Source of the DNA: Sulfobacillus thermosulfidooxidans DSM 9293
GTDB taxonomy: Bacteria; Bacillota; Sulfobacillia; Sulfobacillales; Sulfobacillaceae
Direction: 5' to 3'
Length of the DNA stretch: 64,000 nucleotides
Assembly (NCBI RefSeq): GCF_900176145.1
Contig: NZ_FWWY01000001.1
Location: 253,517-317,516, forward strand
A program made the translations under genes and the position numbers. This document shows positions 1 to 64,000 of the stretch, in pieces. The number at the start of each line of letters is the position of its first letter. Position 1 is the stretch's first letter. Under the pieces are notes generated by a model, which saw only the letters and a list, made by a program, of their open reading frames with translations, was not told the DNA's origin and did not search any database.

Positions 1-1
1 A

Positions 2-511
2 TTAGTTTTTCAAGATGGGTTGGAGCGATATCGAATGAATGAGATTGCCAAAATATGGCGCATCTGGCGGTATGGACAACAAGAAATGACGTCTCTTGGC
101 TTATTTAGCCGTTTTGAGTCTCTCAAGAAGACTGCCCACGATACACAGAACGTTCAATACATGCAATGGTGCGAAATTGTCGAAAGTCTTGGAAACCAGA
201 TACCACAGATTTTCCAGACGATTCGACAAGCCACCGTGTCAGGCGAGGGGTCATTTCTCCTCACCACCATTCACCGGGCCAAAGGTCTTGAGTTTCCCAA
301 AGTCGTCCTCGGAGATGATTTGCCTGATATAGGCACGGTAACCATTGACGGAAATCCCTATTTAACCACATCCGCAGAGGAGCGAAACTTGTGGTACGTT
401 GCCATTACCCGCGCTCAAGAACAACTGGTACTTCCGTCCCGCGAGGTCTATACTCAAATGTTTTCTGCCAAAGGATGGGCAATTCAGGATGCGGATTATA
501 TCCGTGGATAG
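2..511 (+). CDS. UvrD/Rep-type (FBH1-like) DNA helicase, C-terminal part, 5' partial
   Basis: The reading frame is open from base 2 to a TAG at 509, so the gene starts outside the window and only its C-terminal ~169 residues are seen. Two SF1A helicase motifs are visible. One is the motif V-like stretch LLTTIHRAKGLEFPKVVL. The other is a motif VI-like NLWYVAITRAQEQL with the RxQ arginine that senses ATP. The part seen is helicase domain 2B/2A, which couples ATP hydrolysis to 3'-5' unwinding in the cytoplasm. The variant 'HRAKGLEF' and the short C-terminus without a UvrD tail suggest an FBH1/UvrD-like subgroup rather than UvrD or PcrA proper. No downstream partner gene is apparent. Confidence 0.85.
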   Translation, partial: LVFQDGLERYRMNEIAKIWRIWRYGQQEMTSLGLFSRFESLKKTAHDTQNVQYMQWCEIVESLGNQIPQIFQTIRQATVSGEGSFLLTTIHRAKGLEFPKVVLGDDLPDIGTVTIDGNPYLTTSAEERNLWYVAITRAQEQLVLPSREVYTQMFSAKGWAIQDADYIRG

Positions 512-1138
512 CCGACCGACATATCTATTCTCCCTTCGTTATGTCGCGCTGTCAGTCAGCAATCATGTTCCAACATTCTGCGGTGACAATCTTTTAAGCA
601 TGGGGTGTCCAAGGTTTAGATTTCATCATGGCCTCCCGGGCCAAAGGCGGTGATTTCGATGTTCATCGGAGAATCGGCTTGCGCGATAGATGACACGGAC
701 CGATAGGTATTTAAGCTTAATATTGGGTGAACCTATGGAATTGATCGTGCAACGACTCGCCAACATTCTGGGGGTTGATAAGTAGCCCGTCTTGCCCGAA
801 CGGACAATCAGGCGCAAAGACCTTGCGGCTTATGACCCGTCGCGTGTCCCGGCGGATGATAAAAGACTTTGACCTGCCTATGCACCAAATCTAAAATGCG
901 CGAACTTCTCCGACACAAATGCCTCCACGCGTGTATCCAAACCGCCAACTTCGCATGTAACAGCTTGTTCTCAGGCAAGCCTGTTGATCCGCAATCCGGA
1001 GCACCGGGACACGGATGGCCCAGCATACTTCTCTCATGAAGGCAGCAAACTCCAAAATGATCGACACCCCCGATCGTCAGGTCACGGTTTACCCGCTCAC
1101 CGTTCGTGGTCCCGTACCCACGGGACTGAGTATCAATG
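512..1138. other. gene-free stretch, decayed DNA
   Basis: No frame here has a convincing start, ribosome binding site or protein-like composition. Long minus-strand frames exist, but they are rich in His, Pro, Cys and Arg, as expected of shadow frames in GC-rich degenerate sequence. I see no promoter, terminator or repeat that I can defend. Confidence 0.4.
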
Positions 1139-1699
1139 TCATCCACCCTTTTTCTGCGGATTCTCCAGCGGAGGATTACTCTGCAGTGTGGAGTGGCCAA
1201 AGGCGGTGGTGTGAGTAGGATGGGATAACAGTTGGGTTTGTCGAGAAAAGACGCCCCGGGAGGCCATCGAATCGCCAGAGGTTTCAGCAGACATGGGTGT
1301 TGGTCCACGGGAGCCTTGCACGAATTCATGAAAGGCCTCATGCCCCGGATGCCGGGAGGCGGCCCATAAAAATAAGGCCCATGCCAAAGTGCGGAAGATC
1401 GAAGCTTGTGCACGATTTTGCGGGGATATCTGGAACACTAAACGCTGCCGTTGACGGATCGTCCACGTGCGACGCACAGGGATTGAGCCCGCTCGAGACA
1501 TAATCCGCACCGCTTGGCGAAGTGCGGATCCCGCCAATACCGAAACTTGGATCTGTGTGGTTTCTCCCGGAATAAGCCGCAACATCAGTTCCTCAGCACG
1601 ATCACTGCCTTGAAGGTGCCACCCATAGAGGTAGGAGTCGAGCATCTTAACCAGCGCCGATGACGAATCGGCATCAATCGCTATGCGAAATTCGTTCAT
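1139..1699 (-). pseudogene. possible small gene with protein-like N-terminus and degenerate C-terminus
   Basis: The first ~85 codons, reading leftward from an ATG at 1699, look like a real protein: acidic, with an ordered helix/strand pattern (MNEFRIAIDADSSSALVKML at the start). A GGGGG stretch lies about nine bases upstream of the ATG. After that the composition changes to Ser/Pro/Arg-rich text typical of a shadow frame, so either the true gene ended earlier and was frameshifted, or the tail is decayed. I do not recognise the family. It sits in a region of scattered gene fragments, which favours a pseudogene. Confidence 0.3.
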
Positions 1700-2000
1700 T
1701 GTTCATTCCCCCGACTTATCCTATGTCACCCCTTTCGCAAAGGTTCCCCATCACGTACCATATAACCCGGTTTCTCGGATTTCTGCCAGGGACATCGCAT
1801 CCTCATTCCCTTCTGAACAAGAGTGCTTCGTTCCGTGCAACAAGTCTCTCCGACGGTCGCCACCATGACGAATTTTTCAGTGAACAAACAGGGACATTTT
1901 ACCAAAAACGGACATAGGATACCCCGAAATGAGTTCGCGGTGTGGACTCATTTTGTCAAAATCATACGGATTCTAGACGATGAAAGGGGGATCGTTCATT

Positions 2001-2561
2001 ATGGCGACCATTACGCCGGGCCCGTGTCCCAGTACCGGATGTCCCGCACCGACAGAAATCGATTGCATCATTGTCGACAAGGTCTATGATTCCTGTACCC
2101 AAACAATCACTGCCACGCAGACATTTTTAGCGCCCACCGCTGGGTGTCCCATTTCGTCTTGTGCCCTGGATTTAGCCACCTCCACATGCACGGTGGGGGC
2201 CATCAGTCCGTCGGGAACGCCGAATTACAACAACATTACCTTTGTTATTGCCGCCAATTATTCGGTTACGTGTACCACCGGTGTCACCTTGCCGGAAACC
2301 GTTGACACCACACAGACCGTGACTCTCTACAATCCCAGCGGCACAACGCCTTCGTGCGTGATTTTGTCGGGGTCTTGCACGTGCGTCAATTTACCCAACG
2401 GCAACATCAGTTGTACCATTTCATTGTGCCTGCTGTTTCAAGTCACGGCCACAGTCCAGTTATTAGTGCCCACGTACGGATTTTGTCAACCGCCAACCTG
2501 TAGTGCTGTCGAGCCTATTCCGTGCCCATCGAGTCCATTGTTCCCGCCCCAAGCCCCTTAA
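2001..2561 (+). CDS. cysteine-rich protein, possibly spore- or surface-associated
   Basis: The 186-residue protein begins at the ATG at 2001, chosen because AAAGGGGG lies ten bases upstream; an in-frame ATG at 1980 overlaps that site. It has about 20 cysteines spaced through Thr/Ser/Pro-rich segments, including the stretch IDCIIVDKVYDSCTQTITAT and a PCPSTGCP N-terminus. No signal peptide or long helix is present. The 'VDKVYDSC' phrase resembles a group of uncharacterised Cys-rich Firmicutes proteins that I associate loosely with spores, but I cannot name a function. It is monocistronic, with a hairpin terminator ten bases after the stop. Cross-linking through disulfides in a coat or envelope layer is inference. 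Confidence 0.7.
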   Translation: MATITPGPCPSTGCPAPTEIDCIIVDKVYDSCTQTITATQTFLAPTAGCPISSCALDLATSTCTVGAISPSGTPNYNNITFVIAANYSVTCTTGVTLPETVDTTQTVTLYNPSGTTPSCVILSGSCTCVNLPNGNISCTISLCLLFQVTATVQLLVPTYGFCQPPTCSAVEPIPCPSSPLFPPQAP

Positions 2562-2570
2562 ATCCTCCGG

Positions 2571-2596
2571 GAAGCGCCCACTGATCTGGGCGCTTC
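2571..2596 (+). terminator. intrinsic terminator of the Cys-rich gene
   Basis: A perfect 10-bp stem (GAAGCGCCCA / TGGGCGCTTC) with a 6-base loop starts ten bases after the stop codon. The following tract is only moderately T-rich. Confidence 0.7.
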
Positions 2597-2599
2597 ATA

Positions 2600-3244
2600 C
2601 TCTCTCTATCATGGTGAGCGACACACGCATAACGATCGCCTCAACCCATCTTGTGACGCACCCTGACCTCCCGTTCACCCCGATGTACGAATAAAAGACC
2701 CCCCGAGGGCAAACATAGTGTCATGAGGCACACAAACTACTCAGATCTATATGCTGCTGGCACCACCGTAGGTCAGGATGCCCCGTGTCCTGTGGCCCCA
2801 TTGTGCCAAAGCTTGACCGAAGGGCGTGGGGGGCGTCCTTGTCCCGCGTCAATCACGTATTTGCGGGGGTGTCTACATCATGCTTGGATCTGAACAGTCG
2901 CTCCCTATTCTGTCACGGACGTCGCCACACGCCGATCACTCCGCGGCGGTCGGCGAGACGCAGTCGGTGAATCCAGGGGTCATGGTCCCATTCATGAGCT
3001 CGCCAACTTCTCCCATTCCCCGAAATCGGGCACCGATAGGTCACGTGGCCGTCAAGCGTATAACGATCTGGCACAATGGGCCGCAGGACGTCAGTCAGGA
3101 ATGGAGGATGAGTGTGTTCAGAATGCCATGGAGGTGGACAGCAATCCATCAAAAATTTTCTTCGAACATCGTGACTGTTCCAGTGCATAGCCGTTTCACG
3201 ATGCCCCACCTTAATCATCGGCTCAAAGAAGGAGTTTCGCGATA
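2600..3244. other. gene-free stretch upstream of the germination permease
   Basis: Frames of up to 139 codons occur on both strands, but they mirror each other, lack ribosome binding sites and have unlikely composition. It presumably contains the promoter of the gene at 3245, though I cannot pick out -35/-10 boxes with confidence. Confidence 0.4.
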
Positions 3245-4354
3245 ATGGAGCCGATAGAACCCATTGGGCGCGGTCAATTTTTTTTACTAACGGCGGTCTC
3301 CGTCGTGGCCGGGGGTGTTTATATTTGGCCACAAACCGTGATTAGTGATTCCGGACGGGATGCCGCGTGGGCCATTGCCATGTCGATTGCCACCGCCATG
3401 ATTTTGGTTTGGTTACAGACCCTCTGGCCTCCCAACACGGTCGGGGCAACGGAACTCGGGCGCATGCACTCGTTATGGGGATTTTTTCGCTGGCCCGTGT
3501 TTATGGCCACCGCGTTCCTCTATGTGCTGCTCGACGGGGCCTTGCTGGCGCTTTTTAGTCAGCTCTTATCCATCGTCTTTTATCCCCGTACCCCTCGGCT
3601 CGCGTTCACGCTCAGTATCACCGTGCTCTGCATCTGGTTTGCCAGTAAATCGTTGACGCACTTGGCCCGCACCGTGCAATTTTGGTTTCCTCTCGTGATT
3701 GGGTCGTTTCTTCTCCTGACCCTGTTATCGTTAGGGAATCTACGCAATCCAATGGCCCTTCTTCCCTCCAGCCAGATTCAGCTGATCCCCATTGGTCGGG
3801 GATTTGTGGCAACCTGGTATCTGTGGATTCAAGGAGAACTCATCGTGACCGCCGGAGGTCATGTGCGCGGGGCCCCTTGGTCGGTCATCCGGCGATGGGC
3901 ACTGGCCGCTATCCTGTTTCAAGGGCTCATAATCCTCCTGATTTACGTGTTGGTCATTGGGACCTTGGGTCCCAACGCCGCCGATACCCTTGAGTGGCCC
4001 TTGATTTATATTTTCTCGAATTTGACCGTACAAACAGTATTCATTAGTCGCCCTGGACTCCTCATCATGATTGCATGGGTCATCGCATTAATCCTGTATC
4101 TTGCGGTACATTTATGGGTCTTATCGAGTAACCTGCAAGAAGGCTGGCATCTCCGCAAACGTGATCGTCGCATCGTGATCGTCGTGGTTGCCGGACTGTG
4201 GCTTGTCATTGCCCATGTTTTGCCCACGCCCATTGTCGCCACGCATCTGGTCGTCCGAGCTATCGACCCCGTCGCCTTAACGGTGACCATATTCACCACG
4301 GTGACCGCCGTCGTACTAAGTCGTTGGCATCCCCGTCGTCAGCGAACCTCGTAA
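3245..4354 (+). CDS. GerAB-type spore germination permease (APC superfamily)
   Basis: This 369-residue integral membrane protein has about ten hydrophobic segments and the length of GerAB/YndE proteins. Its N-terminus (IGRGQFFLLTAVSVVAGGV) carries the usual 'QF..l' opening of the family. GerAB is the B subunit of germinant receptors in the inner spore membrane, where it senses or passes nutrient germinants together with GerAA and GerAC. AAGGAG lies ten bases before the ATG. No gerA or gerC partner lies next to it, so it is an orphan B subunit here. Two shards of the same gene family lie at about 11.14 and 31.54 kb. The family call is strong; the germinant is unknown. Confidence 0.85.
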   Translation: MEPIEPIGRGQFFLLTAVSVVAGGVYIWPQTVISDSGRDAAWAIAMSIATAMILVWLQTLWPPNTVGATELGRMHSLWGFFRWPVFMATAFLYVLLDGALLALFSQLLSIVFYPRTPRLAFTLSITVLCIWFASKSLTHLARTVQFWFPLVIGSFLLLTLLSLGNLRNPMALLPSSQIQLIPIGRGFVATWYLWIQGELIVTAGGHVRGAPWSVIRRWALAAILFQGLIILLIYVLVIGTLGPNAADTLEWPLIYIFSNLTVQTVFISRPGLLIMIAWVIALILYLAVHLWVLSSNLQEGWHLRKRDRRIVIVVVAGLWLVIAHVLPTPIVATHLVVRAIDPVALTVTIFTTVTAVVLSRWHPRRQRTS

Positions 4355-4885
4355 GGTCCCGTCATCCAAAGCGGTAGAAACGGAGACCACAGACCCGTTC
4401 GCGGTGTTCACCAATGACCGGCACGATGACTTCCAACCGTGGGTGATGAGGCGTCTCACTTTTTTCCGGTCACATTCCCCTTTTGGATCTCGCGGGGCGC
4501 TGTCGTCCGCTATACCGGTTACCCACAAAGGGTTCAAATCGGTTAAATCACGATACGCTAGCGAAATTCCCACACCCTTGGGATACCCTCGACACTTGAA
4601 TAAGCGAACCATTCCACCACCGTGACGCCTTAACAACCGGCCCGCCCCTCACGGTGTATGCAAACCGACAGGCCACCGCATGGGACAACGTGTTGTCAGA
4701 AATGCGTTATAATACCCTTACTCGCAACCACCGATCCTACTAGGCGTATTTTCTGCGTTGCGGGGCCCTCTTCACGACGCGACTAAGAAGAGCTGCGTTC
4801 CGACACGATCATTGGAATGTGAGACGACGGATGGGTCGCAATATCGTCGTGACATGTTCTACGTACACGAAAGGAGTCCGTTAGG
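4355..4885. other. intergenic region with a gene shard
   Basis: No intact gene. The segment about 4560-4670 resembles, on the minus strand, part of the large gene at 24.8-27.4 kb and is listed separately. The rest shows nothing I can support. Confidence 0.4.
4560..4670 (-). pseudogene. shard similar to the ~846-aa gene at 24819-27359
   Basis: On the minus strand, this segment aligns by eye with about 26150-26240. The conserved core reads like GGP...SRWWNGSLIQ here and GGPFRLSRWRNGSIIQ there, and most bases match over roughly 60 positions, with indels. The reading frame is broken on both sides. The simplest reading is a relic of a second copy of that gene. An alignment is needed to establish the extent. 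Confidence 0.45.
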
Positions 4886-5839
4886 ATGGATTGGACGTTT
4901 GATGCCACCGAAGTGCAATGGATGACCGAGCGCCTGACGCACTTTTGGGATCGTCGCCTCGTCGGGATTGCCCCCATAGGGTTTCCTGCCTATGGCCGTG
5001 TTTTTCACCCCGCCTATGCCGAGGACGGGACGCCAGTACGCTGGGCCACCGTGGCGGCCCAGCATGATCTGCCCATGACGGCCACGAGCGCGTTTGACCA
5101 ATTATTGCTGCCCCACCATCTGCCCCCAGGGCGGGATGCGTGGCGAGGCAATCCGCCTCGCCCGGGGACCTTGGACACCCCACAGGCCGAGCACCTGATT
5201 GAGATCTTGCGGTGCTACACCAAAACCCCAGACGCTATCACCTTTGCGCTCTGGGACGGGTTGGGCTGGGATGGGGCCGTTCGTGTACGACTCGGTCATC
5301 CCCCGGAACCCGTGCCCGATCCAATTCCCCCGACGGTCCGTCAGGGACCACGCATGCGGATCCCTGGTCGAGATTATCTTGTCTATCGCGGCGCCGTGGA
5401 AGACGCCCTGCACTGGATACCGACCCATCATCAAACACCCCACTACTGGTGGCCCCAGGATCATGCGTGGGCTGTGGCGGGCGATGTCGATTTGCCGTGG
5501 AGTATCGTCGCGGGTGCCGCCGACTTGATTTCCCAGTTGGCCACCGATCCGATCCTCGAAGTCCTCCCCATTGCGGTCGATGCCGTGATGGATCCAGAGC
5601 CGGCCTGGGTGACCGCCGCCATCGCGCAGGCGGTAGACGATCTCCTCCATCACGGGACCGCCGCCATCGAGACGGTCCGGGGGCGGGCGGTGTTCCGACT
5701 GGATCCCAGCCGCTGTTGGTTAGATTCGGGTTTTGGCTCGCGCACCCGTTTACTTCCCGAAAGCCCCTCCAGACCCCTCGTCGACCAATTACGATCGGCT
5801 ATACACCGCGGCATAGTGGCCCAGTTGAATCTTTATTAA
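4886..5839 (+). CDS. conserved-looking protein of unknown function, 317 aa
   Basis: This is a soluble, tryptophan-rich protein of 317 residues with no signal peptide or membrane segment. AAAGGAG lies about 11 bases before the ATG. Segments such as GIAPIGFPAYGRVFHPAY (near residue 29) and HYWWPQDHAWAVAGDVDLP (near residue 187) look like conserved blocks. I associate them with a group of hypothetical proteins common in actinobacteria, but I know no function. It is rich in Asp, Trp and His and is GC-rich like the left part of the window. It stands alone: more than 500 bases separate it from the gene before and more than 700 from the one after. Confidence 0.7.
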   Translation: MDWTFDATEVQWMTERLTHFWDRRLVGIAPIGFPAYGRVFHPAYAEDGTPVRWATVAAQHDLPMTATSAFDQLLLPHHLPPGRDAWRGNPPRPGTLDTPQAEHLIEILRCYTKTPDAITFALWDGLGWDGAVRVRLGHPPEPVPDPIPPTVRQGPRMRIPGRDYLVYRGAVEDALHWIPTHHQTPHYWWPQDHAWAVAGDVDLPWSIVAGAADLISQLATDPILEVLPIAVDAVMDPEPAWVTAAIAQAVDDLLHHGTAAIETVRGRAVFRLDPSRCWLDSGFGSRTRLLPESPSRPLVDQLRSAIHRGIVAQLNLY

Positions 5840-6600
5840 TCTGGGGAAGGCCACCGAGAGGAGCCCATGGGATACCGGCATGTTAGCGCGAACGAAATCC
5901 CCATTGTCCGAGGACGGACGGAAGCGATTGACAATCTTTCTGTGACAATTAATTTCACAATTTGACGACGATAAGCCCTCGGGTCAGTGACGCGTCAGCC
6001 AGGGATGCCCCCTGAGAACATGACGGGCGTGGGTGAGAGTCTCCTGAAAGCGGACAATCGGGCATGGTGGGCGACAATGCTTGACCCATAACCCGTTGGC
6101 CTTGTTTGTCCATATCACGCCCCGAGAGGCTCCAGGTCAACGCGCCATGACTGGTCTAAAATTAGAGGATTAAACCGGCCTCCCGGCGTTTTCCGGTGTC
6201 GCGATTGTACTACGGTCACGTGGGCCTGCCAGCGGTGTTTGGCGGGGAAGTCAGGACACAAATTGGGCATGGGATCATCCTGTGGCTTCCTGAGTATTAG
6301 CGATTTGTCAAATCTTTTACGGAAAAATCAAATGTTACAATGCCTTCCCTAAGGGTAACCCTCACTGCTCCAATCGTCATGCGACCAGACTTACGATCTA
6401 GCCACGCACATAGTATCGTATCATAAAGTAATACAGCTCATGCCAAAACACATATGCACCTAACAATGCCCCGAAGCCAGGCCCCTAACCCATGGGATGC
6501 ATGGCGACGGTTAGACCCAAGCGACGTGGCTATCACAATGTATTATGAACTGCATCTAATAGCCTGAATCGTGACATCGCTTCCCCTTTCCTAGCGGTCG
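5840..6600. other. gene-free stretch with a repeat copy
   Basis: No gene. About 6010-6140 holds, in reverse orientation, a sequence also found near 28.99-29.13 kb (listed separately). The rest is featureless apart from AT-rich tracts near 6300-6440. Confidence 0.45.
6010..6140 (-). repeat. copy A of a ~130-bp dispersed repeat, probable transposon relic
   Basis: Read on the minus strand, this matches the plus strand at about 28985-29130. Both copies translate to a similar peptide core (SLSGRDMDKQGQRVM here, SLSGHDVDKQGQRVM there) followed by an Arg/Pro/His-rich stretch. Conservation of the coding sense suggests a relic of a protein gene, perhaps a transposase, but I do not recognise the family. 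Confidence 0.55.
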
Positions 6601-7230
6601 TCAATTACAAATTTGATAGAGTAACCAATGACCATTTTCATTGACAAAGTAATCCCAACTGATAGACCGGGGACCGTATCGACGAAGAGATTGGGTATAA
6701 GTAGTTCCTGGCAACCCACTAGCAATAACCCATGAATCGCGCCACACCCGCGTTCCATATCGGTCGCGAACGATCCAAGAAAATGGAGCGACAGACGCTG
6801 GCATACTGCGCACTTCCCAAAGACGCACCTGAGGGGTCTGCGGAGGGGCAGCTTGCCAGAGCCCTTTGTTCCATTCACGGCTTACCCATGAGCGATCCGC
6901 AGCCACCACTTGATTTTCTGCCTGGGCAAGGCTGTGTGCATGGATTAACGCGTTAATTGTTCTGAGAATCGCTCGCGTCGGATTTCCCTGAGGGGCTTGT
7001 ATCCGGGCAAGATTCGGCCGATAGCGCGTCGTAGGAAGGGGATTCAGTTGTCGAGACGCTTCTGGATACCAGATTGGGTCAGGCATGCCCTCGCGAAACT
7101 GTCGCGGCACAGGTTCCGATCGCATCGTATAGTCACTGTGATAAGTGATCGTAGTTGTCCCACATCCTGCTAAAAATCCCCACAGTATCATTCCTGTCAT
7201 CACGGTCCGCCGCGTCCGACTTAACGCCAT
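6601..7230 (-). CDS. putative secreted lipoprotein, unknown function
   Basis: The 209-residue protein has a short basic N-terminus, a hydrophobic stretch and a lipobox LAGC with the cysteine at residue 23. It is predicted to be lipid-anchored outside the membrane. The mature part is rich in Arg, Trp and Pro and ends with a YFVNENGHWLLYQICN tail; I recognise no domain. Its start codon overlaps the last ten bases of the upstream gene (7221-7970), and the AGGAGG used for initiation lies within that gene's 3' end, so the two are translationally coupled and probably act together. The region downstream is empty for several hundred bases. Confidence 0.7.
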   Translation of the reverse strand: MALSRTRRTVMTGMILWGFLAGCGTTTITYHSDYTMRSEPVPRQFREGMPDPIWYPEASRQLNPLPTTRYRPNLARIQAPQGNPTRAILRTINALIHAHSLAQAENQVVAADRSWVSREWNKGLWQAAPPQTPQVRLWEVRSMPASVAPFSWIVRDRYGTRVWRDSWVIASGLPGTTYTQSLRRYGPRSISWDYFVNENGHWLLYQICN

Positions 7231-7970
7231 AGAAACTTCATGCCTCCTGTGTCCGGATCAAACTGCCACAACGATCGATGACCATAGGTCAAGACGTCTT
7301 CGTGAAGGCGCATGGGGAATTGATCCCAATGTTCCGGCTGATCCACAATCTCTTGGGGTATGAGAATACGCAACCAATGCGTTGCAGGAAATTTGTAATA
7401 CCAGACGGTGATCTGCAACCCCACAATAGGTTGTGATATGATCGCTACATCCTTTAATGCCGGGTCAGCGGAATCCGGAGACTCTCGTTGCAAGGAACCC
7501 CATCCCTGGGTTAATGCCTGGCGCAGTTCACGGCAGGCCGATGCCAATCCCGACGCGGTCTGGACCGATAATCCCTGACAATCACCCCAGGCGCGAGGCA
7601 CCGGATAGGTCTCCATCGGTTGCTGGGCAAGAACCGTCGCATGCACCCACATGCCGCCCGTTCTTGGGTCGTAAAGCCATTGCCCTTGATGGGAGCTGGT
7701 ATCGAGTTCGGCCCGGATCATGTCGACCCAGTCATCAAAGTCCTGATCGGCGTGCGCGATCACCATCGTTGATGGAAAGAAAAATGTAAGACGATGACTG
7801 GCGGGGAGCGTGTCATCTATCACTTGTACGCGGAGACCCGCATGTGGTACATCGGTCTCCTCAACAGCTTCACACTTATAGGGCGAACGCCGAAGAATCC
7901 ACGGGGACGGCATCAAAGAAGGTTTCAACCGACGACTTAATTCTTCCACGGCACACGACAACGTCGCCAT
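7221..7970 (-). CDS. two-repeat protein of unknown function, coupled to a lipoprotein
   Basis: This 249-residue soluble protein appears to contain an internal duplication. A block around residues 58-107 (HRLTFFFP... ending LYDPRTGGM) resembles a block around residues 197-246 (HWLRILIP... ending QFDPDTGGM). Each block has an acidic, Trp-containing centre, suggesting a tandem alpha/beta domain. GGTAGGAGG precedes the ATG at a good distance. There is no signal peptide, so it is likely cytoplasmic. It forms an operon with the downstream lipoprotein gene, with a 10-base overlap. I do not recognise the family. Confidence 0.65.
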   Translation of the reverse strand: MATLSCAVEELSRRLKPSLMPSPWILRRSPYKCEAVEETDVPHAGLRVQVIDDTLPASHRLTFFFPSTMVIAHADQDFDDWVDMIRAELDTSSHQGQWLYDPRTGGMWVHATVLAQQPMETYPVPRAWGDCQGLSVQTASGLASACRELRQALTQGWGSLQRESPDSADPALKDVAIISQPIVGLQITVWYYKFPATHWLRILIPQEIVDQPEHWDQFPMRLHEDVLTYGHRSLWQFDPDTGGMKFLWR

Positions 7971-8127
7971 TCTTTGTCCTCCTACCTCAAGGTTTTGTCT
8001 TGTTTCCTTACCCTTATGGAGTGTTTCAAGGCTTTTCCCTTCGCCTCTTTTTCGAACGGTTTTTCTTCACCATCATCACATGAGCGAATCCTCCCAAGTT
8101 TCGCGAAATCAATGCCTGATCTGTCCG
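7971..8127. other. pyrimidine-rich intergenic region
   Basis: The plus strand is strikingly rich in T and C from about 7975 to 8075, that is, purine-rich in the direction of the minus-strand operon whose promoter and leader should lie here. I cannot define promoter boxes. Confidence 0.3.
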
Positions 8128-8698
8128 TCATTTCGCTTGACAGAGGATAGGAAAGACATGGGAGTCAGACGCAGTTACAGGGTCATTTCCCACGGAGAAG
8201 CGTCGCGCCGCATCGTTCCCCGCTTGAATCGTTGTGTGCGCCGCTGACGGTTGCCAGGTCCGAAGATAAGCGTCAAATTGAAGACACGCCGTCGCTTCCC
8301 ACAGAGTCTTCCGCAAAAGGTGGGGTGGGACCCACTCAGCGTCCACCGGCTTGGAGGCCGCGGCTTTAAGCTGCCCCATTAACAAGTCCCCGGATTGGGT
8401 CACATCATATCCAGTGTGGACAGAGTATCCAATACCATCCGCATGGCTTGTAGTCCCACGCCTTAAACCCGGTGCGGCATTCCGGACAGTACCGACGTAA
8501 TGACCCGGATCCCGGGCCGCCCCCGCATGCGCTCTTGATAACGATGCCCCAGGCATCTTTGACGGCCTTCTTGGTCGAGATCTTGTCGTTCAACTCCTTT
8601 AAACGGCAAATGCGGGGCTGAGGATCAACACCTCCGCTCTTGCGTACGGAGCCAACGGCGAACCCGACTCCATACGGGTTTAGTGAACTCCATCTCAC
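8128..8698 (-). pseudogene. degenerate gene relic in two minus-strand frames
   Basis: Two overlapping minus-strand frames (8405-8698, then 8128-8556) each contain protein-like stretches. The first has LKELNDKISTKKAVKDAWG followed by a YCPEC zinc-knuckle-like motif. The second has LMGQLKAAASKPVDAEWVPP and a long helical tail. They would join by a frameshift near 8450. Neither has a ribosome binding site. I cannot name the family; a phage or transposon gene is possible. Confidence 0.3.
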
Positions 8699-8895
8699 TG
8701 CGCATAGCGTGGGATGGCCGCAACTACTCTATCCTGTCCATAACTATAATGCGGCTTCTCATGAATTCGGTTGTGGTATTGCCCCATCTGAGAGACTCTT
8801 TTGTGTTCAACCTTCCCAATCTCCCCACTTCATTACCGGATTCTAATTACCGGATTCTATCTAAGAGATTTGAGAGAGTCTGGTGTTTGCAAATG

Positions 8896-9498
8896 TTAGC
8901 CAGGACCGCCCCACACACAGTTATAGGGATTTGGGGAAGCTATCCAACCCGGCACTTGACCACTGTAACCGACTGCGTAGGCTGTCAAAACGCCTTGGGG
9001 TAGGCCATCTAGAAGAGATATCTTTCCCGCCGTTGTCGACGGATTAACCCCTACGACAATGGTAACATCTCGATATGGATCGCCGATCGGTAGGTTCGGG
9101 TTATAGTACCAGGCTTTGTAGTTTATATTATTATAAAACGGTTCGGCTTCTCCGTATTCTACAGTCTGAGCCACGATGCTGGTCGCGGTACTATGTTTAT
9201 ATAATACGTGCAGTAATCCGAAAGGTCCGACACCTGAACTCGCCTGATCCTGCCCTTGACGGTAAGGAACGTCTACGCCATTGCTACCGCGATAGTTTTG
9301 GAAGATATAAAATATTGAATTCGGCGGATAAGAATATCCTCCAGGCCCCGTGCGGATAACATTAGGTTGAGACGGAGAGGTCATCGTGGGAACGGAAGCA
9401 GCCAATGCACTTCCTGAAGCTAATACCCAAAGTACCGATGCACCCACAATACTAACTAAGCGATTTTGACGCCAATGGCGTAATCTCGTTCTATACAT
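8896..9498 (-). CDS. secreted protein of unknown function with signal peptide
   Basis: The 200-residue protein has a basic N-terminus followed by a hydrophobic segment ending near ALAAS (about residue 34), a classical Sec signal peptide. The mature part is Gly/Tyr/Asn/Ser-rich, and its blocks YPPNSIFYIF and GPFGLLHVLYKH recur in a broken copy at about 11.65-12.10 kb. Its ATG overlaps the stop of the upstream 73-aa gene by eight bases, and GGAG precedes it by eight bases, so the pair is translationally coupled. An extracellular or wall-associated role is inferred. The sequence is less GC-rich than its surroundings. Confidence 0.65.
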   Translation of the reverse strand: MYRTRLRHWRQNRLVSIVGASVLWVLASGSALAASVPTMTSPSQPNVIRTGPGGYSYPPNSIFYIFQNYRGSNGVDVPYRQGQDQASSGVGPFGLLHVLYKHSTATSIVAQTVEYGEAEPFYNNINYKAWYYNPNLPIGDPYRDVTIVVGVNPSTTAGKISLLDGLPQGVLTAYAVGYSGQVPGWIASPNPYNCVWGGPG

Positions 9499-9712
9499 AA
9501 TTGATTCTCCGAGGATGCATCATACTCGGTAACAAGGGGATGTGATCACGTTTCCATCTTGCGAGCGTAGCCTTTTTTTCCAATGTCACTTCGTTGTCCA
9601 TCTGATAATGATTCAGCACGAGCCCGACCGCTCTTTTTCCACCCAACTTTCCTAATACTACTGTACCCGAATTTTTTAAGGAAGGCACTGCGGTCTTTTC
9701 TTTATTATTCAC
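9491..9712 (-). CDS. small protein coupled to the secreted protein gene
   Basis: The 73-residue protein starts with GTG, with GAGGAG about nine bases upstream. It is basic, soluble and unlike anything I recognise; the central part reads GLVLNHYQMDNEVTLEKKAT. It overlaps the following secreted-protein gene by eight bases (ATGTATAG arrangement), which is strong evidence that both are translated. A regulatory or chaperone-like role for the exported partner is only a guess. Confidence 0.55.
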   Translation of the reverse strand: MNNKEKTAVPSLKNSGTVVLGKLGGKRAVGLVLNHYQMDNEVTLEKKATLARWKRDHIPLLPSMMHPRRINYV

Positions 9713-10380
9713 CTGTTCGTCTCCTCTCTATGTTTGATCACTCATTCCAGATAATTGTGAACATCACCAATAAAATTTTCAATCTGTCTATCTCTAATCT
9801 TTAAACAATATTTATCGACAAAATTCTTAGCCGCGAAAGAAAATATTTTTTCCATATTTCGTGCAAAACCGAATTTGTCGCGCTGTTCACGAAGTCTTGA
9901 TTAGTAGACCACCCGCGAAACAACATCGAACCCTTCTACCATTTCGATAATCTTCCTTCTTGTCTGTTGAGGAATTGATGAAAGACACCGATTGGGATGA
10001 TGTAACACCTCTTTCGCGTGTGGGCGATTGGTGATTTCACATTTTAACCGGGGCGTCGTTCGGGAATCTGCGTATAGATCGCGGCGGTGAACCCGGCCGC
10101 CACCAATATCGTAGACACCGTCCTCTCGTACAGAGGCGGGACGACAACAGTCGCGTCTAATCCTGCCCGCGGACCACCAGTAAAGGGCGGAGTTGGTGCT
10201 GGATTTCTTGGCCCGTAGGGGTTTCTCAAAAAGCACAAATTAAGGATGTCAATCGCGTCGACAAAACGTTGCCGGATCAACAAAAACTGCCTTTGTTGGT
10301 AAGATCGTCTTAACGAGAAGTATAATGCAAAAGGCGGTTTTTTGGGATTTTTTGGGATGGCGAATCAAACTGTGCCATGA
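9713..10380. other. intergenic region with broken minus-strand frames
   Basis: The part next to 9712 is AT-rich and should hold the promoter of the two-gene unit. Between 9901 and 10283 two minus-strand frames contain plausible pieces (a hydrophobic YERTVSTILVAAGFTAAIYT and a helical RRKIIEMVEGFDVVSRVVY) that would need a frameshift to join. I regard them as a possible relic and cannot identify it. Confidence 0.3.
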
Positions 10381-10770
10381 GTGATGACGAGATTGCCAGA
10401 GCCGCAAGAGGTCTTGACCGATCGTCCTCGGGGTTTACACCCGTTTCGGCCCTACCGGAAGGACCCAGTATTGTTACCGATGGACTTTACTGATATGATT
10501 CCGCTCCACCATGGGGTTCGGGTCGCCAACGACGCGGTGAATCACCTGACCGATGCGATTTTTGAGCACGTTTTTCCGGGCGAACCCCCCCTGCCCTCTC
10601 ATCCCAAGCTCATGGCCAATACGCGTATACCCAACGTGTGTCCTCCTCTCGCCCAATTGCCAAAGCCGTCCGCGAGCAGATTCCCTGTCTGGGGTTAACC
10701 GGCCGCCAAACTCCGCATTTTTGGACCATCAATCGCTGTCGAGGCGAGCGGATGAAGGTCATCGTTCCTA
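10381..10770 (+). pseudogene. IS1182-family transposase, N-terminal fragment with frameshift
   Basis: The first frame contains FRPYRKDPVLLPMDFTDMIP and a following HxVRVANDAVNHL block, the characteristic opening of IS1182 (DUF772-type) transposases. The homology then continues in another frame as SSRPIAKAVREQIPCLGLTG, matching the family's 'YSSRkIa.a..E.i.fmwLtG' region. A frameshift therefore lies near 10620-10640. The catalytic DDE part is missing, so only about a quarter of the gene remains. Confidence 0.8.
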
Positions 10771-10885
10771 AAAGTCGAACCAGAGCCATGAACGCGAATC
10801 CTGTAAAGCCAGCAAGCGTGTAGGATACGAGTCCTAAAGCCATATAACTAAACCAATCCCCAGTACCAGAAGTGGCTTTCGCCAC
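10771..10885 (-). pseudogene. membrane protein fragment abutting the IS1182 piece
   Basis: On the minus strand a GTG-started frame gives about 40 residues with a convincing hydrophobic stretch (MALGLVSYTLAGFTGFAFMA). It then runs into the antisense of the IS1182 fragment. It looks like the start of a small membrane protein cut by the insertion. Confidence 0.35.
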
Positions 10886-11140
10886 CAGGATTTAGCAAGT
10901 GTCTCGACGAATCGCGTAATTTTTCCTCAAAGCATCCATATTATGGCATTATCACACTAACGTGAAGCCATGACAGGTTCTGCAATGGTAATTAGGCGGC
11001 GGCTTGAATAAGAAATTTATGGAACACAGCGTAATAGATCCCCTTGCGGGTCTTCTAGACAGTTGGACGCCTGCCGCGATGGCTTGCCACTATCTTCGCA
11101 AACAGTACCGCATGATCTGAATTCATCGCCCGTCACTGTC

Positions 11141-11252
11141 GGCCTATGGCTTCTCATTGCCCATGTTTTGTCCCCACCCATTGTCGCCACGCATCTGGTC
11201 GTGCGAGTTATCGACCCCGTCGCCTTAACGATGACCGTTTTCACCACGGTGT
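11141..11252 (+). pseudogene. shard of a GerAB-type permease gene (3' part)
   Basis: About 110 bases closely match 4195-4308 of the intact GerAB gene, differing at roughly one base in ten. The translation LLIAHVLSPPIVATHLVVRV matches LVIAHVLPTPIVATHLVVRA of the intact gene. Homology stops abruptly on both sides. Confidence 0.8.
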
Positions 11253-11269
11253 GCTCATGGCATGGGATC

Positions 11270-11597
11270 CCCCAGAAATTTAAGAGAAGCCGTTTCCATT
11301 CATGCCCTGCCCCCCACTTCTGCGTTCCCTCAATCGCCATGTCCTCAAGAAAGTTTTCGGTGATAATGGCTTCGGCACTCCAGAGTTCTGGTCTCCCGGC
11401 GGCCAAGGCATGGTCCAGACGAACGTTCTAGCCGGATCCACCTGTTCCTGCCGAAACGCGATACAAATGGCAGGTCCCACGGCTGAGACACTCACAACAT
11501 CAAATTGGGGAAGGCCCGGTCGCCCCCGCTGGGGAAATCCGCAACTGTTCACGCACCACCGCACAGACGCCGAGTGCCAATGATTCCTTATCCTGCA
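11270..11597 (-). pseudogene. frameshifted gene of unknown function
   Basis: An ATG at 11597 preceded by GGAGG at six bases starts a protein-like frame (MQDKESLALGVCAVVREQLR). It continues in a second frame (DVVSVSAVGPAICIAFRQEQ) and a third one (AAGRPELWSAEAIITENFLE, then helical text to about 11270). Each piece has sensible composition and they follow each other in order, so at least two frameshifts have broken a gene of about 110 codons. Family unknown. Confidence 0.45.
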
Positions 11598-11649
11598 TTG
11601 CTGGCCTCCTATTGCGACGTATTGACCCAGTTCGGCACGGTGCTCTAGA

Positions 11650-12100
11650 CCCGCTAAGCCCTATGGTGCAAAACGCTGTGATAAAACCCATCTCATTTCC
11701 GATAGGTGCGACATTGCAAGATTCACAAGCGAGAACCTGTTGATCAATTTGACCGTTTGTACCTACATAGTACTCATAAAGATAACGACCACCATTTGGT
11801 TGCTCGATACCGTTTTAATTAATCTCAATGTCGTTGACGACCGTCCCCAGCCAGACGTTGTGCTTATTGTAAACGTGCTCATATCCAAAGCCCTTGCCTG
11901 CCGACGTATTATAGCCCTGGCGTGTCCATACTACTTGCCCACTGCCATCTGGAGCTGTTGCCATACAGGAATAAATGGCATTCGACCCAGAATAGATGGT
12001 GTTTGGCGGCATGATGACCCTCCCGGGCCCACAACCATTTGTGGCGACATCATAGTGACCTGGGGCTGGCAACAAGAAGGCGGGATTTTCAATGACTAGC
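11650..12100 (-). pseudogene. broken paralogue of the secreted protein at 8896-9498
   Basis: The minus-strand frame has the same block order as the intact secreted protein: PPNTIY (PPNSIF in the intact copy), a RQGYNTSAGKGFGYEHVYNK stretch (RQGQDQASSGVGPFGLLHVLYK), then a Tyr/Asn-rich part. An in-frame TAA at 11815-11817 interrupts it, and coding-like text continues in the same frame after the stop (GGRYLYEYYVGTNGQIDQQV). No signal peptide or start site is visible, so the 5' end is lost too. Confidence 0.6.
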
Positions 12101-12176
12101 CGGACTGGCCCCTGATAACGAAGATATTATAATAACATGGAGCGAATATTCCAACAGTGGAAAGAGGGATCGCACG

Positions 12177-12557
12177 ATGAATCAGGACGAGAGGAAAACG
12201 AAGCTCTTTTGGTATCATGAGGAAGACGGCGGGAATAGCATGAGCGACTATTTCCATACCTATAATTTGATGGATAATGCCAAGATTTTTATGGGCTACC
12301 TTGATGAAATGGTTGATACTTTTTTTGAAAGATGGCCTGAAGGAGAGTCGTATTGGCTTCCTTTGGTGCAGACCCTGCAATTTAATGAGATTCAAGTCCC
12401 CAAACACCTGGAGGCTGATTTTGCTGGGGTTGACTACCAGGAATTCTTAACCCAAATAAATTATAGTGTGGGAGAACTACGCAAATCCTGTGAGCTATTT
12501 CTAGGGTCCCCTTTTAGGTTTCCTAAACTGCAAGTAAAAAGGTTTGAGGAACATTAG
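12177..12557 (+). CDS. small acidic protein of unknown function
   Basis: The 126-residue protein starts at ATG 12177, with AGAGGG eight bases upstream. It is acidic, aromatic-rich and predicted helical, with segments such as NLMDNAKIFMGYLDEMVDTF and LTQINYSVGELRKSCELFLG, and no membrane segment. Base composition is more AT-rich than the flanking fragments, which suggests a separate origin. It has no partner gene. I do not recognise the family; a small immunity-like or phage-derived protein is conceivable but unsupported. Confidence 0.55.
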   Translation: MNQDERKTKLFWYHEEDGGNSMSDYFHTYNLMDNAKIFMGYLDEMVDTFFERWPEGESYWLPLVQTLQFNEIQVPKHLEADFAGVDYQEFLTQINYSVGELRKSCELFLGSPFRFPKLQVKRFEEH

Positions 12558-12960
12558 ACCGCGTGCTCGGCGTCCTCCGTCACGCGAATCGAGGGAGCCC
12601 ATAGGCCGCCAGGGCTTTCAACTGTCGCAGCGCTCCAATGAGACGCTCATGCAAGATGACATCTGCATAGAACATGCGCTCCGCTCTGGGCTTCCTCTAG
12701 GTTGCTGCCGTACAGCGCCATTGTCTAAGGAGAATTTGCAAGATGTGCTATGCCCGATCTTATATCCCGACAATCCGGGACTCGTAGCAAGCAATCACAC
12801 GTTTCACACCTTCCTCATCGGGGGCGGACCAGTGGAGTATCTGGTCCCGGACGGTCACATTGTGACGGAGTGGAGTCGGCTAGTGGATTGAAGACAGCCG
12901 TAGACCACCGACTGGTTCGTTGGCATTCAGTTCACCCTAGCGGAAACCGGCAAGCCGACA
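12558..12960. other. gene-free stretch
   Basis: A plus-strand frame runs through most of it without a ribosome binding site or recognisable content; part of it may be a decayed gene. No hairpins or repeats noted. Confidence 0.35.
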
Positions 12961-13200
12961 TGACGCCCCGATATAGTTATTTCCCTCAACGGTCGCCCAT
13001 TGCGGTCTTTAAATTGAAAAATTCTGCGAACGCGCAAGCTACAACCGATCAAACCGTCCATGATTTGCAGACCTATAATGCCAAATATCCCGCTCTTTTT
13101 ACCTATAATGAACTTTTGATGCTTCGGATGGCATCGTCGCCCGGTGTGGCTCGCTCACGGTATCGCATGACGGAGGGAAGTATTTGGGAATTGAATAGTG
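12961..13200 (+). pseudogene. 5' fragment of an unknown gene, cut by the IS3-type remnant
   Basis: From ATG 12961 a protein-like frame (MTPRYSYFPQRSPIAVFKLK, later LQTYNAKYPALFTYNELLML) runs about 80 codons. It then reads into the IS3-type sequence that begins near 13200. The abrupt join suggests truncation by the element. Family unknown; no strong ribosome binding site. Confidence 0.4.
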
Positions 13201-13490
13201 GGCCACATATGGCGAAGCCTACGCGGCGATAATGCAATGGATTGCCTTTTATAACCCAGATCGGCTGCATGGGAGCTGAGAATTTTGGTCCCCGGCGACG
13301 ATGCGACAACGAGTCGCTGGAGGGCAAGCGACCGGGATGCCCGTCAAAGTGTAGAAAAGCTAGCGACTTTTGCACTGGGGGACAGGGGCGAGGTGACGCC
13401 CTGGCCCCTGTCCCCCAGTCCCAGCCCGTAGGGCTGATAGGATGTCCCAATGCGTATCCGCGTGAAAGAGATCGCAAATGTCCAAATTTG
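13200..13490 (+). mobile_element. right-end remnant of an IS3-family element (copy 1)
   Basis: This is a near copy of 43612-43898. It starts inside the transposase C-terminus (AYAAIMQWIAFYNPDRLHGS in the element's frame, the typical end of an IS3/IS150 integrase) and continues through a noncoding tail with a long hairpin to a common endpoint after AAATTTG at 13490. Beyond that base the two copies diverge completely, which marks the element's right boundary. Confidence 0.8.
13374..13419. repeat. 16-bp perfect inverted repeat in the IS3-type tail
   Basis: Arms 13374-13389 (ACTGGGGGACAGGGGC) and 13404-13419 are exact reverse complements around a 14-base loop. The same structure is at 43782-43827. 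A second small hairpin (CAGCCC/GGGCTG) follows directly. It may block read-through transcription from outside the element. Confidence 0.8.
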
Positions 13491-13523
13491 AAGAGCAGAA
13501 TCGAACTGGGACCTGACGGATAG

Positions 13524-13915
13524 TATGGCGCTGCTGAAGAGTCCGTCATCGCCGGTACCATTGCCCTCAGTTCCTGCTGGCTATGGGGACCCGCGCAGAC
13601 CTTTAACGTGCTCACCACGGCCGTCCTCTTTGGACTCGTAACGACGCATACCTTTATGAATTTTGTTCGGATGCGACTGGGGTGGGAGCCCGGACTCGTC
13701 CCCTGGATTTTGTATGGGTTTCTGCTGATTAACGCCATGGGTCTTTTCTGGCTGGTCCTGTATGAGTCCACGTGGCCCTTAGTCTTTCCGTTGGCGTGGT
13801 CCGGTATCTTAGGGCCATCCTGCTGCTCGGAGCCTGGTATTACGCAGCGCGGATGCGTCACCGCGTCCCGCCAGAGCGTGCCCACCAACTCGGCGTCGTC
13901 CACGATCCGACCTAA
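13524..13915 (+). pseudogene. amino-acid-permease-like membrane protein, 3' fragment with frameshift
   Basis: Directly after the IS3-type end, an open frame gives several hydrophobic segments (TFNVLTTAVLFGLVTTHTFM, GLVPWILYGFLLINAMGLFW). It then shifts frame near 13810 into AILLLGAWYYAARMRHRVPP and a short polar tail ending at TAA 13913. The layout fits the last membrane helices and cytoplasmic tail of an APC-type permease. The 5' half is missing, replaced by the IS remnant. Confidence 0.55.
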
Positions 13916-13933
13916 TCTCTCCCATCGTGCAAG

Positions 13934-13970
13934 AAGCCCGGGCCCCGAGAATCTCTCGGCCCGGGCTTTT
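13934..13970. terminator. strong hairpin terminator, possibly bidirectional
   Basis: AAGCCCGGGCC-CCGAGA pairs with TCTCGG-CCCGGGCTT (one bulged base), followed by TTTT on the plus strand. It lies between the permease fragment and the convergent MFS gene and can serve both. Confidence 0.75.
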
Positions 13971-14044
13971 CTATGCCACCAACCTCGGCCTTGTAATCTG
14001 TCCGTCTCTTCAGCGCATTAACCGATGATAGAGGACGGAGCGAC

Positions 14045-15448
14045 TTAAACGCTCGGCACGAGCGGCTCGACGCGAGAGCCGGATGACGACTCCAGATCGT
14101 GCGCCGTCTCTTCCAACGAGCGGCGACGGGTTTCCGGAATCCCAACGGCCGTCACGAGGGCGGCCAAGGCGGCCACGCCAGCCAGAAACCCAATCGCTCC
14201 CGACTCCCCCCAGCGATGAAAGAGCTCCGGAAAGACAAACGCACTTAAGGCAGCTCCCACCCGCCCCGAGGCCACGGTGATGCCTTGGACAATGCTCCGA
14301 ATTTTGGTGGGTGCTAATTCGACGCCTAACATCCCGGCTGCCGAAATCGATCCCGGCCCCGCTTGGGACATCAGATTTTGCCCACCATAGAGTAGCAAAC
14401 TAATGAGCGGAATCGCGGTCGCGCCGCCTTGATAGGCGCCAAAGGCGACCAAGCAGCCGGCAATGCCGAGAAAGCCGAGGACCTGTAACGGTTTGCGGCC
14501 CCATCGGTCAATGAGCAGAACACTAATCAGCGCTCCCGGGACCACAAAGCCAAATTCCATGAGTAACTGAAACAGCCCTGGGGATAAGCCTAACCCTTTG
14601 GCAATCAGCGACGGGCCAAATAAAATGCCAGAATACGCGACAATATCAAAGAGAAACCACAAGAACGCGGCCGTCGCAATCCGGCGACCATGCGTCGCCC
14701 AAAATGCCGCTAGAGGCCGTTGGTCAGGCCGCACGGCCCATTCTGTCGACAGGGACGTCCCTGTCGCCTGCTGAATCACCGTCCGCGCCTCCTCTGTATC
14801 CCCTTCGATCCGGGCCAAAAACCGGGCCGTTTCCGGCATTTTGCGGCGCAAAGCAATCACCGAGATGGCCGGGACCGCGCCAAATCCGAGAACCACCCGC
14901 CAAATAATATCCGGGGCCACATGCCACGCCATCAAGAGCAAATACAATCCGGCAGCCGTCGTAGCGCCGAGCCCCCACGTGAGACCAAACCCCATGGCCA
15001 GGGTTTTGCCGCGGTCTTTCGCATTCGCGTGTTCCGCCATAATCACGGGAGACAGCACATAATCCGCCCCGATGCCCACGCCCAGAATGAACCGCACTGC
15101 GATTAAGGCATCCACATTCGGAACCACCGCTTGGAGGACCGCCCCAATCGCCATAATCGTGACATCCAAGCCATAAAACGTTTTGCGGCCTTTGTTGCCC
15201 AAGACGCCAAAGAGCAGGGCCCCCAAGGCCGCCCCGATTAACGCGGAACCGGCCAGCAACGAACTTTGCCACTCCGTTAAGGATTTGACACCGAAGCTGG
15301 CCAATACGAGCGTCAGCACAATCCCCACGGACGACAAATCATAACCGTCCGTAAAAACCCCCATCCCCGTGGTCACCATGGAACGCCATTGAAAACGGTT
15401 AAACGCCATCCGATCCAACGGGGAAAACCCCTCTGATGCTTTTGCCAT
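14045..15448 (-). CDS. MFS transporter of the phosphate / aromatic-acid : H+ symporter type
   Basis: The protein has about 467 residues and 12 hydrophobic segments. Near the N-terminus is GMGVFTDGYDLSSVGIVL, the first-helix signature shared by Pho84-like phosphate and AAHS-type aromatic-acid symporters. MFS loop motifs (RFILGVGIGADYVLSPV and LLIDRWGRKPLQ) are also visible. I start it at ATG 15448, because AGGAGG lies 12 bases upstream; the frame is open to 15469, but that codon overlaps the AGGAGG. It overlaps the 3' end of the SurE gene by about 50 bases, so the two are co-transcribed. A phosphate or nucleoside-derived substrate would fit the neighbour, but the substrate is inferred. Confidence 0.85.
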   Translation of the reverse strand: MAKASEGFSPLDRMAFNRFQWRSMVTTGMGVFTDGYDLSSVGIVLTLVLASFGVKSLTEWQSSLLAGSALIGAALGALLFGVLGNKGRKTFYGLDVTIMAIGAVLQAVVPNVDALIAVRFILGVGIGADYVLSPVIMAEHANAKDRGKTLAMGFGLTWGLGATTAAGLYLLLMAWHVAPDIIWRVVLGFGAVPAISVIALRRKMPETARFLARIEGDTEEARTVIQQATGTSLSTEWAVRPDQRPLAAFWATHGRRIATAAFLWFLFDIVAYSGILFGPSLIAKGLGLSPGLFQLLMEFGFVVPGALISVLLIDRWGRKPLQVLGFLGIAGCLVAFGAYQGGATAIPLISLLLYGGQNLMSQAGPGSISAAGMLGVELAPTKIRSIVQGITVASGRVGAALSAFVFPELFHRWGESGAIGFLAGVAALAALVTAVGIPETRRRSLEETAHDLESSSGSRVEPLVPSV

Positions 15449-16229
15449 GATCGTGTTCGTCCTCCTCATATGATGACATCATAAGCGGCGCGTGCCAGCA
15501 CTCCTCCGGGGCCCCTTGGTCGCCCACTGCGGGGTACGCCTGTAATGCGGTGACCGCGATGGTTCCCTGCTCGACACACTGGATATCCGTTGGTGCCGCG
15601 TCCTGTCCCGCACCCGACGACTGGTGGCGTCCCAAAAGCTGAACTCGTCCCGGTTCCGTTGCCGGAATCACCTCAGGCACGATCGGCGCGGGATCCAGCG
15701 ACACCCAGCACCACACCGCCGCCGGAGCGGCCGGCAAATTAATATTCAGATACTGCCCCCGCCGCTGTGCGGCGGCCATAAGCCAACTATCCCCAAAGTG
15801 CAAGAGCATCCGGGTCAGCGTCTCCCACGATGCGCCCTCGGACGCCGAGAGGGCCAGCGCCGGAACTTGGTGCCAGGCGGCTTCGCGAGCTGCCGCGACC
15901 GTGCCCGACCCCAGGATTTGATGACCCACATTCCACCCGTGATTAATGCCTGACACGACCATCGCCGGCCGGGTCCCACAGGCCCCGGCCAACGCCAACC
16001 GCACACAATCCACGGGTGTCCCCGTCACCACATATCCCCAGGTATCCGTGTGAAACCGTTGCGTGTCCATCCGCACCGGCCCGAGCGTGACACTATGCCC
16101 CCGGCCACTGTGGTTCTGCGCCGGTACCACGACCATGACGTCGTGGCCCAGACCACGCAAACTGGTGATTAACACATCCAGCCCCATGGCACCAACCCCA
16201 TCATCATTTGTCACTAATATGGGTCCCAT
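15399..16229 (-). CDS. surE: 5'-nucleotidase SurE-like phosphatase
   Basis: From ATG 16229 (AGGAGG nine bases upstream) the protein opens with GPILVTNDDGVGAMGLDVL, the SurE metal-binding Asp-Asp signature. It then shows PAQNHSGRGHSVTL and VTGTPVDCVRLAL and the SGINHGWNVG loop, all classic SurE motifs. Length (about 276 residues) matches the family. SurE enzymes are metal-dependent phosphatases that release phosphate from nucleoside 5'/3'-monophosphates and short polyphosphate. A longer frame extends upstream to 16307 but lacks a ribosome binding site. The 3' end overlaps the MFS transporter start, suggesting that phosphate release and uptake are linked. Confidence 0.92.
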   Translation of the reverse strand: MGPILVTNDDGVGAMGLDVLITSLRGLGHDVMVVVPAQNHSGRGHSVTLGPVRMDTQRFHTDTWGYVVTGTPVDCVRLALAGACGTRPAMVVSGINHGWNVGHQILGSGTVAAAREAAWHQVPALALSASEGASWETLTRMLLHFGDSWLMAAAQRRGQYLNINLPAAPAAVWCWVSLDPAPIVPEVIPATEPGRVQLLGRHQSSGAGQDAAPTDIQCVEQGTIAVTALQAYPAVGDQGAPEECWHAPLMMSSYEEDEHDHGKSIRGVFPVGSDGV

Positions 16230-16697
16230 CTCCTCCAACCTCCTGTTCAGACTCTGCGCCCGGACCGCAACCGATTTGTCGACCGGTCTTTTCACGCGAC
16301 CTGACATGCGAAGTCCCGGCGGCTACCCCTCATCCAAAACAGGTCCGTGGCCAGTTCCAACGGTCGAGCACGCGTTGACGATAGCAAGATTCTATTGTGG
16401 CCCGGTAAAGAGTGGGTAAAAATCGTGCGAAGATTGTGTTAAGGCCTTACCGGTGTGTGGAAGTCGGCTCGCTAATTTGGGCAACACGGGGCCATTCCCC
16501 GGATTGCCGAATGCGCCGGCATCACCCCATCATTCGGTCCGGTTGTCATCCCTGAGGAGGGGAGCAATTCACGACGCGACATCACCCGATGACGACAACG
16601 CCAATCGTTTCTTAATCAATTTTTAACACGCCGCATCGCATAAATTTCATGCACCTGTGATGAAATACCCGTAACACCACTAGAAGGAGAGATCTGC
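16230..16697. other. intergenic region between divergent units
   Basis: It separates the leftward surE-MFS unit from the rightward regulator gene and should hold both promoters. The part before 16698 is AT-rich (about 16610-16650). I could not fix specific boxes or operators. Confidence 0.4.
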
Positions 16698-17348
16698 ATG
16701 CGCTGTGGCTACGTGAGTCCCGAACCCTTAAGTCACTATCTCCCCACGGCTCAGGCATTGGTCCCGATTCGGCGATTCGAAACAATCAATCAAATTCTTC
16801 ATGCCCTCATCCATCATCAAATTACGTGTCTGGCCATCAATGTGCAGGGTCTCCCGGATACCGCAACCTTCAGTGCCGTGCTGGAGACAGCAGAGACGGA
16901 AGGCATCCCGATCCTGTTGCTAACGCACTATCTGCAATCGAAGATGTGGCAAATCACACCTGTCCAGTCGACGGCTCCGATGCTGTCCCAATTCACTCAA
17001 TCCCCGACTCCTTCGTGCCTGACCCTGTGGCCCGTCGTGCGTCATCATCATCACCCCGTGGATCTAGCGCCACGAGCCATCGCCCTATTAAGCATTTTGG
17101 CCACCTACGCTGATCAGGTGCTTTCGTTATCCCAAATCAATGAGGAAGCGCAACACCGTGGCATCCCTCCCTGGACGGCCCAAAGTCTGCGCGTCACCGT
17201 ACATCATCTCAATCATCACCTACGGCCTCTCCACATCGTGACACATCGGGGGTATGGCTATCGCTTTATCCCCTGTGCCGATGCGGTCCATGCGTCTAAC
17301 GGTCATCGTGTCCCAAACGACGAGACCGCATCCACCCCATCTGTCTGA
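16698..17348 (+). CDS. atypical OmpR-like winged-helix regulator with degenerate receiver
   Basis: The protein has 216 residues with AAGGAGA eight bases before the ATG. The C-terminal part (about 125-195) is a winged helix: a recognition-helix-like TAQSLRVTVHHLNHHLRP followed by a wing THRGYGYRFIP, as in OmpR/PhoB proteins. The N-terminal ~100 residues have receiver-like alternation, but where the phosphoacceptor Asp should sit the text reads CLAINVQGLP. The acidic N-terminal pocket is also not evident. It probably acts without phosphorylation, or senses something else. It is rich in His and Gln. No kinase gene is adjacent; a terminator follows at 17472. Confidence 0.7.
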   Translation: MRCGYVSPEPLSHYLPTAQALVPIRRFETINQILHALIHHQITCLAINVQGLPDTATFSAVLETAETEGIPILLLTHYLQSKMWQITPVQSTAPMLSQFTQSPTPSCLTLWPVVRHHHHPVDLAPRAIALLSILATYADQVLSLSQINEEAQHRGIPPWTAQSLRVTVHHLNHHLRPLHIVTHRGYGYRFIPCADAVHASNGHRVPNDETASTPSV

Positions 17349-17471
17349 CTACGAAGCCCACGCCTCATGCACGGTCCAGGCCCATTCCGACAGCTGGGAC
17401 TGAGAGACCAGGAAGGCAATACTCAAGATCCCGCATTGGGTGCGTAATTCTGTCCAACTCGCGTAACAAAC

Positions 17472-17493
17472 ACCGCCGGGTATGGCGGTTTTT
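17472..17493 (+). terminator. intrinsic terminator
   Basis: ACCGCC, six-base loop, GGCGGT, then TTTT. It lies 120 bases downstream of the regulator gene. Confidence 0.65.
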
Positions 17494-18117
17494 CGTTCAT
17501 TTAACCGGAATACGCTTTCACTTGCTCCATGGCATTTCATCAATATGGTCCAGAATTCATTCCTCAACAGTGTCCTAACTTGCTGTTTAGCCCCGCAGCA
17601 ACTGCAGATTGATTGTGACAGACGATCGGCTCCTTTTGGGGATTGGTTCCCTAACGCTCACGTCGGCCAATCAGGGGCCTGGTATTCGCGGCGTGGGACG
17701 GTGGATCCATTGTCCGTGATGTTTTCAGCAAACCGGCGATTCGCGGACATCGCTTACGCTGATGTTCAGAAGGTCTGAGTGGTGTGAACTCTGTCAATGA
17801 CCTTCCCCAGCGGTAAGGAAACCGTCAAATTTTTAACCTGTCCACCACATCCCTCGGACCGTTTCAGCGTCCCGCGACTGTGCTCTTCAGTGTCTTGCGT
17901 CAAACCGTTAGACGCTTCTAGCTACCTGCAACGAACGCGATGTCCCATTGAGGGTTGCATAGAGATTGGAATCAGGAAGTGTATCGTTATGCGGGTATTT
18001 AATGCGTCATGTTTAAACTTAATCTTCCTGCAATCTTCACAATCTAATCGCATAGTCTTAATACCCAGTTGATACAGTGGGTGCGTCACACAAGCTCACG
18101 AGAAAGGAGATACCATT
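17494..18117. other. gene-free stretch upstream of the glycerophosphodiester operon
   Basis: No frame stands out. It presumably holds the promoter of the operon starting at 18118. The AT-rich segment at about 17990-18070 is the likeliest place, but I cannot name boxes. Confidence 0.4.
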
Positions 18118-18849
18118 GTGGCGCATCATTGCTGGGTCTGGGGACACCGCGGATATCCCGCGTGTTATCCGGAAAACACGGCTGCCAGTTTTGCCGCGGC
18201 TATTGCTGGAGGAGTCAATGGCATTGAAACCGACCTACAGTTGACCGCGGACGGCGAGGTGGTGCTTTTTCACGACACGCACTTAGACCGCGTCACGAAC
18301 CTTACCGGGATGGTGCGGGCGAAACGTTGGCCCGAACTGCAACAGGCCCGCGTTCGGCAGCCCAACGGGGCCTTATCGACCGAAGGCCTCCTGCGGTTGG
18401 ACGATTTATTTCAGATGTTCGCCAACACCACCCAGTATTGTTTAGAACTGAAACCGTTAGATGATACCAGAAATACGCTGGTGAACCGGACGATCGAGAT
18501 CATTCAACGAATGGGAATGACCTCCCAGATTATAGTGTCCTCCTTTGACGTCGCGTCTTTGCGACTCATGGCGACACACGTGCCCCGGATTCCCCGGGCC
18601 TTGGCTATCAATGCCTTCGCCGTCGACACCTGGCAACAGGCCGTTTCCGAATGCGCCCCCCAGTGGGTGCATCTCCACTATCAGGATTGGGAAGTTTGGC
18701 AATCCTTTGGAGACACCCGTATTCCGACGGCGTTGTGGGGCTTTACCTCACGCGATCAAGTCGCTCTCACGCTCAAACATCGATGGCCCGCGGCCCTCTT
18801 CGTGGATGATCCGCACTGGCCCTACAGTTCGAAGGTGTCCCTATGTTAA
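18118..18849 (+). CDS. ugpQ: glycerophosphodiester phosphodiesterase (GDPD)
   Basis: The 243-residue protein starts at GTG 18118, preceded by AAAGGAG. GDPD hallmarks are in order: WGHRGYP with the catalytic His, PENTAASFAAAI, GIETDLQLTADGEVVLFHD with the metal-binding Glu/Asp and second catalytic His, and LELKP near residue 110. It hydrolyses glycerophosphodiesters to sn-glycerol-3-phosphate and an alcohol. There is no signal peptide, so it acts inside the cell, as UgpQ does. It overlaps the next gene by seven bases and heads a four-gene operon for uptake of its substrate. Symbol assigned by analogy with the Ugp system. Confidence 0.9.
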   Translation: MAHHCWVWGHRGYPACYPENTAASFAAAIAGGVNGIETDLQLTADGEVVLFHDTHLDRVTNLTGMVRAKRWPELQQARVRQPNGALSTEGLLRLDDLFQMFANTTQYCLELKPLDDTRNTLVNRTIEIIQRMGMTSQIIVSSFDVASLRLMATHVPRIPRALAINAFAVDTWQQAVSECAPQWVHLHYQDWEVWQSFGDTRIPTALWGFTSRDQVALTLKHRWPAALFVDDPHWPYSSKVSLC

Positions 18850-19784
18850 AAAAACACGCTATGCGCAACAGAACGTCATGGAGGAAAGTCTCTGCCCCCG
18901 CGGACCGCTTCCATCTCGAAAAGCATGCGACGCCCTGGCTCATGCTGGCGCCCGCTCTCCTCGGGCTGAGTGTTTTTGTGTTAATTCCGACGTTAGCGAT
19001 TGTGGGATTGAGCTTTACGAACTGGAATTTGCTGACGCCTCACCCGCACTGGACCGGCCTTACGAACTACCGATCGGTGCTCACCTCGGTAGACTTCTGG
19101 AATGCCATGGAACATACAGCGCTCTATGCGGCCGCCGTGGCGATCGTCATTTTGCCAGCCAGTTTTGGACTGGCCTGGATTCTGAATGCTCCGCTTCGCG
19201 GGCGTCATGTGTACCGCATGATTGTCTTTCTCCCCTATGTGATGCCTTTAGCTGCTAGTGGCATTGTGTTCAGTGGCCTGCTGGCACCCTCAACCGGATT
19301 GATCAACATGCTGCTTGGCCGCATGCACATTGCTGGCCCCAATTGGTTGGGTTCCGTCCATTGGGCCTTAATCTCTGTCATTGCCGTCACCATTTGGGAA
19401 TACCTCGGGTTTTACATGCTGCTCTTCCTCAGTGGCCTGCAGCAGCTGAACCCTGCACTCTCGGAAGCCGCCGCCATCGATGGGGCCGGAAGCTGGCGTC
19501 AATTCTGGCATATCATTTTACCCCAATTGATACCCACAATCGTTTTTGCTGGGGTAATGGTCGTGATCCAGACCTTTCAGGCCTTTGACCAAATCTATGT
19601 CATGACCGCTGGAGGGCCCGTCACGGCGACAACGACGTTGGTGTATTACATTTATGAACAAGGATTTCAATTTTTTAATGTCGGCCAAGCCTCTACCGCT
19701 TCGGTTTTGTTCGTCCTGCTCATCGGCGCGATTACGGTATTGCAGTGGCGCGGGATGCATCGGTGGGGAGGTGATGCCTCATGA
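18843..19784 (+). CDS. ugpA: ABC sugar / glycerol-3-phosphate permease, UgpA/MalF-type
   Basis: The 313-residue membrane protein has six predicted helices. A TPWLMLAPALLGLSVFVLIP start of helix 1 and the EAA loop (EAAAIDGAGSWRQFWHIILP), the contact site for the ATPase, identify it as a CUT1-family permease. It overlaps the GDPD gene before it (7 bases) and the second permease after it (4 bases). It would form the heterodimeric channel with the next gene product. The substrate is inferred from the operon to be glycerophosphodiesters or glycerol-3-phosphate; a different polyol or sugar is possible. Confidence 0.88.
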   Translation: MLKKHAMRNRTSWRKVSAPADRFHLEKHATPWLMLAPALLGLSVFVLIPTLAIVGLSFTNWNLLTPHPHWTGLTNYRSVLTSVDFWNAMEHTALYAAAVAIVILPASFGLAWILNAPLRGRHVYRMIVFLPYVMPLAASGIVFSGLLAPSTGLINMLLGRMHIAGPNWLGSVHWALISVIAVTIWEYLGFYMLLFLSGLQQLNPALSEAAAIDGAGSWRQFWHIILPQLIPTIVFAGVMVVIQTFQAFDQIYVMTAGGPVTATTTLVYYIYEQGFQFFNVGQASTASVLFVLLIGAITVLQWRGMHRWGGDAS

Positions 19785-20608
19785 ACAACACTCACCACCG
19801 TTGGCTGTGGCATCTGCCCCTGATCCTCTTAAGCGCCATCATGGTGCTGCCTTTGTGGTGGATGATTGTCGCGGCTTTCGATCCCATGCACGCCTTAATG
19901 GGGGGGCATCTCGTGCTATGGCCAGTCACGTGGCATCTGCAAAACTTTGTGGCGGCCTGGCGCAGCCAGCCCTTTGGGCGTTATTACGTCAATTCCATCG
20001 CCACGACGATGGGCATTGTGACCTTGCAAATTCTCACTTCGTCATTAGCCGCCTACGCCTTGGCGTTTCTCACATTCCGCGGCAAACGCATGATTTGGGG
20101 GCTGGTTTTATTGGCCATGATGATTCCCGTGCAGGCCATCTTCATTCCCGACTACTTGATCTTGAGTCAATGGAATTGGATCAATACCTACCAAGCCTTA
20201 ATTCTCCCCTTTGCGGCGTCCGCCTTTGGGATCTTTTGGCTACACCAAGCCTTTCGGACTGTGCCACGAGCCCTGGTGGAAGCCATGATAATGGATGGCG
20301 CTTCGCCGCTGACGATCCTGTGGCAATTGATTCTACCCAATACCCGCCCAGCCGTAATCACACTCGCAGTCCTTAACACGGTCTTTCACTACGGATATCT
20401 CTTCTGGCCGCTCCTCGTCACCAACACCGCCGCGTACCGCGTGTTGCCCTTAGGTCTATCCTATTTTGTGGCCCAGCAAAGCGGCTTCATGCAATGGAAC
20501 CTGATGATGGCCGCGGTGTTGATGACGGTATTCCCCATGATCGTGTTGTTTGCTGTCGCCCAGCGCTATTTGCGAGCGGGCGTGATGCATTACGGAATAC
20601 GCGGGTAG
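19781..20608 (+). CDS. ugpE: ABC permease, UgpE/MalG-type
   Basis: The 275-residue membrane protein has six hydrophobic segments and an EAA-type loop (EAMIMDGASPLTILWQLILP). It starts within the previous permease gene (ATGA overlap), so translation is coupled. Features such as RYYVNSIATTMGIVTLQILT and the VPRALVEAM context match the MalG/UgpE half of CUT1 importers. It works in the cytoplasmic membrane with the preceding permease, the lipoprotein encoded next, and an ATPase that is not encoded nearby. Confidence 0.88.
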   Translation: MNNTHHRWLWHLPLILLSAIMVLPLWWMIVAAFDPMHALMGGHLVLWPVTWHLQNFVAAWRSQPFGRYYVNSIATTMGIVTLQILTSSLAAYALAFLTFRGKRMIWGLVLLAMMIPVQAIFIPDYLILSQWNWINTYQALILPFAASAFGIFWLHQAFRTVPRALVEAMIMDGASPLTILWQLILPNTRPAVITLAVLNTVFHYGYLFWPLLVTNTAAYRVLPLGLSYFVAQQSGFMQWNLMMAAVLMTVFPMIVLFAVAQRYLRAGVMHYGIRG

Positions 20609-20639
20609 AACCCACTTTACGGAAAAAAGGAGATTACTG

Positions 20640-21953
20640 ATGACAACCTTCGTAAAAACCACTGCCTTTGCGATGCTCTCCAGCACGCTACTCGCCGCCT
20701 GTGGCACCCCGACGGCGAGTGCTACTCACCCCAGTCAAGCCACCACAACCCACCACCCGACAACAGTTGTCTTCTGGTATGGCCTCGGCGGTGCCCTCGG
20801 TCACCAGGTGCAAACCATGGTCGCCGAGTTTAATCGCACCCATCCGTTGATTCACGTTGAAGCCGACTATGAAGGCAGTTATAGCGACAGTGGTCCGTTG
20901 CAACAGAAATTGCTCGCCGCCATCGTCGCCCATCATCCCCCTGACGTGGCCCAGATCGAAGTCCATTCCATGCCCGTATTTGCCGCTACGGGGGCACTAG
21001 CTCCCTTGAATCAATACATTAACCACTCGTCCATTGACGGCCCATCGCACTACTTGCCCGGCATGGCGGTCACCACCACGATTCATGGGACAATTTATGG
21101 CGTGCCCTTCAACCGAAGCGTCCCCCTGATCATTTATAACGCAACGTTGTTCAAAAACGCCGGCATTACCAAGCCGCCGGCCACGTGGCCTGAACTCATC
21201 CATGACGCTCGTCTGCTGACCCAACATGATGGCAGTCAAAGCGTTTACGGGTTTGCCCCGCTCGCGAATTGGTGGCCCTGGGAATCACAAGTGTGGTCAG
21301 CCGGTGGCCACATTATGAATCAATCCCTCACCCGGGCCACGTTCGACAGCCCTTCCGGAGAAAAGGTCACGACAGCCGTCGAAGCGCTTATCCACGCCGG
21401 GGATGCCGAAGCCTTTCCGGGATCGGAAGGATGGGATAATACGCTCACCGCATTTTACCAAGGCAAAGTCGCGATGATAGAAGATTCCTCGGGAGACCTC
21501 GGATATGATGCCCAACAAATTGGTCATAAGTTTGCGTGGGGTGCTGCCATGATGCCGAAAGATCCGGTCGAAGCGGTGCCTCCGGGAGGTGCCGATGCGA
21601 TCATTTTCAAAAACGCGTCCAAACCAGTCGCTAACGCAGCCTGGACCTTTATTCAGTGGTGGACAGCGCCCGCCCAAACCATGGCATGGTCAGAAGCCAC
21701 AGGATATCTCCCCGTGCAACAAGCCGTCTTATCCAATGCCACCTATCAGCGTTTTTTGGCCACGCATCCGCAGAATAAGGTGGCATTGGCCGAGTTAGCG
21801 TATCAAAAGCAACCCCCACAGTCCCCGCATTACTTGGCTCTGCTCCAATATGTGCAAGATGCCATGCAGTCGGCATACTTTACCAACACCTCCGTGTCCC
21901 AAGCCATGAAAATGGCCGCGCAACAAACCGATGCGGTCGTGTCGGGCCAGTAG
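20640..21953 (+). CDS. ugpB: ABC extracellular solute-binding lipoprotein, UgpB-type
   Basis: The 437-residue protein has a lipoprotein signal ending in LLAAC (cysteine 21). The following region (TTVVFWYGLGGALGHQVQTM and VAEFNRTHPLIHVEADYEGS) is the standard start of family-1 binding proteins. A YGVPFNRSVPLIIYN block near residue 155 is typical of UgpB-like members. It captures substrate outside the membrane and delivers it to the two permeases. AAAGGAG lies eight bases before the ATG. It is the last gene of the operon; a strong terminator begins 28 bases after the stop. Confidence 0.9.
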   Translation: MTTFVKTTAFAMLSSTLLAACGTPTASATHPSQATTTHHPTTVVFWYGLGGALGHQVQTMVAEFNRTHPLIHVEADYEGSYSDSGPLQQKLLAAIVAHHPPDVAQIEVHSMPVFAATGALAPLNQYINHSSIDGPSHYLPGMAVTTTIHGTIYGVPFNRSVPLIIYNATLFKNAGITKPPATWPELIHDARLLTQHDGSQSVYGFAPLANWWPWESQVWSAGGHIMNQSLTRATFDSPSGEKVTTAVEALIHAGDAEAFPGSEGWDNTLTAFYQGKVAMIEDSSGDLGYDAQQIGHKFAWGAAMMPKDPVEAVPPGGADAIIFKNASKPVANAAWTFIQWWTAPAQTMAWSEATGYLPVQQAVLSNATYQRFLATHPQNKVALAELAYQKQPPQSPHYLALLQYVQDAMQSAYFTNTSVSQAMKMAAQQTDAVVSGQ

Positions 21954-21980
21954 TTCCCCTCTCGCCTTGATACGTTAATA

Positions 21981-22013
21981 AAGTGCCAAGGAGTGTTATT
22001 CTCCTTGGCACTT
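21981..22013 (+). terminator. terminator of the GDPD-ABC operon
   Basis: A perfect 13-bp stem (AAGTGCCAAGGAG / CTCCTTGGCACTT) with a 7-base loop, 28 bases after the binding-protein stop codon. Confidence 0.8.
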
Positions 22014-22643
22014 CTCATAAAATGCATTACTTCAACGGTCAACATAAGCGTGAGGGCACTGGGCGTAACAATGCCATGATGCCATCCTGGCATCCTCTCC
22101 TTCATTGGATTGACGACATGGCGAAACCATGCGTAAGCTGACGAGGCGATCTTTGCCGAGAGGATAATATTATCGCATCGACAGTGGATACCGCAGGCTT
22201 TGGATGATCGAACCTTAGCGGACGTTGAAGCGACGCGCCCTACATCCGCCAACGCATGTCTCTATTTCGGATGTCCATTTTATTGACATAGATCCAAGGA
22301 TATGCCTCCGCAATGGCCAGAGAGCCGCCGAGATTACTCCCACCGGGAATAGGTGCAGTGTCTTGACCAAGAGAATCCCTTTACGTGGGTACTCGGGCTT
22401 GCGCTGGCGCGATTGTTATTATAGATTGCCGCGAACGTCAGGATGACAGACTGAGAGCCAATGCATGGCGCGTACCCAACGGTGCTTCTTGGAGGATTCG
22501 TTGGATCTTAGGGCAGGGTGTTAACCGATGGTCATACAATCGCAGCCGTGTCCCGCGGAATCTTAAAGCCTCCCATCATTCCGATGACCCTAACCAGTCC
22601 GACGCAGATATGAACTTCCCGAGATCTCCTCGCCTCCCTAACA
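22014..22643. other. gene-free stretch at the edge of the accessory region
   Basis: Frames of up to about 140 codons exist on both strands without ribosome binding sites or familiar content. I see nothing supportable. It separates the ABC operon from the accessory genes to the right. Confidence 0.4.
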
Positions 22644-23051
22644 TTACCCCTCAATCTCCGTGCTTTCGATCATCGCGAAAATGTACGTCGCCAATTCTTT
22701 CGTGGTCCATTGCTGAACTGCTGCCGACGGCACATCCGCCAACAGAGCCTCAAATGTGGGGATCATATCCCGGGGATTGCGAAACACCGTAAAACACTGT
22801 CCCTGCAGTGGATTAGTGGGATTCTCAAAGGTGGTATAACGAAAAATCCAGTACGGTTCGTGGCCGATGACGTCCAGTAAATACGTTTCTGCCGAATACG
22901 GATCCAACACATTCTGATGGGTCACCAATTCTTGGTCTTTCATAATTTGGTAGAGTTCATGAAAAAATTCTTCCGTAAAAAGAGCATGGCCGACGGCCAT
23001 GGCATCTACCTTATCAGACGCGAGAAAAGCCTTGAGGAATTTCTGATCCAT
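22644..23051 (-). CDS. protein of unknown function, 135 aa
   Basis: The protein is acidic and aromatic, with likely alpha/beta segments (FTEEFFHELYQIMKDQELVT, YWIFRYTTFENPTNPLQGQC). I start it at ATG 23051 because a purine-rich AGAGAGG precedes it; the frame is open further to a TTG at 23093 that has no such site. No membrane segment and no motif that I recognise. It stands alone on the minus strand and more than 600 bases from the defence-like genes to the right. A standalone hypothetical protein. Confidence 0.55.
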   Translation of the reverse strand: MDQKFLKAFLASDKVDAMAVGHALFTEEFFHELYQIMKDQELVTHQNVLDPYSAETYLLDVIGHEPYWIFRYTTFENPTNPLQGQCFTVFRNPRDMIPTFEALLADVPSAAVQQWTTKELATYIFAMIESTEIEG

Positions 23052-23093
23052 ACAGCGCGCCCTCTCTGTCGCTTTTTCTCGATGCATCTTCAA

Positions 23094-23678
23094 TCAAGAT
23101 TATTCTATCACAATATTGTGTCTTTTGTGCCGTGTAAAGCCCAAACGTATAATCCTGTAAAAGGTTGACGTGCCCCCGCAAGATTTAGGCGTGAAGTTAG
23201 GCCGGAGTCTTAGGAATCCATTACAAAAGGCGTGCGGCCTTGGTTCTTGTAAAGGCAGACGCAGGCTATGAATGATGAAATTTGACGCCATGGAGCTCGA
23301 AAAACAGTTGCAGACTCGGGGACGAACTTAATCTGGTGACCAAACGCCTTTTCTGGAAAAGCGGAACGGGGTTCGTCACAACTGAGCATCCGTTGCCGTG
23401 AAGACCTCTTCCAGAGATTTTAGTTCCTCGCCCACTTCGTCATGCAAAAACCTTGCCTGCTCTCTCTTTCCGACAAAATAGATACCCCCGATTCACTGTT
23501 GTGCCTAAATATACTTATATAGAATGAATTCGGACTTATTTTCCCAAGACTTTCCATAGATAACGGTTCACTATATTGGTCCCCAGCGCATAAATTACGG
23601 ATACAGCAAACATTCGACAATGACATTCACGTCTCACACCTACGTTGTGCCGACTGTTTGGGCGCAAAATGATGAACC
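23094..23678. other. gene-free stretch
   Basis: No frame with a start site and plausible composition. It separates two minus-strand genes, and neither a terminator hairpin nor a promoter could be identified. Confidence 0.4.
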
Positions 23679-24797
23679 CTAATCGCTTATTGTCGCATGG
23701 CCATGCTTGGGATCAAATGGATTCAATAATACAGCCGACAAATCATCCACAACAACAAACGTCAGCGGTACATCCGAGACAAACGCCGCCGGTTCGACGC
23801 GACGGGTAATCATTAGGGGAAAGAAACGCCATGTCGACAATGGGGTTGGAACTTTGTGCTGAACTAAGTTCACAGCGGCGTGAGGATTCTCTCGGACCGC
23901 GGCCGCCTTGGCCATTAACTTCTCAATATAATGGTCGTCGTCCCAGAACTTCCTTACCCGTCGTTGGATGAGCCTTGGAGAAAAAGCCATCGAGACATCT
24001 TTTACTTCACACACCCAAATGCGCTCGTGCCTCTCATCGATGATTAGGAGGTCGATCTCTCCATGCAACAGCAACCCGAAGGTTCTCGCCTGTTCTGGTG
24101 TAATGTTGGGGCGGTAAGGAAGACAGATCGTGTCGACAATATCCGCAACCTCGCGTTCCAAACTGCGATTGCTAACCTGACGGAAACGATTCAGGGCGTT
24201 TGTTAGAGAATCCGGCGTCTCCCGTGCCGGTGCAGGCAGGCGACCCGCGCCCACGTATTCTGCGTAAATCTCTTGCGCACTGCGGATCAACCATGGAATT
24301 ACTAACAGTTCGTCATCCATACGGATCAGCGGCCGAACCGCCACTCGATACGTCCGGCGTTCGATCTCCCACGCTGCGCACGACTCACCCCGTAGCCTCT
24401 CTGCGTCCACGCTTAAGCGATCGAGGGCCGCCTCAATTTCCATCGCCGGCACACCGGACCACTTAGCCGCTTCGTCGCGGAGTGCTCCCCATTGCACTCG
24501 CACAACAGCAGTGCCGCCATCCTTATTCCACGACACCGCGGTGCTCAGCACCGCAGCCAATCCATCGACTCCGGTCCCCCATGCCAACCGCATCTGTTCA
24601 TCGACCTGGAACCATGACTGCGGGAGACTGGGAATCGAACGCGAAGATTGAAACGCCACCGTGGCCCAACGATGATGAGGAAATCCCTCGGGAATTTCGT
24701 CTTCACCCGTGAACGCTTCGCGCGTTCGCAATTGATCCGCCTTTTCCATTTGCCAATATGCTCTCCAGTCGATGGTGCGTCCAGACCCGGATTCCAC
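23679..24797 (-). CDS. PD-(D/E)XK nuclease-like protein, in frame with the upstream large gene
   Basis: This 372-residue frame starts at a GTG (24797) that has no ribosome binding site. The C-terminal part shows a restriction-endonuclease-like core. HGEIDLLIIDERHERIWVCE followed by VKD gives Asp249 and the Glu264-Val-Lys266 pair expected for PD-(D/E)XK; Glu214/Glu216 upstream could be the first acidic residue. DNA cleavage is therefore likely. The N-terminal 200 residues are unrecognised. The frame is the same as that of the preceding ~846-aa gene and lies only seven codons after its TAG, so it may be the C-terminal part of one large protein interrupted by a stop, or a coupled second gene. 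Confidence 0.7.
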   Translation of the reverse strand: MESGSGRTIDWRAYWQMEKADQLRTREAFTGEDEIPEGFPHHRWATVAFQSSRSIPSLPQSWFQVDEQMRLAWGTGVDGLAAVLSTAVSWNKDGGTAVVRVQWGALRDEAAKWSGVPAMEIEAALDRLSVDAERLRGESCAAWEIERRTYRVAVRPLIRMDDELLVIPWLIRSAQEIYAEYVGAGRLPAPARETPDSLTNALNRFRQVSNRSLEREVADIVDTICLPYRPNITPEQARTFGLLLHGEIDLLIIDERHERIWVCEVKDVSMAFSPRLIQRRVRKFWDDDHYIEKLMAKAAAVRENPHAAVNLVQHKVPTPLSTWRFFPLMITRRVEPAAFVSDVPLTFVVVDDLSAVLLNPFDPKHGHATISD

Positions 24798-24818
24798 TGG
24801 CGCAACATTCAGGGTGCG

Positions 24819-27359
24819 CTACGGTGTTACGTTAATTATCCATTCCGTCAACCCCTGATCGGCACTAGATAAAATGGTGCCAATCTTCAAAAACCAATTA
24901 AATACTGCACGACCATATCCCACGTCAAATCGATCCGGACGCATGACACCACATGTTTCACGCGCAACGAGGTATTCTAGCAAGACCTCAAGAGGCCGTG
25001 TGATTTCCGGCCCTTGGGGATTCCTGAGCGCCTCCTGACGCCATACCTCACTCCACGGAGCTCTCAGGGCCGCGCCTAATTGCTGACGCGCTCGCATGCG
25101 CTCCCCATGAGCAGCGTTGAGATATTTCGCGACGACGTCGATGGCGTACATGGACCAGTTAGTCAGGAGAGCTTGAATCCGACTTGCTAAAATTGTCAAT
25201 ACCATTCGAGCAATGTCGACCATAGCTGCACCATGATATGTTCCGGACTGAATGCCCGCTATTGCTAGCTCTTGAGCCAACATGTGATTCACGGCGGAAA
25301 TCATGTCAGGCAGACTCTCTACGCCTTGAGACGAACTGTTCAGGGTACTTTCTTGAAGACCCATCATCGCAATCGGCGGCGACTCGTTCCATGCTTCGAG
25401 AAATGGCTGTTGAACAATATTGAGGTCGACTGACGAGATCAAATCTAGTCCCGCAAATAGTGCCTGGCCGACAGCCGCATGGGCTGTTTTCGGGTTCCGA
25501 ATTAATTCCTTAATCCATGAAGAACTCAGTCGCAGGACAATCATAGACCTCGGCTGATTTCTGTCCACTGCGACGCCTACAGAACCAGGATGCTGGGTTG
25601 CCTGCTCATCATCAACAAATTCCACTACAATGATAACGGGATCCGTACTCGATTCCCTGAGTATCTGCGCAATGCGTGAATGACGAATACATGTTGCGAG
25701 AATTCCTTCGCTGACGCCAGTACAAAATGCCGGATCTAAATCCTCCCAACCCACCAGTTTGTGCTGGGGGACTACGACGACGATCGATGGGTTTGTGGCG
25801 ATCATAACAGGGGTTCCCAACGGATCTACCAGCGTCGCCCGTTCCGGATCATCGAGGTGCGTCCATGCCCATTCACGGATCGGTGGGAACAATGCCTTAT
25901 AGAGGGTCTCTTCGATAGGATCCCATGCTACTGCGCGCATCCACTGCTGATGGTCAGTGGGACTGACTAAGAGCGCCGTTTCCCAATAAACAGGATTCAA
26001 AACCCCAAACTCCAGCCAATGATGCCACGCGTCAAGAAGGCAAACGGCCATAAATCCCGCCTTCTTCTCATGGTCCGTGATCGCCATCAAGAACTCCCAA
26101 AGGAGGTCGTAATTTCGTCCCAACTGTTGGACATCCCGCACAATAGCGACAAAGTCGTACACGGACGCTTGAATAATCGAGCCATTCCTCCACCGTGACA
26201 ACCTAAACGGCCCACCATACAAGAGGATGCGATAGACAGAAGCCGAGGGATCAAGGCGGCCATCCTCAATGGCTGAGGCGTCAAATTCCATCAACCCGTC
26301 GGTGACGGCGTGGACGGCCCTACTCAATGCATCGGGATCCAAGGCGGCAACGATGCCCATGGCGAAGACGTGCCGAGTTCCGGGAGCGACCACAGTAACA
26401 ACAGCGCCGTCGTGATCGCACACGGGCATGTTGAGCACACGGCGGACGAATTCTTCGGTCTCAATTTGAATGCTACGTTGCGCCTCGCGTACGTCGCGCA
26501 CCTCCAAGGCCAAATGTGCCATCGCAATGCCCACCGCATTTAGCACTTCTGCAGCAGGAATTGGGATTACGCCGAGACAACTGTCCACCGCGAGTACGGG
26601 ACCCATCGACTGGGCCATGGGTTGCATGTCAAACCGCACCGAGGTCGCCTTCTGGCTAACCCATCCCCATGCCACCGCAGCGCGTTCGGGGTATGCACAA
26701 CGATTGAGCCACTCGGTGGGAGCCGCTTGATGAATTACCCGGACCGTTTCGATCTCCTTAATCCCTGGACGTTGTATCCTGTCATGCGTCGCATTCCGAA
26801 GCGGCCAAACCTTTTCCAGTTGCGTTAGACGCCAATCACAGTACGACAACGCCGCCTCCAGGAGGTCAGTCGCGGCAAAACCCTTCGTCTCCAAGATAAA
26901 GCTATCGATCGCATGAGCCGTCGTTTGAACGACGCCGATTAGTGCCACCGCATTGGTCAGATTGCCCGGATGGATCCGATAACGACCACCGTTCACTGCC
27001 ACGTGAACCGGCAACCGCGGATCAGCCGGTTCATAATCCTCGAAGACTCGGAGTTGGGGTATCGCCTTATGCACCGTAGACAGCAACACAGGCAAGTCCC
27101 CAAACGACGACGATACCTGGCCGTGCGGCGGGTTTATCATGGCACGATACCATAGGACTAAGAGAGCGGGTCGCTGTACCCCAAAGTCCGGTGAATCATA
27201 GGCCGCCGACAACATCGCACCCAGCGATGCAGCGTCGAATACTCGAAATGCATCATCAATAGATGACCAGTGCACTGAATCACTTTGAATATGGGGAAAT
27301 AATCCTTGAAACTTCCGGCCTCCGCTCGTCGTATAGTGCCGTGTAAACCGCATTTTCAT
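24819..27359 (-). CDS. large protein of unknown function, partner of the nuclease-like gene
   Basis: About 846 residues from the ATG at 27359, chosen because GAAGGG lies nine bases upstream; the frame is open to 27446 from a TTG. It has no membrane segment, and I see neither a Walker motif nor another enzymatic motif. It is helix-rich with recurrent Trp-containing blocks (YGGPFRLSRWRNGSIIQASV near the middle). It ends at TAG 24819, followed in the same frame by seven sense codons and the nuclease-like frame. Size, isolation and neighbouring defence genes suggest the sensor or scaffold half of a two-part (or stop-interrupted single) anti-invader protein. That role is inference. A shard of a related gene lies at about 4.56-4.67 kb. 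Confidence 0.65.
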   Translation of the reverse strand: MKMRFTRHYTTSGGRKFQGLFPHIQSDSVHWSSIDDAFRVFDAASLGAMLSAAYDSPDFGVQRPALLVLWYRAMINPPHGQVSSSFGDLPVLLSTVHKAIPQLRVFEDYEPADPRLPVHVAVNGGRYRIHPGNLTNAVALIGVVQTTAHAIDSFILETKGFAATDLLEAALSYCDWRLTQLEKVWPLRNATHDRIQRPGIKEIETVRVIHQAAPTEWLNRCAYPERAAVAWGWVSQKATSVRFDMQPMAQSMGPVLAVDSCLGVIPIPAAEVLNAVGIAMAHLALEVRDVREAQRSIQIETEEFVRRVLNMPVCDHDGAVVTVVAPGTRHVFAMGIVAALDPDALSRAVHAVTDGLMEFDASAIEDGRLDPSASVYRILLYGGPFRLSRWRNGSIIQASVYDFVAIVRDVQQLGRNYDLLWEFLMAITDHEKKAGFMAVCLLDAWHHWLEFGVLNPVYWETALLVSPTDHQQWMRAVAWDPIEETLYKALFPPIREWAWTHLDDPERATLVDPLGTPVMIATNPSIVVVVPQHKLVGWEDLDPAFCTGVSEGILATCIRHSRIAQILRESSTDPVIIVVEFVDDEQATQHPGSVGVAVDRNQPRSMIVLRLSSSWIKELIRNPKTAHAAVGQALFAGLDLISSVDLNIVQQPFLEAWNESPPIAMMGLQESTLNSSSQGVESLPDMISAVNHMLAQELAIAGIQSGTYHGAAMVDIARMVLTILASRIQALLTNWSMYAIDVVAKYLNAAHGERMRARQQLGAALRAPWSEVWRQEALRNPQGPEITRPLEVLLEYLVARETCGVMRPDRFDVGYGRAVFNWFLKIGTILSSADQGLTEWIINVTP

Positions 27360-27436
27360 AATCTTCATCCCTTCGTCCATGCCATATACCGGGTTTGTGG
27401 CTTGCCGTTTACTTGTCCTCTCGGAGTGATTAGCTT

Positions 27437-27720
27437 GGACCGTCAATCCCGTCCATTGAAATCGGCCATTTGGAAGACATGGTGGGTAGAACTTTTTGTT
27501 CTACACCGCAAAGTGCGCAACCAGGGATAGCCGGGGCAAATTGCTGATGATGTAACCAATCGACATGGTCTGAATAATAATCTACGAGGAGGCATTTCCC
27601 TTCGTTGGCTTCTTGTGATATGCGTTTCGTCTACGGTGCGCCAGGTACCTAATGGTGGAAAGCTCAACAAGGTAAACCCGAGACTGTCAATGGCGATGCT
27701 GTCCGTACCTTGAATACAAA
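27437..27720 (-). pseudogene. short gene relic upstream of the large gene
   Basis: Two minus-strand frames have protein-like pieces: DSLGFTLLSFPPLGTWRTVD in one, then CLLVDYYSDHVDWLHHQQFA and a GCALCGVEQ zinc-knuckle-like stretch in another. They would join by a frameshift near 27590. The second runs to a stop at about 27437. It may be a small decayed gene, or an N-terminal part once belonging to the large protein. Uncertain. Confidence 0.3.
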
Positions 27721-27736
27721 ATGAGGATATTTGGTT

Positions 27737-28381
27737 TTAACTGAGTAACGCTAGCTTGGCTTTAATGTCCTTCGGAATGTCCTCTCTATCTATAAAGAAA
27801 ATTGCTGGCACTGTTTCAGTTTCCAAAACCAATGAAATAATTACAGCTTCGGGCAGGCCCTCCCGTGCGGCAATACTACGACGAACTAGAACATCCTTGT
27901 CCTCGCTTAACATTTTCACTACGTCCTCACGCAAGTCGGGTCGCTCGGCAATACTACGACGAACAGACGTAGCCCAATCCGCGGCCAGCTTATCCACCCA
28001 TTCCTCGGGTAAATTAGACCGTGCCGCAATACGACTACGAACAGATGAAGCCTTATCCTCAGCCAACTTATAGACCAAATCCTCGGGTAAATTAGACCGT
28101 TGTGCAATAACCTGACGAACAGATTCATCCCAATCCGCGGCCAACTTACGGACCAAACCTTCGGGTAAATTCAACCGCGCCGCAATACTATGACGAACAC
28201 ATGGATCGCTGTCACAAGCCAACTTCCAAACCAAAAAGCCAGGAAGCCAAGGATTTTTCGCTAAAGTTTCGCGAACATTCCAACTTGAATCCCCAAGAAG
28301 ATGGAACAATACACCAAGACCTAATCGTTCTTTTTTGGCAACAATACATCGAATCTCAATAGTTTTATCACGTGTGAACAT
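27737..28381 (-). CDS. leucine-rich repeat variant (LRV/HEAT-like) protein, main part
   Basis: The 214-residue frame consists of about eight repeats of 24 residues with the pattern NLPEDLVYKLAEDKASSVRS and IAAR, the signature of LRV-type repeats, which stack as helices into a curved binding surface. It has no catalytic domain or membrane segment, so it is probably a protein-binding scaffold. Its ATG at 28381 has no ribosome binding site and lies inside the end of another LRV frame (28368-28583). Repeat phase runs smoothly across the junction if the reading frame shifts by one base, so this is probably the 3' part of one gene broken, or expressed, by a +1 frameshift. Confidence 0.65.
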   Translation of the reverse strand: MFTRDKTIEIRCIVAKKERLGLGVLFHLLGDSSWNVRETLAKNPWLPGFLVWKLACDSDPCVRHSIAARLNLPEGLVRKLAADWDESVRQVIAQRSNLPEDLVYKLAEDKASSVRSRIAARSNLPEEWVDKLAADWATSVRRSIAERPDLREDVVKMLSEDKDVLVRRSIAAREGLPEAVIISLVLETETVPAIFFIDREDIPKDIKAKLALLS

Positions 28382-28583
28382 TTATTAAAGAAGCGGAAAG
28401 ATCGTCACGCAAAGCAATGGATTTTCGCACTTCGTTGTCTGAATCGTGCGCGAGAGTAGGCCACAATCGTCGCGGTAAGCTAAGATTGCGAGCTACTTCT
28501 CTGCGAATGTCCCTATCCGACCAACAACTCAGCATTTCCAATACGTCTTCTGAATCAGAGGTTTTAGCCTGCAGAAGAGCCAT
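28368..28583 (-). pseudogene. leucine-rich repeat variant protein, N-terminal part in another frame
   Basis: The 71-codon frame contains the same repeat (LSLPRRLWPTLAHDSDNEVR, then SIALRDDL) and overlaps the next LRV frame by 14 bases. Its first ATG lies right after a run of seven A residues. AAAGGAG sits further up, and reading from the ATGs next to it would need one base more or less in the A-run to enter this frame. Either the start is poor or a second indel exists. Best read as the 5' part of a split gene. Confidence 0.5.
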
Positions 28584-28984
28584 TTTTTTATTTCATCCAT
28601 CATCCATCACATACTCCTTTCAAAAAATTTACAAACTCAACAATAGCCGAACAATAGCCGATTGTAGCGTTTTATTGTCCATAGTGGGTGAACTAATCAA
28701 TAAGGTTTAAGAAGCTCTTGAGAATAGTGCATATAGCTTTCAGCTACAATTATTAACATTTTCTCCAACGGCTTCCTTTGTTCTTGTTGATAACATTGAA
28801 TTGGAAAATTTTTGTCTCGCATTATTGGCTTCCCGGTGTTTCGCCGATCGGATAATTAGTCGACCTGAATGACACATAATACCAACACCTATTGTGGCCC
28901 CCAAAACGACGGCTACGTCCTGAAAATCGTAATGATCGCCAATGTGCTGGAGATCGGTTTAAGCCCCTAATTCGTAGACAGATC

Positions 28985-29130
28985 ATTGATCGCTGGACCC
29001 GGAGCCTCTCGGGGCATGATGTGGACAAACAAGGCCAAAGGGTTATGGCTCAAGTCATTCCAGCCTATCATGCCCCGTTCTCCGCCTCCAGCGAGACCCT
29101 CACCCACGCTCGTCATCGAGTCATTTTGTC
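28985..29130 (+). repeat. copy B of the dispersed repeat at 6010-6140
   Basis: It matches the reverse complement of 6010-6140 at most positions; the translated cores are SLSGHDVDKQGQRVM here and SLSGRDMDKQGQRVM there. It continues slightly further on both sides than copy A. Likely a transposon-gene relic of unknown family. Confidence 0.55.
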
Positions 29131-29588
29131 CAAGTTTGTTAGGGGGCTTAATAGGAGATAGAGCCGGTCGCACTCAGCCCCGCGAAAAGAGGCGCGCTCC
29201 AAGACGTCCAGACGAATTTGAAACGGGCGTTGCGTGATTTAAGGATTCAACTAAATCGAACTGTCCGCGTGCCCAGGCGGCGAAAGTTCACGCCCATAAT
29301 CTATGAGCGATTATTGCATGGTAGCCTCGGTACTGGCATTAGCCGCATTACGTCGCTCAAAACCGACGTCGGTTTCATTCCGGGATATCCGGCGCGTCAT
29401 AGCCCCTCTCCAATTATCTCACTTCCACCAAGTTCAGACCATGTCCACTACGACGAAAGAGCGTTAACTAGTAATTGGAAATTACAACCGAGGCGAATCC
29501 CCGAACAACGTGACACTGTGGTCCAAAAACGTTCGTTTTTGCACACCCCGGTGATGCGGCGTTGTCGGTGCCCCAAGCTCCCGTCAAC

Positions 29589-29655
29589 GTGTATCAAAAC
29601 CGTTGGTCAAAATACCGGTGTCACAGCTTGTTCGGGATGATGCGTTTTGATACAC
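29589..29655. promoter_or_regulatory. 12-bp inverted repeat, possible recombinase binding site
   Basis: GTGTATCAAAAC at 29589-29600 is exactly inverted as GTTTTGATACAC at 29644-29655, 67 bases upstream of the serine recombinase start. Resolvases usually bind such dyads (res sites) next to their own gene, where they also repress it. Function here is inferred from position only. Confidence 0.45.
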
Positions 29656-29721
29656 TCAATGCTAACCACCGGTTCATTCCTCGGAACACCCGGCAACGAC
29701 AACAAGAAAGGATGACCCCGC

Positions 29722-30303
29722 ATGCTCATCGGGTATGCGCGCGTCTCAACCCCGGATCAAGCGCTCGCGGTTCAAGAAGACGCCCTAGTGCAGGCAGGGT
29801 GTGAAAAACTCTTTCGGGACGTGCAATCGGGCCGCGACACGAATCGTCCCGGCCTGCAAGCGGCGCTGGACTATGCCCGTTCGGGCGATGTGCTCGTCGT
29901 GTGGAAACTGGATCGGCTCGGGCGATCCATGAGTCATCTCATTGCGCTCGTAGAGGATTTGCGCAAACGGGAGATCGGCTTGCGTAGCTTGCAGGAACGG
30001 ATGGATACCACCACGGCGGAAGGACAACTTATCTTTCATCTGTTTGCGGCTCTGGCCGAGTTTGAACGCGGATTGATTCGCGAACGCACTATGGCGGGAT
30101 TAGCGTCCGCGCGGGCCCGAGGGCGTTTGGGCGGACGGCCCCGGCTTCTCACGGACGATCAGATTCGCATGGCGACCGAAATGATCCGCACAGGCCACAT
30201 GACAATGGTTGACGTCGCCCGGGCATTGCATGTGTCCCGTCAGACGGTCTATCGGGCGGTGAAAGCTATGCAGAATGCCGAGGAAGCGCAAAATAATCGC
30301 TGA
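29722..30303 (+). CDS. serine recombinase (resolvase/invertase family)
   Basis: The 193-residue protein is full length for a small serine recombinase. It opens with LIGYARVSTPDQALAVQEDA, containing the nucleophilic Ser, followed by the DVLVVWKLDRLGRSMSHLI block with the catalytic Arg residues. LIFHLFAALAEFERGLIRER is the E-helix region. The C-terminus has a helix-turn-helix (TMVDVARALHVSRQTVYRAV). It cuts and rejoins DNA through a phosphoserine intermediate, to resolve cointegrates or invert segments. AAAGGATG precedes the start at a short distance. No transposase is adjacent, so it is either a Tn3-type remnant or a standalone invertase of this island. Confidence 0.92.
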   Translation: MLIGYARVSTPDQALAVQEDALVQAGCEKLFRDVQSGRDTNRPGLQAALDYARSGDVLVVWKLDRLGRSMSHLIALVEDLRKREIGLRSLQERMDTTTAEGQLIFHLFAALAEFERGLIRERTMAGLASARARGRLGGRPRLLTDDQIRMATEMIRTGHMTMVDVARALHVSRQTVYRAVKAMQNAEEAQNNR

Positions 30304-30427
30304 CGTGAAAACAGGTTATCGATGTATTGGTTCCCGCCAAAGAGTGCGCATAGCCTCGTGCATGCGGATCTATCACTAACTGCTAATGAGGATCAAGATA
30401 CTCTTAGAAGTCATCAGGGAAAGGATC

Positions 30428-31336
30428 ATGACATTGGCGATCACAATCCTAAATCATTTCTTCGCGCAGCTTTTGTTGGATCCATTGCTTCCGCGGCTAG
30501 TAGTATACAGATACCAACTATCCGTCACCGTTGCAACGCTTATCGCTGGCTTAGGTGGATCTTTTTTAGGTGGATTGATTGGATTCGGAGCGTCGCGTTC
30601 ATCAGCTTGGTTAGACGATCAAAAACGCCGTAAGCAATTTCTTATTGGTCTCTCGCAAGATGTGAAACGATGCCAAACCATCGACCTCAGTATATCATCC
30701 GATTCCCTTCAATTATTAAATCCTATTAGTTTTCCCTTCATTCGACAAATTGCTCAAGGGCAATACGTACATCTCTTTTCTCCGGACGAACTGACGGCTT
30801 TGCTCAAACTCTTTTACTTGACAGAAAACTTCTTACGGTTTCAAGAACCGGAAATGCAGATCCTATTAGACTCGGTTCGTCGTTGCAAGCCGCCACCAAC
30901 CGGACAATTAAAACACTTGCGAAGTCACGCCATCGCGCCGTTACAATCAGCCCTTCGTTCTGAAGCCGCCAATGCCTATAAAATTTTAAAAGAACATGGA
31001 AACCTTTGCGAGATTGCGGATAAAACCCGACCTCATCGCCCAGACAATCAAAATTTTAAAATAGCTGTTTCAATAGCATTTCCCAATTTCCATGATCAGT
31101 TACGCCAAAAATTGCAAGAAGGCGGTTTCTCAGAGAGTTATACTCTTGAATGGAATTCTGATGAAAACGCCTTGATATGTCAATTTAATCCACAGCGGAC
31201 CTTGATTATCACGAACGTACCACAGAGTTTGCTAGAAACACCATCGGAAGACAATCTCGACAAAATTTCTCACAAACTACTCGCATGGGCACAATCTCAA
31301 GAACAGGTTCATACTGTGGATTTCAATGAGTGCTAA
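30428..31336 (+). CDS. membrane-anchored protein of unknown function
   Basis: About 302 residues from ATG 30428 (GGGAAAGG just upstream); the frame is open to 30386. One clear glycine-rich membrane segment is present (SVTVATLIAGLGGSFLGGLI), followed by a basic stretch and a ~230-residue soluble domain with helical and strand-like parts. Topology suggests an N-terminal anchor with a cytoplasmic domain. Base composition is more AT-rich than the recombinase next to it. I do not recognise the domain. Membrane-anchored proteins in defence islands often act as effectors, but nothing in the sequence proves this here. Confidence 0.6.
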   Translation: MTLAITILNHFFAQLLLDPLLPRLVVYRYQLSVTVATLIAGLGGSFLGGLIGFGASRSSAWLDDQKRRKQFLIGLSQDVKRCQTIDLSISSDSLQLLNPISFPFIRQIAQGQYVHLFSPDELTALLKLFYLTENFLRFQEPEMQILLDSVRRCKPPPTGQLKHLRSHAIAPLQSALRSEAANAYKILKEHGNLCEIADKTRPHRPDNQNFKIAVSIAFPNFHDQLRQKLQEGGFSESYTLEWNSDENALICQFNPQRTLIITNVPQSLLETPSEDNLDKISHKLLAWAQSQEQVHTVDFNEC

Positions 31337-31540
31337 TACCCATACTTCACGATCCCCTTAGGGTTGCTTTATCATTTGCTGCGCACCCCTTAGCGATGTT
31401 GACTCCCATCTACAACGGAACAAGCGTATCGATTGTCTATGATTATCTATCACGATGATTTGGCGCTTCATAGAGGACGCTCTGACCTCGAAATCAATCG
31501 GACGAAGATGCGAGCGCATGCTTTTCAAGAGAAGTGCTTC

Positions 31541-31672
31541 TGGCCCATGTTCATAGCCGCATTGATCTATGTACTTCTCGACGGAGCCTCACTAGTGCTT
31601 TTTAGACAGCTCTTATCCATCGCTTTTTGTCTCCGCACTCCCCGGCTCGTGTTCATCCTCGGTTTGATCATC
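31541..31672 (+). pseudogene. shard of a GerAB-type permease gene (5' part)
   Basis: About 130 bases match 3493-3624 of the intact GerAB gene. The translation ALIYVLLDGASLVLFRQLLS corresponds to AFLYVLLDGALLALFSQLLS. Both ends stop abruptly. On the other strand its last 60 bases serve as the 3' end of the gene at 31613-32680. Confidence 0.8.
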
Positions 31673-32680
31673 TTTATTGAAGGCACTGGGTTCAGGATGC
31701 ACCGAAACAAGATGCGGTACAAATTCTAGCAGGTCGGTTAGTAACTGTAACGCAAATTTAGCCTCCCGACGGCGTGTTGTCTTGGCATTATAGTGATGAG
31801 GGTCTGACGCCCAGTGCCATGTCGTCGCAAACAACGTCGCTAACAAACGGGCTGAATTGGGATCCGAGGGCCATGCCTGGGTAAGCCGTCCCCCAAGTTC
31901 TTTAGTCCAATCGTCAAAACGCTTTTTGCTCTCCGACCATGGTTTGAGGCCCCAATGACGCGCCAGCTCTGTCGCAACACCCTCAACCGCTATACGAACC
32001 GTGTTGATTGTTTTTTCGAATTCTCCTTGCCGGTATTCCGACGTAGCCTGTTGTAGCTGCCTCGCAACCTCCTGCCAAGGAACGCCTGACGGATTAGGAA
32101 TATCGCTGGGAGGAAGTTCGACGAGACGCGTGTCACCCCACTCCATCCCCCGTAAGATTTCCAACCATCGCTCCCGATCAAGCGTGATGCTCGTTTCATC
32201 AGGACGGTAGTCGATCGTGATCAGGGAATACTGATAGGTTTCCGCACCTGGGGAATGGCGGTCAGAATTCGGTTGCGGATGAGACAAATCCGGAATCAAA
32301 CAAAGCGCACCAAGCTGAACATTGAGAGAAATCGGATTGCCTTCACGCCATTGTTCGATCCATTCAACGGTCGCATCGTCCAGCTCAAGACGTATCCCAT
32401 CGTTATAACCCACCAATGTCATGGGAACCCATCCTTCTCGAGATCCGCGACCACCACGCCAAGTTAACCGAGCTTGAATTCCCAAAAGACGACACTGGTA
32501 CGCAAGGCTTTGAAGGTTGGAGACCCTCATGGTGGATTGCGGCAAAAACTCGTACTGAAACGGAACAATCAGCGCCCGCCCCCCTACGCTGCGTTGACCT
32601 CTCACATGATCAGGCTCTATCGTGATTTGGAGCGGAAAAGTGCTGTCTCTGTGTTGAAGCTGTAGTGTGACTTGTGGCAT
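31613..32680 (-). CDS. two-domain protein of unknown function with a foreign C-terminal tail
   Basis: The 355-residue protein starts at ATG 32680 with AGGAGG nine bases upstream. The N-terminal ~160 residues are strand-rich. The C-terminal part (about 215-330) is helical, with TINTVRIAVEGVATELARHW and DPHHYNAKTTRRREAKFALQ. That layout recalls abortive-infection-type helical domains, but I cannot confirm it. The last ~20 codons are antisense to a GerAB shard on the plus strand, so the native end was lost or replaced. It lies between a membrane-anchored protein gene and the type III restriction genes, which supports a defence role by association only. Confidence 0.6.
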   Translation of the reverse strand: MPQVTLQLQHRDSTFPLQITIEPDHVRGQRSVGGRALIVPFQYEFLPQSTMRVSNLQSLAYQCRLLGIQARLTWRGGRGSREGWVPMTLVGYNDGIRLELDDATVEWIEQWREGNPISLNVQLGALCLIPDLSHPQPNSDRHSPGAETYQYSLITIDYRPDETSITLDRERWLEILRGMEWGDTRLVELPPSDIPNPSGVPWQEVARQLQQATSEYRQGEFEKTINTVRIAVEGVATELARHWGLKPWSESKKRFDDWTKELGGRLTQAWPSDPNSARLLATLFATTWHWASDPHHYNAKTTRRREAKFALQLLTDLLEFVPHLVSVHPEPSAFNKDDQTEDEHEPGSAETKSDG

Positions 32681-33272
32681 GACAGGTTTCCTCCTGAGTT
32701 ACCTTTTTCTGAGTTGTCATCCTGAACAGATGACACATCGACCAAAATGCGATGAATCTTCACCGTTATTTGCACTGCCGCCCACAGAGCACGATGTTCT
32801 GGCGCGGATTCCGGATGTTTCCCGGACTCCGACGCTCAGATCGTCCACAATCCCGCTGGCGTTGGCCGTTTGAACCTGGTAATGGCCCATCCCCATTGCA
32901 CTGCCTCCCCTTTAATCTGATAGGCTGAAAGAGATGCGCCGAAATCCGCAGGATCACAAACTTATTGTACACAAGAGTCATGGAATCGGCTAACCATTCC
33001 CAGTGTGATGCCGCCGCATCTTTGTCGACCGATATTGCTCTCCGGATTATCCAGCGGAACTACAACTCCACCCTGAAAATACGGTTCAACGCTTAATATG
33101 ATAAGTACAGCGTGGCCATTTGCGACTCCGTGCGGCTTAACGCTCGGTAGCATGATGCAGACAGAATCCGAGGACAGCCCCTACCGATCCGTCTTGCACG
33201 GGCCCTGTTCCTCCCCCATAATCTTCATCTGTTTTCCGTTCCTTAAGTCCCTCAATGATAAGCACCTTTTTG
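32681..33272. other. gene-free stretch between two minus-strand genes
   Basis: No convincing frame on either strand. It contains the promoter region of the gene ending at 32680 by position. No terminator hairpin was found for the restriction genes to the right. Confidence 0.4.
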
Positions 33273-36257
33273 TTACGTCTGATTGGGTGGATCATCGCAA
33301 CAATTGATGATTTGACCGATTTTATCCAGATGGTCGAACCAGTGTTCTTGATACTCTATTGGCGCACGATTGGCATCCTCCGTGTAAAGCAACAGATGTA
33401 CACACACGACGAGATCCTTGTAAATGAAGACATCAGGTTCTCTTTCCCCGTCCCGGAAGAGATCTCGGAATCCATCTACCTTGTATTGATAATCGGCCTG
33501 CCGCATTCCCTTGGGATCGACAAAAACAATGGCATACCTATCACCTTTTTGCAGCCAGAAGACGAAGTCGGGTAGGAATCGTCGGATACGGTTGCTTTGC
33601 GGATCATAATACGGGATGTAGACTCCATCGAGGTTCTCGTCGATCTTACTAAAAGCCCACCAATCTAGATCAGCGAAGGCATTATCGGATTTCTTAAGAT
33701 ACTCCTCTAGATCCCGAAGAAAGGCCACTTCGCTAGGATGTCGAATCGTATGGAGGATCCAATCAATACGCTCGCTCTCCGAGACAAGCAAGGGCAGGTA
33801 ATAGTGACGAGCTATCTGCTTGATATGAATCATCTGGCCATTGTGACTAAGCGTTTCATCACTGCGGATTGCCGAATAGTCGTGTAACGCCTCCGCAAAG
33901 CTAATTTGTCCAGCGTCGAACCGGGCCTGGAGTTCCGCTATCCGGCGAGGTTCTTCGATCACTCGGCTAATTTTCATGTTCAGTTCAGAAACATCTTCTA
34001 AGAAGACCTTGATATGCCGGAAATGGTTGATTTCGTCCTCCACAGGCTTGAGCCTATCGACTTCTTGTGGAATGACCCTGAAATAGGCCAATAGGCGAGG
34101 AAGCAGGATGTCTAGCCGTCCATAGCGGCGCCCCGAATGAGTATTGAAATACTCTGGAGGATTGGCCAGACACCGGGTCAGGATGGTAACATCCGACGGT
34201 AAAACACTGTAGTGACAAATTAAGACACGTGGGTCATCAAGGTGGGCCACATATTGGCAAAGTAAGGTCAGTTCGTCTTTCGTGATCTCAAATTTGCGGG
34301 GCTTGCGCCCCTCCAATACGGTGTGATCGACTTCTCGGTAGACAGGAATGAGAAGAGGTCGTCCATCCACAGCCTCATGGTTCACCGCTAGTGCAATTTC
34401 GTGTTCGGCGATTTGGTTCCGTTCGTGATCCAACTCTTGCATGACGGTTTGGAGGGCACGGCGATTAGTACCGAAGATGCAAAGGGTCTCCAGTATGGCG
34501 GATGGCCCACGCACTGCATGAAAAGTGTTTTCATCTATGTCTTTAGCGTTGTAGAGCACTCGTAAACGCCGACGATAGCCAGGCAATGGCTCAATACGCA
34601 CTCCTCGTCCGATTGACTGTAGAACGAATTTTTTTGCGTCACCTCCCGCGCCGATGTTGATATAGGTGATCACATTGGGACGATTAGAGTCCCAACCTTC
34701 ATAGAAGGCCCGCGATCCCATCAGGATGTTAATGACCGAATCGTTCGCGTTCAAGCGATTGAAGAACTTATCGTCCTGGTAACTTTCGATGATCTCATAG
34801 CCGTCCAGCTCCTCCTTTAACCACTCGGAGATGTTACCAATCTTGATCAGGGCAAAGGGCTGACTAGCGCTTTTGAGCTTGAAGGCCATCTCTTGGGAAT
34901 TGGTCGGATGCAAGAGCACATCAATCTTTCCAGGCGCAGTCGCATTGTAAACCAGACGAAGCAACTCGGCTTGTGTGAGGGATTCGAACAACCGTTGATC
35001 GAATTGAAAGCGGTCATTCTCAAAGAGCCAGTCCTGACCCTCCATCAGTTCACACCGTAGTTCCTCATGAGCCTGTTGCCACACCGCCTGATCGATATTC
35101 CCTTGACCAATACGCTCAAGCTCACGGAAGAAGAGTTTGAGATCGGCATCGTCTGTATTGACGGAATGAGCCAGCGTCAGCATAAGCGGCCGATGGTAGG
35201 CCGACAATTCGGATGGTAGTGATTCCTGTGCTTTGCGCGCATAAGCTAGCATGAGTAGAGCCTTGAGAACGACCCGCTGTTTCTCCGCTCCCGTGTAGTC
35301 TTCCGTGTCCCGAAAGGCACGATTTTCCTGCTGAAGGATCGTGATGTGCTTGCCGTAGCCGGTCCGAATAAATTCCGCAAGGTTGAAATTGAAGACCGTG
35401 GTGAGCACGTCACGCAGATCGGTGAAGGTGGCCGAGAAATTGAACAAGAAGCCATGACGGGTGAGGATGCTGTAGATGTGCTGACGTTTGGAGTCCTCTC
35501 GGTCTCCCTTGTGTGCCTCATCCAACAACACGTACCAGTGACCGCCATTCTCGTAATTGCGGTAATCAATGATGCGTTCTTTTTGTTCGTCGCTAAGGTT
35601 GTCCGCACGGTAGAAGAAAACGGTCATCTCCCTCCCGCCGATGATCGGCAAGAGGCTATGTTCGCGATCGGGATAGGCCTTGAGGCTTTCTAGGACGATG
35701 CGGAAGTCTGCGCGGCTGGCGTTGAATTCGGCTACATGGTCTTGGAGTTGTTTCATTAGATCGTCACGAGCGGTGAGGACCAAGATGGGATACGCTGGGA
35801 TCTCGTTCCGACGCATAAGGCGCCACAAAAGTTCGATCAGCTTGATAAGCACGAGACTCTTCCCACTGCCTGTGGCCATCCAAAAGCTCATCCGGTTGAT
35901 GAACGGCCAATAAGGAATCCGGTCGCCTTCGCTGGGGTAGTATCGTTTCAGTAGAGCACGCACATCCGGCTTCTGCCTCTGAAGAGAGATGCTTAGGTCC
36001 TCCGCCAAGCCATTGTCATGGTACCACTGCCAAAAGCGCGCCTTGCGTTCTTCGTTGGTGGCACGGGACTCCCCGGACTTCAAATCGCGCACGTCTCCGT
36101 AATACTTCCATAGAGCACGGAGGGCAAACTGCAGCGCTTCCTGTTGGTAGTCCCACAAGCGCATGGTAGGGGAAAACGTGGCCAGGTCGTAATCTTGCCA
36201 GGCTGGGGGGAGATCGAAAAAGGAGAGATCGGTTAGAATGTCCTGCAGTGTGCGCAT
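33273..36257 (-). CDS. type III restriction enzyme, Res subunit (helicase-nuclease)
   Basis: The 994-residue protein has the order expected for Res. It opens with a TMRLWDYQQEALQFAL Q-motif-like start, then the Walker A motif MATGSGKS (about 127-134), motif Ia (ILVLTARDDLMKQL) and the DEAH box in YVLLDEAHKGDRE (246-249). SATFTD follows, and RGVRIEPLPGYRRRLRVL is motif VI. The C-terminal PD-(D/E)XK domain has PDFVFWL (896) and VFVDPKG (lysine 916). It translocates from an unmodified recognition site and cuts DNA with the Mod subunit. GGGGGGAG for its start lies within the last codons of mod, four bases upstream, so the pair is translated together. Confidence 0.93.
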   Translation of the reverse strand: MRTLQDILTDLSFFDLPPAWQDYDLATFSPTMRLWDYQQEALQFALRALWKYYGDVRDLKSGESRATNEERKARFWQWYHDNGLAEDLSISLQRQKPDVRALLKRYYPSEGDRIPYWPFINRMSFWMATGSGKSLVLIKLIELLWRLMRRNEIPAYPILVLTARDDLMKQLQDHVAEFNASRADFRIVLESLKAYPDREHSLLPIIGGREMTVFFYRADNLSDEQKERIIDYRNYENGGHWYVLLDEAHKGDREDSKRQHIYSILTRHGFLFNFSATFTDLRDVLTTVFNFNLAEFIRTGYGKHITILQQENRAFRDTEDYTGAEKQRVVLKALLMLAYARKAQESLPSELSAYHRPLMLTLAHSVNTDDADLKLFFRELERIGQGNIDQAVWQQAHEELRCELMEGQDWLFENDRFQFDQRLFESLTQAELLRLVYNATAPGKIDVLLHPTNSQEMAFKLKSASQPFALIKIGNISEWLKEELDGYEIIESYQDDKFFNRLNANDSVINILMGSRAFYEGWDSNRPNVITYINIGAGGDAKKFVLQSIGRGVRIEPLPGYRRRLRVLYNAKDIDENTFHAVRGPSAILETLCIFGTNRRALQTVMQELDHERNQIAEHEIALAVNHEAVDGRPLLIPVYREVDHTVLEGRKPRKFEITKDELTLLCQYVAHLDDPRVLICHYSVLPSDVTILTRCLANPPEYFNTHSGRRYGRLDILLPRLLAYFRVIPQEVDRLKPVEDEINHFRHIKVFLEDVSELNMKISRVIEEPRRIAELQARFDAGQISFAEALHDYSAIRSDETLSHNGQMIHIKQIARHYYLPLLVSESERIDWILHTIRHPSEVAFLRDLEEYLKKSDNAFADLDWWAFSKIDENLDGVYIPYYDPQSNRIRRFLPDFVFWLQKGDRYAIVFVDPKGMRQADYQYKVDGFRDLFRDGEREPDVFIYKDLVVCVHLLLYTEDANRAPIEYQEHWFDHLDKIGQIINCCDDPPNQT

Positions 36258-36261
36258 ATGA

Positions 36262-38919
36262 CTACTCCCCCCACCAAATTAGCGGTTTAACGAATTGCCA
36301 GGGGGGATTCTGCAAGTCTATACTGGTACCGTCTTCGAACTCAACCACACCCGCCTTTGTGGGATCCTCATCTAATGGATGGATGCGTCGAATCCACTTC
36401 CCCGTCAGACACGAGAGCGTCTCGGCCAAGTCCACGTCAGGATAAAGTTTGGAAAGGTCTACACGGATTTCGTCGTTTGCTGGATTCATCTCCATAATTC
36501 GGTCGCCCGTTTCCGCGTTGTCCAGCATCTTGGAGTCTCGTAAGAAGACATACTGAGTGTAGGGGTCCTGAAAAAAGAGAGGCACATCGTCATCCCCATA
36601 GCGGGCTTTGCGCAGGACGTCTTCGTACTGCTCCACGCGAAAATACTTGAAGAAGTGACTGATGCCCTTGCCGCCATCTTGAGCCTTGCCATCTTTCCAC
36701 TGGTCCGAGAAGACCACCTTTTTGATGCGCGGGAGAAGGGCCGTGTGAAAGTAGTCGGCCATCTCTATTAGGATGTACTTGCGCTGGCCGCCATCCTCCC
36801 GATTCAGGTTGATGACAGCGTGGGCGGTGGTGCCGGAGCCGGCAAAGAAGTCGAGAACAAGCCCGGTGCCTTTCTGAAGCAACTCAGAGTGCTGAAGGGT
36901 TTCTTCCATAAGGCCGATTGATTTAGGATATTTGAACTCCTCAGCGATACGCTCGCCGAGGATCTCCTTAAGAACTTTTGTCCCGTATTCACTAGCATCA
37001 AAATGGCTACCATACCACACAGTTCGTGCCATTTGAAGTTCTTTAGACAAATAAATTTGTACTCCTTTGGATGTAATTACCGCCTCTAGCTTGTCAGCCA
37101 CTGTTTCAATAGATTGTCTAGCATAGCGCCATTTGCGTTCTTTACCATTTGAATCTATAGGCCAAACGTAGATAACGTCATTTTTCTCTTCGTTTGCTGC
37201 CGGTGGATGGAAATCATCCGGTGGTATATCTCCAAATCCGATAATCTTATTACCTTTCACAAGAATAGGATAAAAACAGTTAGCGGCATCTTCCCTATGG
37301 GATTCACTCCCTGAATCACGAAGATTCCTAAAATCGGAGGTTTCTCTTGGACGGTCACTAATGTATTTGCGCTCATTATCGGGGTATAGAAAGTAAAGAT
37401 ACTCATGCACAACAGAAAAATTTTTACTTTGCTGCCCCCTTTGGTTATGCACTACAGTCACGAAGCTCTTCTCCCAACCATTGAACACTAGTTCCAGTAG
37501 TTGGTTTAGTTTCGCAGTTTCTACATCATCGATTGAAATGCAATATATTGCTTGTGAACCCAACCAATTCCTGCTTACAACCAGTCGGTTTTCCATCAGC
37601 GTTAACCACGAAGCGTGCTTGTAGTGATTCACATAAGCGATCTCGCTGTACTGAGTGTTGTATGGTGGATCAATATAGTTAAAATCTACCCGCCCCCGAA
37701 ACTTCGGAAGCATCGTGTTCAGCGCTTGGTAGTTTTCGCTGTGCACAAGCCATCCGTCCAGCTCCTGGTCTAGGTGGTTGAAGAGCGCCAGAATGAGTCC
37801 TTCCAGATCTGGGAAGTGCTTGGTATCTATGGGTAAATACTGATAGCGCTCGTGAAGATGCTTGCCCTTAAGTTCCTCCAACCACACCTCCTTCGGCGAA
37901 AAGTCCTCCCCAACCATGCCCAATTCCTGCCACTCTCGTACCTGAGACTCCATGCCGGGGTGGATGAGAAGACGTTCCAGCACTGCTACTCCCCTGTCCT
38001 GTGCCGCGATGCGGTCCAGGGTTATCACGTAGTGGCTGCCGAGCACAAACTTGGGCTTGTTCCAGATGCGGACCAGCTCGTCCTCAAACTGAGCTATAAA
38101 GTCGATGATTTTGTAGGCGATCTCCTTGAGAATCTGCAGCTGCCGAACGCGCTGTTCCGTCCAAACGGTGCCCTGACGCTGTTCGGGCTCGAAGACGTAT
38201 TGATATAGCCACAGATTAAACTGATCGCGCAGGAACTGGCGCGCGTTTTTGTTGATGAAGTAGTCCACCTCGCTTTGACGCTCAAAGACACGAAACGCCC
38301 GCTTTAAGATCTCTGCTGATGGTATGGCGGCGGTGTATTGGTTTAGATGCAGGGCATTCTTGATCGCGCGGCGAACACCATCAATATTCGTCTGCCGACC
38401 TCGTTCTGAGTAGGTCACCGTAAACACAAGCGTGGCATCGTCGCGCCGTTCCTTGAAGTCGTATACGAGCGTGCGTTTTTCATTGGACCTTTTGTTCTCT
38501 AAAGAAGAAACGTCAAAGAAGAACTTAAACCCATCAATTTCTACTACCATGCTACGAAAAAGGCGATCCGTCTTCACGTAGTAGAGCATGTGCGTCTTCC
38601 AAAACAGGGTCACGTCCCGTTCGTCCGTATAGACCTGCTCGTAGACGTGTTCATGCGGTGGAGTAAACCGGAAATAGATCGACCCCGACTCCGAGAAGTA
38701 ACGACGGAAGAAGGTGTACAAGCGGTCAAAAAACTCTTCTCGAAACTCGGGGAAGCGTTCCAAAGCCCGGTTGATATCCTCCTGAAGACGGGGGAAAACT
38801 CCTCTCTCATAGTAAAGCGATTTGATGTGCATAAGATTGACAAAACCCGACTCCCCTTCAACTTGCTCGCCAATAAAGACATTCCGCAAAGCATCAAAAA
38901 ACTGGGTTTCCTTGCTCAT
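36262..38919 (-). CDS. type III DNA methyltransferase, Mod subunit
   Basis: The 885-residue protein carries DPPYNT (417-422, motif IV) followed much later by LVLDFFAGSGTTAHAVINL (motif I, FAGSGT 692-697). This beta-class order is typical of Mod subunits that make N6-methyladenine. It provides site recognition for the complex with Res. The ~390 residues before the catalytic part are longer than in EcoP1/EcoP15I Mod and strand/helix mixed, without a motif that I recognise. GAGGAAAGG precedes the ATG. All catalytic motifs look intact and the frame is unbroken, so the system is likely active. It is divergent from the ApeA-like gene to the right. Confidence 0.93.
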   Translation of the reverse strand: MSKETQFFDALRNVFIGEQVEGESGFVNLMHIKSLYYERGVFPRLQEDINRALERFPEFREEFFDRLYTFFRRYFSESGSIYFRFTPPHEHVYEQVYTDERDVTLFWKTHMLYYVKTDRLFRSMVVEIDGFKFFFDVSSLENKRSNEKRTLVYDFKERRDDATLVFTVTYSERGRQTNIDGVRRAIKNALHLNQYTAAIPSAEILKRAFRVFERQSEVDYFINKNARQFLRDQFNLWLYQYVFEPEQRQGTVWTEQRVRQLQILKEIAYKIIDFIAQFEDELVRIWNKPKFVLGSHYVITLDRIAAQDRGVAVLERLLIHPGMESQVREWQELGMVGEDFSPKEVWLEELKGKHLHERYQYLPIDTKHFPDLEGLILALFNHLDQELDGWLVHSENYQALNTMLPKFRGRVDFNYIDPPYNTQYSEIAYVNHYKHASWLTLMENRLVVSRNWLGSQAIYCISIDDVETAKLNQLLELVFNGWEKSFVTVVHNQRGQQSKNFSVVHEYLYFLYPDNERKYISDRPRETSDFRNLRDSGSESHREDAANCFYPILVKGNKIIGFGDIPPDDFHPPAANEEKNDVIYVWPIDSNGKERKWRYARQSIETVADKLEAVITSKGVQIYLSKELQMARTVWYGSHFDASEYGTKVLKEILGERIAEEFKYPKSIGLMEETLQHSELLQKGTGLVLDFFAGSGTTAHAVINLNREDGGQRKYILIEMADYFHTALLPRIKKVVFSDQWKDGKAQDGGKGISHFFKYFRVEQYEDVLRKARYGDDDVPLFFQDPYTQYVFLRDSKMLDNAETGDRIMEMNPANDEIRVDLSKLYPDVDLAETLSCLTGKWIRRIHPLDEDPTKAGVVEFEDGTSIDLQNPPWQFVKPLIWWGE

Positions 38920-39573
38920 AGCTTCAACCTTTCCTCACGATTATTGTGCACATTATTGGGGCTTGATCGTACTCATTCTGAAATATCACGCCAGCTCCTC
39001 TGAGCTGCCCTGTAGGGGTACCCTGAGAGATGGTGGAGACCCCTTTCGAGGGAGCGCCCGCGTCTCCTGCACCGAATAGCTACTAAGCCGCTGGCTAACG
39101 ACTGCGTGTTGAAATGGCGTTGGCTTGCGACATTCAACTTCAGATTGTTCCGCGAAAGTCCGCAAGTAAAACGCCCATTTTGGCGTTCACATTTCAAACA
39201 AGTTACCCAATATTCCCATCGTTTGTGCAGACTGTAATCATCTTACGATGAGGATTGTCCGTCGTAAAGCAAAATGGTGTCATAATGTGCTACATTGATA
39301 TTATCAGTACTCACAACGTTTCCCACTCATAATGTCTTAAGACGCTGGCAGGGACGACACGTCAATAATAGTAGCACTATCGCGACGTCCACATTCGTTT
39401 AGATCGTCCTTCCGGATGAGGCCAAAGCGCTGCAGTGGCCTAAGCTTTTTCTTACAAATGTCGTCATTCGGCACGAGGCAGAAAGCAGATAGAAGACGTC
39501 TTGCACGAATTAAAATTATGTACCACCCAGACAATCACACAAGTTTTTAACCTTGGGGTGAAAGGAAACATCG
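38920..39573. other. divergent intergenic region of mod and the ApeA-like gene
   Basis: This 650-base region must hold the promoters of the leftward mod-res operon and the rightward ApeA-like gene. AT-rich tracts occur near 39200-39340 and 39490-39560. I could not fix promoter boxes or operators. Confidence 0.4.
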
Positions 39574-40902
39574 ATGAATTCAATTATCGACCGAACTCTA
39601 ATAAATGATTTCGAGATTTCCGGATTATGGTGGATGCCTACGAATCCTAAGATAAAATGGTTTGGCACAGTCATCTTTAAGCACGATGCCATAATTAGAA
39701 CAGAATTATGGGCAGATCATGACTTGTGTGATAAATTCGACGTTTTACATGGTCTCAGCCAAAACGGTGAACGGATCACGCTATTTGATTTGACGTATCC
39801 AAACAAACACACCGGATTTAGTCAACAAGACATCATTATCTCCGCTAGTTATGCCACTAAGTATGTCGTAATTGGAGATCATATATCGTCCGATATTGTA
39901 TTTAACGTTATTTCTGTCCACTATACTTATGTTGAGCAATGGATTCGACAACCTATTTCCCCATCGTCATCATTGGCTAATATTCTTAGCATTAACTGCG
40001 GTTATAGTTCAACACTTGGCGCCCACATCGAAATTTGCCGCACCCAATCAATATCAACCAGTTTAACCACATGGACAAAAATGCTGGAGTGGACGATCCA
40101 GTTCTCTTTCGATCAGGGTCATAAGTACGACGAGCTGTTACAAACAGTTTTTGATATGGCTAATTTGCTGACGGTTTTGTTTGGTCTCGCAGTTTATCCT
40201 GTATATGTTGAAATTAAGTTGAAAAATGCACAGTCTCTAACCGTATATTCCTCGACGATACCCAAAAAGATTTTAGATGATGTACATCCTAGTTCTTTTG
40301 TCGTTCCGTTTTGTGATTTCATGGCTTGTGCATCGACTATTGTTCCAACGTGGTTTGATAATCTCAACGTCTATCGACCTGTCATCGGCTTATACACAGC
40401 AACCCTTTTCGGATCACAATTCTCTGAGTTTAATTTTTTGGCGATAATACAAGCGCTAGAAGGTTATCATCGGCGAAAATACCCCGAGAAGAAGTATATG
40501 GACGATGATGCTTACACACGTGTTATAGCCTCGTGGTTATCACAACTTCCCGTCTCACTTAAACAACCTCACAAGGATAGTCTTAAGACAAGGATCAAGT
40601 ATGGAAATGAATACTCCCTACGCACACGGTTCAAGAAATTATTTACTATCATAACCCAATCGGAAACAGAAGCTATTGTTTCAAACTACGGTGAAACAAG
40701 GTTTATCGAAAAAGTTATTGACACACGCAACTATTTGACCCATTATACCCAGGAACTTACCGTAAGGGCCGCTCAAGGCAAGGAATTGATCCACTTAACA
40801 AAACGTTTACGCGTGTTCCTCCTCTTGTTAATACTTAAGGACTTGAACATAGTCCTTTCACCGGAACACTTTACTAAGGATTTGAAATGGCAGCTTGATT
40901 AA
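39574..40902 (+). CDS. ApeA-like anti-phage HEPN protein
   Basis: The 442-residue protein starts at ATG 39574, with AAAGGA eight bases upstream. The N-terminal part opens with FEISGLWWMPTNPKIKWFGT, matching the ApeA N-terminal domain pattern (G-x-WW). The C-terminal half has FLAIIQALEGYHRRKYP and the HEPN RNase motif R-x4-H (R385-NYLT-H390) within IDTRNYLTHYTQEL. ApeA proteins cleave RNA on phage infection and abort growth; the RNase is normally held inactive. It is AT-rich compared with neighbours, a sign of transfer, and sits next to the type III restriction pair. The family call rests on motif recognition; the trigger is unknown. Confidence 0.82.
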   Translation: MNSIIDRTLINDFEISGLWWMPTNPKIKWFGTVIFKHDAIIRTELWADHDLCDKFDVLHGLSQNGERITLFDLTYPNKHTGFSQQDIIISASYATKYVVIGDHISSDIVFNVISVHYTYVEQWIRQPISPSSSLANILSINCGYSSTLGAHIEICRTQSISTSLTTWTKMLEWTIQFSFDQGHKYDELLQTVFDMANLLTVLFGLAVYPVYVEIKLKNAQSLTVYSSTIPKKILDDVHPSSFVVPFCDFMACASTIVPTWFDNLNVYRPVIGLYTATLFGSQFSEFNFLAIIQALEGYHRRKYPEKKYMDDDAYTRVIASWLSQLPVSLKQPHKDSLKTRIKYGNEYSLRTRFKKLFTIITQSETEAIVSNYGETRFIEKVIDTRNYLTHYTQELTVRAAQGKELIHLTKRLRVFLLLLILKDLNIVLSPEHFTKDLKWQLD

Positions 40903-41402
40903 TCCTTGCATGTTAATAAATGCAGGTAGAGTACAATGGGAAACTGTAGTAGGTAAAATAGCTCCCTGAATGTTCGATCTCCAAGGGGACATGAGGGCCA
41001 TCGGAGTTCTTCTTATGGATCGAGCTCGACACCGTACTGGGTACAATTCCCCTTTCTGCAGCACACCGCGTCATGGCGATTCAGACCACCACGCAATCCT
41101 TCGCTCCCTGTGGCAAAACATGATGCACAAATACCCCATAAACCTTTCCCCATGCCGGTACCCACCGTTCAGTCACTGGATCCCGCGCGGCCCAGACATG
41201 TGCCCATGTCGGTCCACCCCCCTATTAGCGTTTCGCTGCACCCGCATGAGTCTGAAAAGATATTCATCTACGACGCGATGAGTGTAGTCCTCGCCATGAT
41301 ACTCCCGATCGAAGCCCTACGCAATGCATTAGTTGGCGCTTTCAACCAAATCACCAGCAATCTCAATGCCATTCCCTAACCCACATCCCTGCCCCCCATA
41401 TT
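40903..41402. other. gene-poor stretch with a possible Flp-pilin relic
   Basis: No intact gene. The last part (about 41278-41379) encodes MSVVLAMILPIEALRNALVG plus a short tail without a ribosome binding site. It has the hydrophobic look of an Flp-type pilin C-terminus and directly precedes two TadE-like frames. Confidence 0.35.
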
Positions 41403-41774
41403 GCCGGGAATAGCTTTATCGAACTCCTCTTAGTTTTACCCATTTTCCTCACCGTGATGATGGGCAGTATTAGCATCTTTTTATGGGTGCAGGAAAGCTA
41501 TGCGGCCGGCCAAGCTGCTCAAGTGGGTGTCAGCACATGGGCATCCACAGGCAATCTCCTCCTCGCTCGGAATGCCATCGATCAAGTCCTCCAAGCGGAA
41601 GGATATTCTTCGCACGTCGCATGGACCGCCTATACGCAGCGGGGGTCATTAGACGTCGTGACGGTCTCGTTACCATTTCGGTCCACTTTTTGGCCCACGA
41701 CACCCATCATTTCATCAACACGCAGTGCGGTTCAAGAAACGGGGATTCCCAGTGGTTCACAATCGTGGTGGTAA
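41403..41774 (+). pseudogene. TadE-like pilus assembly protein, 5' end missing
   Basis: The frame reads AGNSFIELLLVLPIFLTVMM then a polar domain, the typical TadE/TadG start ('G.a.vE.al.lP..l....'). However, no start codon or ribosome binding site exists before the hydrophobic segment; the first GTG is at 41454, inside it. The original start has therefore been lost or lies behind a frameshift. It overlaps the following gene. Confidence 0.5.
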
Positions 41775-42111
41775 CATTTTTATTTGGACCCTGTTTTGGC
41801 TTTTACTGGTGGTCAGTGTTTTGCCACCCTTTGTTAACCTCTCAGCCATGATTCTCGCTCAGCAACAACTCGTGGAGGATGCGCAAAATGCCCTGCAAGC
41901 CGCGGTACAAAGTTATCCTCACACTCCCGGTTTAGCACGCATACAGTTTCAATCGGTATTGGCCCAAGACATGCCTCGGACCTCCATGACGGTTCTATCC
42001 TTCGTCGATCATCAACAGTCGGCCCAGGCCCGGATTCTTTTCACAATGGCTCTGCCATGTCCCGTGGCAGGATGGTCCACATGGCAGACCGAACTCACGA
42101 TTCGGACCTAG
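41752..42111 (+). CDS. TadE/TadF-like minor pilin
   Basis: A 119-residue protein if started at GTG 41752. A short basic N-terminus with RGGNIFIW is followed by a hydrophobic segment (TLFWLLLVVSVLPPFVNLSA) and a soluble domain, the layout of Tad pseudopilins that are inserted in the membrane and processed by a prepilin peptidase. It overlaps the TadE-like frame before it and ends just before a terminator. No Tad secretion ATPase or secretin is present in the window, so it is an orphan or a relic. Confidence 0.5.
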   Translation: MVHNRGGNIFIWTLFWLLLVVSVLPPFVNLSAMILAQQQLVEDAQNALQAAVQSYPHTPGLARIQFQSVLAQDMPRTSMTVLSFVDHQQSAQARILFTMALPCPVAGWSTWQTELTIRT

Positions 42112-42117
42112 AGAGCT

Positions 42118-42150
42118 CGGAGAGGTCTCAAGCCTCTCCGATTTTCTTTT
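42118..42150 (+). terminator. terminator after the Tad-like genes
   Basis: CGGAGAGG, seven-base loop, CCTCTCCG, then ATTTTCTTTT, seven bases after the stop codon. Confidence 0.8.
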
Positions 42151-43148
42151 GCGTTGCCTTTTAAGCCCCTTACGAAGACGAGACAATCGCGATCACTCCT
42201 GGTAGGATTATTATCAGTTCAGAGGAGAGAATGTGCACGATGAGTCACACCGATTGATTCACCCGGATTCAAGTCACAGATTGTTCAAAAAGTTCAAGAC
42301 ACGCAAAAATGCGTCATGAGTCGGCCGTCGTCATCTGCTCAGCCCGTCGATGGTGCGTCGTGGGGTGCGTGAGGCAGTGAAGGAGGCCCACCATTCCGAC
42401 GATCTCATGAACCTGGTGGACGAAAATGAACGCTTAAAGAAATAGCTCGGGGAAAACGATCGGCCGATGGCCATGCTTCAAGATCTGCTGCAAAAAAGGG
42501 ATCCGTCCGTGACAGCATGGTGTGAACACGTGATAGACTGGCATCACCGCGCTCCCCAGGTGTCCCTTCGCCGATGGTGTGCGACGATTCGCCTTTCACG
42601 GGCCACCTTTTATGCGTGGCGTCATCGCCAACGCCATCCTGAACCGGATCGGCGCCATCAGGCGCCGGGACGACCTCCGCGAGGGCACAGCGTCACACAA
42701 AATGGCCAGAAAATCACCGATGGCCCGATGATGGACGGGATGACCGATATTCTGACCACGGAGAATGCGGCCTATGGGTATCATAAAATCACATGGGTCT
42801 TGCGACGACGCTATCATCTACAGATTCGTGTCAAAAAGGTGTATCGGCTCCTCCGACAGGGACCCTGATTATGGCCTCAGCGAAAACGCCGCATCCGGCA
42901 TCCGCGCCGGCTGGCGCGGAACCACATCATTACGGCTCCCAATCCACTCGGGCAAACGGACATGACCTCTGTGTATATTGTGGGCGAGGATCGGTTTTTA
43001 TCTCGCCAAGCGATGATCGATGTGTGTGACCGCATGATTATTGCTGACCACATGGGGCTTCATTGTCAGGCTACGGATGTTGTCCGGACCCCACAAAACG
43101 CGGTAATCCCACGTCAATCGGAATGGCAGAGGCCTCCCGTTCTACAGA

Positions 43149-43429
43149 CGGACTTATTCCGATCTCGGAATTATGCCGATCACCTCGCGGGAATCGCCTA
43201 CGGTTGCGGTGAAACGGTCTCATCATTCGGCATAATTCCCAAGCCAATGGACTCGAGGATATAGGTTCGATGGTGGTGGAACGACCAGATCTCGCCGTAG
43301 TCAACCCAAAGTCCTCGTCGTTCAAGCTCTTGGCTAGCTGGAATTATGCCGACCCGAACATCCGGAAACCCTTACCAGTTGGGAAGCGCGGAACCGGATC
43401 AGGATAATTCCGAGATCGGGATAAGTCCG
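43149..43429. mobile_element. 281-bp MITE-like element with 26-bp terminal inverted repeats
   Basis: The ends 43149-43174 and 43404-43429 are reverse complements at 25 of 26 positions (CGGACTTATTCCGATCTCGG at the left end). Inside, shorter copies of the GGAATTATGCC motif occur in both orientations near 43167, 43228 and 43341. There is no coding capacity. It interrupts the IS3 transposase between the first and last catalytic regions. The family of its mobiliser is unknown. Confidence 0.6.
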
Positions 43430-43456
43430 TTTATCCTGATATCAGGATAAACGGAC
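43425..43456. repeat. 32-bp perfect palindrome at the right end of the small element
   Basis: The half-site GTCCGTTTATCCTGAT is followed directly by its exact reverse complement. It overlaps the outer five bases of the right terminal repeat and may be a binding site, a hairpin, or the scar of two abutting element ends. Confidence 0.8.
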
Positions 43457-43611
43457 AATGGCCCCCAGTTTATCGCCGAGGCATTCGAAATGGATTGTGC
43501 CGCCTATGGTCTGGAACATGAACGCATTCCCGTGGCAACGCCGAATAAAAACGCCTTGATTGAATCGTGGCATGCTCCGTGGGAGCGCGAGTGTCTGACT
43601 CAAGAATTTGG

Positions 43612-43898
43612 CACATATGGCGAGGCCTATGCGGCGATAATGCGATGGATAGCCTTTTATAACCCAGATCGGCTGCATGGGAGCTGAGAATTTTGGTCCC
43701 CGGCGACGATGCGAAAACGACTCGCTGGAGGGCAAGCGACCTGGATGCCCGTCAAAGTGTAGAAAAGCTAGCGACTTTTGCACTGGGGGACAGGGGCGAG
43801 GTGACGCCCTGGCCCCTGTCCCCCAGTCCCAGCCCGTAGGGCTGATATGATGTTCCAATGCGTATCCGCGTGAAAGAGATCGCAAATGTCCAAATTTG
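43612..43898 (+). repeat. second copy of the IS3-type right end (see 13200-13490)
   Basis: It is nearly identical to 13200-13490, differing at a handful of bases and including the long hairpin at 43782-43827. Homology stops after AAATTTG at 43898. Confidence 0.85.
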
Positions 43899-44678
43899 GG
43901 GGGCGGAATCGCCATCTTATCGGGTATCGGCACCTTGGGCTTTCTCTTATCTCTTCATGGCAGCCACGAACGCCCGCATACGCCCTCTTCATCCGCACGC
44001 TTTTCCCTCATTCAAAGCTGGAATGTGCTGAAAGAATTTAAAGGATTTCGTCGTTTCCTCTTGATGAACTTTCTCATTCAGTTAACGCTAGGCCTAGTCC
44101 CCGCAGTGTTACCGTTTTATGCTAAATATGTTCTGCACATGAGCCACGGAATCCTCTCCATCCTTTTGGCCAGCATTTTTGTTATCGCTCTCTTCTGTAT
44201 CGTGCCCTGGACCCACATTATCGAACGGATCGGATCTCATCAAGGAATTCGCTGGACCATTGGATTATTGGCGGTGGGCCTGCTCCCGTTTCTATTGCTT
44301 GGGAATCTGCCGGGAATCTTTGGTGGCGCGGTCGTGCTGGGTGCAGGATTAGGAGGTTTTCTCGTTTTAGCTGATGTGCTCATGGCCGAAGTCATCGATT
44401 GGGATGCCCATGAGGGCAAGATCAGGCGCGAAGGGCTCTTTTATGGGATTAACGGCTTTATTCTCCGCTTAGGCGTCTCCATTCAAGCGGTATTGTTGTA
44501 TATTGTGCTGCACAGTACCGGATTTAAGCCAAATCCCACGGGCGTCGCGCCGATTGCTGTTCAAGATGGCTTTCGCCTTCTTATGGGGTTCATACCACTC
44601 GTTTTTCTATTTCTCGCCTATCTTGTCATCCGCCGCTATGATGTACCCCCTAGTCCCTTTACCCTCGGCACCGATTAA
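43896..44678 (+). pseudogene. GPH-family sugar:cation symporter, 5'-truncated
   Basis: About 260 residues remain of a protein that normally has ~450. The frame begins at the IS end and contains the second six-helix half: FRRFLLMNFLIQLTLGLVPA, PFYAKYVLHMSHGILSILLA, and MAEVIDWDAHEGKIRREGLF. The last is the diagnostic MFS_2/GPH cytoplasmic motif (D.D...G.RreG.fyG). The first half has been removed or separated by the IS3-type element. The remaining frame is intact, so the event may be recent, but no ribosome binding site exists and function is unlikely. Confidence 0.75.
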
Positions 44679-44719
44679 TGCTGTCCTTTCCCTCCTTTCC
44701 CTCCTTGCCGTCCTTCCCC

Positions 44720-45370
44720 TTAATGGCTTGAATTCCCTTTCTCCTCTACATCCAATGCCTGCCGCATTAACTGTGCGAGTGTGTGATCTCCACAATCCCT
44801 CTGGGCTAATAGGGCACCAATGGCATTCACACGGCTAGTCCGGGAACGATTTTGTCCGAGTTTAGCCTTTCCTTCCATTTTTTGAATCTGAATCGATATT
44901 CCCACAATCTGCGACAACATTTGGCGGTAGGGTGATTCCCGTAAATTTTGAGACCACAGGGCATGCTGGCCGGGTTCAAAGGCATCGAGCAACATAGCCA
45001 CAATGCTCACAGTTTCCTCAAAATCTTGAATGATTCGGCAAATGCCGTGCACCTGGACAGCTACATAATTCCATGTTGGCACACTATAGTCTTCTTGATA
45101 GTACGTAGGCGAAATATAGGCATGAGGACCTAAAAACGAAACCACTACCGGCTTTTGATCCATTCCCCGCCACTGCGAATTGGCCCGAGCCATATGCCCG
45201 ATGAGGAAGCCTTCCCCGCCTTGTTGAGAAGCTTGATAAAGAAAGGGGATATAGGAAATGCGGATTTCACCATCCTGATGCGAAATGAGTTGGCCCAAGG
45301 GATAGGTCTTAATCATCTCGATAAGGCGCTCGCGACTGGCGATTTGAAATTCGGGTGGATTGTACATCAT
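44720..45370 (-). CDS. PaiB-like FMN-binding negative regulator family protein
   Basis: The 216-residue protein opens with MMYNPPEFQIASRERLIEMI, the typical start of the PaiB/FMN_bind_2 family, and continues with GFLIGHMARANSQWRGMDQK and the AYISPTYYQEDYSVPTWNYV block used in flavin binding. It is full length. In Bacillus, PaiB acts with the acetyltransferase PaiA in control of sporulation and degradative enzymes; other members are simple flavin-binding split-barrel proteins. No PaiA-like gene is adjacent. The plus-strand neighbour converges on it with no clear terminator, only a pyrimidine-rich run at 44680-44720. Confidence 0.85.
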   Translation of the reverse strand: MMYNPPEFQIASRERLIEMIKTYPLGQLISHQDGEIRISYIPFLYQASQQGGEGFLIGHMARANSQWRGMDQKPVVVSFLGPHAYISPTYYQEDYSVPTWNYVAVQVHGICRIIQDFEETVSIVAMLLDAFEPGQHALWSQNLRESPYRQMLSQIVGISIQIQKMEGKAKLGQNRSRTSRVNAIGALLAQRDCGDHTLAQLMRQALDVEEKGNSSH

Positions 45371-45496
45371 AATGGTTCACATCCTCTGAAAACCGTATAG
45401 GGTATACATATGACGCAATTTTTTTCGGTTAGAGATACTGCAGGTCAGCCTTTTCCCGCTAATCGTACACTATAATCGAATGAGGGAGGATATGGT

Positions 45497-46456
45497 GTGA
45501 CGATTTTTATTGTGCTTTGGCAGAAGATTCGACGGCATCAAATTCTTTTCTTGTTCATCCTCGCGCTTCTCACGTTATTTATTGGAGCGGGTTTGTTTGC
45601 ATCCGCCGAACACACCACGTTTTTCACCGCACTTTATTGGGCTGTCACGACCGCGACCACGGTCGGTTATGGTGATGTTATTCCGCACAATACGGCTGGC
45701 CGTCTTATCGCTATGGGGGTCATGTTAACCACAATCCCCCTAATGGGCGCGGTTTTTGCAGCCTGGGCAGCCGGTTTAGCCTCACTTCACATTAGGAGGT
45801 TACTAGGTTTGGAACACAATTGGACACATGGTCATGATCTGGTGATTTACGGGTACAGTCCGACCGTCGCCAATTTGCTGCCAGATTTGGTACAAGCTCA
45901 TCGCAGCATTTTACTGGTTGCCGACGTTGACTCCAGTCTCATTCCGCAAGAGGTGCAGCTCATGGCTGGCGATGCGACCAATACCCATGTTGTCGAAAAA
46001 TCTGCGCCACATAAGGCTAAAAAAGCCCTCATCGCGGGAAACACGGATGGCGAAGTTTTGCTCACGGCTATTGCTCTTCGCCATTTAGCTCCGGCACTGC
46101 CCATTATGGCGATGACGCAAAGCACTAAAGTGGCCCAAGCCTTAAAAGATCTCGGCGTCGAATATACCGTCGCCACCGACAATCTCATGGGACAAACCAT
46201 CGCCAAAAGTTTGGAAACTCCTCACGCCGCCGATTTGCTCCTGAGTATTTTGGGTTCCGATCGCTACCGACTCAGTGAAGATCCCGTAGCGGACAACTGG
46301 GTGGGTCTTCCACTAAGCCAGCTCCGCCGTGAATTTTCGGGCATCCTCTTGGGCCTGGTCCATAATTCTGAAGTGATTTTAGGGGTTGAACGGGATCCCG
46401 TTGTTGCAAGTGGAGATCACGTGCTGTATTTGACTCCTACAACAAAACCATCATAA
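45497..46456 (+). CDS. two-helix potassium channel with TrkA/RCK domain
   Basis: The 319-residue protein has two hydrophobic helices around residues 14-35 and 65-90. They flank the pore sequence YWAVTTATTVGYGDVIPHN with the K+ selectivity filter TVGYGD (55-60). A cytoplasmic Rossmann-like TrkA-N domain follows (DLVIYGYSPTVANLLPDLVQ), with a changed nucleotide-binding loop (GYSPTV in place of GxGxxG), then a TrkA-C domain from about 235. It should form a tetrameric K+ channel gated by ligand binding to the RCK ring. GGAGG lies upstream of the GTG start. Monocistronic. Confidence 0.9.
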   Translation: MTIFIVLWQKIRRHQILFLFILALLTLFIGAGLFASAEHTTFFTALYWAVTTATTVGYGDVIPHNTAGRLIAMGVMLTTIPLMGAVFAAWAAGLASLHIRRLLGLEHNWTHGHDLVIYGYSPTVANLLPDLVQAHRSILLVADVDSSLIPQEVQLMAGDATNTHVVEKSAPHKAKKALIAGNTDGEVLLTAIALRHLAPALPIMAMTQSTKVAQALKDLGVEYTVATDNLMGQTIAKSLETPHAADLLLSILGSDRYRLSEDPVADNWVGLPLSQLRREFSGILLGLVHNSEVILGVERDPVVASGDHVLYLTPTTKPS

Positions 46457-46496
46457 CCAAGCAATCATTCTGACGAATCCCCATCATCGGGCCACC

Positions 46497-46529
46497 ACAA
46501 CGCGTCTAGCGTATCAAAAGACGCGTTGT
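46497..46529. terminator. hairpin between convergent genes
   Basis: ACAACGCGTCT and AGACGCGTTGT form an 11-bp perfect stem with an 11-base loop, 40 bases after the channel gene. No strong T-run follows, so it is a weaker candidate. Confidence 0.5.
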
Positions 46530-46598
46530 CTGGGCTTAATCTTGTGCCTATCTCCTTCTTTAGACAATCCAAAGAGACAGGTGAATTATGACTCGACA

Positions 46599-47402
46599 TC
46601 ATTCTTCAATTTGGATATTCACCTGCAGATCCTCATCACGCGTTCCCCAATACACTCCCCGAACCGGCGTAACATCCCCATAGTCACGCCCTAAGGCGAG
46701 CCAAATATACCGGTCATTGGTAAAAGTTCCGGAGACGGGATCAAAACCTGTCCATTGTTTAGAGCGAAACTCTCCGGTATAGACAGCAACCCAGGCATGG
46801 CTAGCAGTAGGCGCTTCATTTTCGGGAATGAGGTAGCCGCTCACATAGAGAGTCGGGATCTGAAGGTAGCGGCAGACACTAATAAGAAAATGCGCAAAAT
46901 CCTGGCATACACCGCGCTTGAGACGCATAAAGTCCTTGGCCGTATCCAGTACGGTGGTCACTCCTGCTTCATAGGTAAAATATTGGTGCGTAGCCTGCGT
47001 CAACGCGTGCACTCGCTCTAATATCGGTAACTCGGGATGATCCACCTCACGAATCCACGCTTTCGTCTCTTCGTCGATCGTCGTCCGCATGGTCGGAGTG
47101 AGACTTTCATACCCTAAAAAGCCGGTGGGAATGCGGTACACAAAGGGTTGATCCATCGTAATGACGCGCGATACCGCACTAATTTCAACCGTCTTCAAAT
47201 GCCGCGGAATCGTAAAATGATGGACGGTATTACCAAACCGGTCGATATAATCGTACAGATGGGTTGATGGCATCGTCATAATTTGAAAAGACTCCACAAT
47301 TTGCCGCGCGTTGTTTAACGGGCGCAAGTGCAGTTCCGAGGCCAAACTAAAAATAGGTTCTTTATACCGGTAAATCGTATCATGCCGCAGAACGATATTC
47401 AT
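46599..47402 (-). CDS. transglutaminase-like cysteine protease
   Basis: The 267-residue protein has the bacterial transglutaminase N-terminal region (IVLRHDTIYRYKEPIFSLAS), then the papain-like core. The catalytic Cys is in RLKRGVCQDFAHFLISVCRY, the His in TASHAWVAVY, and the Asp in the following WTGFDPVSG. It overlaps the alpha-E gene by four bases (ATGA), the last of three coupled genes with the ATP-grasp and alpha-E proteins. This trio is widely conserved and thought to make or process a peptide-like product; the substrate is unknown. Cytoplasmic, with no signal peptide. Confidence 0.9.
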   Translation of the reverse strand: MNIVLRHDTIYRYKEPIFSLASELHLRPLNNARQIVESFQIMTMPSTHLYDYIDRFGNTVHHFTIPRHLKTVEISAVSRVITMDQPFVYRIPTGFLGYESLTPTMRTTIDEETKAWIREVDHPELPILERVHALTQATHQYFTYEAGVTTVLDTAKDFMRLKRGVCQDFAHFLISVCRYLQIPTLYVSGYLIPENEAPTASHAWVAVYTGEFRSKQWTGFDPVSGTFTNDRYIWLALGRDYGDVTPVRGVYWGTRDEDLQVNIQIEE

Positions 47403-48304
47403 ACTTCGTGCACCTCAGGTTGGAAATATCGGATCATCAGTCCGTCATGAATTTGCTCAAACTGGGTAATGAGCCGCCGCACATAGACTTCTGGTGTCGC
47501 CTCCATCACCAAATCCATCGTATCGTAGGATAATTGCGCAAAAAGGCGGCCCGCCAAAAAGCGAGGCATACCTCCGGGTTCTGGCAAGGCCTGCAGTTCC
47601 CGTAATAAATGGGCTGCCGCGGACACAACCGAACGGGGAAAAGCCGGTTCAAATAAGAGAAATTGGATAACGTCAGGCGCTTGCAGCTGCTTTCGGTAGG
47701 CACGGCGGAAGGCTCCATAACCCGTTACACTTTTTAATGCATTGACCGCATATAACGGTTCATTATCCCAAAGGCTTAGGGTACCGAAGTAGGATAGCAA
47801 AAGCCGTAAAGTTGAAAGAGCGCGTTCTAACATGGTGCCAATCATCATGAAATGATAAGCTTCATCTTGTAAAATCGTCGATACCAATAGTGATTGAAAG
47901 GTCAGTGCATCCATCGTCACCTGAGAAAGAAGATCTTCCCAGGATTCATCGTCAATATCTTGGACCTGACCACTCACCGTATTTTGCATCCGCGTTAACG
48001 TTTGCCACATTTCCGGGCTCACCATGTCCCGGGCCATCCGCGCATTATCCCGGGCCATTTTAATATTCGTGCACAAGGAGATCGGACAGGATGCATCACA
48101 AATCACATGCCGTAAAATCGATGAAGGATCGTCCACATCGCCTGCATGGGGATCCCCAAATACCAGAAGAAAATCCTCCCACCGGTCCCGCGTAATCATT
48201 TGGGCACTTTGCGTCTTGCGAATAGCTAAAATCCGCGAGAAATTTTGTGCGCGTTCAACATAACGCGCCATCCAATACACATCATCCGCGACACGACTTA
48301 GCAT
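47399..48304 (-). CDS. alpha-E domain protein (DUF403)
   Basis: The ~301-residue all-helical protein opens with MLSRVADDVYWMARYVERAQ, the hallmark of the alpha-E family. I start it at ATG 48304 (GGGAG about ten bases upstream, inside the end of the ATP-grasp gene), rather than the TTG at 48331 that the open frame would allow. It always accompanies a circularly permuted ATP-grasp ligase and a transglutaminase-like protein, as here. Biochemical role is not established. It overlaps the transglutaminase gene by four bases, indicating coupled translation. Confidence 0.9.
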   Translation of the reverse strand: MLSRVADDVYWMARYVERAQNFSRILAIRKTQSAQMITRDRWEDFLLVFGDPHAGDVDDPSSILRHVICDASCPISLCTNIKMARDNARMARDMVSPEMWQTLTRMQNTVSGQVQDIDDESWEDLLSQVTMDALTFQSLLVSTILQDEAYHFMMIGTMLERALSTLRLLLSYFGTLSLWDNEPLYAVNALKSVTGYGAFRRAYRKQLQAPDVIQFLLFEPAFPRSVVSAAAHLLRELQALPEPGGMPRFLAGRLFAQLSYDTMDLVMEATPEVYVRRLITQFEQIHDGLMIRYFQPEVHEV

Positions 48305-48312
48305 TTTTAAGT

Positions 48313-49761
48313 TCACTCCCGAAGAACCCAAGTATCCTTAATGGCGCCTCCTTGTGATGAATTGACGACGAGCGACTGGGAACTTCCCGACACCCGCGTC
48401 AACCCTCCTGGTAAAATCCATGGATCGTTGCCGAGCAGGCAAAAAGGTCGAAAATCCACATAGCGTGCCTCAAAATGACCTTGATGATAAACCGGGGCCG
48501 TCGAAAAGGTAATTACGGGCTGCGCAATAAATTGACGAGGCTGGCGACAAATCATCTCTTTCCACTGTTCCCGCTCTGGCATGGACATGTCCCGTCCAAA
48601 CGCTAAACCCTTTCCTCCCGACTCGGCGACGGGTTTGAAAACCAACTCATCCCAATGGCTAAAAATATAATCGCGTTCTTTCTCAAAAACCGGTAAATAC
48701 GTGGGAATATTGGAGAGGATGGGTTCTTCTCCCAAATAATAGCGGATTGCATCGGGAATAAAGCGGTACATCCCTTTATCATCGGCGATGCCGCAGCCCA
48801 CAGCATTGACTAAGGCTAATGCGCCATGCATGAGGACATTGCCTAAGCCCGGCACCCCAATTAGGGAGTCAGCACGAAATACCAGGGGATCAAGAAAATC
48901 TTCATCAACCCGGCGATAAATACCATCAATCGGTGTCAAACCCTGAGTCGTTTTCACATGAATACGGTTGCGGTACACCACTAAGTCCCGACCCTCAACC
49001 AAATCAATACCCATTTGGCTAGCTAACAACGAATGTTCAAAATAGGCACTATTATAGACTCCAGGTGTGAGAACCACCCACGTCCCCGGGGAAAGACCCA
49101 GCAACGTATCCAATAATCGCTGGGGATATTCCACAATCGAGTGCATACTCACTGAGCGCATCACTTGCGGCCAAATCGATGAGGAAACCAAACGGTTTTC
49201 GAGAACATAGCTGACACCAGAAGGGCTGCGGACATTGTCTTCGAGCACAACATATTCATCTTCACCACTGCGCACAATGTCAATTCCCGCCACAGATACC
49301 CACCGGTTTTGCGGCACTTCGACCCCCATCATCCGGGGTTGCAATAAAGGGCTCGAGTACACGAAGTCCCGAGGGATGACCCCCGCTTGTAAAATCCTTT
49401 GGTCACCATAAATGTCGCCGACTAACAAGTTTAAGGCAACAAGCCTCTGGGCCAGTCCCCGTTCCAAATGTTGCCAATGTGCATGGGACAGAATGCGAGG
49501 AACAATGTCAAACGGGATGGGCCGCTCAATGCGTTCAGCGCTGGATCCCAGCGCAAAAGTGACTCCTCGATGATGAAAAATTTGATCCGCTATTTGTTTG
49601 CGCCGATCCCATTGATTAAGACGTCCCTGCAATAAGGGGAGGAAGACACGGTATAAGGGCCGAATATTGCCATGGGCATCAAAAAATTCATCAAGGCCGC
49701 CTCGTGGATAATGACGCCACGGATCCGGTTGCGACGGGGAAGACAACACTTCTGACGACAT
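48313..49761 (-). CDS. circularly permuted ATP-grasp protein (DUF404/407 type)
   Basis: The 482-residue protein has the family's blocks in order: GDIYGDQRILQAGVIPRDFV, VEVPQNRWVSVAGIDIVRSG, EYVVLEDNVRSPSGVSYVLE and, towards the C-terminus, FKPVAESGGKGLAFGRDM, the glycine-rich nucleotide loop. It then has FIAQPVITFSTAPVY. ATP-grasp enzymes join a carboxylate to an amine through an acyl phosphate, so a peptide ligase role is expected. GGGGGG precedes the ATG. It heads the three-gene operon with the alpha-E and transglutaminase-like proteins. Confidence 0.9.
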   Translation of the reverse strand: MSSEVLSSPSQPDPWRHYPRGGLDEFFDAHGNIRPLYRVFLPLLQGRLNQWDRRKQIADQIFHHRGVTFALGSSAERIERPIPFDIVPRILSHAHWQHLERGLAQRLVALNLLVGDIYGDQRILQAGVIPRDFVYSSPLLQPRMMGVEVPQNRWVSVAGIDIVRSGEDEYVVLEDNVRSPSGVSYVLENRLVSSSIWPQVMRSVSMHSIVEYPQRLLDTLLGLSPGTWVVLTPGVYNSAYFEHSLLASQMGIDLVEGRDLVVYRNRIHVKTTQGLTPIDGIYRRVDEDFLDPLVFRADSLIGVPGLGNVLMHGALALVNAVGCGIADDKGMYRFIPDAIRYYLGEEPILSNIPTYLPVFEKERDYIFSHWDELVFKPVAESGGKGLAFGRDMSMPEREQWKEMICRQPRQFIAQPVITFSTAPVYHQGHFEARYVDFRPFCLLGNDPWILPGGLTRVSGSSQSLVVNSSQGGAIKDTWVLRE

Positions 49762-49901
49762 ACCGTTATCCCCCCTAAATTTTGTTATGTTTTACGGTAT
49801 TTCTCTTAAAAAGATAACATGGTTTAACCAAAACGAAAACAGAGTTTTGTCCAATACCGCGCAAATATTACATCAATAAACCATTCCGTCACCTCTGTTC
49901 C

Positions 49902-50519
49902 TTACAGCAGCCATTCCCGAGCAAGTTGCCATAAGGTTTGCACCGCGATTAACCACATTAGTAGGGCTGAAATCTTACTTAACAAGGGGCGAATACTCTG
50001 CCTGTTGTGGGAAACGAGCACACGTCCAAATAGTGCTAATCCTATGAACCAAAACCATGACACCAAAATCGCTCCCAGGCTAAAAGCCCAGCGGACCGTT
50101 TCTTCTCCATATAAGCTGGCTTGCCCGCCTAAAATCACAACGGTATCCATGACCGCATGCGGATTTAAGAGCGATACGGAAAGAGAGTGGCGAACCTGAG
50201 TTCTCCACGGAATGTCGGAGCCTTCATGATTGTCGTCTACCGTGTCCCGCCAACTATGAAGTCCCATACCAAAAAGAAAAATCGTCCCCGTCAACGCTAA
50301 AAGGACCCGAAACAACCGTAAATGGACGACAAGATTGGCGATTCCCACCACGGCTAAAATAATTAACAGCGTGTCAGACAAAGCCGCAGTGATGATCGTC
50401 GGTAACACCCGGGAAAAGGATGAACGCGCCCCTTGGTTTAATACAAACGAATTTTGCGGGCCAATAGGCAAAATTAACGCCACGGCCAGCACAAAACCAT
50501 GCCAAAATGCCAACAGCAT
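49902..50519 (-). CDS. LysE/ArgO-family amino acid exporter
   Basis: About 206 residues from ATG 50519 (GAGGCGG nine bases upstream); the open frame extends to 50606, but that part is polar and lacks a site. The start FWHGFVLAVALILPIGPQNS contains the LysE signature GPQNxFVLNQG. Five to six hydrophobic helices follow, with a conserved SLLNPHAVMDTVVILG block as in basic amino acid exporters. It probably exports arginine or lysine. No LysR-type regulator (ArgP/LysG) lies next to it. Confidence 0.88.
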   Translation of the reverse strand: MLLAFWHGFVLAVALILPIGPQNSFVLNQGARSSFSRVLPTIITAALSDTLLIILAVVGIANLVVHLRLFRVLLALTGTIFLFGMGLHSWRDTVDDNHEGSDIPWRTQVRHSLSVSLLNPHAVMDTVVILGGQASLYGEETVRWAFSLGAILVSWFWFIGLALFGRVLVSHNRQSIRPLLSKISALLMWLIAVQTLWQLAREWLL

Positions 50520-50755
50520 TGTATTAGCCGCCTCAATGATCGGTATTTGTGTTCGTGTGTGGAAAGAAATTAGGGATGATCTGTCATGATGTCTAAATCT
50601 GGTCAATGTCTCGCATCATCGACTGATCTACTTAAGTGTACCAAATTTTTTGGTTTCAAGGGGTGATGCCTTCACTCCTGGCGGCAAATTTGCTTGCATG
50701 GCTCCACAGGATTTTCGCCATAATAACGGCATAAATTACAAGGTAAAGGAGTCTC

Positions 50756-51250
50756 ATGATGGATAACGAATTAGAAAACCGCCTGGCTTCCGATATAGAC
50801 CATGCCGATTTTGCCACTGAAGCACCACCAGATGCCAGTGTTGACCGAGATGAAAGCCGCATTATCTTTCAGACCAAATCCGTCAATATGCAGGTGGCCG
50901 CGTTGTCTAACGCCTTTGAAGATGCCCGCTTTCATATTGGAGGACTCGACGACCCCCGCATCATTACGCCTTTGGGAGCCGAAGTGACCATGACCATTCA
51001 AAACCAGGATGAGCTTCACCCACATGGCTGGAAATTAATTAAAGAGACGCCCCCATTTGCCCATCCCGAGATAGCGGCATCCGCCCCTCCCGCATTCCCA
51101 GGCGCAGAAATTACTCATATTGCTCCCCATCATCAAGAAACTATTCACTTTACTGTGGACCAACCAGGCGTTTATACCTATCTCTGCCCTGATTTATCCG
51201 ATAACGATGTGGGCTTATATGGGATCTGGGAAGTCGCTCCCGGCCATTAA
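50756..51250 (+). CDS. cupredoxin-fold protein lacking two copper ligands
   Basis: The protein has 164 residues, with AAAGGAG before two adjacent ATGs (50756 and 50759; either may be used). The C-terminal ~110 residues have the cupredoxin layout. PLGAEVTMTIQNQDELHPHG contributes the first His. The last loop reads YTYLCPDLSDNDVGLYGIWE. Against the canonical C-x-x-PGH-xxx-GM-x-G pattern, Cys144 and both glycines align, but the His position is Asp149 and the Met position is Leu154. A normal type 1 copper site is therefore not expected. There is no signal peptide, which is also unusual. It may be a structural or regulatory relative of plastocyanin/sulfocyanin-type proteins. Confidence 0.7.
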   Translation: MMDNELENRLASDIDHADFATEAPPDASVDRDESRIIFQTKSVNMQVAALSNAFEDARFHIGGLDDPRIITPLGAEVTMTIQNQDELHPHGWKLIKETPPFAHPEIAASAPPAFPGAEITHIAPHHQETIHFTVDQPGVYTYLCPDLSDNDVGLYGIWEVAPGH

Positions 51251-51269
51251 AAGCTTATTGGCACGCAAA

Positions 51270-51319
51270 AAAATGTCCAAGATAGCGGGCTCGGTCAACA
51301 AGACTATCTTGGACATTTT
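51270..51319. terminator. bidirectional terminator
   Basis: A 16-bp perfect stem (AAAATGTCCAAGATAG and its complement at 51304-51319) with an 18-base loop, A-rich on the left and T-rich on the right. It lies between the convergent cupredoxin-like and TauE genes. Confidence 0.8.
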
Positions 51320-51396
51320 CCATCTTTCCATCATAATTATGGAGTTTGGGCTCCCTATGCTCCGTTTCGCATACAGCATAATCTTACCAGCTTTGA

Positions 51397-52161
51397 TCAC
51401 ACCACCTGCGGTAACATCGTGAGTCCAATCACGAATAACAAGGTTCCGATGCCACCCGCTTGAATGCGTTCTGGCAGACGCGGCACCATGCGAGCCACCA
51501 GGTAACCTACCACCATGGAAATCAGACCAACAATGAGGACTGCGGTCCAATAAACTTCATGGTGCAAACTGTACCCCACAGCCCCGCTGAGGGCCGAAAT
51601 GGCCATGATAATGACCGAAGTTCCCACAGCTGGTCTAATGGTATAACGCAGGCCATAGACCAAAGCCAATAGGTACATCACTCCACCACTCGCTCCCAGT
51701 AATCCCGTGATAATCCCAATAATGAGTCCCAAAAGCACGACGCCGGCTGTCGATTTCCAGGTCGGATCATGAGAGGCAGACCCAGATACCATCGGAATAT
51801 TTCTCACCGCATGATAGATAAAGTTGGTACCAAATAAAATCATGGTCACCGCAAAGAATAAGCCAAGCCACTGAGTCGGCATCCGGTGGGAGAGCCAAAT
51901 GCCAATCTGTGGTCCCAAAATTGCCGTGATAAGAAATATCCAACCTCGTTTCAATTGAATATTGCCTGATTTCGCGTAGCCAAAAGAGACCAGGGCCGAG
52001 GTCAACACATCGACTGTTAAGGATGTACCCACTGCCATACGAAACGGAATGTGAAGAAACTGGGTCAGTGCCGGCACCACAATCACCACCGCACTACCGC
52101 CCCCAAACCCGGTTAGAGCCCCGGTAATGAGTCCAATGACGACTAACAACACCGTCGACAT
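51397..52161 (-). CDS. TauE/SafE-family sulfite/anion exporter
   Basis: The 254-residue membrane protein has about eight hydrophobic segments and the two internally repeated TauE motifs: GALTGFGGGSAVVIVVPALT near the start, and GIITGLLGASGGVMYLLALV in the second half. Members move sulfite, sulfonates or other sulfur-containing anions across the membrane. The substrate here is not indicated by neighbours. It is convergent with the cupredoxin-like gene and shares the terminator at 51270. Confidence 0.9.
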   Translation of the reverse strand: MSTVLLVVIGLITGALTGFGGGSAVVIVVPALTQFLHIPFRMAVGTSLTVDVLTSALVSFGYAKSGNIQLKRGWIFLITAILGPQIGIWLSHRMPTQWLGLFFAVTMILFGTNFIYHAVRNIPMVSGSASHDPTWKSTAGVVLLGLIIGIITGLLGASGGVMYLLALVYGLRYTIRPAVGTSVIIMAISALSGAVGYSLHHEVYWTAVLIVGLISMVVGYLVARMVPRLPERIQAGGIGTLLFVIGLTMLPQVV

Positions 52162-52255
52162 GCGCCCACGTCACCCCCCGACAAATTTATTGTCCTGAAA
52201 AATTCACTGCATAAACTATACGCCTTTTAAGTCGGGAACACTAGATGCTTAAGAA

Positions 52256-52678
52256 CTATGACGATCGTTTTAAAAACGCCACCACGATCAGGATGAAGAG
52301 CACGGGAACAATAGCTAGTACGAAGAGTTCTTTAAGCAGCAAATAGGCCAGGGGAATCCCAATTATGACCATCAGCCATGTTCTCATGGCCCTAGGTCTT
52401 AAAGATGGCTGTCTGATCGACGCCTTTAAAATTCTCAACGGATATGACCATAAAGGAAATAACGAGGGCGCACCCGCATTTACAACCCGAGGTGTTGGGT
52501 TGTGGTGAGGGGGAGTCAATAAAATATCTCGCGCACGCGTCAACAATTGAAACTGCGACGATTCACCCCCAGCATCAGGATGTAAACGCCCACATTGTTT
52601 CCGGTAGGCTTGTTTTATCATCTCAGGTGATGCATTCACCGGTATCCCTAAAAGGTCAGCGGCATCTTGCCGGGTCAT
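52256..52678 (-). CDS. short J-domain membrane protein
   Basis: The 140-residue protein has an N-terminal J-domain (DAADLLGIPVNASPEMIKQA, then the HPD motif in GRLHPDAGGE) that would stimulate an Hsp70 ATPase. A linker and two hydrophobic segments follow at the C-terminus (WLMVIIGIPLAYLLLKELFV, then LAIVPVLFILIVVAFL). It lacks the Gly/Phe and zinc-finger parts of DnaJ, so it is a type III J-protein tethered to the membrane, recruiting DnaK there. AGGAGG lies 11 bases before the ATG. Monocistronic. Confidence 0.8.
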   Translation of the reverse strand: MTRQDAADLLGIPVNASPEMIKQAYRKQCGRLHPDAGGESSQFQLLTRARDILLTPPHHNPTPRVVNAGAPSLFPLWSYPLRILKASIRQPSLRPRAMRTWLMVIIGIPLAYLLLKELFVLAIVPVLFILIVVAFLKRSS

Positions 52679-52898
52679 GGCGAAGGAATCCTCCTGCTCT
52701 CATTCGTCGTCGAACTCTTTTTTTCGTTGCCTTTATTACTCTCGTTGCGTTATGTTTCTTTTATCCTTATCCTTTCTTTACAGAGTATAAGGCAATTCCC
52801 CAGATATTCACATGGCTTCGGTGCTATCTTAATATATGATGTCATTCAATAACATGGACAATAAAAGCCAAAACATACCGTCCATCAAGGGGGAAAAT

Positions 52899-53633
52899 AT
52901 GTCAGAGAGCGGCTACGACGATTTCGCCTGGTTATATCACAAACATTGGGATGATTTTACCGATCGGGTGTGGCCAGTCATTCAGAACTTTGTTCTGCCT
53001 TATGCGGCCAAAGGCTGTCATATTGTCGACTTATGCTGTGGCACAGGCAAGATGGCCCGGCGCTTGCTTGATGAAGGATATTGGGTCACGGGCATTGATA
53101 ATTCTCAGGAAATGCTGCAATGGGCCCATCAAAATGCCAGTGATGCCACATTGTTATGCCAAGACGCGCGGGAATTTCAGCTAGACCAACCCGCTCAGGT
53201 AATTGTGTCTCTCTTTGATAGCCTCAATCATATGATGCACATTCATGATCTTCAACAGGTATTTTCTCGTGTTTTTGAAGCCTTAGTTCCCGGTGGCCTG
53301 TTCTTTTTTGATATGAATACCGTCCAAAAATATGAATCCCGCTGGACATCTCAAAATGCCCTCATCTACCCCGATCACGTCGCCGCACTTTCGGCCCACT
53401 ACGACTTAAAAACCCGGATTGCGTCATTTGACGCCGCCATTTTTGTCAAACATCAAGAGGCATGGATCCGCCGTGACGTTCACCTCACCCAAAGAGCCTA
53501 TACTGTCAATGAAATTCAACAAGCGCTCGTAAACGCCGGTTTTCCTGAGGCCCGCATTCTTGATGGGTTACAAGATTTATCTGTTTCCGATTTTTACGGT
53601 CGGTTATTTTTTTGGACCCAAAAATTAAGCTAA
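52899..53633 (+). CDS. class I SAM-dependent methyltransferase
   Basis: About 244 residues from ATG 52899, chosen because AAGGGGG lies six bases upstream; the frame is open to 52836. It has the SAM-binding motif HIVDLCCGTGKMARRLLDEG (motif I), GIDNSQEMLQWAHQNA (motif II) and AQVIVSLFDSLNHM (motif IV/post-II), followed by GGLFFFDMNTVQKYE. It belongs to the small-molecule methyltransferase group (Methyltransf_25-like), substrate unknown. It converges with the gene at 53644, and the two stop codons sit in an inverted repeat. Confidence 0.88.
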   Translation: MSESGYDDFAWLYHKHWDDFTDRVWPVIQNFVLPYAAKGCHIVDLCCGTGKMARRLLDEGYWVTGIDNSQEMLQWAHQNASDATLLCQDAREFQLDQPAQVIVSLFDSLNHMMHIHDLQQVFSRVFEALVPGGLFFFDMNTVQKYESRWTSQNALIYPDHVAALSAHYDLKTRIASFDAAIFVKHQEAWIRRDVHLTQRAYTVNEIQQALVNAGFPEARILDGLQDLSVSDFYGRLFFWTQKLS

Positions 53634-53652
53634 ACCCTCTTGCTTAGCTTAA
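53625..53652. terminator. inverted repeat holding both convergent stop codons
   Basis: TTAAGCTAA (53625-53633) and TTAGCTTAA (53644-53652) are exact reverse complements around a ten-base loop. Each arm contains a stop codon of one of the convergent genes. A short stem, so a weak bidirectional terminator at best. Confidence 0.4.
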
Positions 53653-54177
53653 AGAATGAGGATGATCAAAAGGAAAGCTTGTCCGAGGTTCTCGATCCAC
53701 GTGCGGCAAAGTCCAGTTATGTTCACTCATCCATAACCGATTAAATTGATGCATGGTCATTGTTTGAATCAAGCCTTGACACCCTATGACGTCTTCTCTC
53801 AAAGCCCTTTGGGCGGCCCCTAGCACACTCTCAATACGCGCATTCATCGTAAACATTCCAGCAGGTTGGGCTAAAGCTATTTCGGTTAATTCTTGAAATA
53901 AGGCAAACATGTGACCCCGGAAGTCGCTGAAAGGAATATATTGCAAATCGGCTTGCCAACCATCTAACAATGTCAAAATGTGCTGTGCTGATGGCAAGTT
54001 CCCCGCTCGCAATATCGTAATGAGCGCTTGTGCACGAATTTGGGTCATACGCACGCTCAGTAAGGCCTGCTCTTGCCAGGTCATTAGCAGTTTACGCATG
54101 ATATTCGCTTTATAGCGCCACATAATGGTGGCGCTGAGTGCCCAGCACAACAATAAGATACATAAGATAGTGGACAT
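53644..54177 (-). CDS. single-pass membrane protein of unknown function
   Basis: About 177 residues from ATG 54177 (AAAGG seven bases upstream). An N-terminal membrane segment (STILCILLLCWALSATIMWR) is followed by a ~150-residue helical domain (QALLSVRMTQIRAQALITIL and similar). The layout faintly recalls LemA-like proteins, but the family's conserved positions are not clear. It lies 13 bases after a 41-codon gene in the same direction, so the two form a small operon. Function unknown. Confidence 0.6.
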   Translation of the reverse strand: MSTILCILLLCWALSATIMWRYKANIMRKLLMTWQEQALLSVRMTQIRAQALITILRAGNLPSAQHILTLLDGWQADLQYIPFSDFRGHMFALFQELTEIALAQPAGMFTMNARIESVLGAAQRALREDVIGCQGLIQTMTMHQFNRLWMSEHNWTLPHVDREPRTSFPFDHPHSLS

Positions 54178-54190
54178 GAATCGCCTTTCT

Positions 54191-54316
54191 TTACAGCACC
54201 ATGTGGTAGACGTCGGTAATCGGAGAAGGGGTAGGAATATATCCATCCGCGGGTTTAAAAGTCGCCATCCATAGTAATATCAAGGAAATCACGGTGACAA
54301 GCTGCCAATGCTTCAT
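54191..54316 (-). CDS. small 41-aa hydrophobic peptide, upstream of the membrane protein gene
   Basis: An ATG at 54316 with AGGAGGAG seven bases upstream starts a 41-codon frame ending TAA at 54191. It opens with MKHWQLVTVISLILLWMATF, a membrane or signal-like segment, then has a Pro/Thr-rich polar tail. The excellent ribosome binding site and the 13-base gap to the next gene argue that it is translated. It may be a small membrane peptide or a leader that tunes expression of the following gene. Confidence 0.55.
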   Translation of the reverse strand: MKHWQLVTVISLILLWMATFKPADGYIPTPSPITDVYHMVL

Positions 54317-54487
54317 GATGCAACTCCTCCTCATCTACCCTCTTTATACCTGAACGCGGTATACTTGTGTTATGTAACATCTAGTTACAGCGTTTGTATC
54401 AATTTATAGAAAAACAACCATCTTATCCGGGCTCTTCCGGACCATTGCCAGCAAAAAGGGGGAAGGACCGAACTATCGGTCAAAACA

Positions 54488-55693
54488 ATGTCCCTGGGTC
54501 AGCGAATTAGGCAAATGCGTCTTCAACAAGGCTTATCACAGGCCGAATTAGCCGGTCATCAATTGTCCCGTGCCTATATTAGCCGGATTGAATCGGGATC
54601 CTCCATCCCTTCCCGCGAAACGCTGGAATATCTGGCTAAGCGACTTAATCGGCCTGTCGATTTTTTTCTCAGCCATCATGATATCGAAAAGAAGGCCGAA
54701 GAACTCATTCGCGAATCGCAGACCACCTTACAACACAATCAGCCGGCTAAGGCCCTCGAATTGGCCCAAGACGCTGTAAAGACGAGCTTACTGACCCATT
54801 CTGAATCCTTGATTGCCGATGCCCGTTACCAACTCGGATGCTGTTACGCCTATCAGAATGATGTCGACAAAGCCTATGATGCTTTGCAAGACGCGTTATG
54901 GACCTATTTACGCTTAAACGACCGGAAAAAGGAAGTTCAAACTCTCTATTACCTAGGGAGTGTCTGTTTTAGTGGCGAAGAATTTAAACAAGCTGCCCGA
55001 TTTTTCCGTACCGCTCTAGCCAGAGCCCGAGAACACAAGCGCTTTCTGTCTTTATATTTACGAACATTGATCGCTCTCGGATCGACATTATTCCGGTTAG
55101 GACAATTAGACGAAGCCTTTAATCAATACCAAGAAGCCCAACAATTGGCCGAACAAATGGGGGATATCGCGCGCCAAATTGACGCCATGATGGGTATGAG
55201 CTGGATTCAATTCCGTCAGGGCTTTGCGGAACAAGCCACTATACTGGCAGAAAAGACGCTAGAACTCAGTGAACATTTTCGCCATTATCAGAGCGTCCCG
55301 CTTAAACAAAATTTAGGCATCATGATTTTTGACAAGGATCCGGAAAAAGCCCACCAACTGTGGATAGAGTGTCTGGAATATTACCGTGAGCATAATGACC
55401 GCATCGGTCAAGTAACCATTTTAGAAGAATTGGGCCGCTACCATATTTTCGACCGTGACTTAGCTAAGGCTGATTATTTGTTTCATCAAGCCCTGGCACT
55501 AGCTCACGCCATTCCCAGTATCTACCTCGCAGGACGATTATACCGTGATCTCGGTGATGTCGCCCTCTTACAAAACCTACCTAAGCAAGCGGATGAACTA
55601 TTTCGTTTAGCCTATGGCTGTTTTCGGACACTGCACGCCGAGGATGAATTGCGTGAAACCGAAAAACGTTTTGTCACCGATTACTCCCAATAG
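54488..55693 (+). CDS. XRE-family regulator with TPR repeats
   Basis: The 401-residue protein has an N-terminal helix-turn-helix (LGQRIRQMRLQQGLSQAELA and SRAYISRIESGSSIPSRETL, residues 2-45). About 320 residues of TPR repeats follow (DARYQLGCCYAYQNDVDKAY; QTLYYLGSVCFSGEEFKQAA and others). This is the architecture of peptide-sensing RRNPP-type and Rgg/PlcR-like regulators in Firmicutes, in which a small exported peptide binds the TPR groove. It is divergent from the 41-aa peptide gene at 54316, with ~170 bases between. That makes a regulator/peptide pairing worth testing, although the peptide does not have a typical signalling form. No strong ribosome binding site is seen. Confidence 0.85.
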   Translation: MSLGQRIRQMRLQQGLSQAELAGHQLSRAYISRIESGSSIPSRETLEYLAKRLNRPVDFFLSHHDIEKKAEELIRESQTTLQHNQPAKALELAQDAVKTSLLTHSESLIADARYQLGCCYAYQNDVDKAYDALQDALWTYLRLNDRKKEVQTLYYLGSVCFSGEEFKQAARFFRTALARAREHKRFLSLYLRTLIALGSTLFRLGQLDEAFNQYQEAQQLAEQMGDIARQIDAMMGMSWIQFRQGFAEQATILAEKTLELSEHFRHYQSVPLKQNLGIMIFDKDPEKAHQLWIECLEYYREHNDRIGQVTILEELGRYHIFDRDLAKADYLFHQALALAHAIPSIYLAGRLYRDLGDVALLQNLPKQADELFRLAYGCFRTLHAEDELRETEKRFVTDYSQ

Positions 55694-56595
55694 CGCTGTA
55701 AGCGGACAATACGTTCGTCTGTAGAGGGATGAGAGGCCAATGCCGACCACTTGCTCACACCCGTCCAAATAAATCCAAGCAACTGCGCGGCTTCTACAGT
55801 ACGCAAATCCCTAGGTAAAATTGGCCGTTTTTTATGGCGTGGACGAGCTAACTGCGTCATCACATAGTGACGGTTGATTGTCTCACAGTTTTGTAAGGCA
55901 TTAATCAAGCCCAAGGGACTGCCAAGGAGCACACTGGCCGTCTCATCCGCGGCCAATTCCCGGTATCGCGAAAATAACCGCGTAAGCAGTGTACTAAAAG
56001 CCCATGTTAAAGTAATCCCGGCCATCACTAATCCCACCGGATTATTGTTGGATTGGCGGAAGGACAATAAGTTCCCCAAAATCCACCAGCGCTGCATCAA
56101 CGCATTGAGAACCAAGTTTAAGCTCCCGGCAATAACAATCATGGTCATATCGTGATGCGCAATATGCGCCAATTCATGGGCAATCACCGCATCAAACTCA
56201 TCGGTCCGAAGACTATGCAATAAGGTATCGGTCACCACAATCGCATAGCCTTTCCCCGTCCATGAACGCACTGTAAAGGCATTGGCAAGGGGAGAGGATA
56301 TTTGAAATAAGACAGGGACCGGAATATCGGCCAAAAACGCGATCCGTTCTACCCTCTGTTGCCATTCGGGTCCTAGTGGTTCTGCAGAGCCCATAAACAG
56401 ACGCGGAGAGACAGCCCACCCACCGCCAAGCATGACGAGGGCTAAGATAAATCCCACACCCACTTCAAACCCCCACGGCCATTGCAACTCATGATGGATA
56501 AACCAGACAAAAAAGAGATCGAGGGCCATAATGCCGATAAGCACCAAAACCATTCGAGAAATGAGTACAAAATTAGGACGTTGCCAGGATTTCAT
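55681..56595 (-). CDS. htpX: HtpX-like M48 membrane metalloprotease
   Basis: About 304 residues from ATG 56595 (AGGAGGG five bases upstream); the open frame reaches 56679 but lacks a site. Two N-terminal hydrophobic helices, then the zinc site HELAH (140-144) in DEFDAVIAHELAHIAHHDM. Two more hydrophobic segments follow, then the third ligand region ELAADETASVLLG. FTVRSWTGKGYAIVVTDTLL is the usual block before the zinc site. HtpX cleaves damaged membrane proteins on the cytoplasmic side. It overlaps the convergent regulator gene by 13 bases at the 3' end. Confidence 0.9.
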   Translation of the reverse strand: MKSWQRPNFVLISRMVLVLIGIMALDLFFVWFIHHELQWPWGFEVGVGFILALVMLGGGWAVSPRLFMGSAEPLGPEWQQRVERIAFLADIPVPVLFQISSPLANAFTVRSWTGKGYAIVVTDTLLHSLRTDEFDAVIAHELAHIAHHDMTMIVIAGSLNLVLNALMQRWWILGNLLSFRQSNNNPVGLVMAGITLTWAFSTLLTRLFSRYRELAADETASVLLGSPLGLINALQNCETINRHYVMTQLARPRHKKRPILPRDLRTVEAAQLLGFIWTGVSKWSALASHPSTDERIVRLQRYWE

Positions 56596-57049
56596 GTCAT
56601 CCCTCCTACTTGTCCACAAGCACGTGTTCCAACGGGTTACGCTTATTTTAGCAGATTTTTCGGAAAACAGTTCTAGCATTCTCCCTAAAGACGAATCATC
56701 GTGATAAAAATCCTACAAGCGGCGGATATAAGGTGTGTTTGCTAAAGCCTAATCTGGACCGGATTTAACGCAGAACAGAAAATGTCATGCGTTTCAATTA
56801 CCTATGCGTCCTAAAGCCTGTAGGTGCTGTCCTCCTGCCAGGTATCAGCGAAAAATTTGTTGCGGAAAACCCAAATTCTTTGAAGAAATATCTTGAACTA
56901 AAAAATTTCCCTTCTCATAATATCTTTATTGCTAGTTCTTTTGATTCTTTTTTGTTCAAGTTTTTATAGCGATGTTATTAAAATATCTTTAACTACTTTT
57001 TGCAATAAGTTGTTTTTGACTAAGATATTGATGGTTTGAGGTGTAAACA
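56596..57049. other. AT-rich intergenic region
   Basis: It lies between the divergent htpX gene and the PEP-enzyme operon. The part 56860-57030 is strongly AT-rich and probably holds the operon promoter. A 60-codon frame (56787-56969) has no ribosome binding site, and I do not count it as a gene. Confidence 0.45.
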
Positions 57050-57931
57050 ATGTATATCCGCTTGTTAAATGGAAAACCTCATCCTTTTGAAGAAATTGGC
57101 TGCAAAGCTGCAGCACTCAACGACTTAATGGCTCATCACATTGTGATTCCCCAAGCGTTTGTCGTTACGACAACTCTGTATCACCAATTTCTTCAAGACA
57201 ATGATCTCCAAATTGATCATCCCAATATGCCTCAGATGATTACTCAAGGACAATTTTCTTCGTCAATGCAAGCGGCAATTCATCAGGGACTACAAGATTT
57301 GCCCCCACATGGACGCTTAGCGGTACGCTCTTCCTCACTATTCGAGGACACAAAAGAGGCCTCATTCGCCGGCCAATATGCCACCTTGTTAGGTGTCTCT
57401 CGAGCCGAGGTCTTTGATGCCATCAAACACTGTTGGAGTTCAATGACCCACGCCCACGTACAGAGCTATGCCACAAAGCAAGGCATTTCTTTAAAGACCA
57501 GTTCCATGGCCGTCATTGTTCAAGACCTCGTTCATGCCGATGTCTCTGGTGTTAGCTTCAGCCTTCATCCCGTGACCGGTGATAACCAGGTCGTGATCAA
57601 TGCGTCATATGGGTTAGGCGAAGTGATTGTGGACGGTACCGTCACTCCTGACGTCTTTGAAATTGACAAAACCACGGGACATGTCAATCAGATTATGGGG
57701 TTCAAAGAATATTGGATGCGCCTAAAAGACGATGGGGGAACCGACATCCTAGACACTCCCATCGACTGTCAAACCCGTTTTTCTTTAACGCCCTATGAGG
57801 TCGAAGAAATTTACCAGCTGACCTGCAAATTGGAGCAGATTGCCGGCTATCCCATCGATGTCGAATGGGCTCTGGCCGATCATACGCTATATTGCCTGCA
57901 AATGCGCCCAGTGAGTGTCACCCAATTCTAA
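57050..57931 (+). CDS. PEP synthase/rifampin phosphotransferase-type ATP-binding subunit
   Basis: The 293-residue protein matches the N-terminal PEP/pyruvate-binding (PPDK_N) domain alone. It has GCKAAALNDLMAHHIVIPQA, the RLAVRSSSLFEDTKEASFAG block with catalytic Arg/Ser, and SMAVIVQDLVHADVSGVSFS. It ends in the DVEWALADHTLYCLQMRPVS signature (E..qRP). This domain uses ATP to phosphorylate a His on a partner domain. In PEP synthase and rifampin phosphotransferase the partner is fused; here the protein stops after this domain, and the next gene supplies the rest. GAGGTG precedes the ATG. Confidence 0.85.
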   Translation: MYIRLLNGKPHPFEEIGCKAAALNDLMAHHIVIPQAFVVTTTLYHQFLQDNDLQIDHPNMPQMITQGQFSSSMQAAIHQGLQDLPPHGRLAVRSSSLFEDTKEASFAGQYATLLGVSRAEVFDAIKHCWSSMTHAHVQSYATKQGISLKTSSMAVIVQDLVHADVSGVSFSLHPVTGDNQVVINASYGLGEVIVDGTVTPDVFEIDKTTGHVNQIMGFKEYWMRLKDDGGTDILDTPIDCQTRFSLTPYEVEEIYQLTCKLEQIAGYPIDVEWALADHTLYCLQMRPVSVTQF

Positions 57932-57978
57932 CCGTCTCACAAACTCATGAGCTGAGAGGTTATCTTAGGAGGACAAAT

Positions 57979-59598
57979 ATGAGTATTCAAAGCGATATTC
58001 ACTTATCATCTCAAGACTTAGCCGAACATTTTTGGGTCCAAGACGGCCTACACTTTAGCCGGCCGCTAACCCCTTTATTTGCCTCGTATATGATTCCTGC
58101 TCTCACTCAAGGCACCCAGGGCGCCATGGCTGCCCTCAAAGGCCCCGTTCGCCAATTTGTCGGCAAAGTTCATGATGGCTATTATTATCAGGCCGTCATC
58201 CCTTTGGCAGGTGACCCAGAAGAGGTGCTTCATCATCATCATCAGGCATTACAACCTTATATGGGCCAACAACGCAAACATTTGAACCACATCGTCGACT
58301 CCGTTTTAATGCCCCTCCACCAGGAGATTATGGAGTGGGCACAGCGCCCCCTGGATGACCGTTCGGCCGTCCACGCTTTAACCCGCTTACAAGAGATTTA
58401 CCACACGTTTTGGGAATGGCATTTTCGGATTGTGGTGCCACGCATGGCCGCGGGGTTTCGTTTTGAAGAAATTTACCACCAAGCATTTCCTTCTCGCAAC
58501 GCCACCGATGCCTATGAATTGTTATTAGGCGTTATGAACAAATCACTGGAAACTGACCGCGCCTTATGGCTCTTGGCGCAAGAAGCCAAAACCGAGGCCA
58601 GTGTGCTGCGAGCTCTTAAGGCTCCTGACATCGAAACAGCATTACAAGACGATCCCGACACCGAATCATTTCGGCAAAGCCTCGCCAACTTTCTTGAGGT
58701 CTATGGCTGGCGTTCTGTCAATTCCCATGAGTTCGTCGATGAGACCTGGACCGAACGTCCCCATTACTGTTTAACCATTATTAAGGGCTATGTCGAACAG
58801 GATTTTGATTTTGATCAGCACTGGACACATGTCGTTCAACAACGCGACCGGCTCCTCAACGATACTCTCGCGCAGATTGCTGATGCATCTACGCGATCTC
58901 AGTTTCTCGCGGCTTATCACGATGCGCTTGATGCTTGGCCCATTGATGAGGACCACCATTTTTACATTGATGCCATGTTACCGGCTCGGGCTCGCCAACT
59001 ATGTCTTAATGTGGCCAAACATCTTCAAGCAAAAGGAGTGCTATCTCGTCCCGATGATATCTTTTTTCTCTACGTGGATGAAGTCATCTCCCAACTAATG
59101 GACTCAGATGCCCAAAATCCCTCGGCTGTGATAGCTGAGCGCCGAGACCTTTACCAACAGCAACTGAAAACGACGCCCGCGCCCCACTTAGGAATTGTGC
59201 CGACAACACCAAGAGACCCGGATTTATTATCTGTACGGGTCTTTGGCGAAGGCTCCCCGGGTCTGGAAGGCCTAATACGAGAAGTTCGCGGGTTTGCCGC
59301 ATCACGTGGCCGCTACAAGGGACCAGTTCGCATCATCCATGGCCCCCATGAGTTCTTCAAGGTACAGCCAGGCGATGTTTTGGTATGCCGCAGTACCGCA
59401 CCGTCGTGGACAGGACTTTTTGGCATTGCAGGGGCCGTGATTACCGAAACCGGAGGCATCCTATCACACGCGGCCACTGTCGCTCGGGAATACCAAATTC
59501 CTTGTATTGTGGGAACACGTAATGCCACCCACGTGTTTCACGATGGCGATATGGTGCTGGTGGATGGGACGCTGGGTACCGCCATAATCGATGGCTGA
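57979..59598 (+). CDS. substrate-binding plus phosphohistidine subunit of a split PEP-utilising enzyme
   Basis: 539 residues from ATG 57979 (AGGAGG six bases upstream); the frame is open into the previous gene. The last ~85 residues form the PEP-utiliser mobile domain. GDVLVCRSTAPSWTGLFGIA is followed by TETGGILSHAATVAREYQIP with the phosphorylated His (about 497). The first ~430 residues are helical and resemble the rifampin-binding region of rifampin phosphotransferases. Together with the ATP-binding subunit 47 bases upstream it would move a phosphate from ATP to a small molecule. Antibiotic inactivation is suggested by the coupled efflux gene; a phenylphosphate-synthase-like role is the alternative. 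Confidence 0.8.
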   Translation: MSIQSDIHLSSQDLAEHFWVQDGLHFSRPLTPLFASYMIPALTQGTQGAMAALKGPVRQFVGKVHDGYYYQAVIPLAGDPEEVLHHHHQALQPYMGQQRKHLNHIVDSVLMPLHQEIMEWAQRPLDDRSAVHALTRLQEIYHTFWEWHFRIVVPRMAAGFRFEEIYHQAFPSRNATDAYELLLGVMNKSLETDRALWLLAQEAKTEASVLRALKAPDIETALQDDPDTESFRQSLANFLEVYGWRSVNSHEFVDETWTERPHYCLTIIKGYVEQDFDFDQHWTHVVQQRDRLLNDTLAQIADASTRSQFLAAYHDALDAWPIDEDHHFYIDAMLPARARQLCLNVAKHLQAKGVLSRPDDIFFLYVDEVISQLMDSDAQNPSAVIAERRDLYQQQLKTTPAPHLGIVPTTPRDPDLLSVRVFGEGSPGLEGLIREVRGFAASRGRYKGPVRIIHGPHEFFKVQPGDVLVCRSTAPSWTGLFGIAGAVITETGGILSHAATVAREYQIPCIVGTRNATHVFHDGDMVLVDGTLGTAIIDG

Positions 59599-60937
59599 AG
59601 TTCGTCATCCATACCGCGTTCTCACCGCGCTGATCATGGCCAGCATCCTCATCCCCTTGAATTCCACCATGATTGCCACCGAATTGGATCCGATTGCCCA
59701 AAGTCTTTCCACATCTTTGTCATCGGTGGTATGGATCGTCACAACCTATCTCATCATCATGGCCGCGGTGCAGCCTATTTCTGGCAAGCTCGGAGACCTA
59801 TATGGTTCCAAGCGTCTCTTGAATCTCGGACTATGGCTGTTTCTACTATTTTCTGTCATAGGAGCCCTGATCCCCGATTTCCCAGCATTAATTGCCGCAC
59901 GGCTGGGTCAGGCGTTGGGCGGAGCATTGGTCATACCGAATGCTATAGCCATGGCCCGCCATAGTTTTCACGAAGACTCCCTACGCCACAATCTAGGACT
60001 GATTGGCATGGCTCAAGGTTTAGGAGCCGCGACGGGTCCTTTTTTGGGCAGCCTCCTCATCCAACTGGGCGGATGGCCAGCAATGTTTTGGGTAAACGTG
60101 CCGATGATTGGCAGTGCCCTCGTAGCGAGCGCGCTGGTGCTGCCGAAAGATCTCCTCAGGAAAAAAGCGCCTCCTATCGACGTGTTTGGCGCCCTGAGCC
60201 TGGCTGGATTTTTGGCCTTATTCGCGCTATCGATGCCTGAAACCTCTTTGGCCATGGGGAGGCTTCGCCTTTTGTGGGCCGTTATAGCCCTCATTCTGTT
60301 GATGAGTTTTATTCGGGTAGAACACCATGTGCTGGCACCCATCGTCTATTTGCCCTTCTTTCGTCAGCCTGCATTTCGTTATGCCAATCTGGCCAACCTC
60401 GTTAATAATTTCTTCATGTATAGCACGCTGCTCTATGTTCCCATAGTTCTCAGGAACCTCAACTTTGCCATGCCAGCCATTGGTGGATTACTCTTTTTCT
60501 TTTCCTTGGTCATGTCGTGGACGTCGTGGCTCGGAAGCCGCTTGAGTGTGATTCGGGATAGGCGCTTTCTCATCATGACCAGTTTTCTCTTAGACTTCAT
60601 TGTTACCGGATGGTATGAGCTTTTGCCATCTCATCATCACTGGGCATTTCTGATTATCGGCTTATTGATCGCGGGGATGGGCGCTGGAATTGGCAATGTC
60701 GCCATGCAAACTATTGTCCTAGAATCGGTAGACCTAAAGGCTGCCGGCTCTGCTTCCGGTATCTACGCCACATTCCGCTATATTGGCAGCATTTTGGCCG
60801 CTTCCCTATTAGAGATCATGGTTCAAAAACCGGCTGTCCATCTCATAGTACTCCTGGCGACCCTCGGTTTTGGCCTCATGATATCATGGGCCCTTTTAAA
60901 ATCCCGCGTCGACCCGTCTTCATCTTTATCCCCCTGA
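59591..60937 (+). CDS. DHA2-type MFS multidrug exporter
   Basis: The 448-residue membrane protein has the DHA2 motifs. The first helix ends LIPLNSTMIATELDPIAQSL, followed by WIVTTYLIIMAAVQPISGKL with motif A (GKLGDLYGSKR). Motif C is in IGMAQGLGAATGPFLGSLLI. About 13-14 helices are predicted. It expels hydrophobic compounds using the proton gradient. Its ATG overlaps the end of the phosphohistidine-subunit gene by eight bases with no ribosome binding site of its own, so it is made by coupled translation. Its pairing with the modifying enzyme suggests a shared substrate class. Confidence 0.9.
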   Translation: MAEVRHPYRVLTALIMASILIPLNSTMIATELDPIAQSLSTSLSSVVWIVTTYLIIMAAVQPISGKLGDLYGSKRLLNLGLWLFLLFSVIGALIPDFPALIAARLGQALGGALVIPNAIAMARHSFHEDSLRHNLGLIGMAQGLGAATGPFLGSLLIQLGGWPAMFWVNVPMIGSALVASALVLPKDLLRKKAPPIDVFGALSLAGFLALFALSMPETSLAMGRLRLLWAVIALILLMSFIRVEHHVLAPIVYLPFFRQPAFRYANLANLVNNFFMYSTLLYVPIVLRNLNFAMPAIGGLLFFFSLVMSWTSWLGSRLSVIRDRRFLIMTSFLLDFIVTGWYELLPSHHHWAFLIIGLLIAGMGAGIGNVAMQTIVLESVDLKAAGSASGIYATFRYIGSILAASLLEIMVQKPAVHLIVLLATLGFGLMISWALLKSRVDPSSSLSP

Positions 60938-61209
60938 CAGATATGTTCAGTTCCTCGATGGGAAAACATAAAAAGAGCCAAGACGCGGGACATGGCCTAC
61001 CACTTAAGCCTCTTTATATGACCAATGCGATGAATGAAGAATTACCCAACCATTTTGGTAAAAATAGTTGGGTATCATTTCAAAACCCATAGGGGCAAAC
61101 ATCATTTCCTCTCCCATAGCGTCAAAGTGGGAAACCAACTAGGGGAACTATGCCTCAAGGAACCTGGCCTTATCATCCCTCTCATTTGCCCTGGTAGCGC
61201 ATATCAAGG

Positions 61210-63420
61210 TTAGAGGTAGGTTTCAAAAAACTCGCTACGCTTTCTTGCTATGGTATAAAGCACATCAAAGCCTCGCGGCATATGCCGCGTTTTCGGTAAT
61301 GCCAGTAGCGAAAAATCTTTGTGGTTAGCTACCAAGGCATCAATTAATAGCGCTGTATGCCGGAAATGAACATTTTCGTCGATCATCCCGTGAATAACCA
61401 GTAATTTTCCCTCAAGTTCCGGGACAAAATTGAGCACGGAAGCTTGCTCATAGCCAGCATGATTTGTTTCGTCGGTGCCCATATATCGTTCTGTATAAGC
61501 TGTGTCATAAAGCCGAAAATCCGTCACAGGTGCTCCTGCTACCCCCACCTTAAACACATCAGGAGCTTTCATGAGCGCCGTTAACGTCATATATCCCCCG
61601 TAACTCCACCCATAAATCCCAACCCGGGTCGGGTCCGTGGGATAGTGCTGATGGATCCAGTTCAATGCCGCAATTTGATCATCGAGTTCAATGGTCCCAA
61701 AGCGGTGAAACAACGCCTGTTCAAATGCCTTACCACGGTTGGCGCTTCCCCGGTTATCCACTTTGATGACAAAATATCCCTGCTGGGCAAAATATTGAGC
61801 TTGCAGATCCACGGTTAATGCCCAGGTATTGGTGACCAGTTGCGCATGAGGTCCTCCGTACACGGAAACGATTACGGGCGCTTTAGTATGAGGTTCAATA
61901 TGATCAGGTCGGTAAACCGCACCATACAACGTGGTCCCGTCCTCCAGGTCAATCGCCACCAGTTCTGGTGGTTTGACATGAAGCGTGTTGGCCTCTACAG
62001 GGGCATGTCCGATAAGAACCGGTTTTGTAGAATTCGAGTCACCGAGGCGTTTTAACACCGTCTTGGTACTCATCGATAAGGAAGAGACCTGATCAATCAT
62101 CCACCGAAAATCAGACGACACCACGGCCTTATGAATACCCGGCTCCTCACTCAAACGGGTCATTTCACCCGATAAGAGGTCCACTTGGTAAATATGTCGT
62201 TCAAGGGGTGATTCTTTAGTCGCTTGAATAATCACAGAGTGTTCATCGGGGCTCACCCCAACAATTTCCGTTACCATCCAGGGACCCTGGGTAATCCACC
62301 GCACCTGAGAATCCCGACTTCGAATCACAAGATGGCGAAAGCCATCGGGATTATTTTCACTAGTTGTTAAAATGTCGCCTGAATGAAGGACAATCAGGTC
62401 ATGAGTGATATTAATCCAATCGGGTGCCGTTTCCGTCCACAACACAGACCGTGATTGCTCTACTGGGTTATAGCCCAAAACGATCAAGCTTTTTTGATCA
62501 CGCGTCAAAATTTGCACAATCATTTCCTGCTCAGTGTGCCAATGCACATCAATTAAGTAGCACTCGCCAAATTCTTCCCACGTAATCCACTGAACCTCTC
62601 CCCCTACCAGGGGCATCACCCCTAGACGAGTCACGGCGTTAGCTTGTCCCACAAAGGGATAGGCATGCTGTTCCAAGAACACCGGATCATCCGCCATGTG
62701 TAAAATCGTATACTCAGGAATGCTAGCCGTATTGACTGCTTCAAAGGCAATCCATGTCTCTTCCGGACTGACAAAAAAGCCGTGGGCCCGATCAAACTCT
62801 TCTTGAGCCACATACTCGGCGATACCATAATGGGTCTTGGGATCTTCTGACAACATAAGGGAACGTTCTTGACGCGTTTTGAGATCAAAAACCCACAAAG
62901 AACGTTCGCGCACATACACAATGCTTTGCGCCTTGGGAGTTAGATACGGATCGTCGACACCCTGTAATGGCTCGATTACATCCCTTTCCATGGTTTTAAC
63001 ATTAAGAACCTCGAGCGAGGACGAGTGCGGGATGAGCACATAGTCCGCCGCTTGATGCGCGAACTGATAGGTGGTAATGCCTTCCCATGGTATGCGTTGG
63101 CGTTCCCGCCGTAATTCTTCCTCCAAGGTGCGGGACTCCAAGGGTGTCTCTCCCGCTAGCTGGCGGGGCTCTTGACTGGCTAAATCCAAAGCCCATAGGG
63201 ACAGTTGAGCTGATCTGGAAGGGCTGTATAAATATGTTAGTAAGGTATTATCTGGGCTAAAACGTAATTGAATGGGGAACTGCATGCCGGGTGCGGGTAT
63301 TTGGGCAATGCGTTCCCATGTAATATGTTCCAAGGATTGCACGTCAGTGAGGCTCCCTTCTCGTGATGTTCGATAAAGCCTTCTCATGGGATACGAAAAG
63401 ACGAAGTCTAATCCCGTCAA
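61210..63420 (-). CDS. S9-family (DPP IV-like) serine peptidase
   Basis: The 736-residue protein has an N-terminal beta-propeller region (residues ~30-480, repeated short blades) and a C-terminal alpha/beta hydrolase. The catalytic Ser606 is in GIYGWSYGGYMTL, Asp681 in HGMIDENVHF and His713 in PKTRHMPRG. The block PVIVSVYGGPHAQLVTNTWA precedes it. It cleaves peptides, probably dipeptides after Pro or Ala; there is no signal peptide, so it acts in the cytoplasm. The TTG at 63420 is the longest start; an ATG at 63387 is the alternative. Monocistronic. Confidence 0.9.
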   Translation of the reverse strand: MTGLDFVFSYPMRRLYRTSREGSLTDVQSLEHITWERIAQIPAPGMQFPIQLRFSPDNTLLTYLYSPSRSAQLSLWALDLASQEPRQLAGETPLESRTLEEELRRERQRIPWEGITTYQFAHQAADYVLIPHSSSLEVLNVKTMERDVIEPLQGVDDPYLTPKAQSIVYVRERSLWVFDLKTRQERSLMLSEDPKTHYGIAEYVAQEEFDRAHGFFVSPEETWIAFEAVNTASIPEYTILHMADDPVFLEQHAYPFVGQANAVTRLGVMPLVGGEVQWITWEEFGECYLIDVHWHTEQEMIVQILTRDQKSLIVLGYNPVEQSRSVLWTETAPDWINITHDLIVLHSGDILTTSENNPDGFRHLVIRSRDSQVRWITQGPWMVTEIVGVSPDEHSVIIQATKESPLERHIYQVDLLSGEMTRLSEEPGIHKAVVSSDFRWMIDQVSSLSMSTKTVLKRLGDSNSTKPVLIGHAPVEANTLHVKPPELVAIDLEDGTTLYGAVYRPDHIEPHTKAPVIVSVYGGPHAQLVTNTWALTVDLQAQYFAQQGYFVIKVDNRGSANRGKAFEQALFHRFGTIELDDQIAALNWIHQHYPTDPTRVGIYGWSYGGYMTLTALMKAPDVFKVGVAGAPVTDFRLYDTAYTERYMGTDETNHAGYEQASVLNFVPELEGKLLVIHGMIDENVHFRHTALLIDALVANHKDFSLLALPKTRHMPRGFDVLYTIARKRSEFFETYL

Positions 63421-63515
63421 TCATCATCTCTTCGTCATTATAGAGTGAGCGGTGAAAAATCGAAAGAACAGCACGGCGCGAACTTTCTTGCCAGAACCCG
63501 TCTCAATGTTTTATC

Positions 63516-63695
63516 GTGCTTTTATGGAAGAGGGCGAATCAAGGCGCTAACTACCCCAAATATTTTTCGTGGAAGAGCCTTTACGGCCCGAACGCGCACA
63601 TTGCCAAGGAGCATGGTGCGAAGATGATCGATTTCATTGCGGGTCGTGGCGGCTTCCAAAAGGGATCAAAACCCGGTCACACCAAAAATTTTTGA
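63516..63695 (+). other. possible small protein, start unclear
   Basis: A plus-strand frame ending TGA at 63693 reads NYPKYFSWKSLYGPNAHIAK, then a Gly/Lys-rich GRGGFQKGSKPGHTKNF, which looks like a real, conserved-style small protein tail. No proper start codon with a ribosome binding site is visible in this frame; a GTG at 63516 is the first. A frameshift from the overlapping frame that begins at GTG 63445 (MSGEKSKEQHGANFLARTRL) is possible. Uncertain. Confidence 0.3.
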
Positions 63696-63727
63696 ATGAA
63701 GACACACAGATAAGGAGTTTTGCCTCC

Positions 63728-64000
63728 ATGGCGATTGTATGGAGTTTTGTTGGCAGCATTGTAGCGTTTCTTGGCGTGTGGGCCATTCTCCAACGTTCTG
63801 AACGCATTACCGTGCAGGTACCAAGTCCCCGCCCATCTCCCGGTGCCTTGGCCCGTCTTTTGGTCTTGATCTTCATCATGGCTGTTATCGAAGAAGGCAT
63901 CTTCCGTTGGCTCTTGATCGGTGAAGGACACCGCATCATGGGCTTAGGCCCGGCCTTTGCCCTCTCCGTGATCTTATTTACTGTAGCCCACCGGCACAAT
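63728..64000 (+). CDS. CPBP-family intramembrane glutamic protease, 3' partial
   Basis: 91 codons are visible before the window ends. AAGGAG lies ten bases before the ATG. An N-terminal membrane segment (WSFVGSIVAFLGVWAILQRS), a polar loop, and a second hydrophobic segment carry the CPBP motif EExxxR (AVIEEGIFRWLL, Glu55-Glu56 and Arg60). The downstream AHRHN segment fits the second motif with a catalytic His. Members (Rce1/Abi family) cleave or process membrane proteins and, in some bacteriocin loci, give immunity. The rest lies outside the window. Confidence 0.8.
   Translation, partial: MAIVWSFVGSIVAFLGVWAILQRSERITVQVPSPRPSPGALARLLVLIFIMAVIEEGIFRWLLIGEGHRIMGLGPAFALSVILFTVAHRHN

Follow-up and report, generated by a model that had tools for sequence, protein, structure and literature searches.

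The locus considered here raises three linked questions: whether two open reading frames that lie in the same frame on the minus strand, separated by a single TAG, belong to one gene or to two, which defense protein, if any, they resemble, and what the stop codon between them signifies. In the window, by which we mean the whole 64,000-nucleotide stretch of DNA that was analyzed, a frame of 846 codons starts at the ATG at 27359 and is closed by the TAG at 24821-24819, beyond which the same frame remains open for 379 sense codons until the stop at 23679. Seven sense codons (RTLNVAP) directly follow the TAG, and a GTG at 24797 then opens a frame of 372 codons that also ends at 23679. A preliminary description of the sequence had reported this same-frame pair of 846, 7, and 372 codons, and its coordinates are all confirmed here (Table 1). 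In the family alignment, the position of the TAG falls within a variable linker that precedes the nuclease domain.

Table 1. Positions in the window of the Upx-like gene, its motifs and candidate restart sites, and nearby defense genes.
Feature	Position	Strand	Remarks
N-terminal half, 846 codons and TAG	24819..27359	-	Large and mostly helical, with a degenerate restriction-endonuclease-like fold inside (predicted); matches Upx 28-902
In-frame TAG	24819..24821	-	Variable linker between the halves; missing in all 37 site-spanning relatives
C-terminal half, 379 sense codons, then stop	23679..24818	-	Helical region and PD-(D/E)XK nuclease; matches Upx 890-1272
GEID motif, catalytic acid	24051..24062	-	Invariant across the family: G, E, and D
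E-V-K motif, catalytic E and K	24000..24008	-	Both residues invariant across the family
Helix glutamate ahead of the nuclease core	24156..24158	-	Invariant in the family alignment
First in-frame GTG after the TAG	24795..24797	-	Without a Shine-Dalgarno-like sequence
Alternative restart, GGAGAG 24766-24761 and in-frame ATG 24749	24747..24766	-	Near the first helix of the C-terminal half
Type III restriction-modification pair, Res 33273-36257 and Mod 36262-38919	33273..38919	-	Island context, outside the module
ApeA-like HEPN protein	39574..40902	+	PADLOC PDC-S58 and Cas13-ApeA models; island context, outside the module

A search for relatives through 84,980 species genomes yielded 42 loci. Altogether, 37 of the relatives examined extend through the TAG position (35 complete copies, together with L019 and L049, both of which end at contig edges beyond the site), and every one of the 37 is unbroken there and encodes a single polypeptide, with a length of about 1,190-1,300 residues in the complete relatives. 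Separate genes for the two halves were found in none of the 37. The earlier proposal that the two frames read together as one protein is thus upheld to the extent that they belong to one protein family, fused in all site-spanning relatives. The relatives come from Actinomycetota, including Streptomyces megaplasmids that carry both halves as one gene, and from bins that may be of acid-site origin. A genome of the same class as the window (G135, locus L003) also holds both halves as one gene, and locus L017 appears to be the same sequence in full length. The closest relatives, from Actinomycetes and Bacillota bins, share 41-46% identity with the window gene in the nuclease half and 32-34% in the N-terminal half, and the isolate names indicate that these bins may derive from acid-site samples. 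This level of identity in the translation downstream of the TAG, together with the fact that none of 20,000 mononucleotide shuffles of the second half remained open, demonstrates that the 379-codon open frame is not a product of chance. Within the class to which the window belongs, the gene is present in 2 of 154 genomes (G135 and the window genome itself) and in none of seven genomes of the same genus, and it is therefore an accessory gene. A search of viral contigs and phage records returned no relatives.

Scans of both halves against Pfam, NCBIfam, and PADLOC gave nothing meaningful, and the assignment of the protein draws on structure prediction and on profiles built from the relatives. 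AlphaFold2 produced models of high quality for the N-terminal half (pLDDT 85, pTM 0.86) and the C-terminal half (pLDDT 90, pTM 0.85). The latter model contains the core fold of the PD-(D/E)XK superfamily along with its catalytic E...D...E-x-K residues, so that structure prediction bears out the nuclease fold that had been proposed from the sequence alone. The catalytic positions, contributed by the helix glutamate, the GEID motif, and the E-x-K motif (CEVK at 24011-24000 in the window gene), are invariant across the family alignment, and all are present in the window. Known nucleases of the PD-(D/E)XK type, including Can2/Card1/Cdn1, R.BspD6I, and FokI-type enzymes, share the core fold with the last ~170 residues of the C-terminal half (Z about 7-10), but in each case the match is confined to the nuclease core and the partner domains are different. 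The PADLOC candidate defense protein HEC-02B is weakly matched at the nuclease core by a few family members (best E 5e-4), but only ~60 residues are covered and the architecture differs. Residues 145-452 of the N-terminal model also match a nuclease, in this case the nuclease domain of Nt.BspD6I (Z 9.9), and because the aligned family shows no E-x-K in this region, the model suggests that the N-terminal half contains a second restriction-endonuclease-like fold that is degenerate.

The only solved structure that both halves match significantly is that of Upx, a single-gene anti-phage system that has been placed under nucleic acid degradation (PMC10855318) and for which a search of the available literature found no account of the mechanism. 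Upx is represented by the PADLOC model PDLC02221 and PDB entry 9WUF, 'Cryo-EM structure of Upx'. Profiles built from the relatives each retrieved one significant PDB chain, 9WUF, for both the N-terminal half (E 1.4e-5) and the C-terminal half (E 9.3e-6), and Foldseek searches with the two models likewise returned 9WUF as the only match below 0.001 (E 2e-17 and E 9.5e-9, respectively). In VIA-align superpositions, the N-terminal half aligned with Upx residues 28-902 (Z 17.9, rmsd 5.6, 769 residues) and the C-terminal half with residues 890-1272 (Z 12.8, rmsd 6.5, 279 residues). The two frames of the window thus map consecutively onto one known protein, and the halves are colinear with the 9WUF fold over its full length. 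Homology is also evident at the level of profiles. With a set of six Upx-family sequences (from Salmonella, Sinorhizobium, Bosea, Deinococcus, and two genomes from within the window's own phylum), hhalign matched the window family at E 1.5e-32 over 1,073 columns, and with the three sequences closest to Salmonella Upx, it did so at E 4.9e-17 over 586 columns. The Sinorhizobium plasmid copy of Upx (L063, 3055-5666) carries an annotation of two overlapping frames and appears broken.

The resemblance to Upx therefore extends over the whole length of both halves, in structure and in profile, and includes an identical domain order in a single protein (~1,270 residues in Upx), a common G[DE][IV]D...E-x-K core at matching columns, and a single-gene, defense-island setting. 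The family conforms to Upx in encoding one polypeptide of about 1,200-1,300 residues that has no partner gene, whereas the reading frame of the window copy is broken by the TAG. The branch also differs from Upx in several respects. Identity in the structure alignments is ~10-17%, the window family has E-A/V-K where Upx has E-C-K, and in a tree with the six Upx sequences, the window family forms a separate clade (support 0.993) rather than falling inside the Upx clade. The PADLOC Upx model gave no match to the window gene at cut-offs up to E 1 and none anywhere in its genome at cut-offs up to E 10, and one relative was matched at E 0.074. On the basis of these sequence comparisons, the window family is best described as a divergent, uncatalogued, Upx-like branch and not as plain Upx. 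The preliminary description had held that the pair could not be assigned to any named system; since Upx is the one solved structure with a significant match to either half, that claim gives way to one of a divergent relative of a described defense protein.

The surroundings of the gene had also been described as a defense island, and this description holds: about 6-13 kb off, on one side of the Upx-like gene, lie the Res and Mod genes of a type III restriction-modification system together with the gene for an ApeA-like HEPN protein. Mod matches its PADLOC model strongly (7e-209), and Res matches its model over part of its length only. Between these genes and the Upx-like gene lie a resolvase and a HEAT/LRV-repeat protein. 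The former is a serine resolvase/invertase beside the island (29722-30303), and the latter is a small protein (27737-28381) with no PADLOC match, whose gene lies a short way upstream of the Upx-like gene in the same orientation. Among 101 neighbors of the relatives, PADLOC matches included the MADS, PDC-M54A, ZorD, DpdE, and HamB models, and Pfam matches included Cas proteins, Mrr_cat, and integrases; we claim no enrichment from either result. At one of these loci (L018, 11160-14909), a protein of 1,250 residues with no PADLOC match is encoded convergently with the Upx-like gene. No neighbor is common to more than four of the relatives' loci, and the Upx-like protein therefore appears to act alone.

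With respect to the TAG itself, the sequence on either side of it provides information on how long it may have been present. Downstream, 43 of 45 positions conserved in the family are retained, and there is no further stop or frameshift. Upstream, 32 of 40 are retained, and the eight losses exceed those in close relatives of the N-terminal half. The absence of decay after the TAG implies that the stop is recent, that it is an error, or that it is tolerated via re-initiation. Breaks occur in other copies as well, at scattered places. Given in the coordinates of the nearest relative, L010 carries two frameshifts (near residues 356 and 971), and L029, L036, L047, and L050 are broken near residues 970, 437, 1,191, and 1,180, respectively, while L013 is cut at a point adjoining an IS3. 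Some of these loci are in draft genomes where sequencing errors are possible, and the pattern is more readily explained by repeated loss, or by draft errors, than by recoding.

The reading that we favor is that the locus is one gene of the divergent Upx branch, recently interrupted by an amber stop, and that it is most likely a disabled defense gene. The preliminary description had left two readings in competition, recent inactivation and regulated expression of the nuclease by readthrough or re-initiation. Of these, the former is the most likely, because the latter has no precedent in the family, no associated RNA structure, and no strong restart site, and because other copies carry scattered breaks. 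The undecayed sequence after the stop weighs against inactivation and implies either that the stop arose very recently or that the second half continues to be produced. A still-functional Upx-like nuclease, made as two polypeptides or through a leaky stop that parts the sensor from the nuclease and keeps output low or conditional, is on the whole rather unlikely. The version in which ribosomes re-initiate after the TAG, at GTG 24797 or ATG 24749, and the two polypeptides reassemble is unlikely. It would be consistent with the lack of relaxed constraint in the C-terminal half and with a stop located in a variable linker between well-folded halves, with restart codons about 21 and 69 nt downstream. 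However, the GTG has no Shine-Dalgarno-like sequence, confirming what had been noted earlier about its lack of a ribosome binding site, and the GGAGAG that precedes the ATG is a weak candidate with a long spacing of 11-13 nt. Moreover, no relative is split at this point, and there is no sign of the second frame evolving independently.

Programmed amber readthrough, by which a small amount of full-length nuclease would be produced and self-damage curbed, is very improbable. The frame is kept on both sides of the TAG and the catalytic core is intact, which favors this reading, but the stop is conserved in none of the 37 relatives and RNA folding around it is unremarkable (z -0.49). TAG is also an ordinary stop here, terminating 4 of 29 genes in the window, and a search for pyrrolysine decoding found no PylS above the cut-off, the only match being a sub-cut-off one of the kind seen in most control genomes. 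That the stop is a sequencing or assembly error and the true gene is uninterrupted is distinctly unlikely; no relative is interrupted at this site and the frame is otherwise undamaged, but the genome is near finished (2 contigs, 99.9% complete), and retention of the frame means that a homopolymer indel is not the cause. As for two unrelated genes that share a frame by accident, only the stop itself speaks for this, while the 37 fused relatives and the colinearity of both halves on one solved protein make it scarcely credible.

If the recent-inactivation reading is correct, the intact protein would be about 1,225 residues long and would probably act in an Upx-like manner without a partner gene. 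The large N-terminal region may sense or engage invading nucleic acid, after which the C-terminal PD-(D/E)XK domain would cleave DNA, presumably as part of an anti-phage activity. In the window copy, the stop would yield only the 846-residue, nuclease-free N-terminal half, and as this product lacks the nuclease, this copy most likely has little or no activity. The interest of the interrupted copy lies chiefly in its value as an example of defense-gene turnover. Upx is a little-studied single-protein defense system, and a separate branch of it can now be seen that is missed by current defense catalogs and is frequent in Actinomycetota, including on linear megaplasmids, and, to judge from isolate names, in acid environments. 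The family alignment indicates which nuclease residues to test and points to the putative degenerate nuclease-like fold in the N-terminal half, and a profile derived from the family alignments would detect the Upx-like branch.
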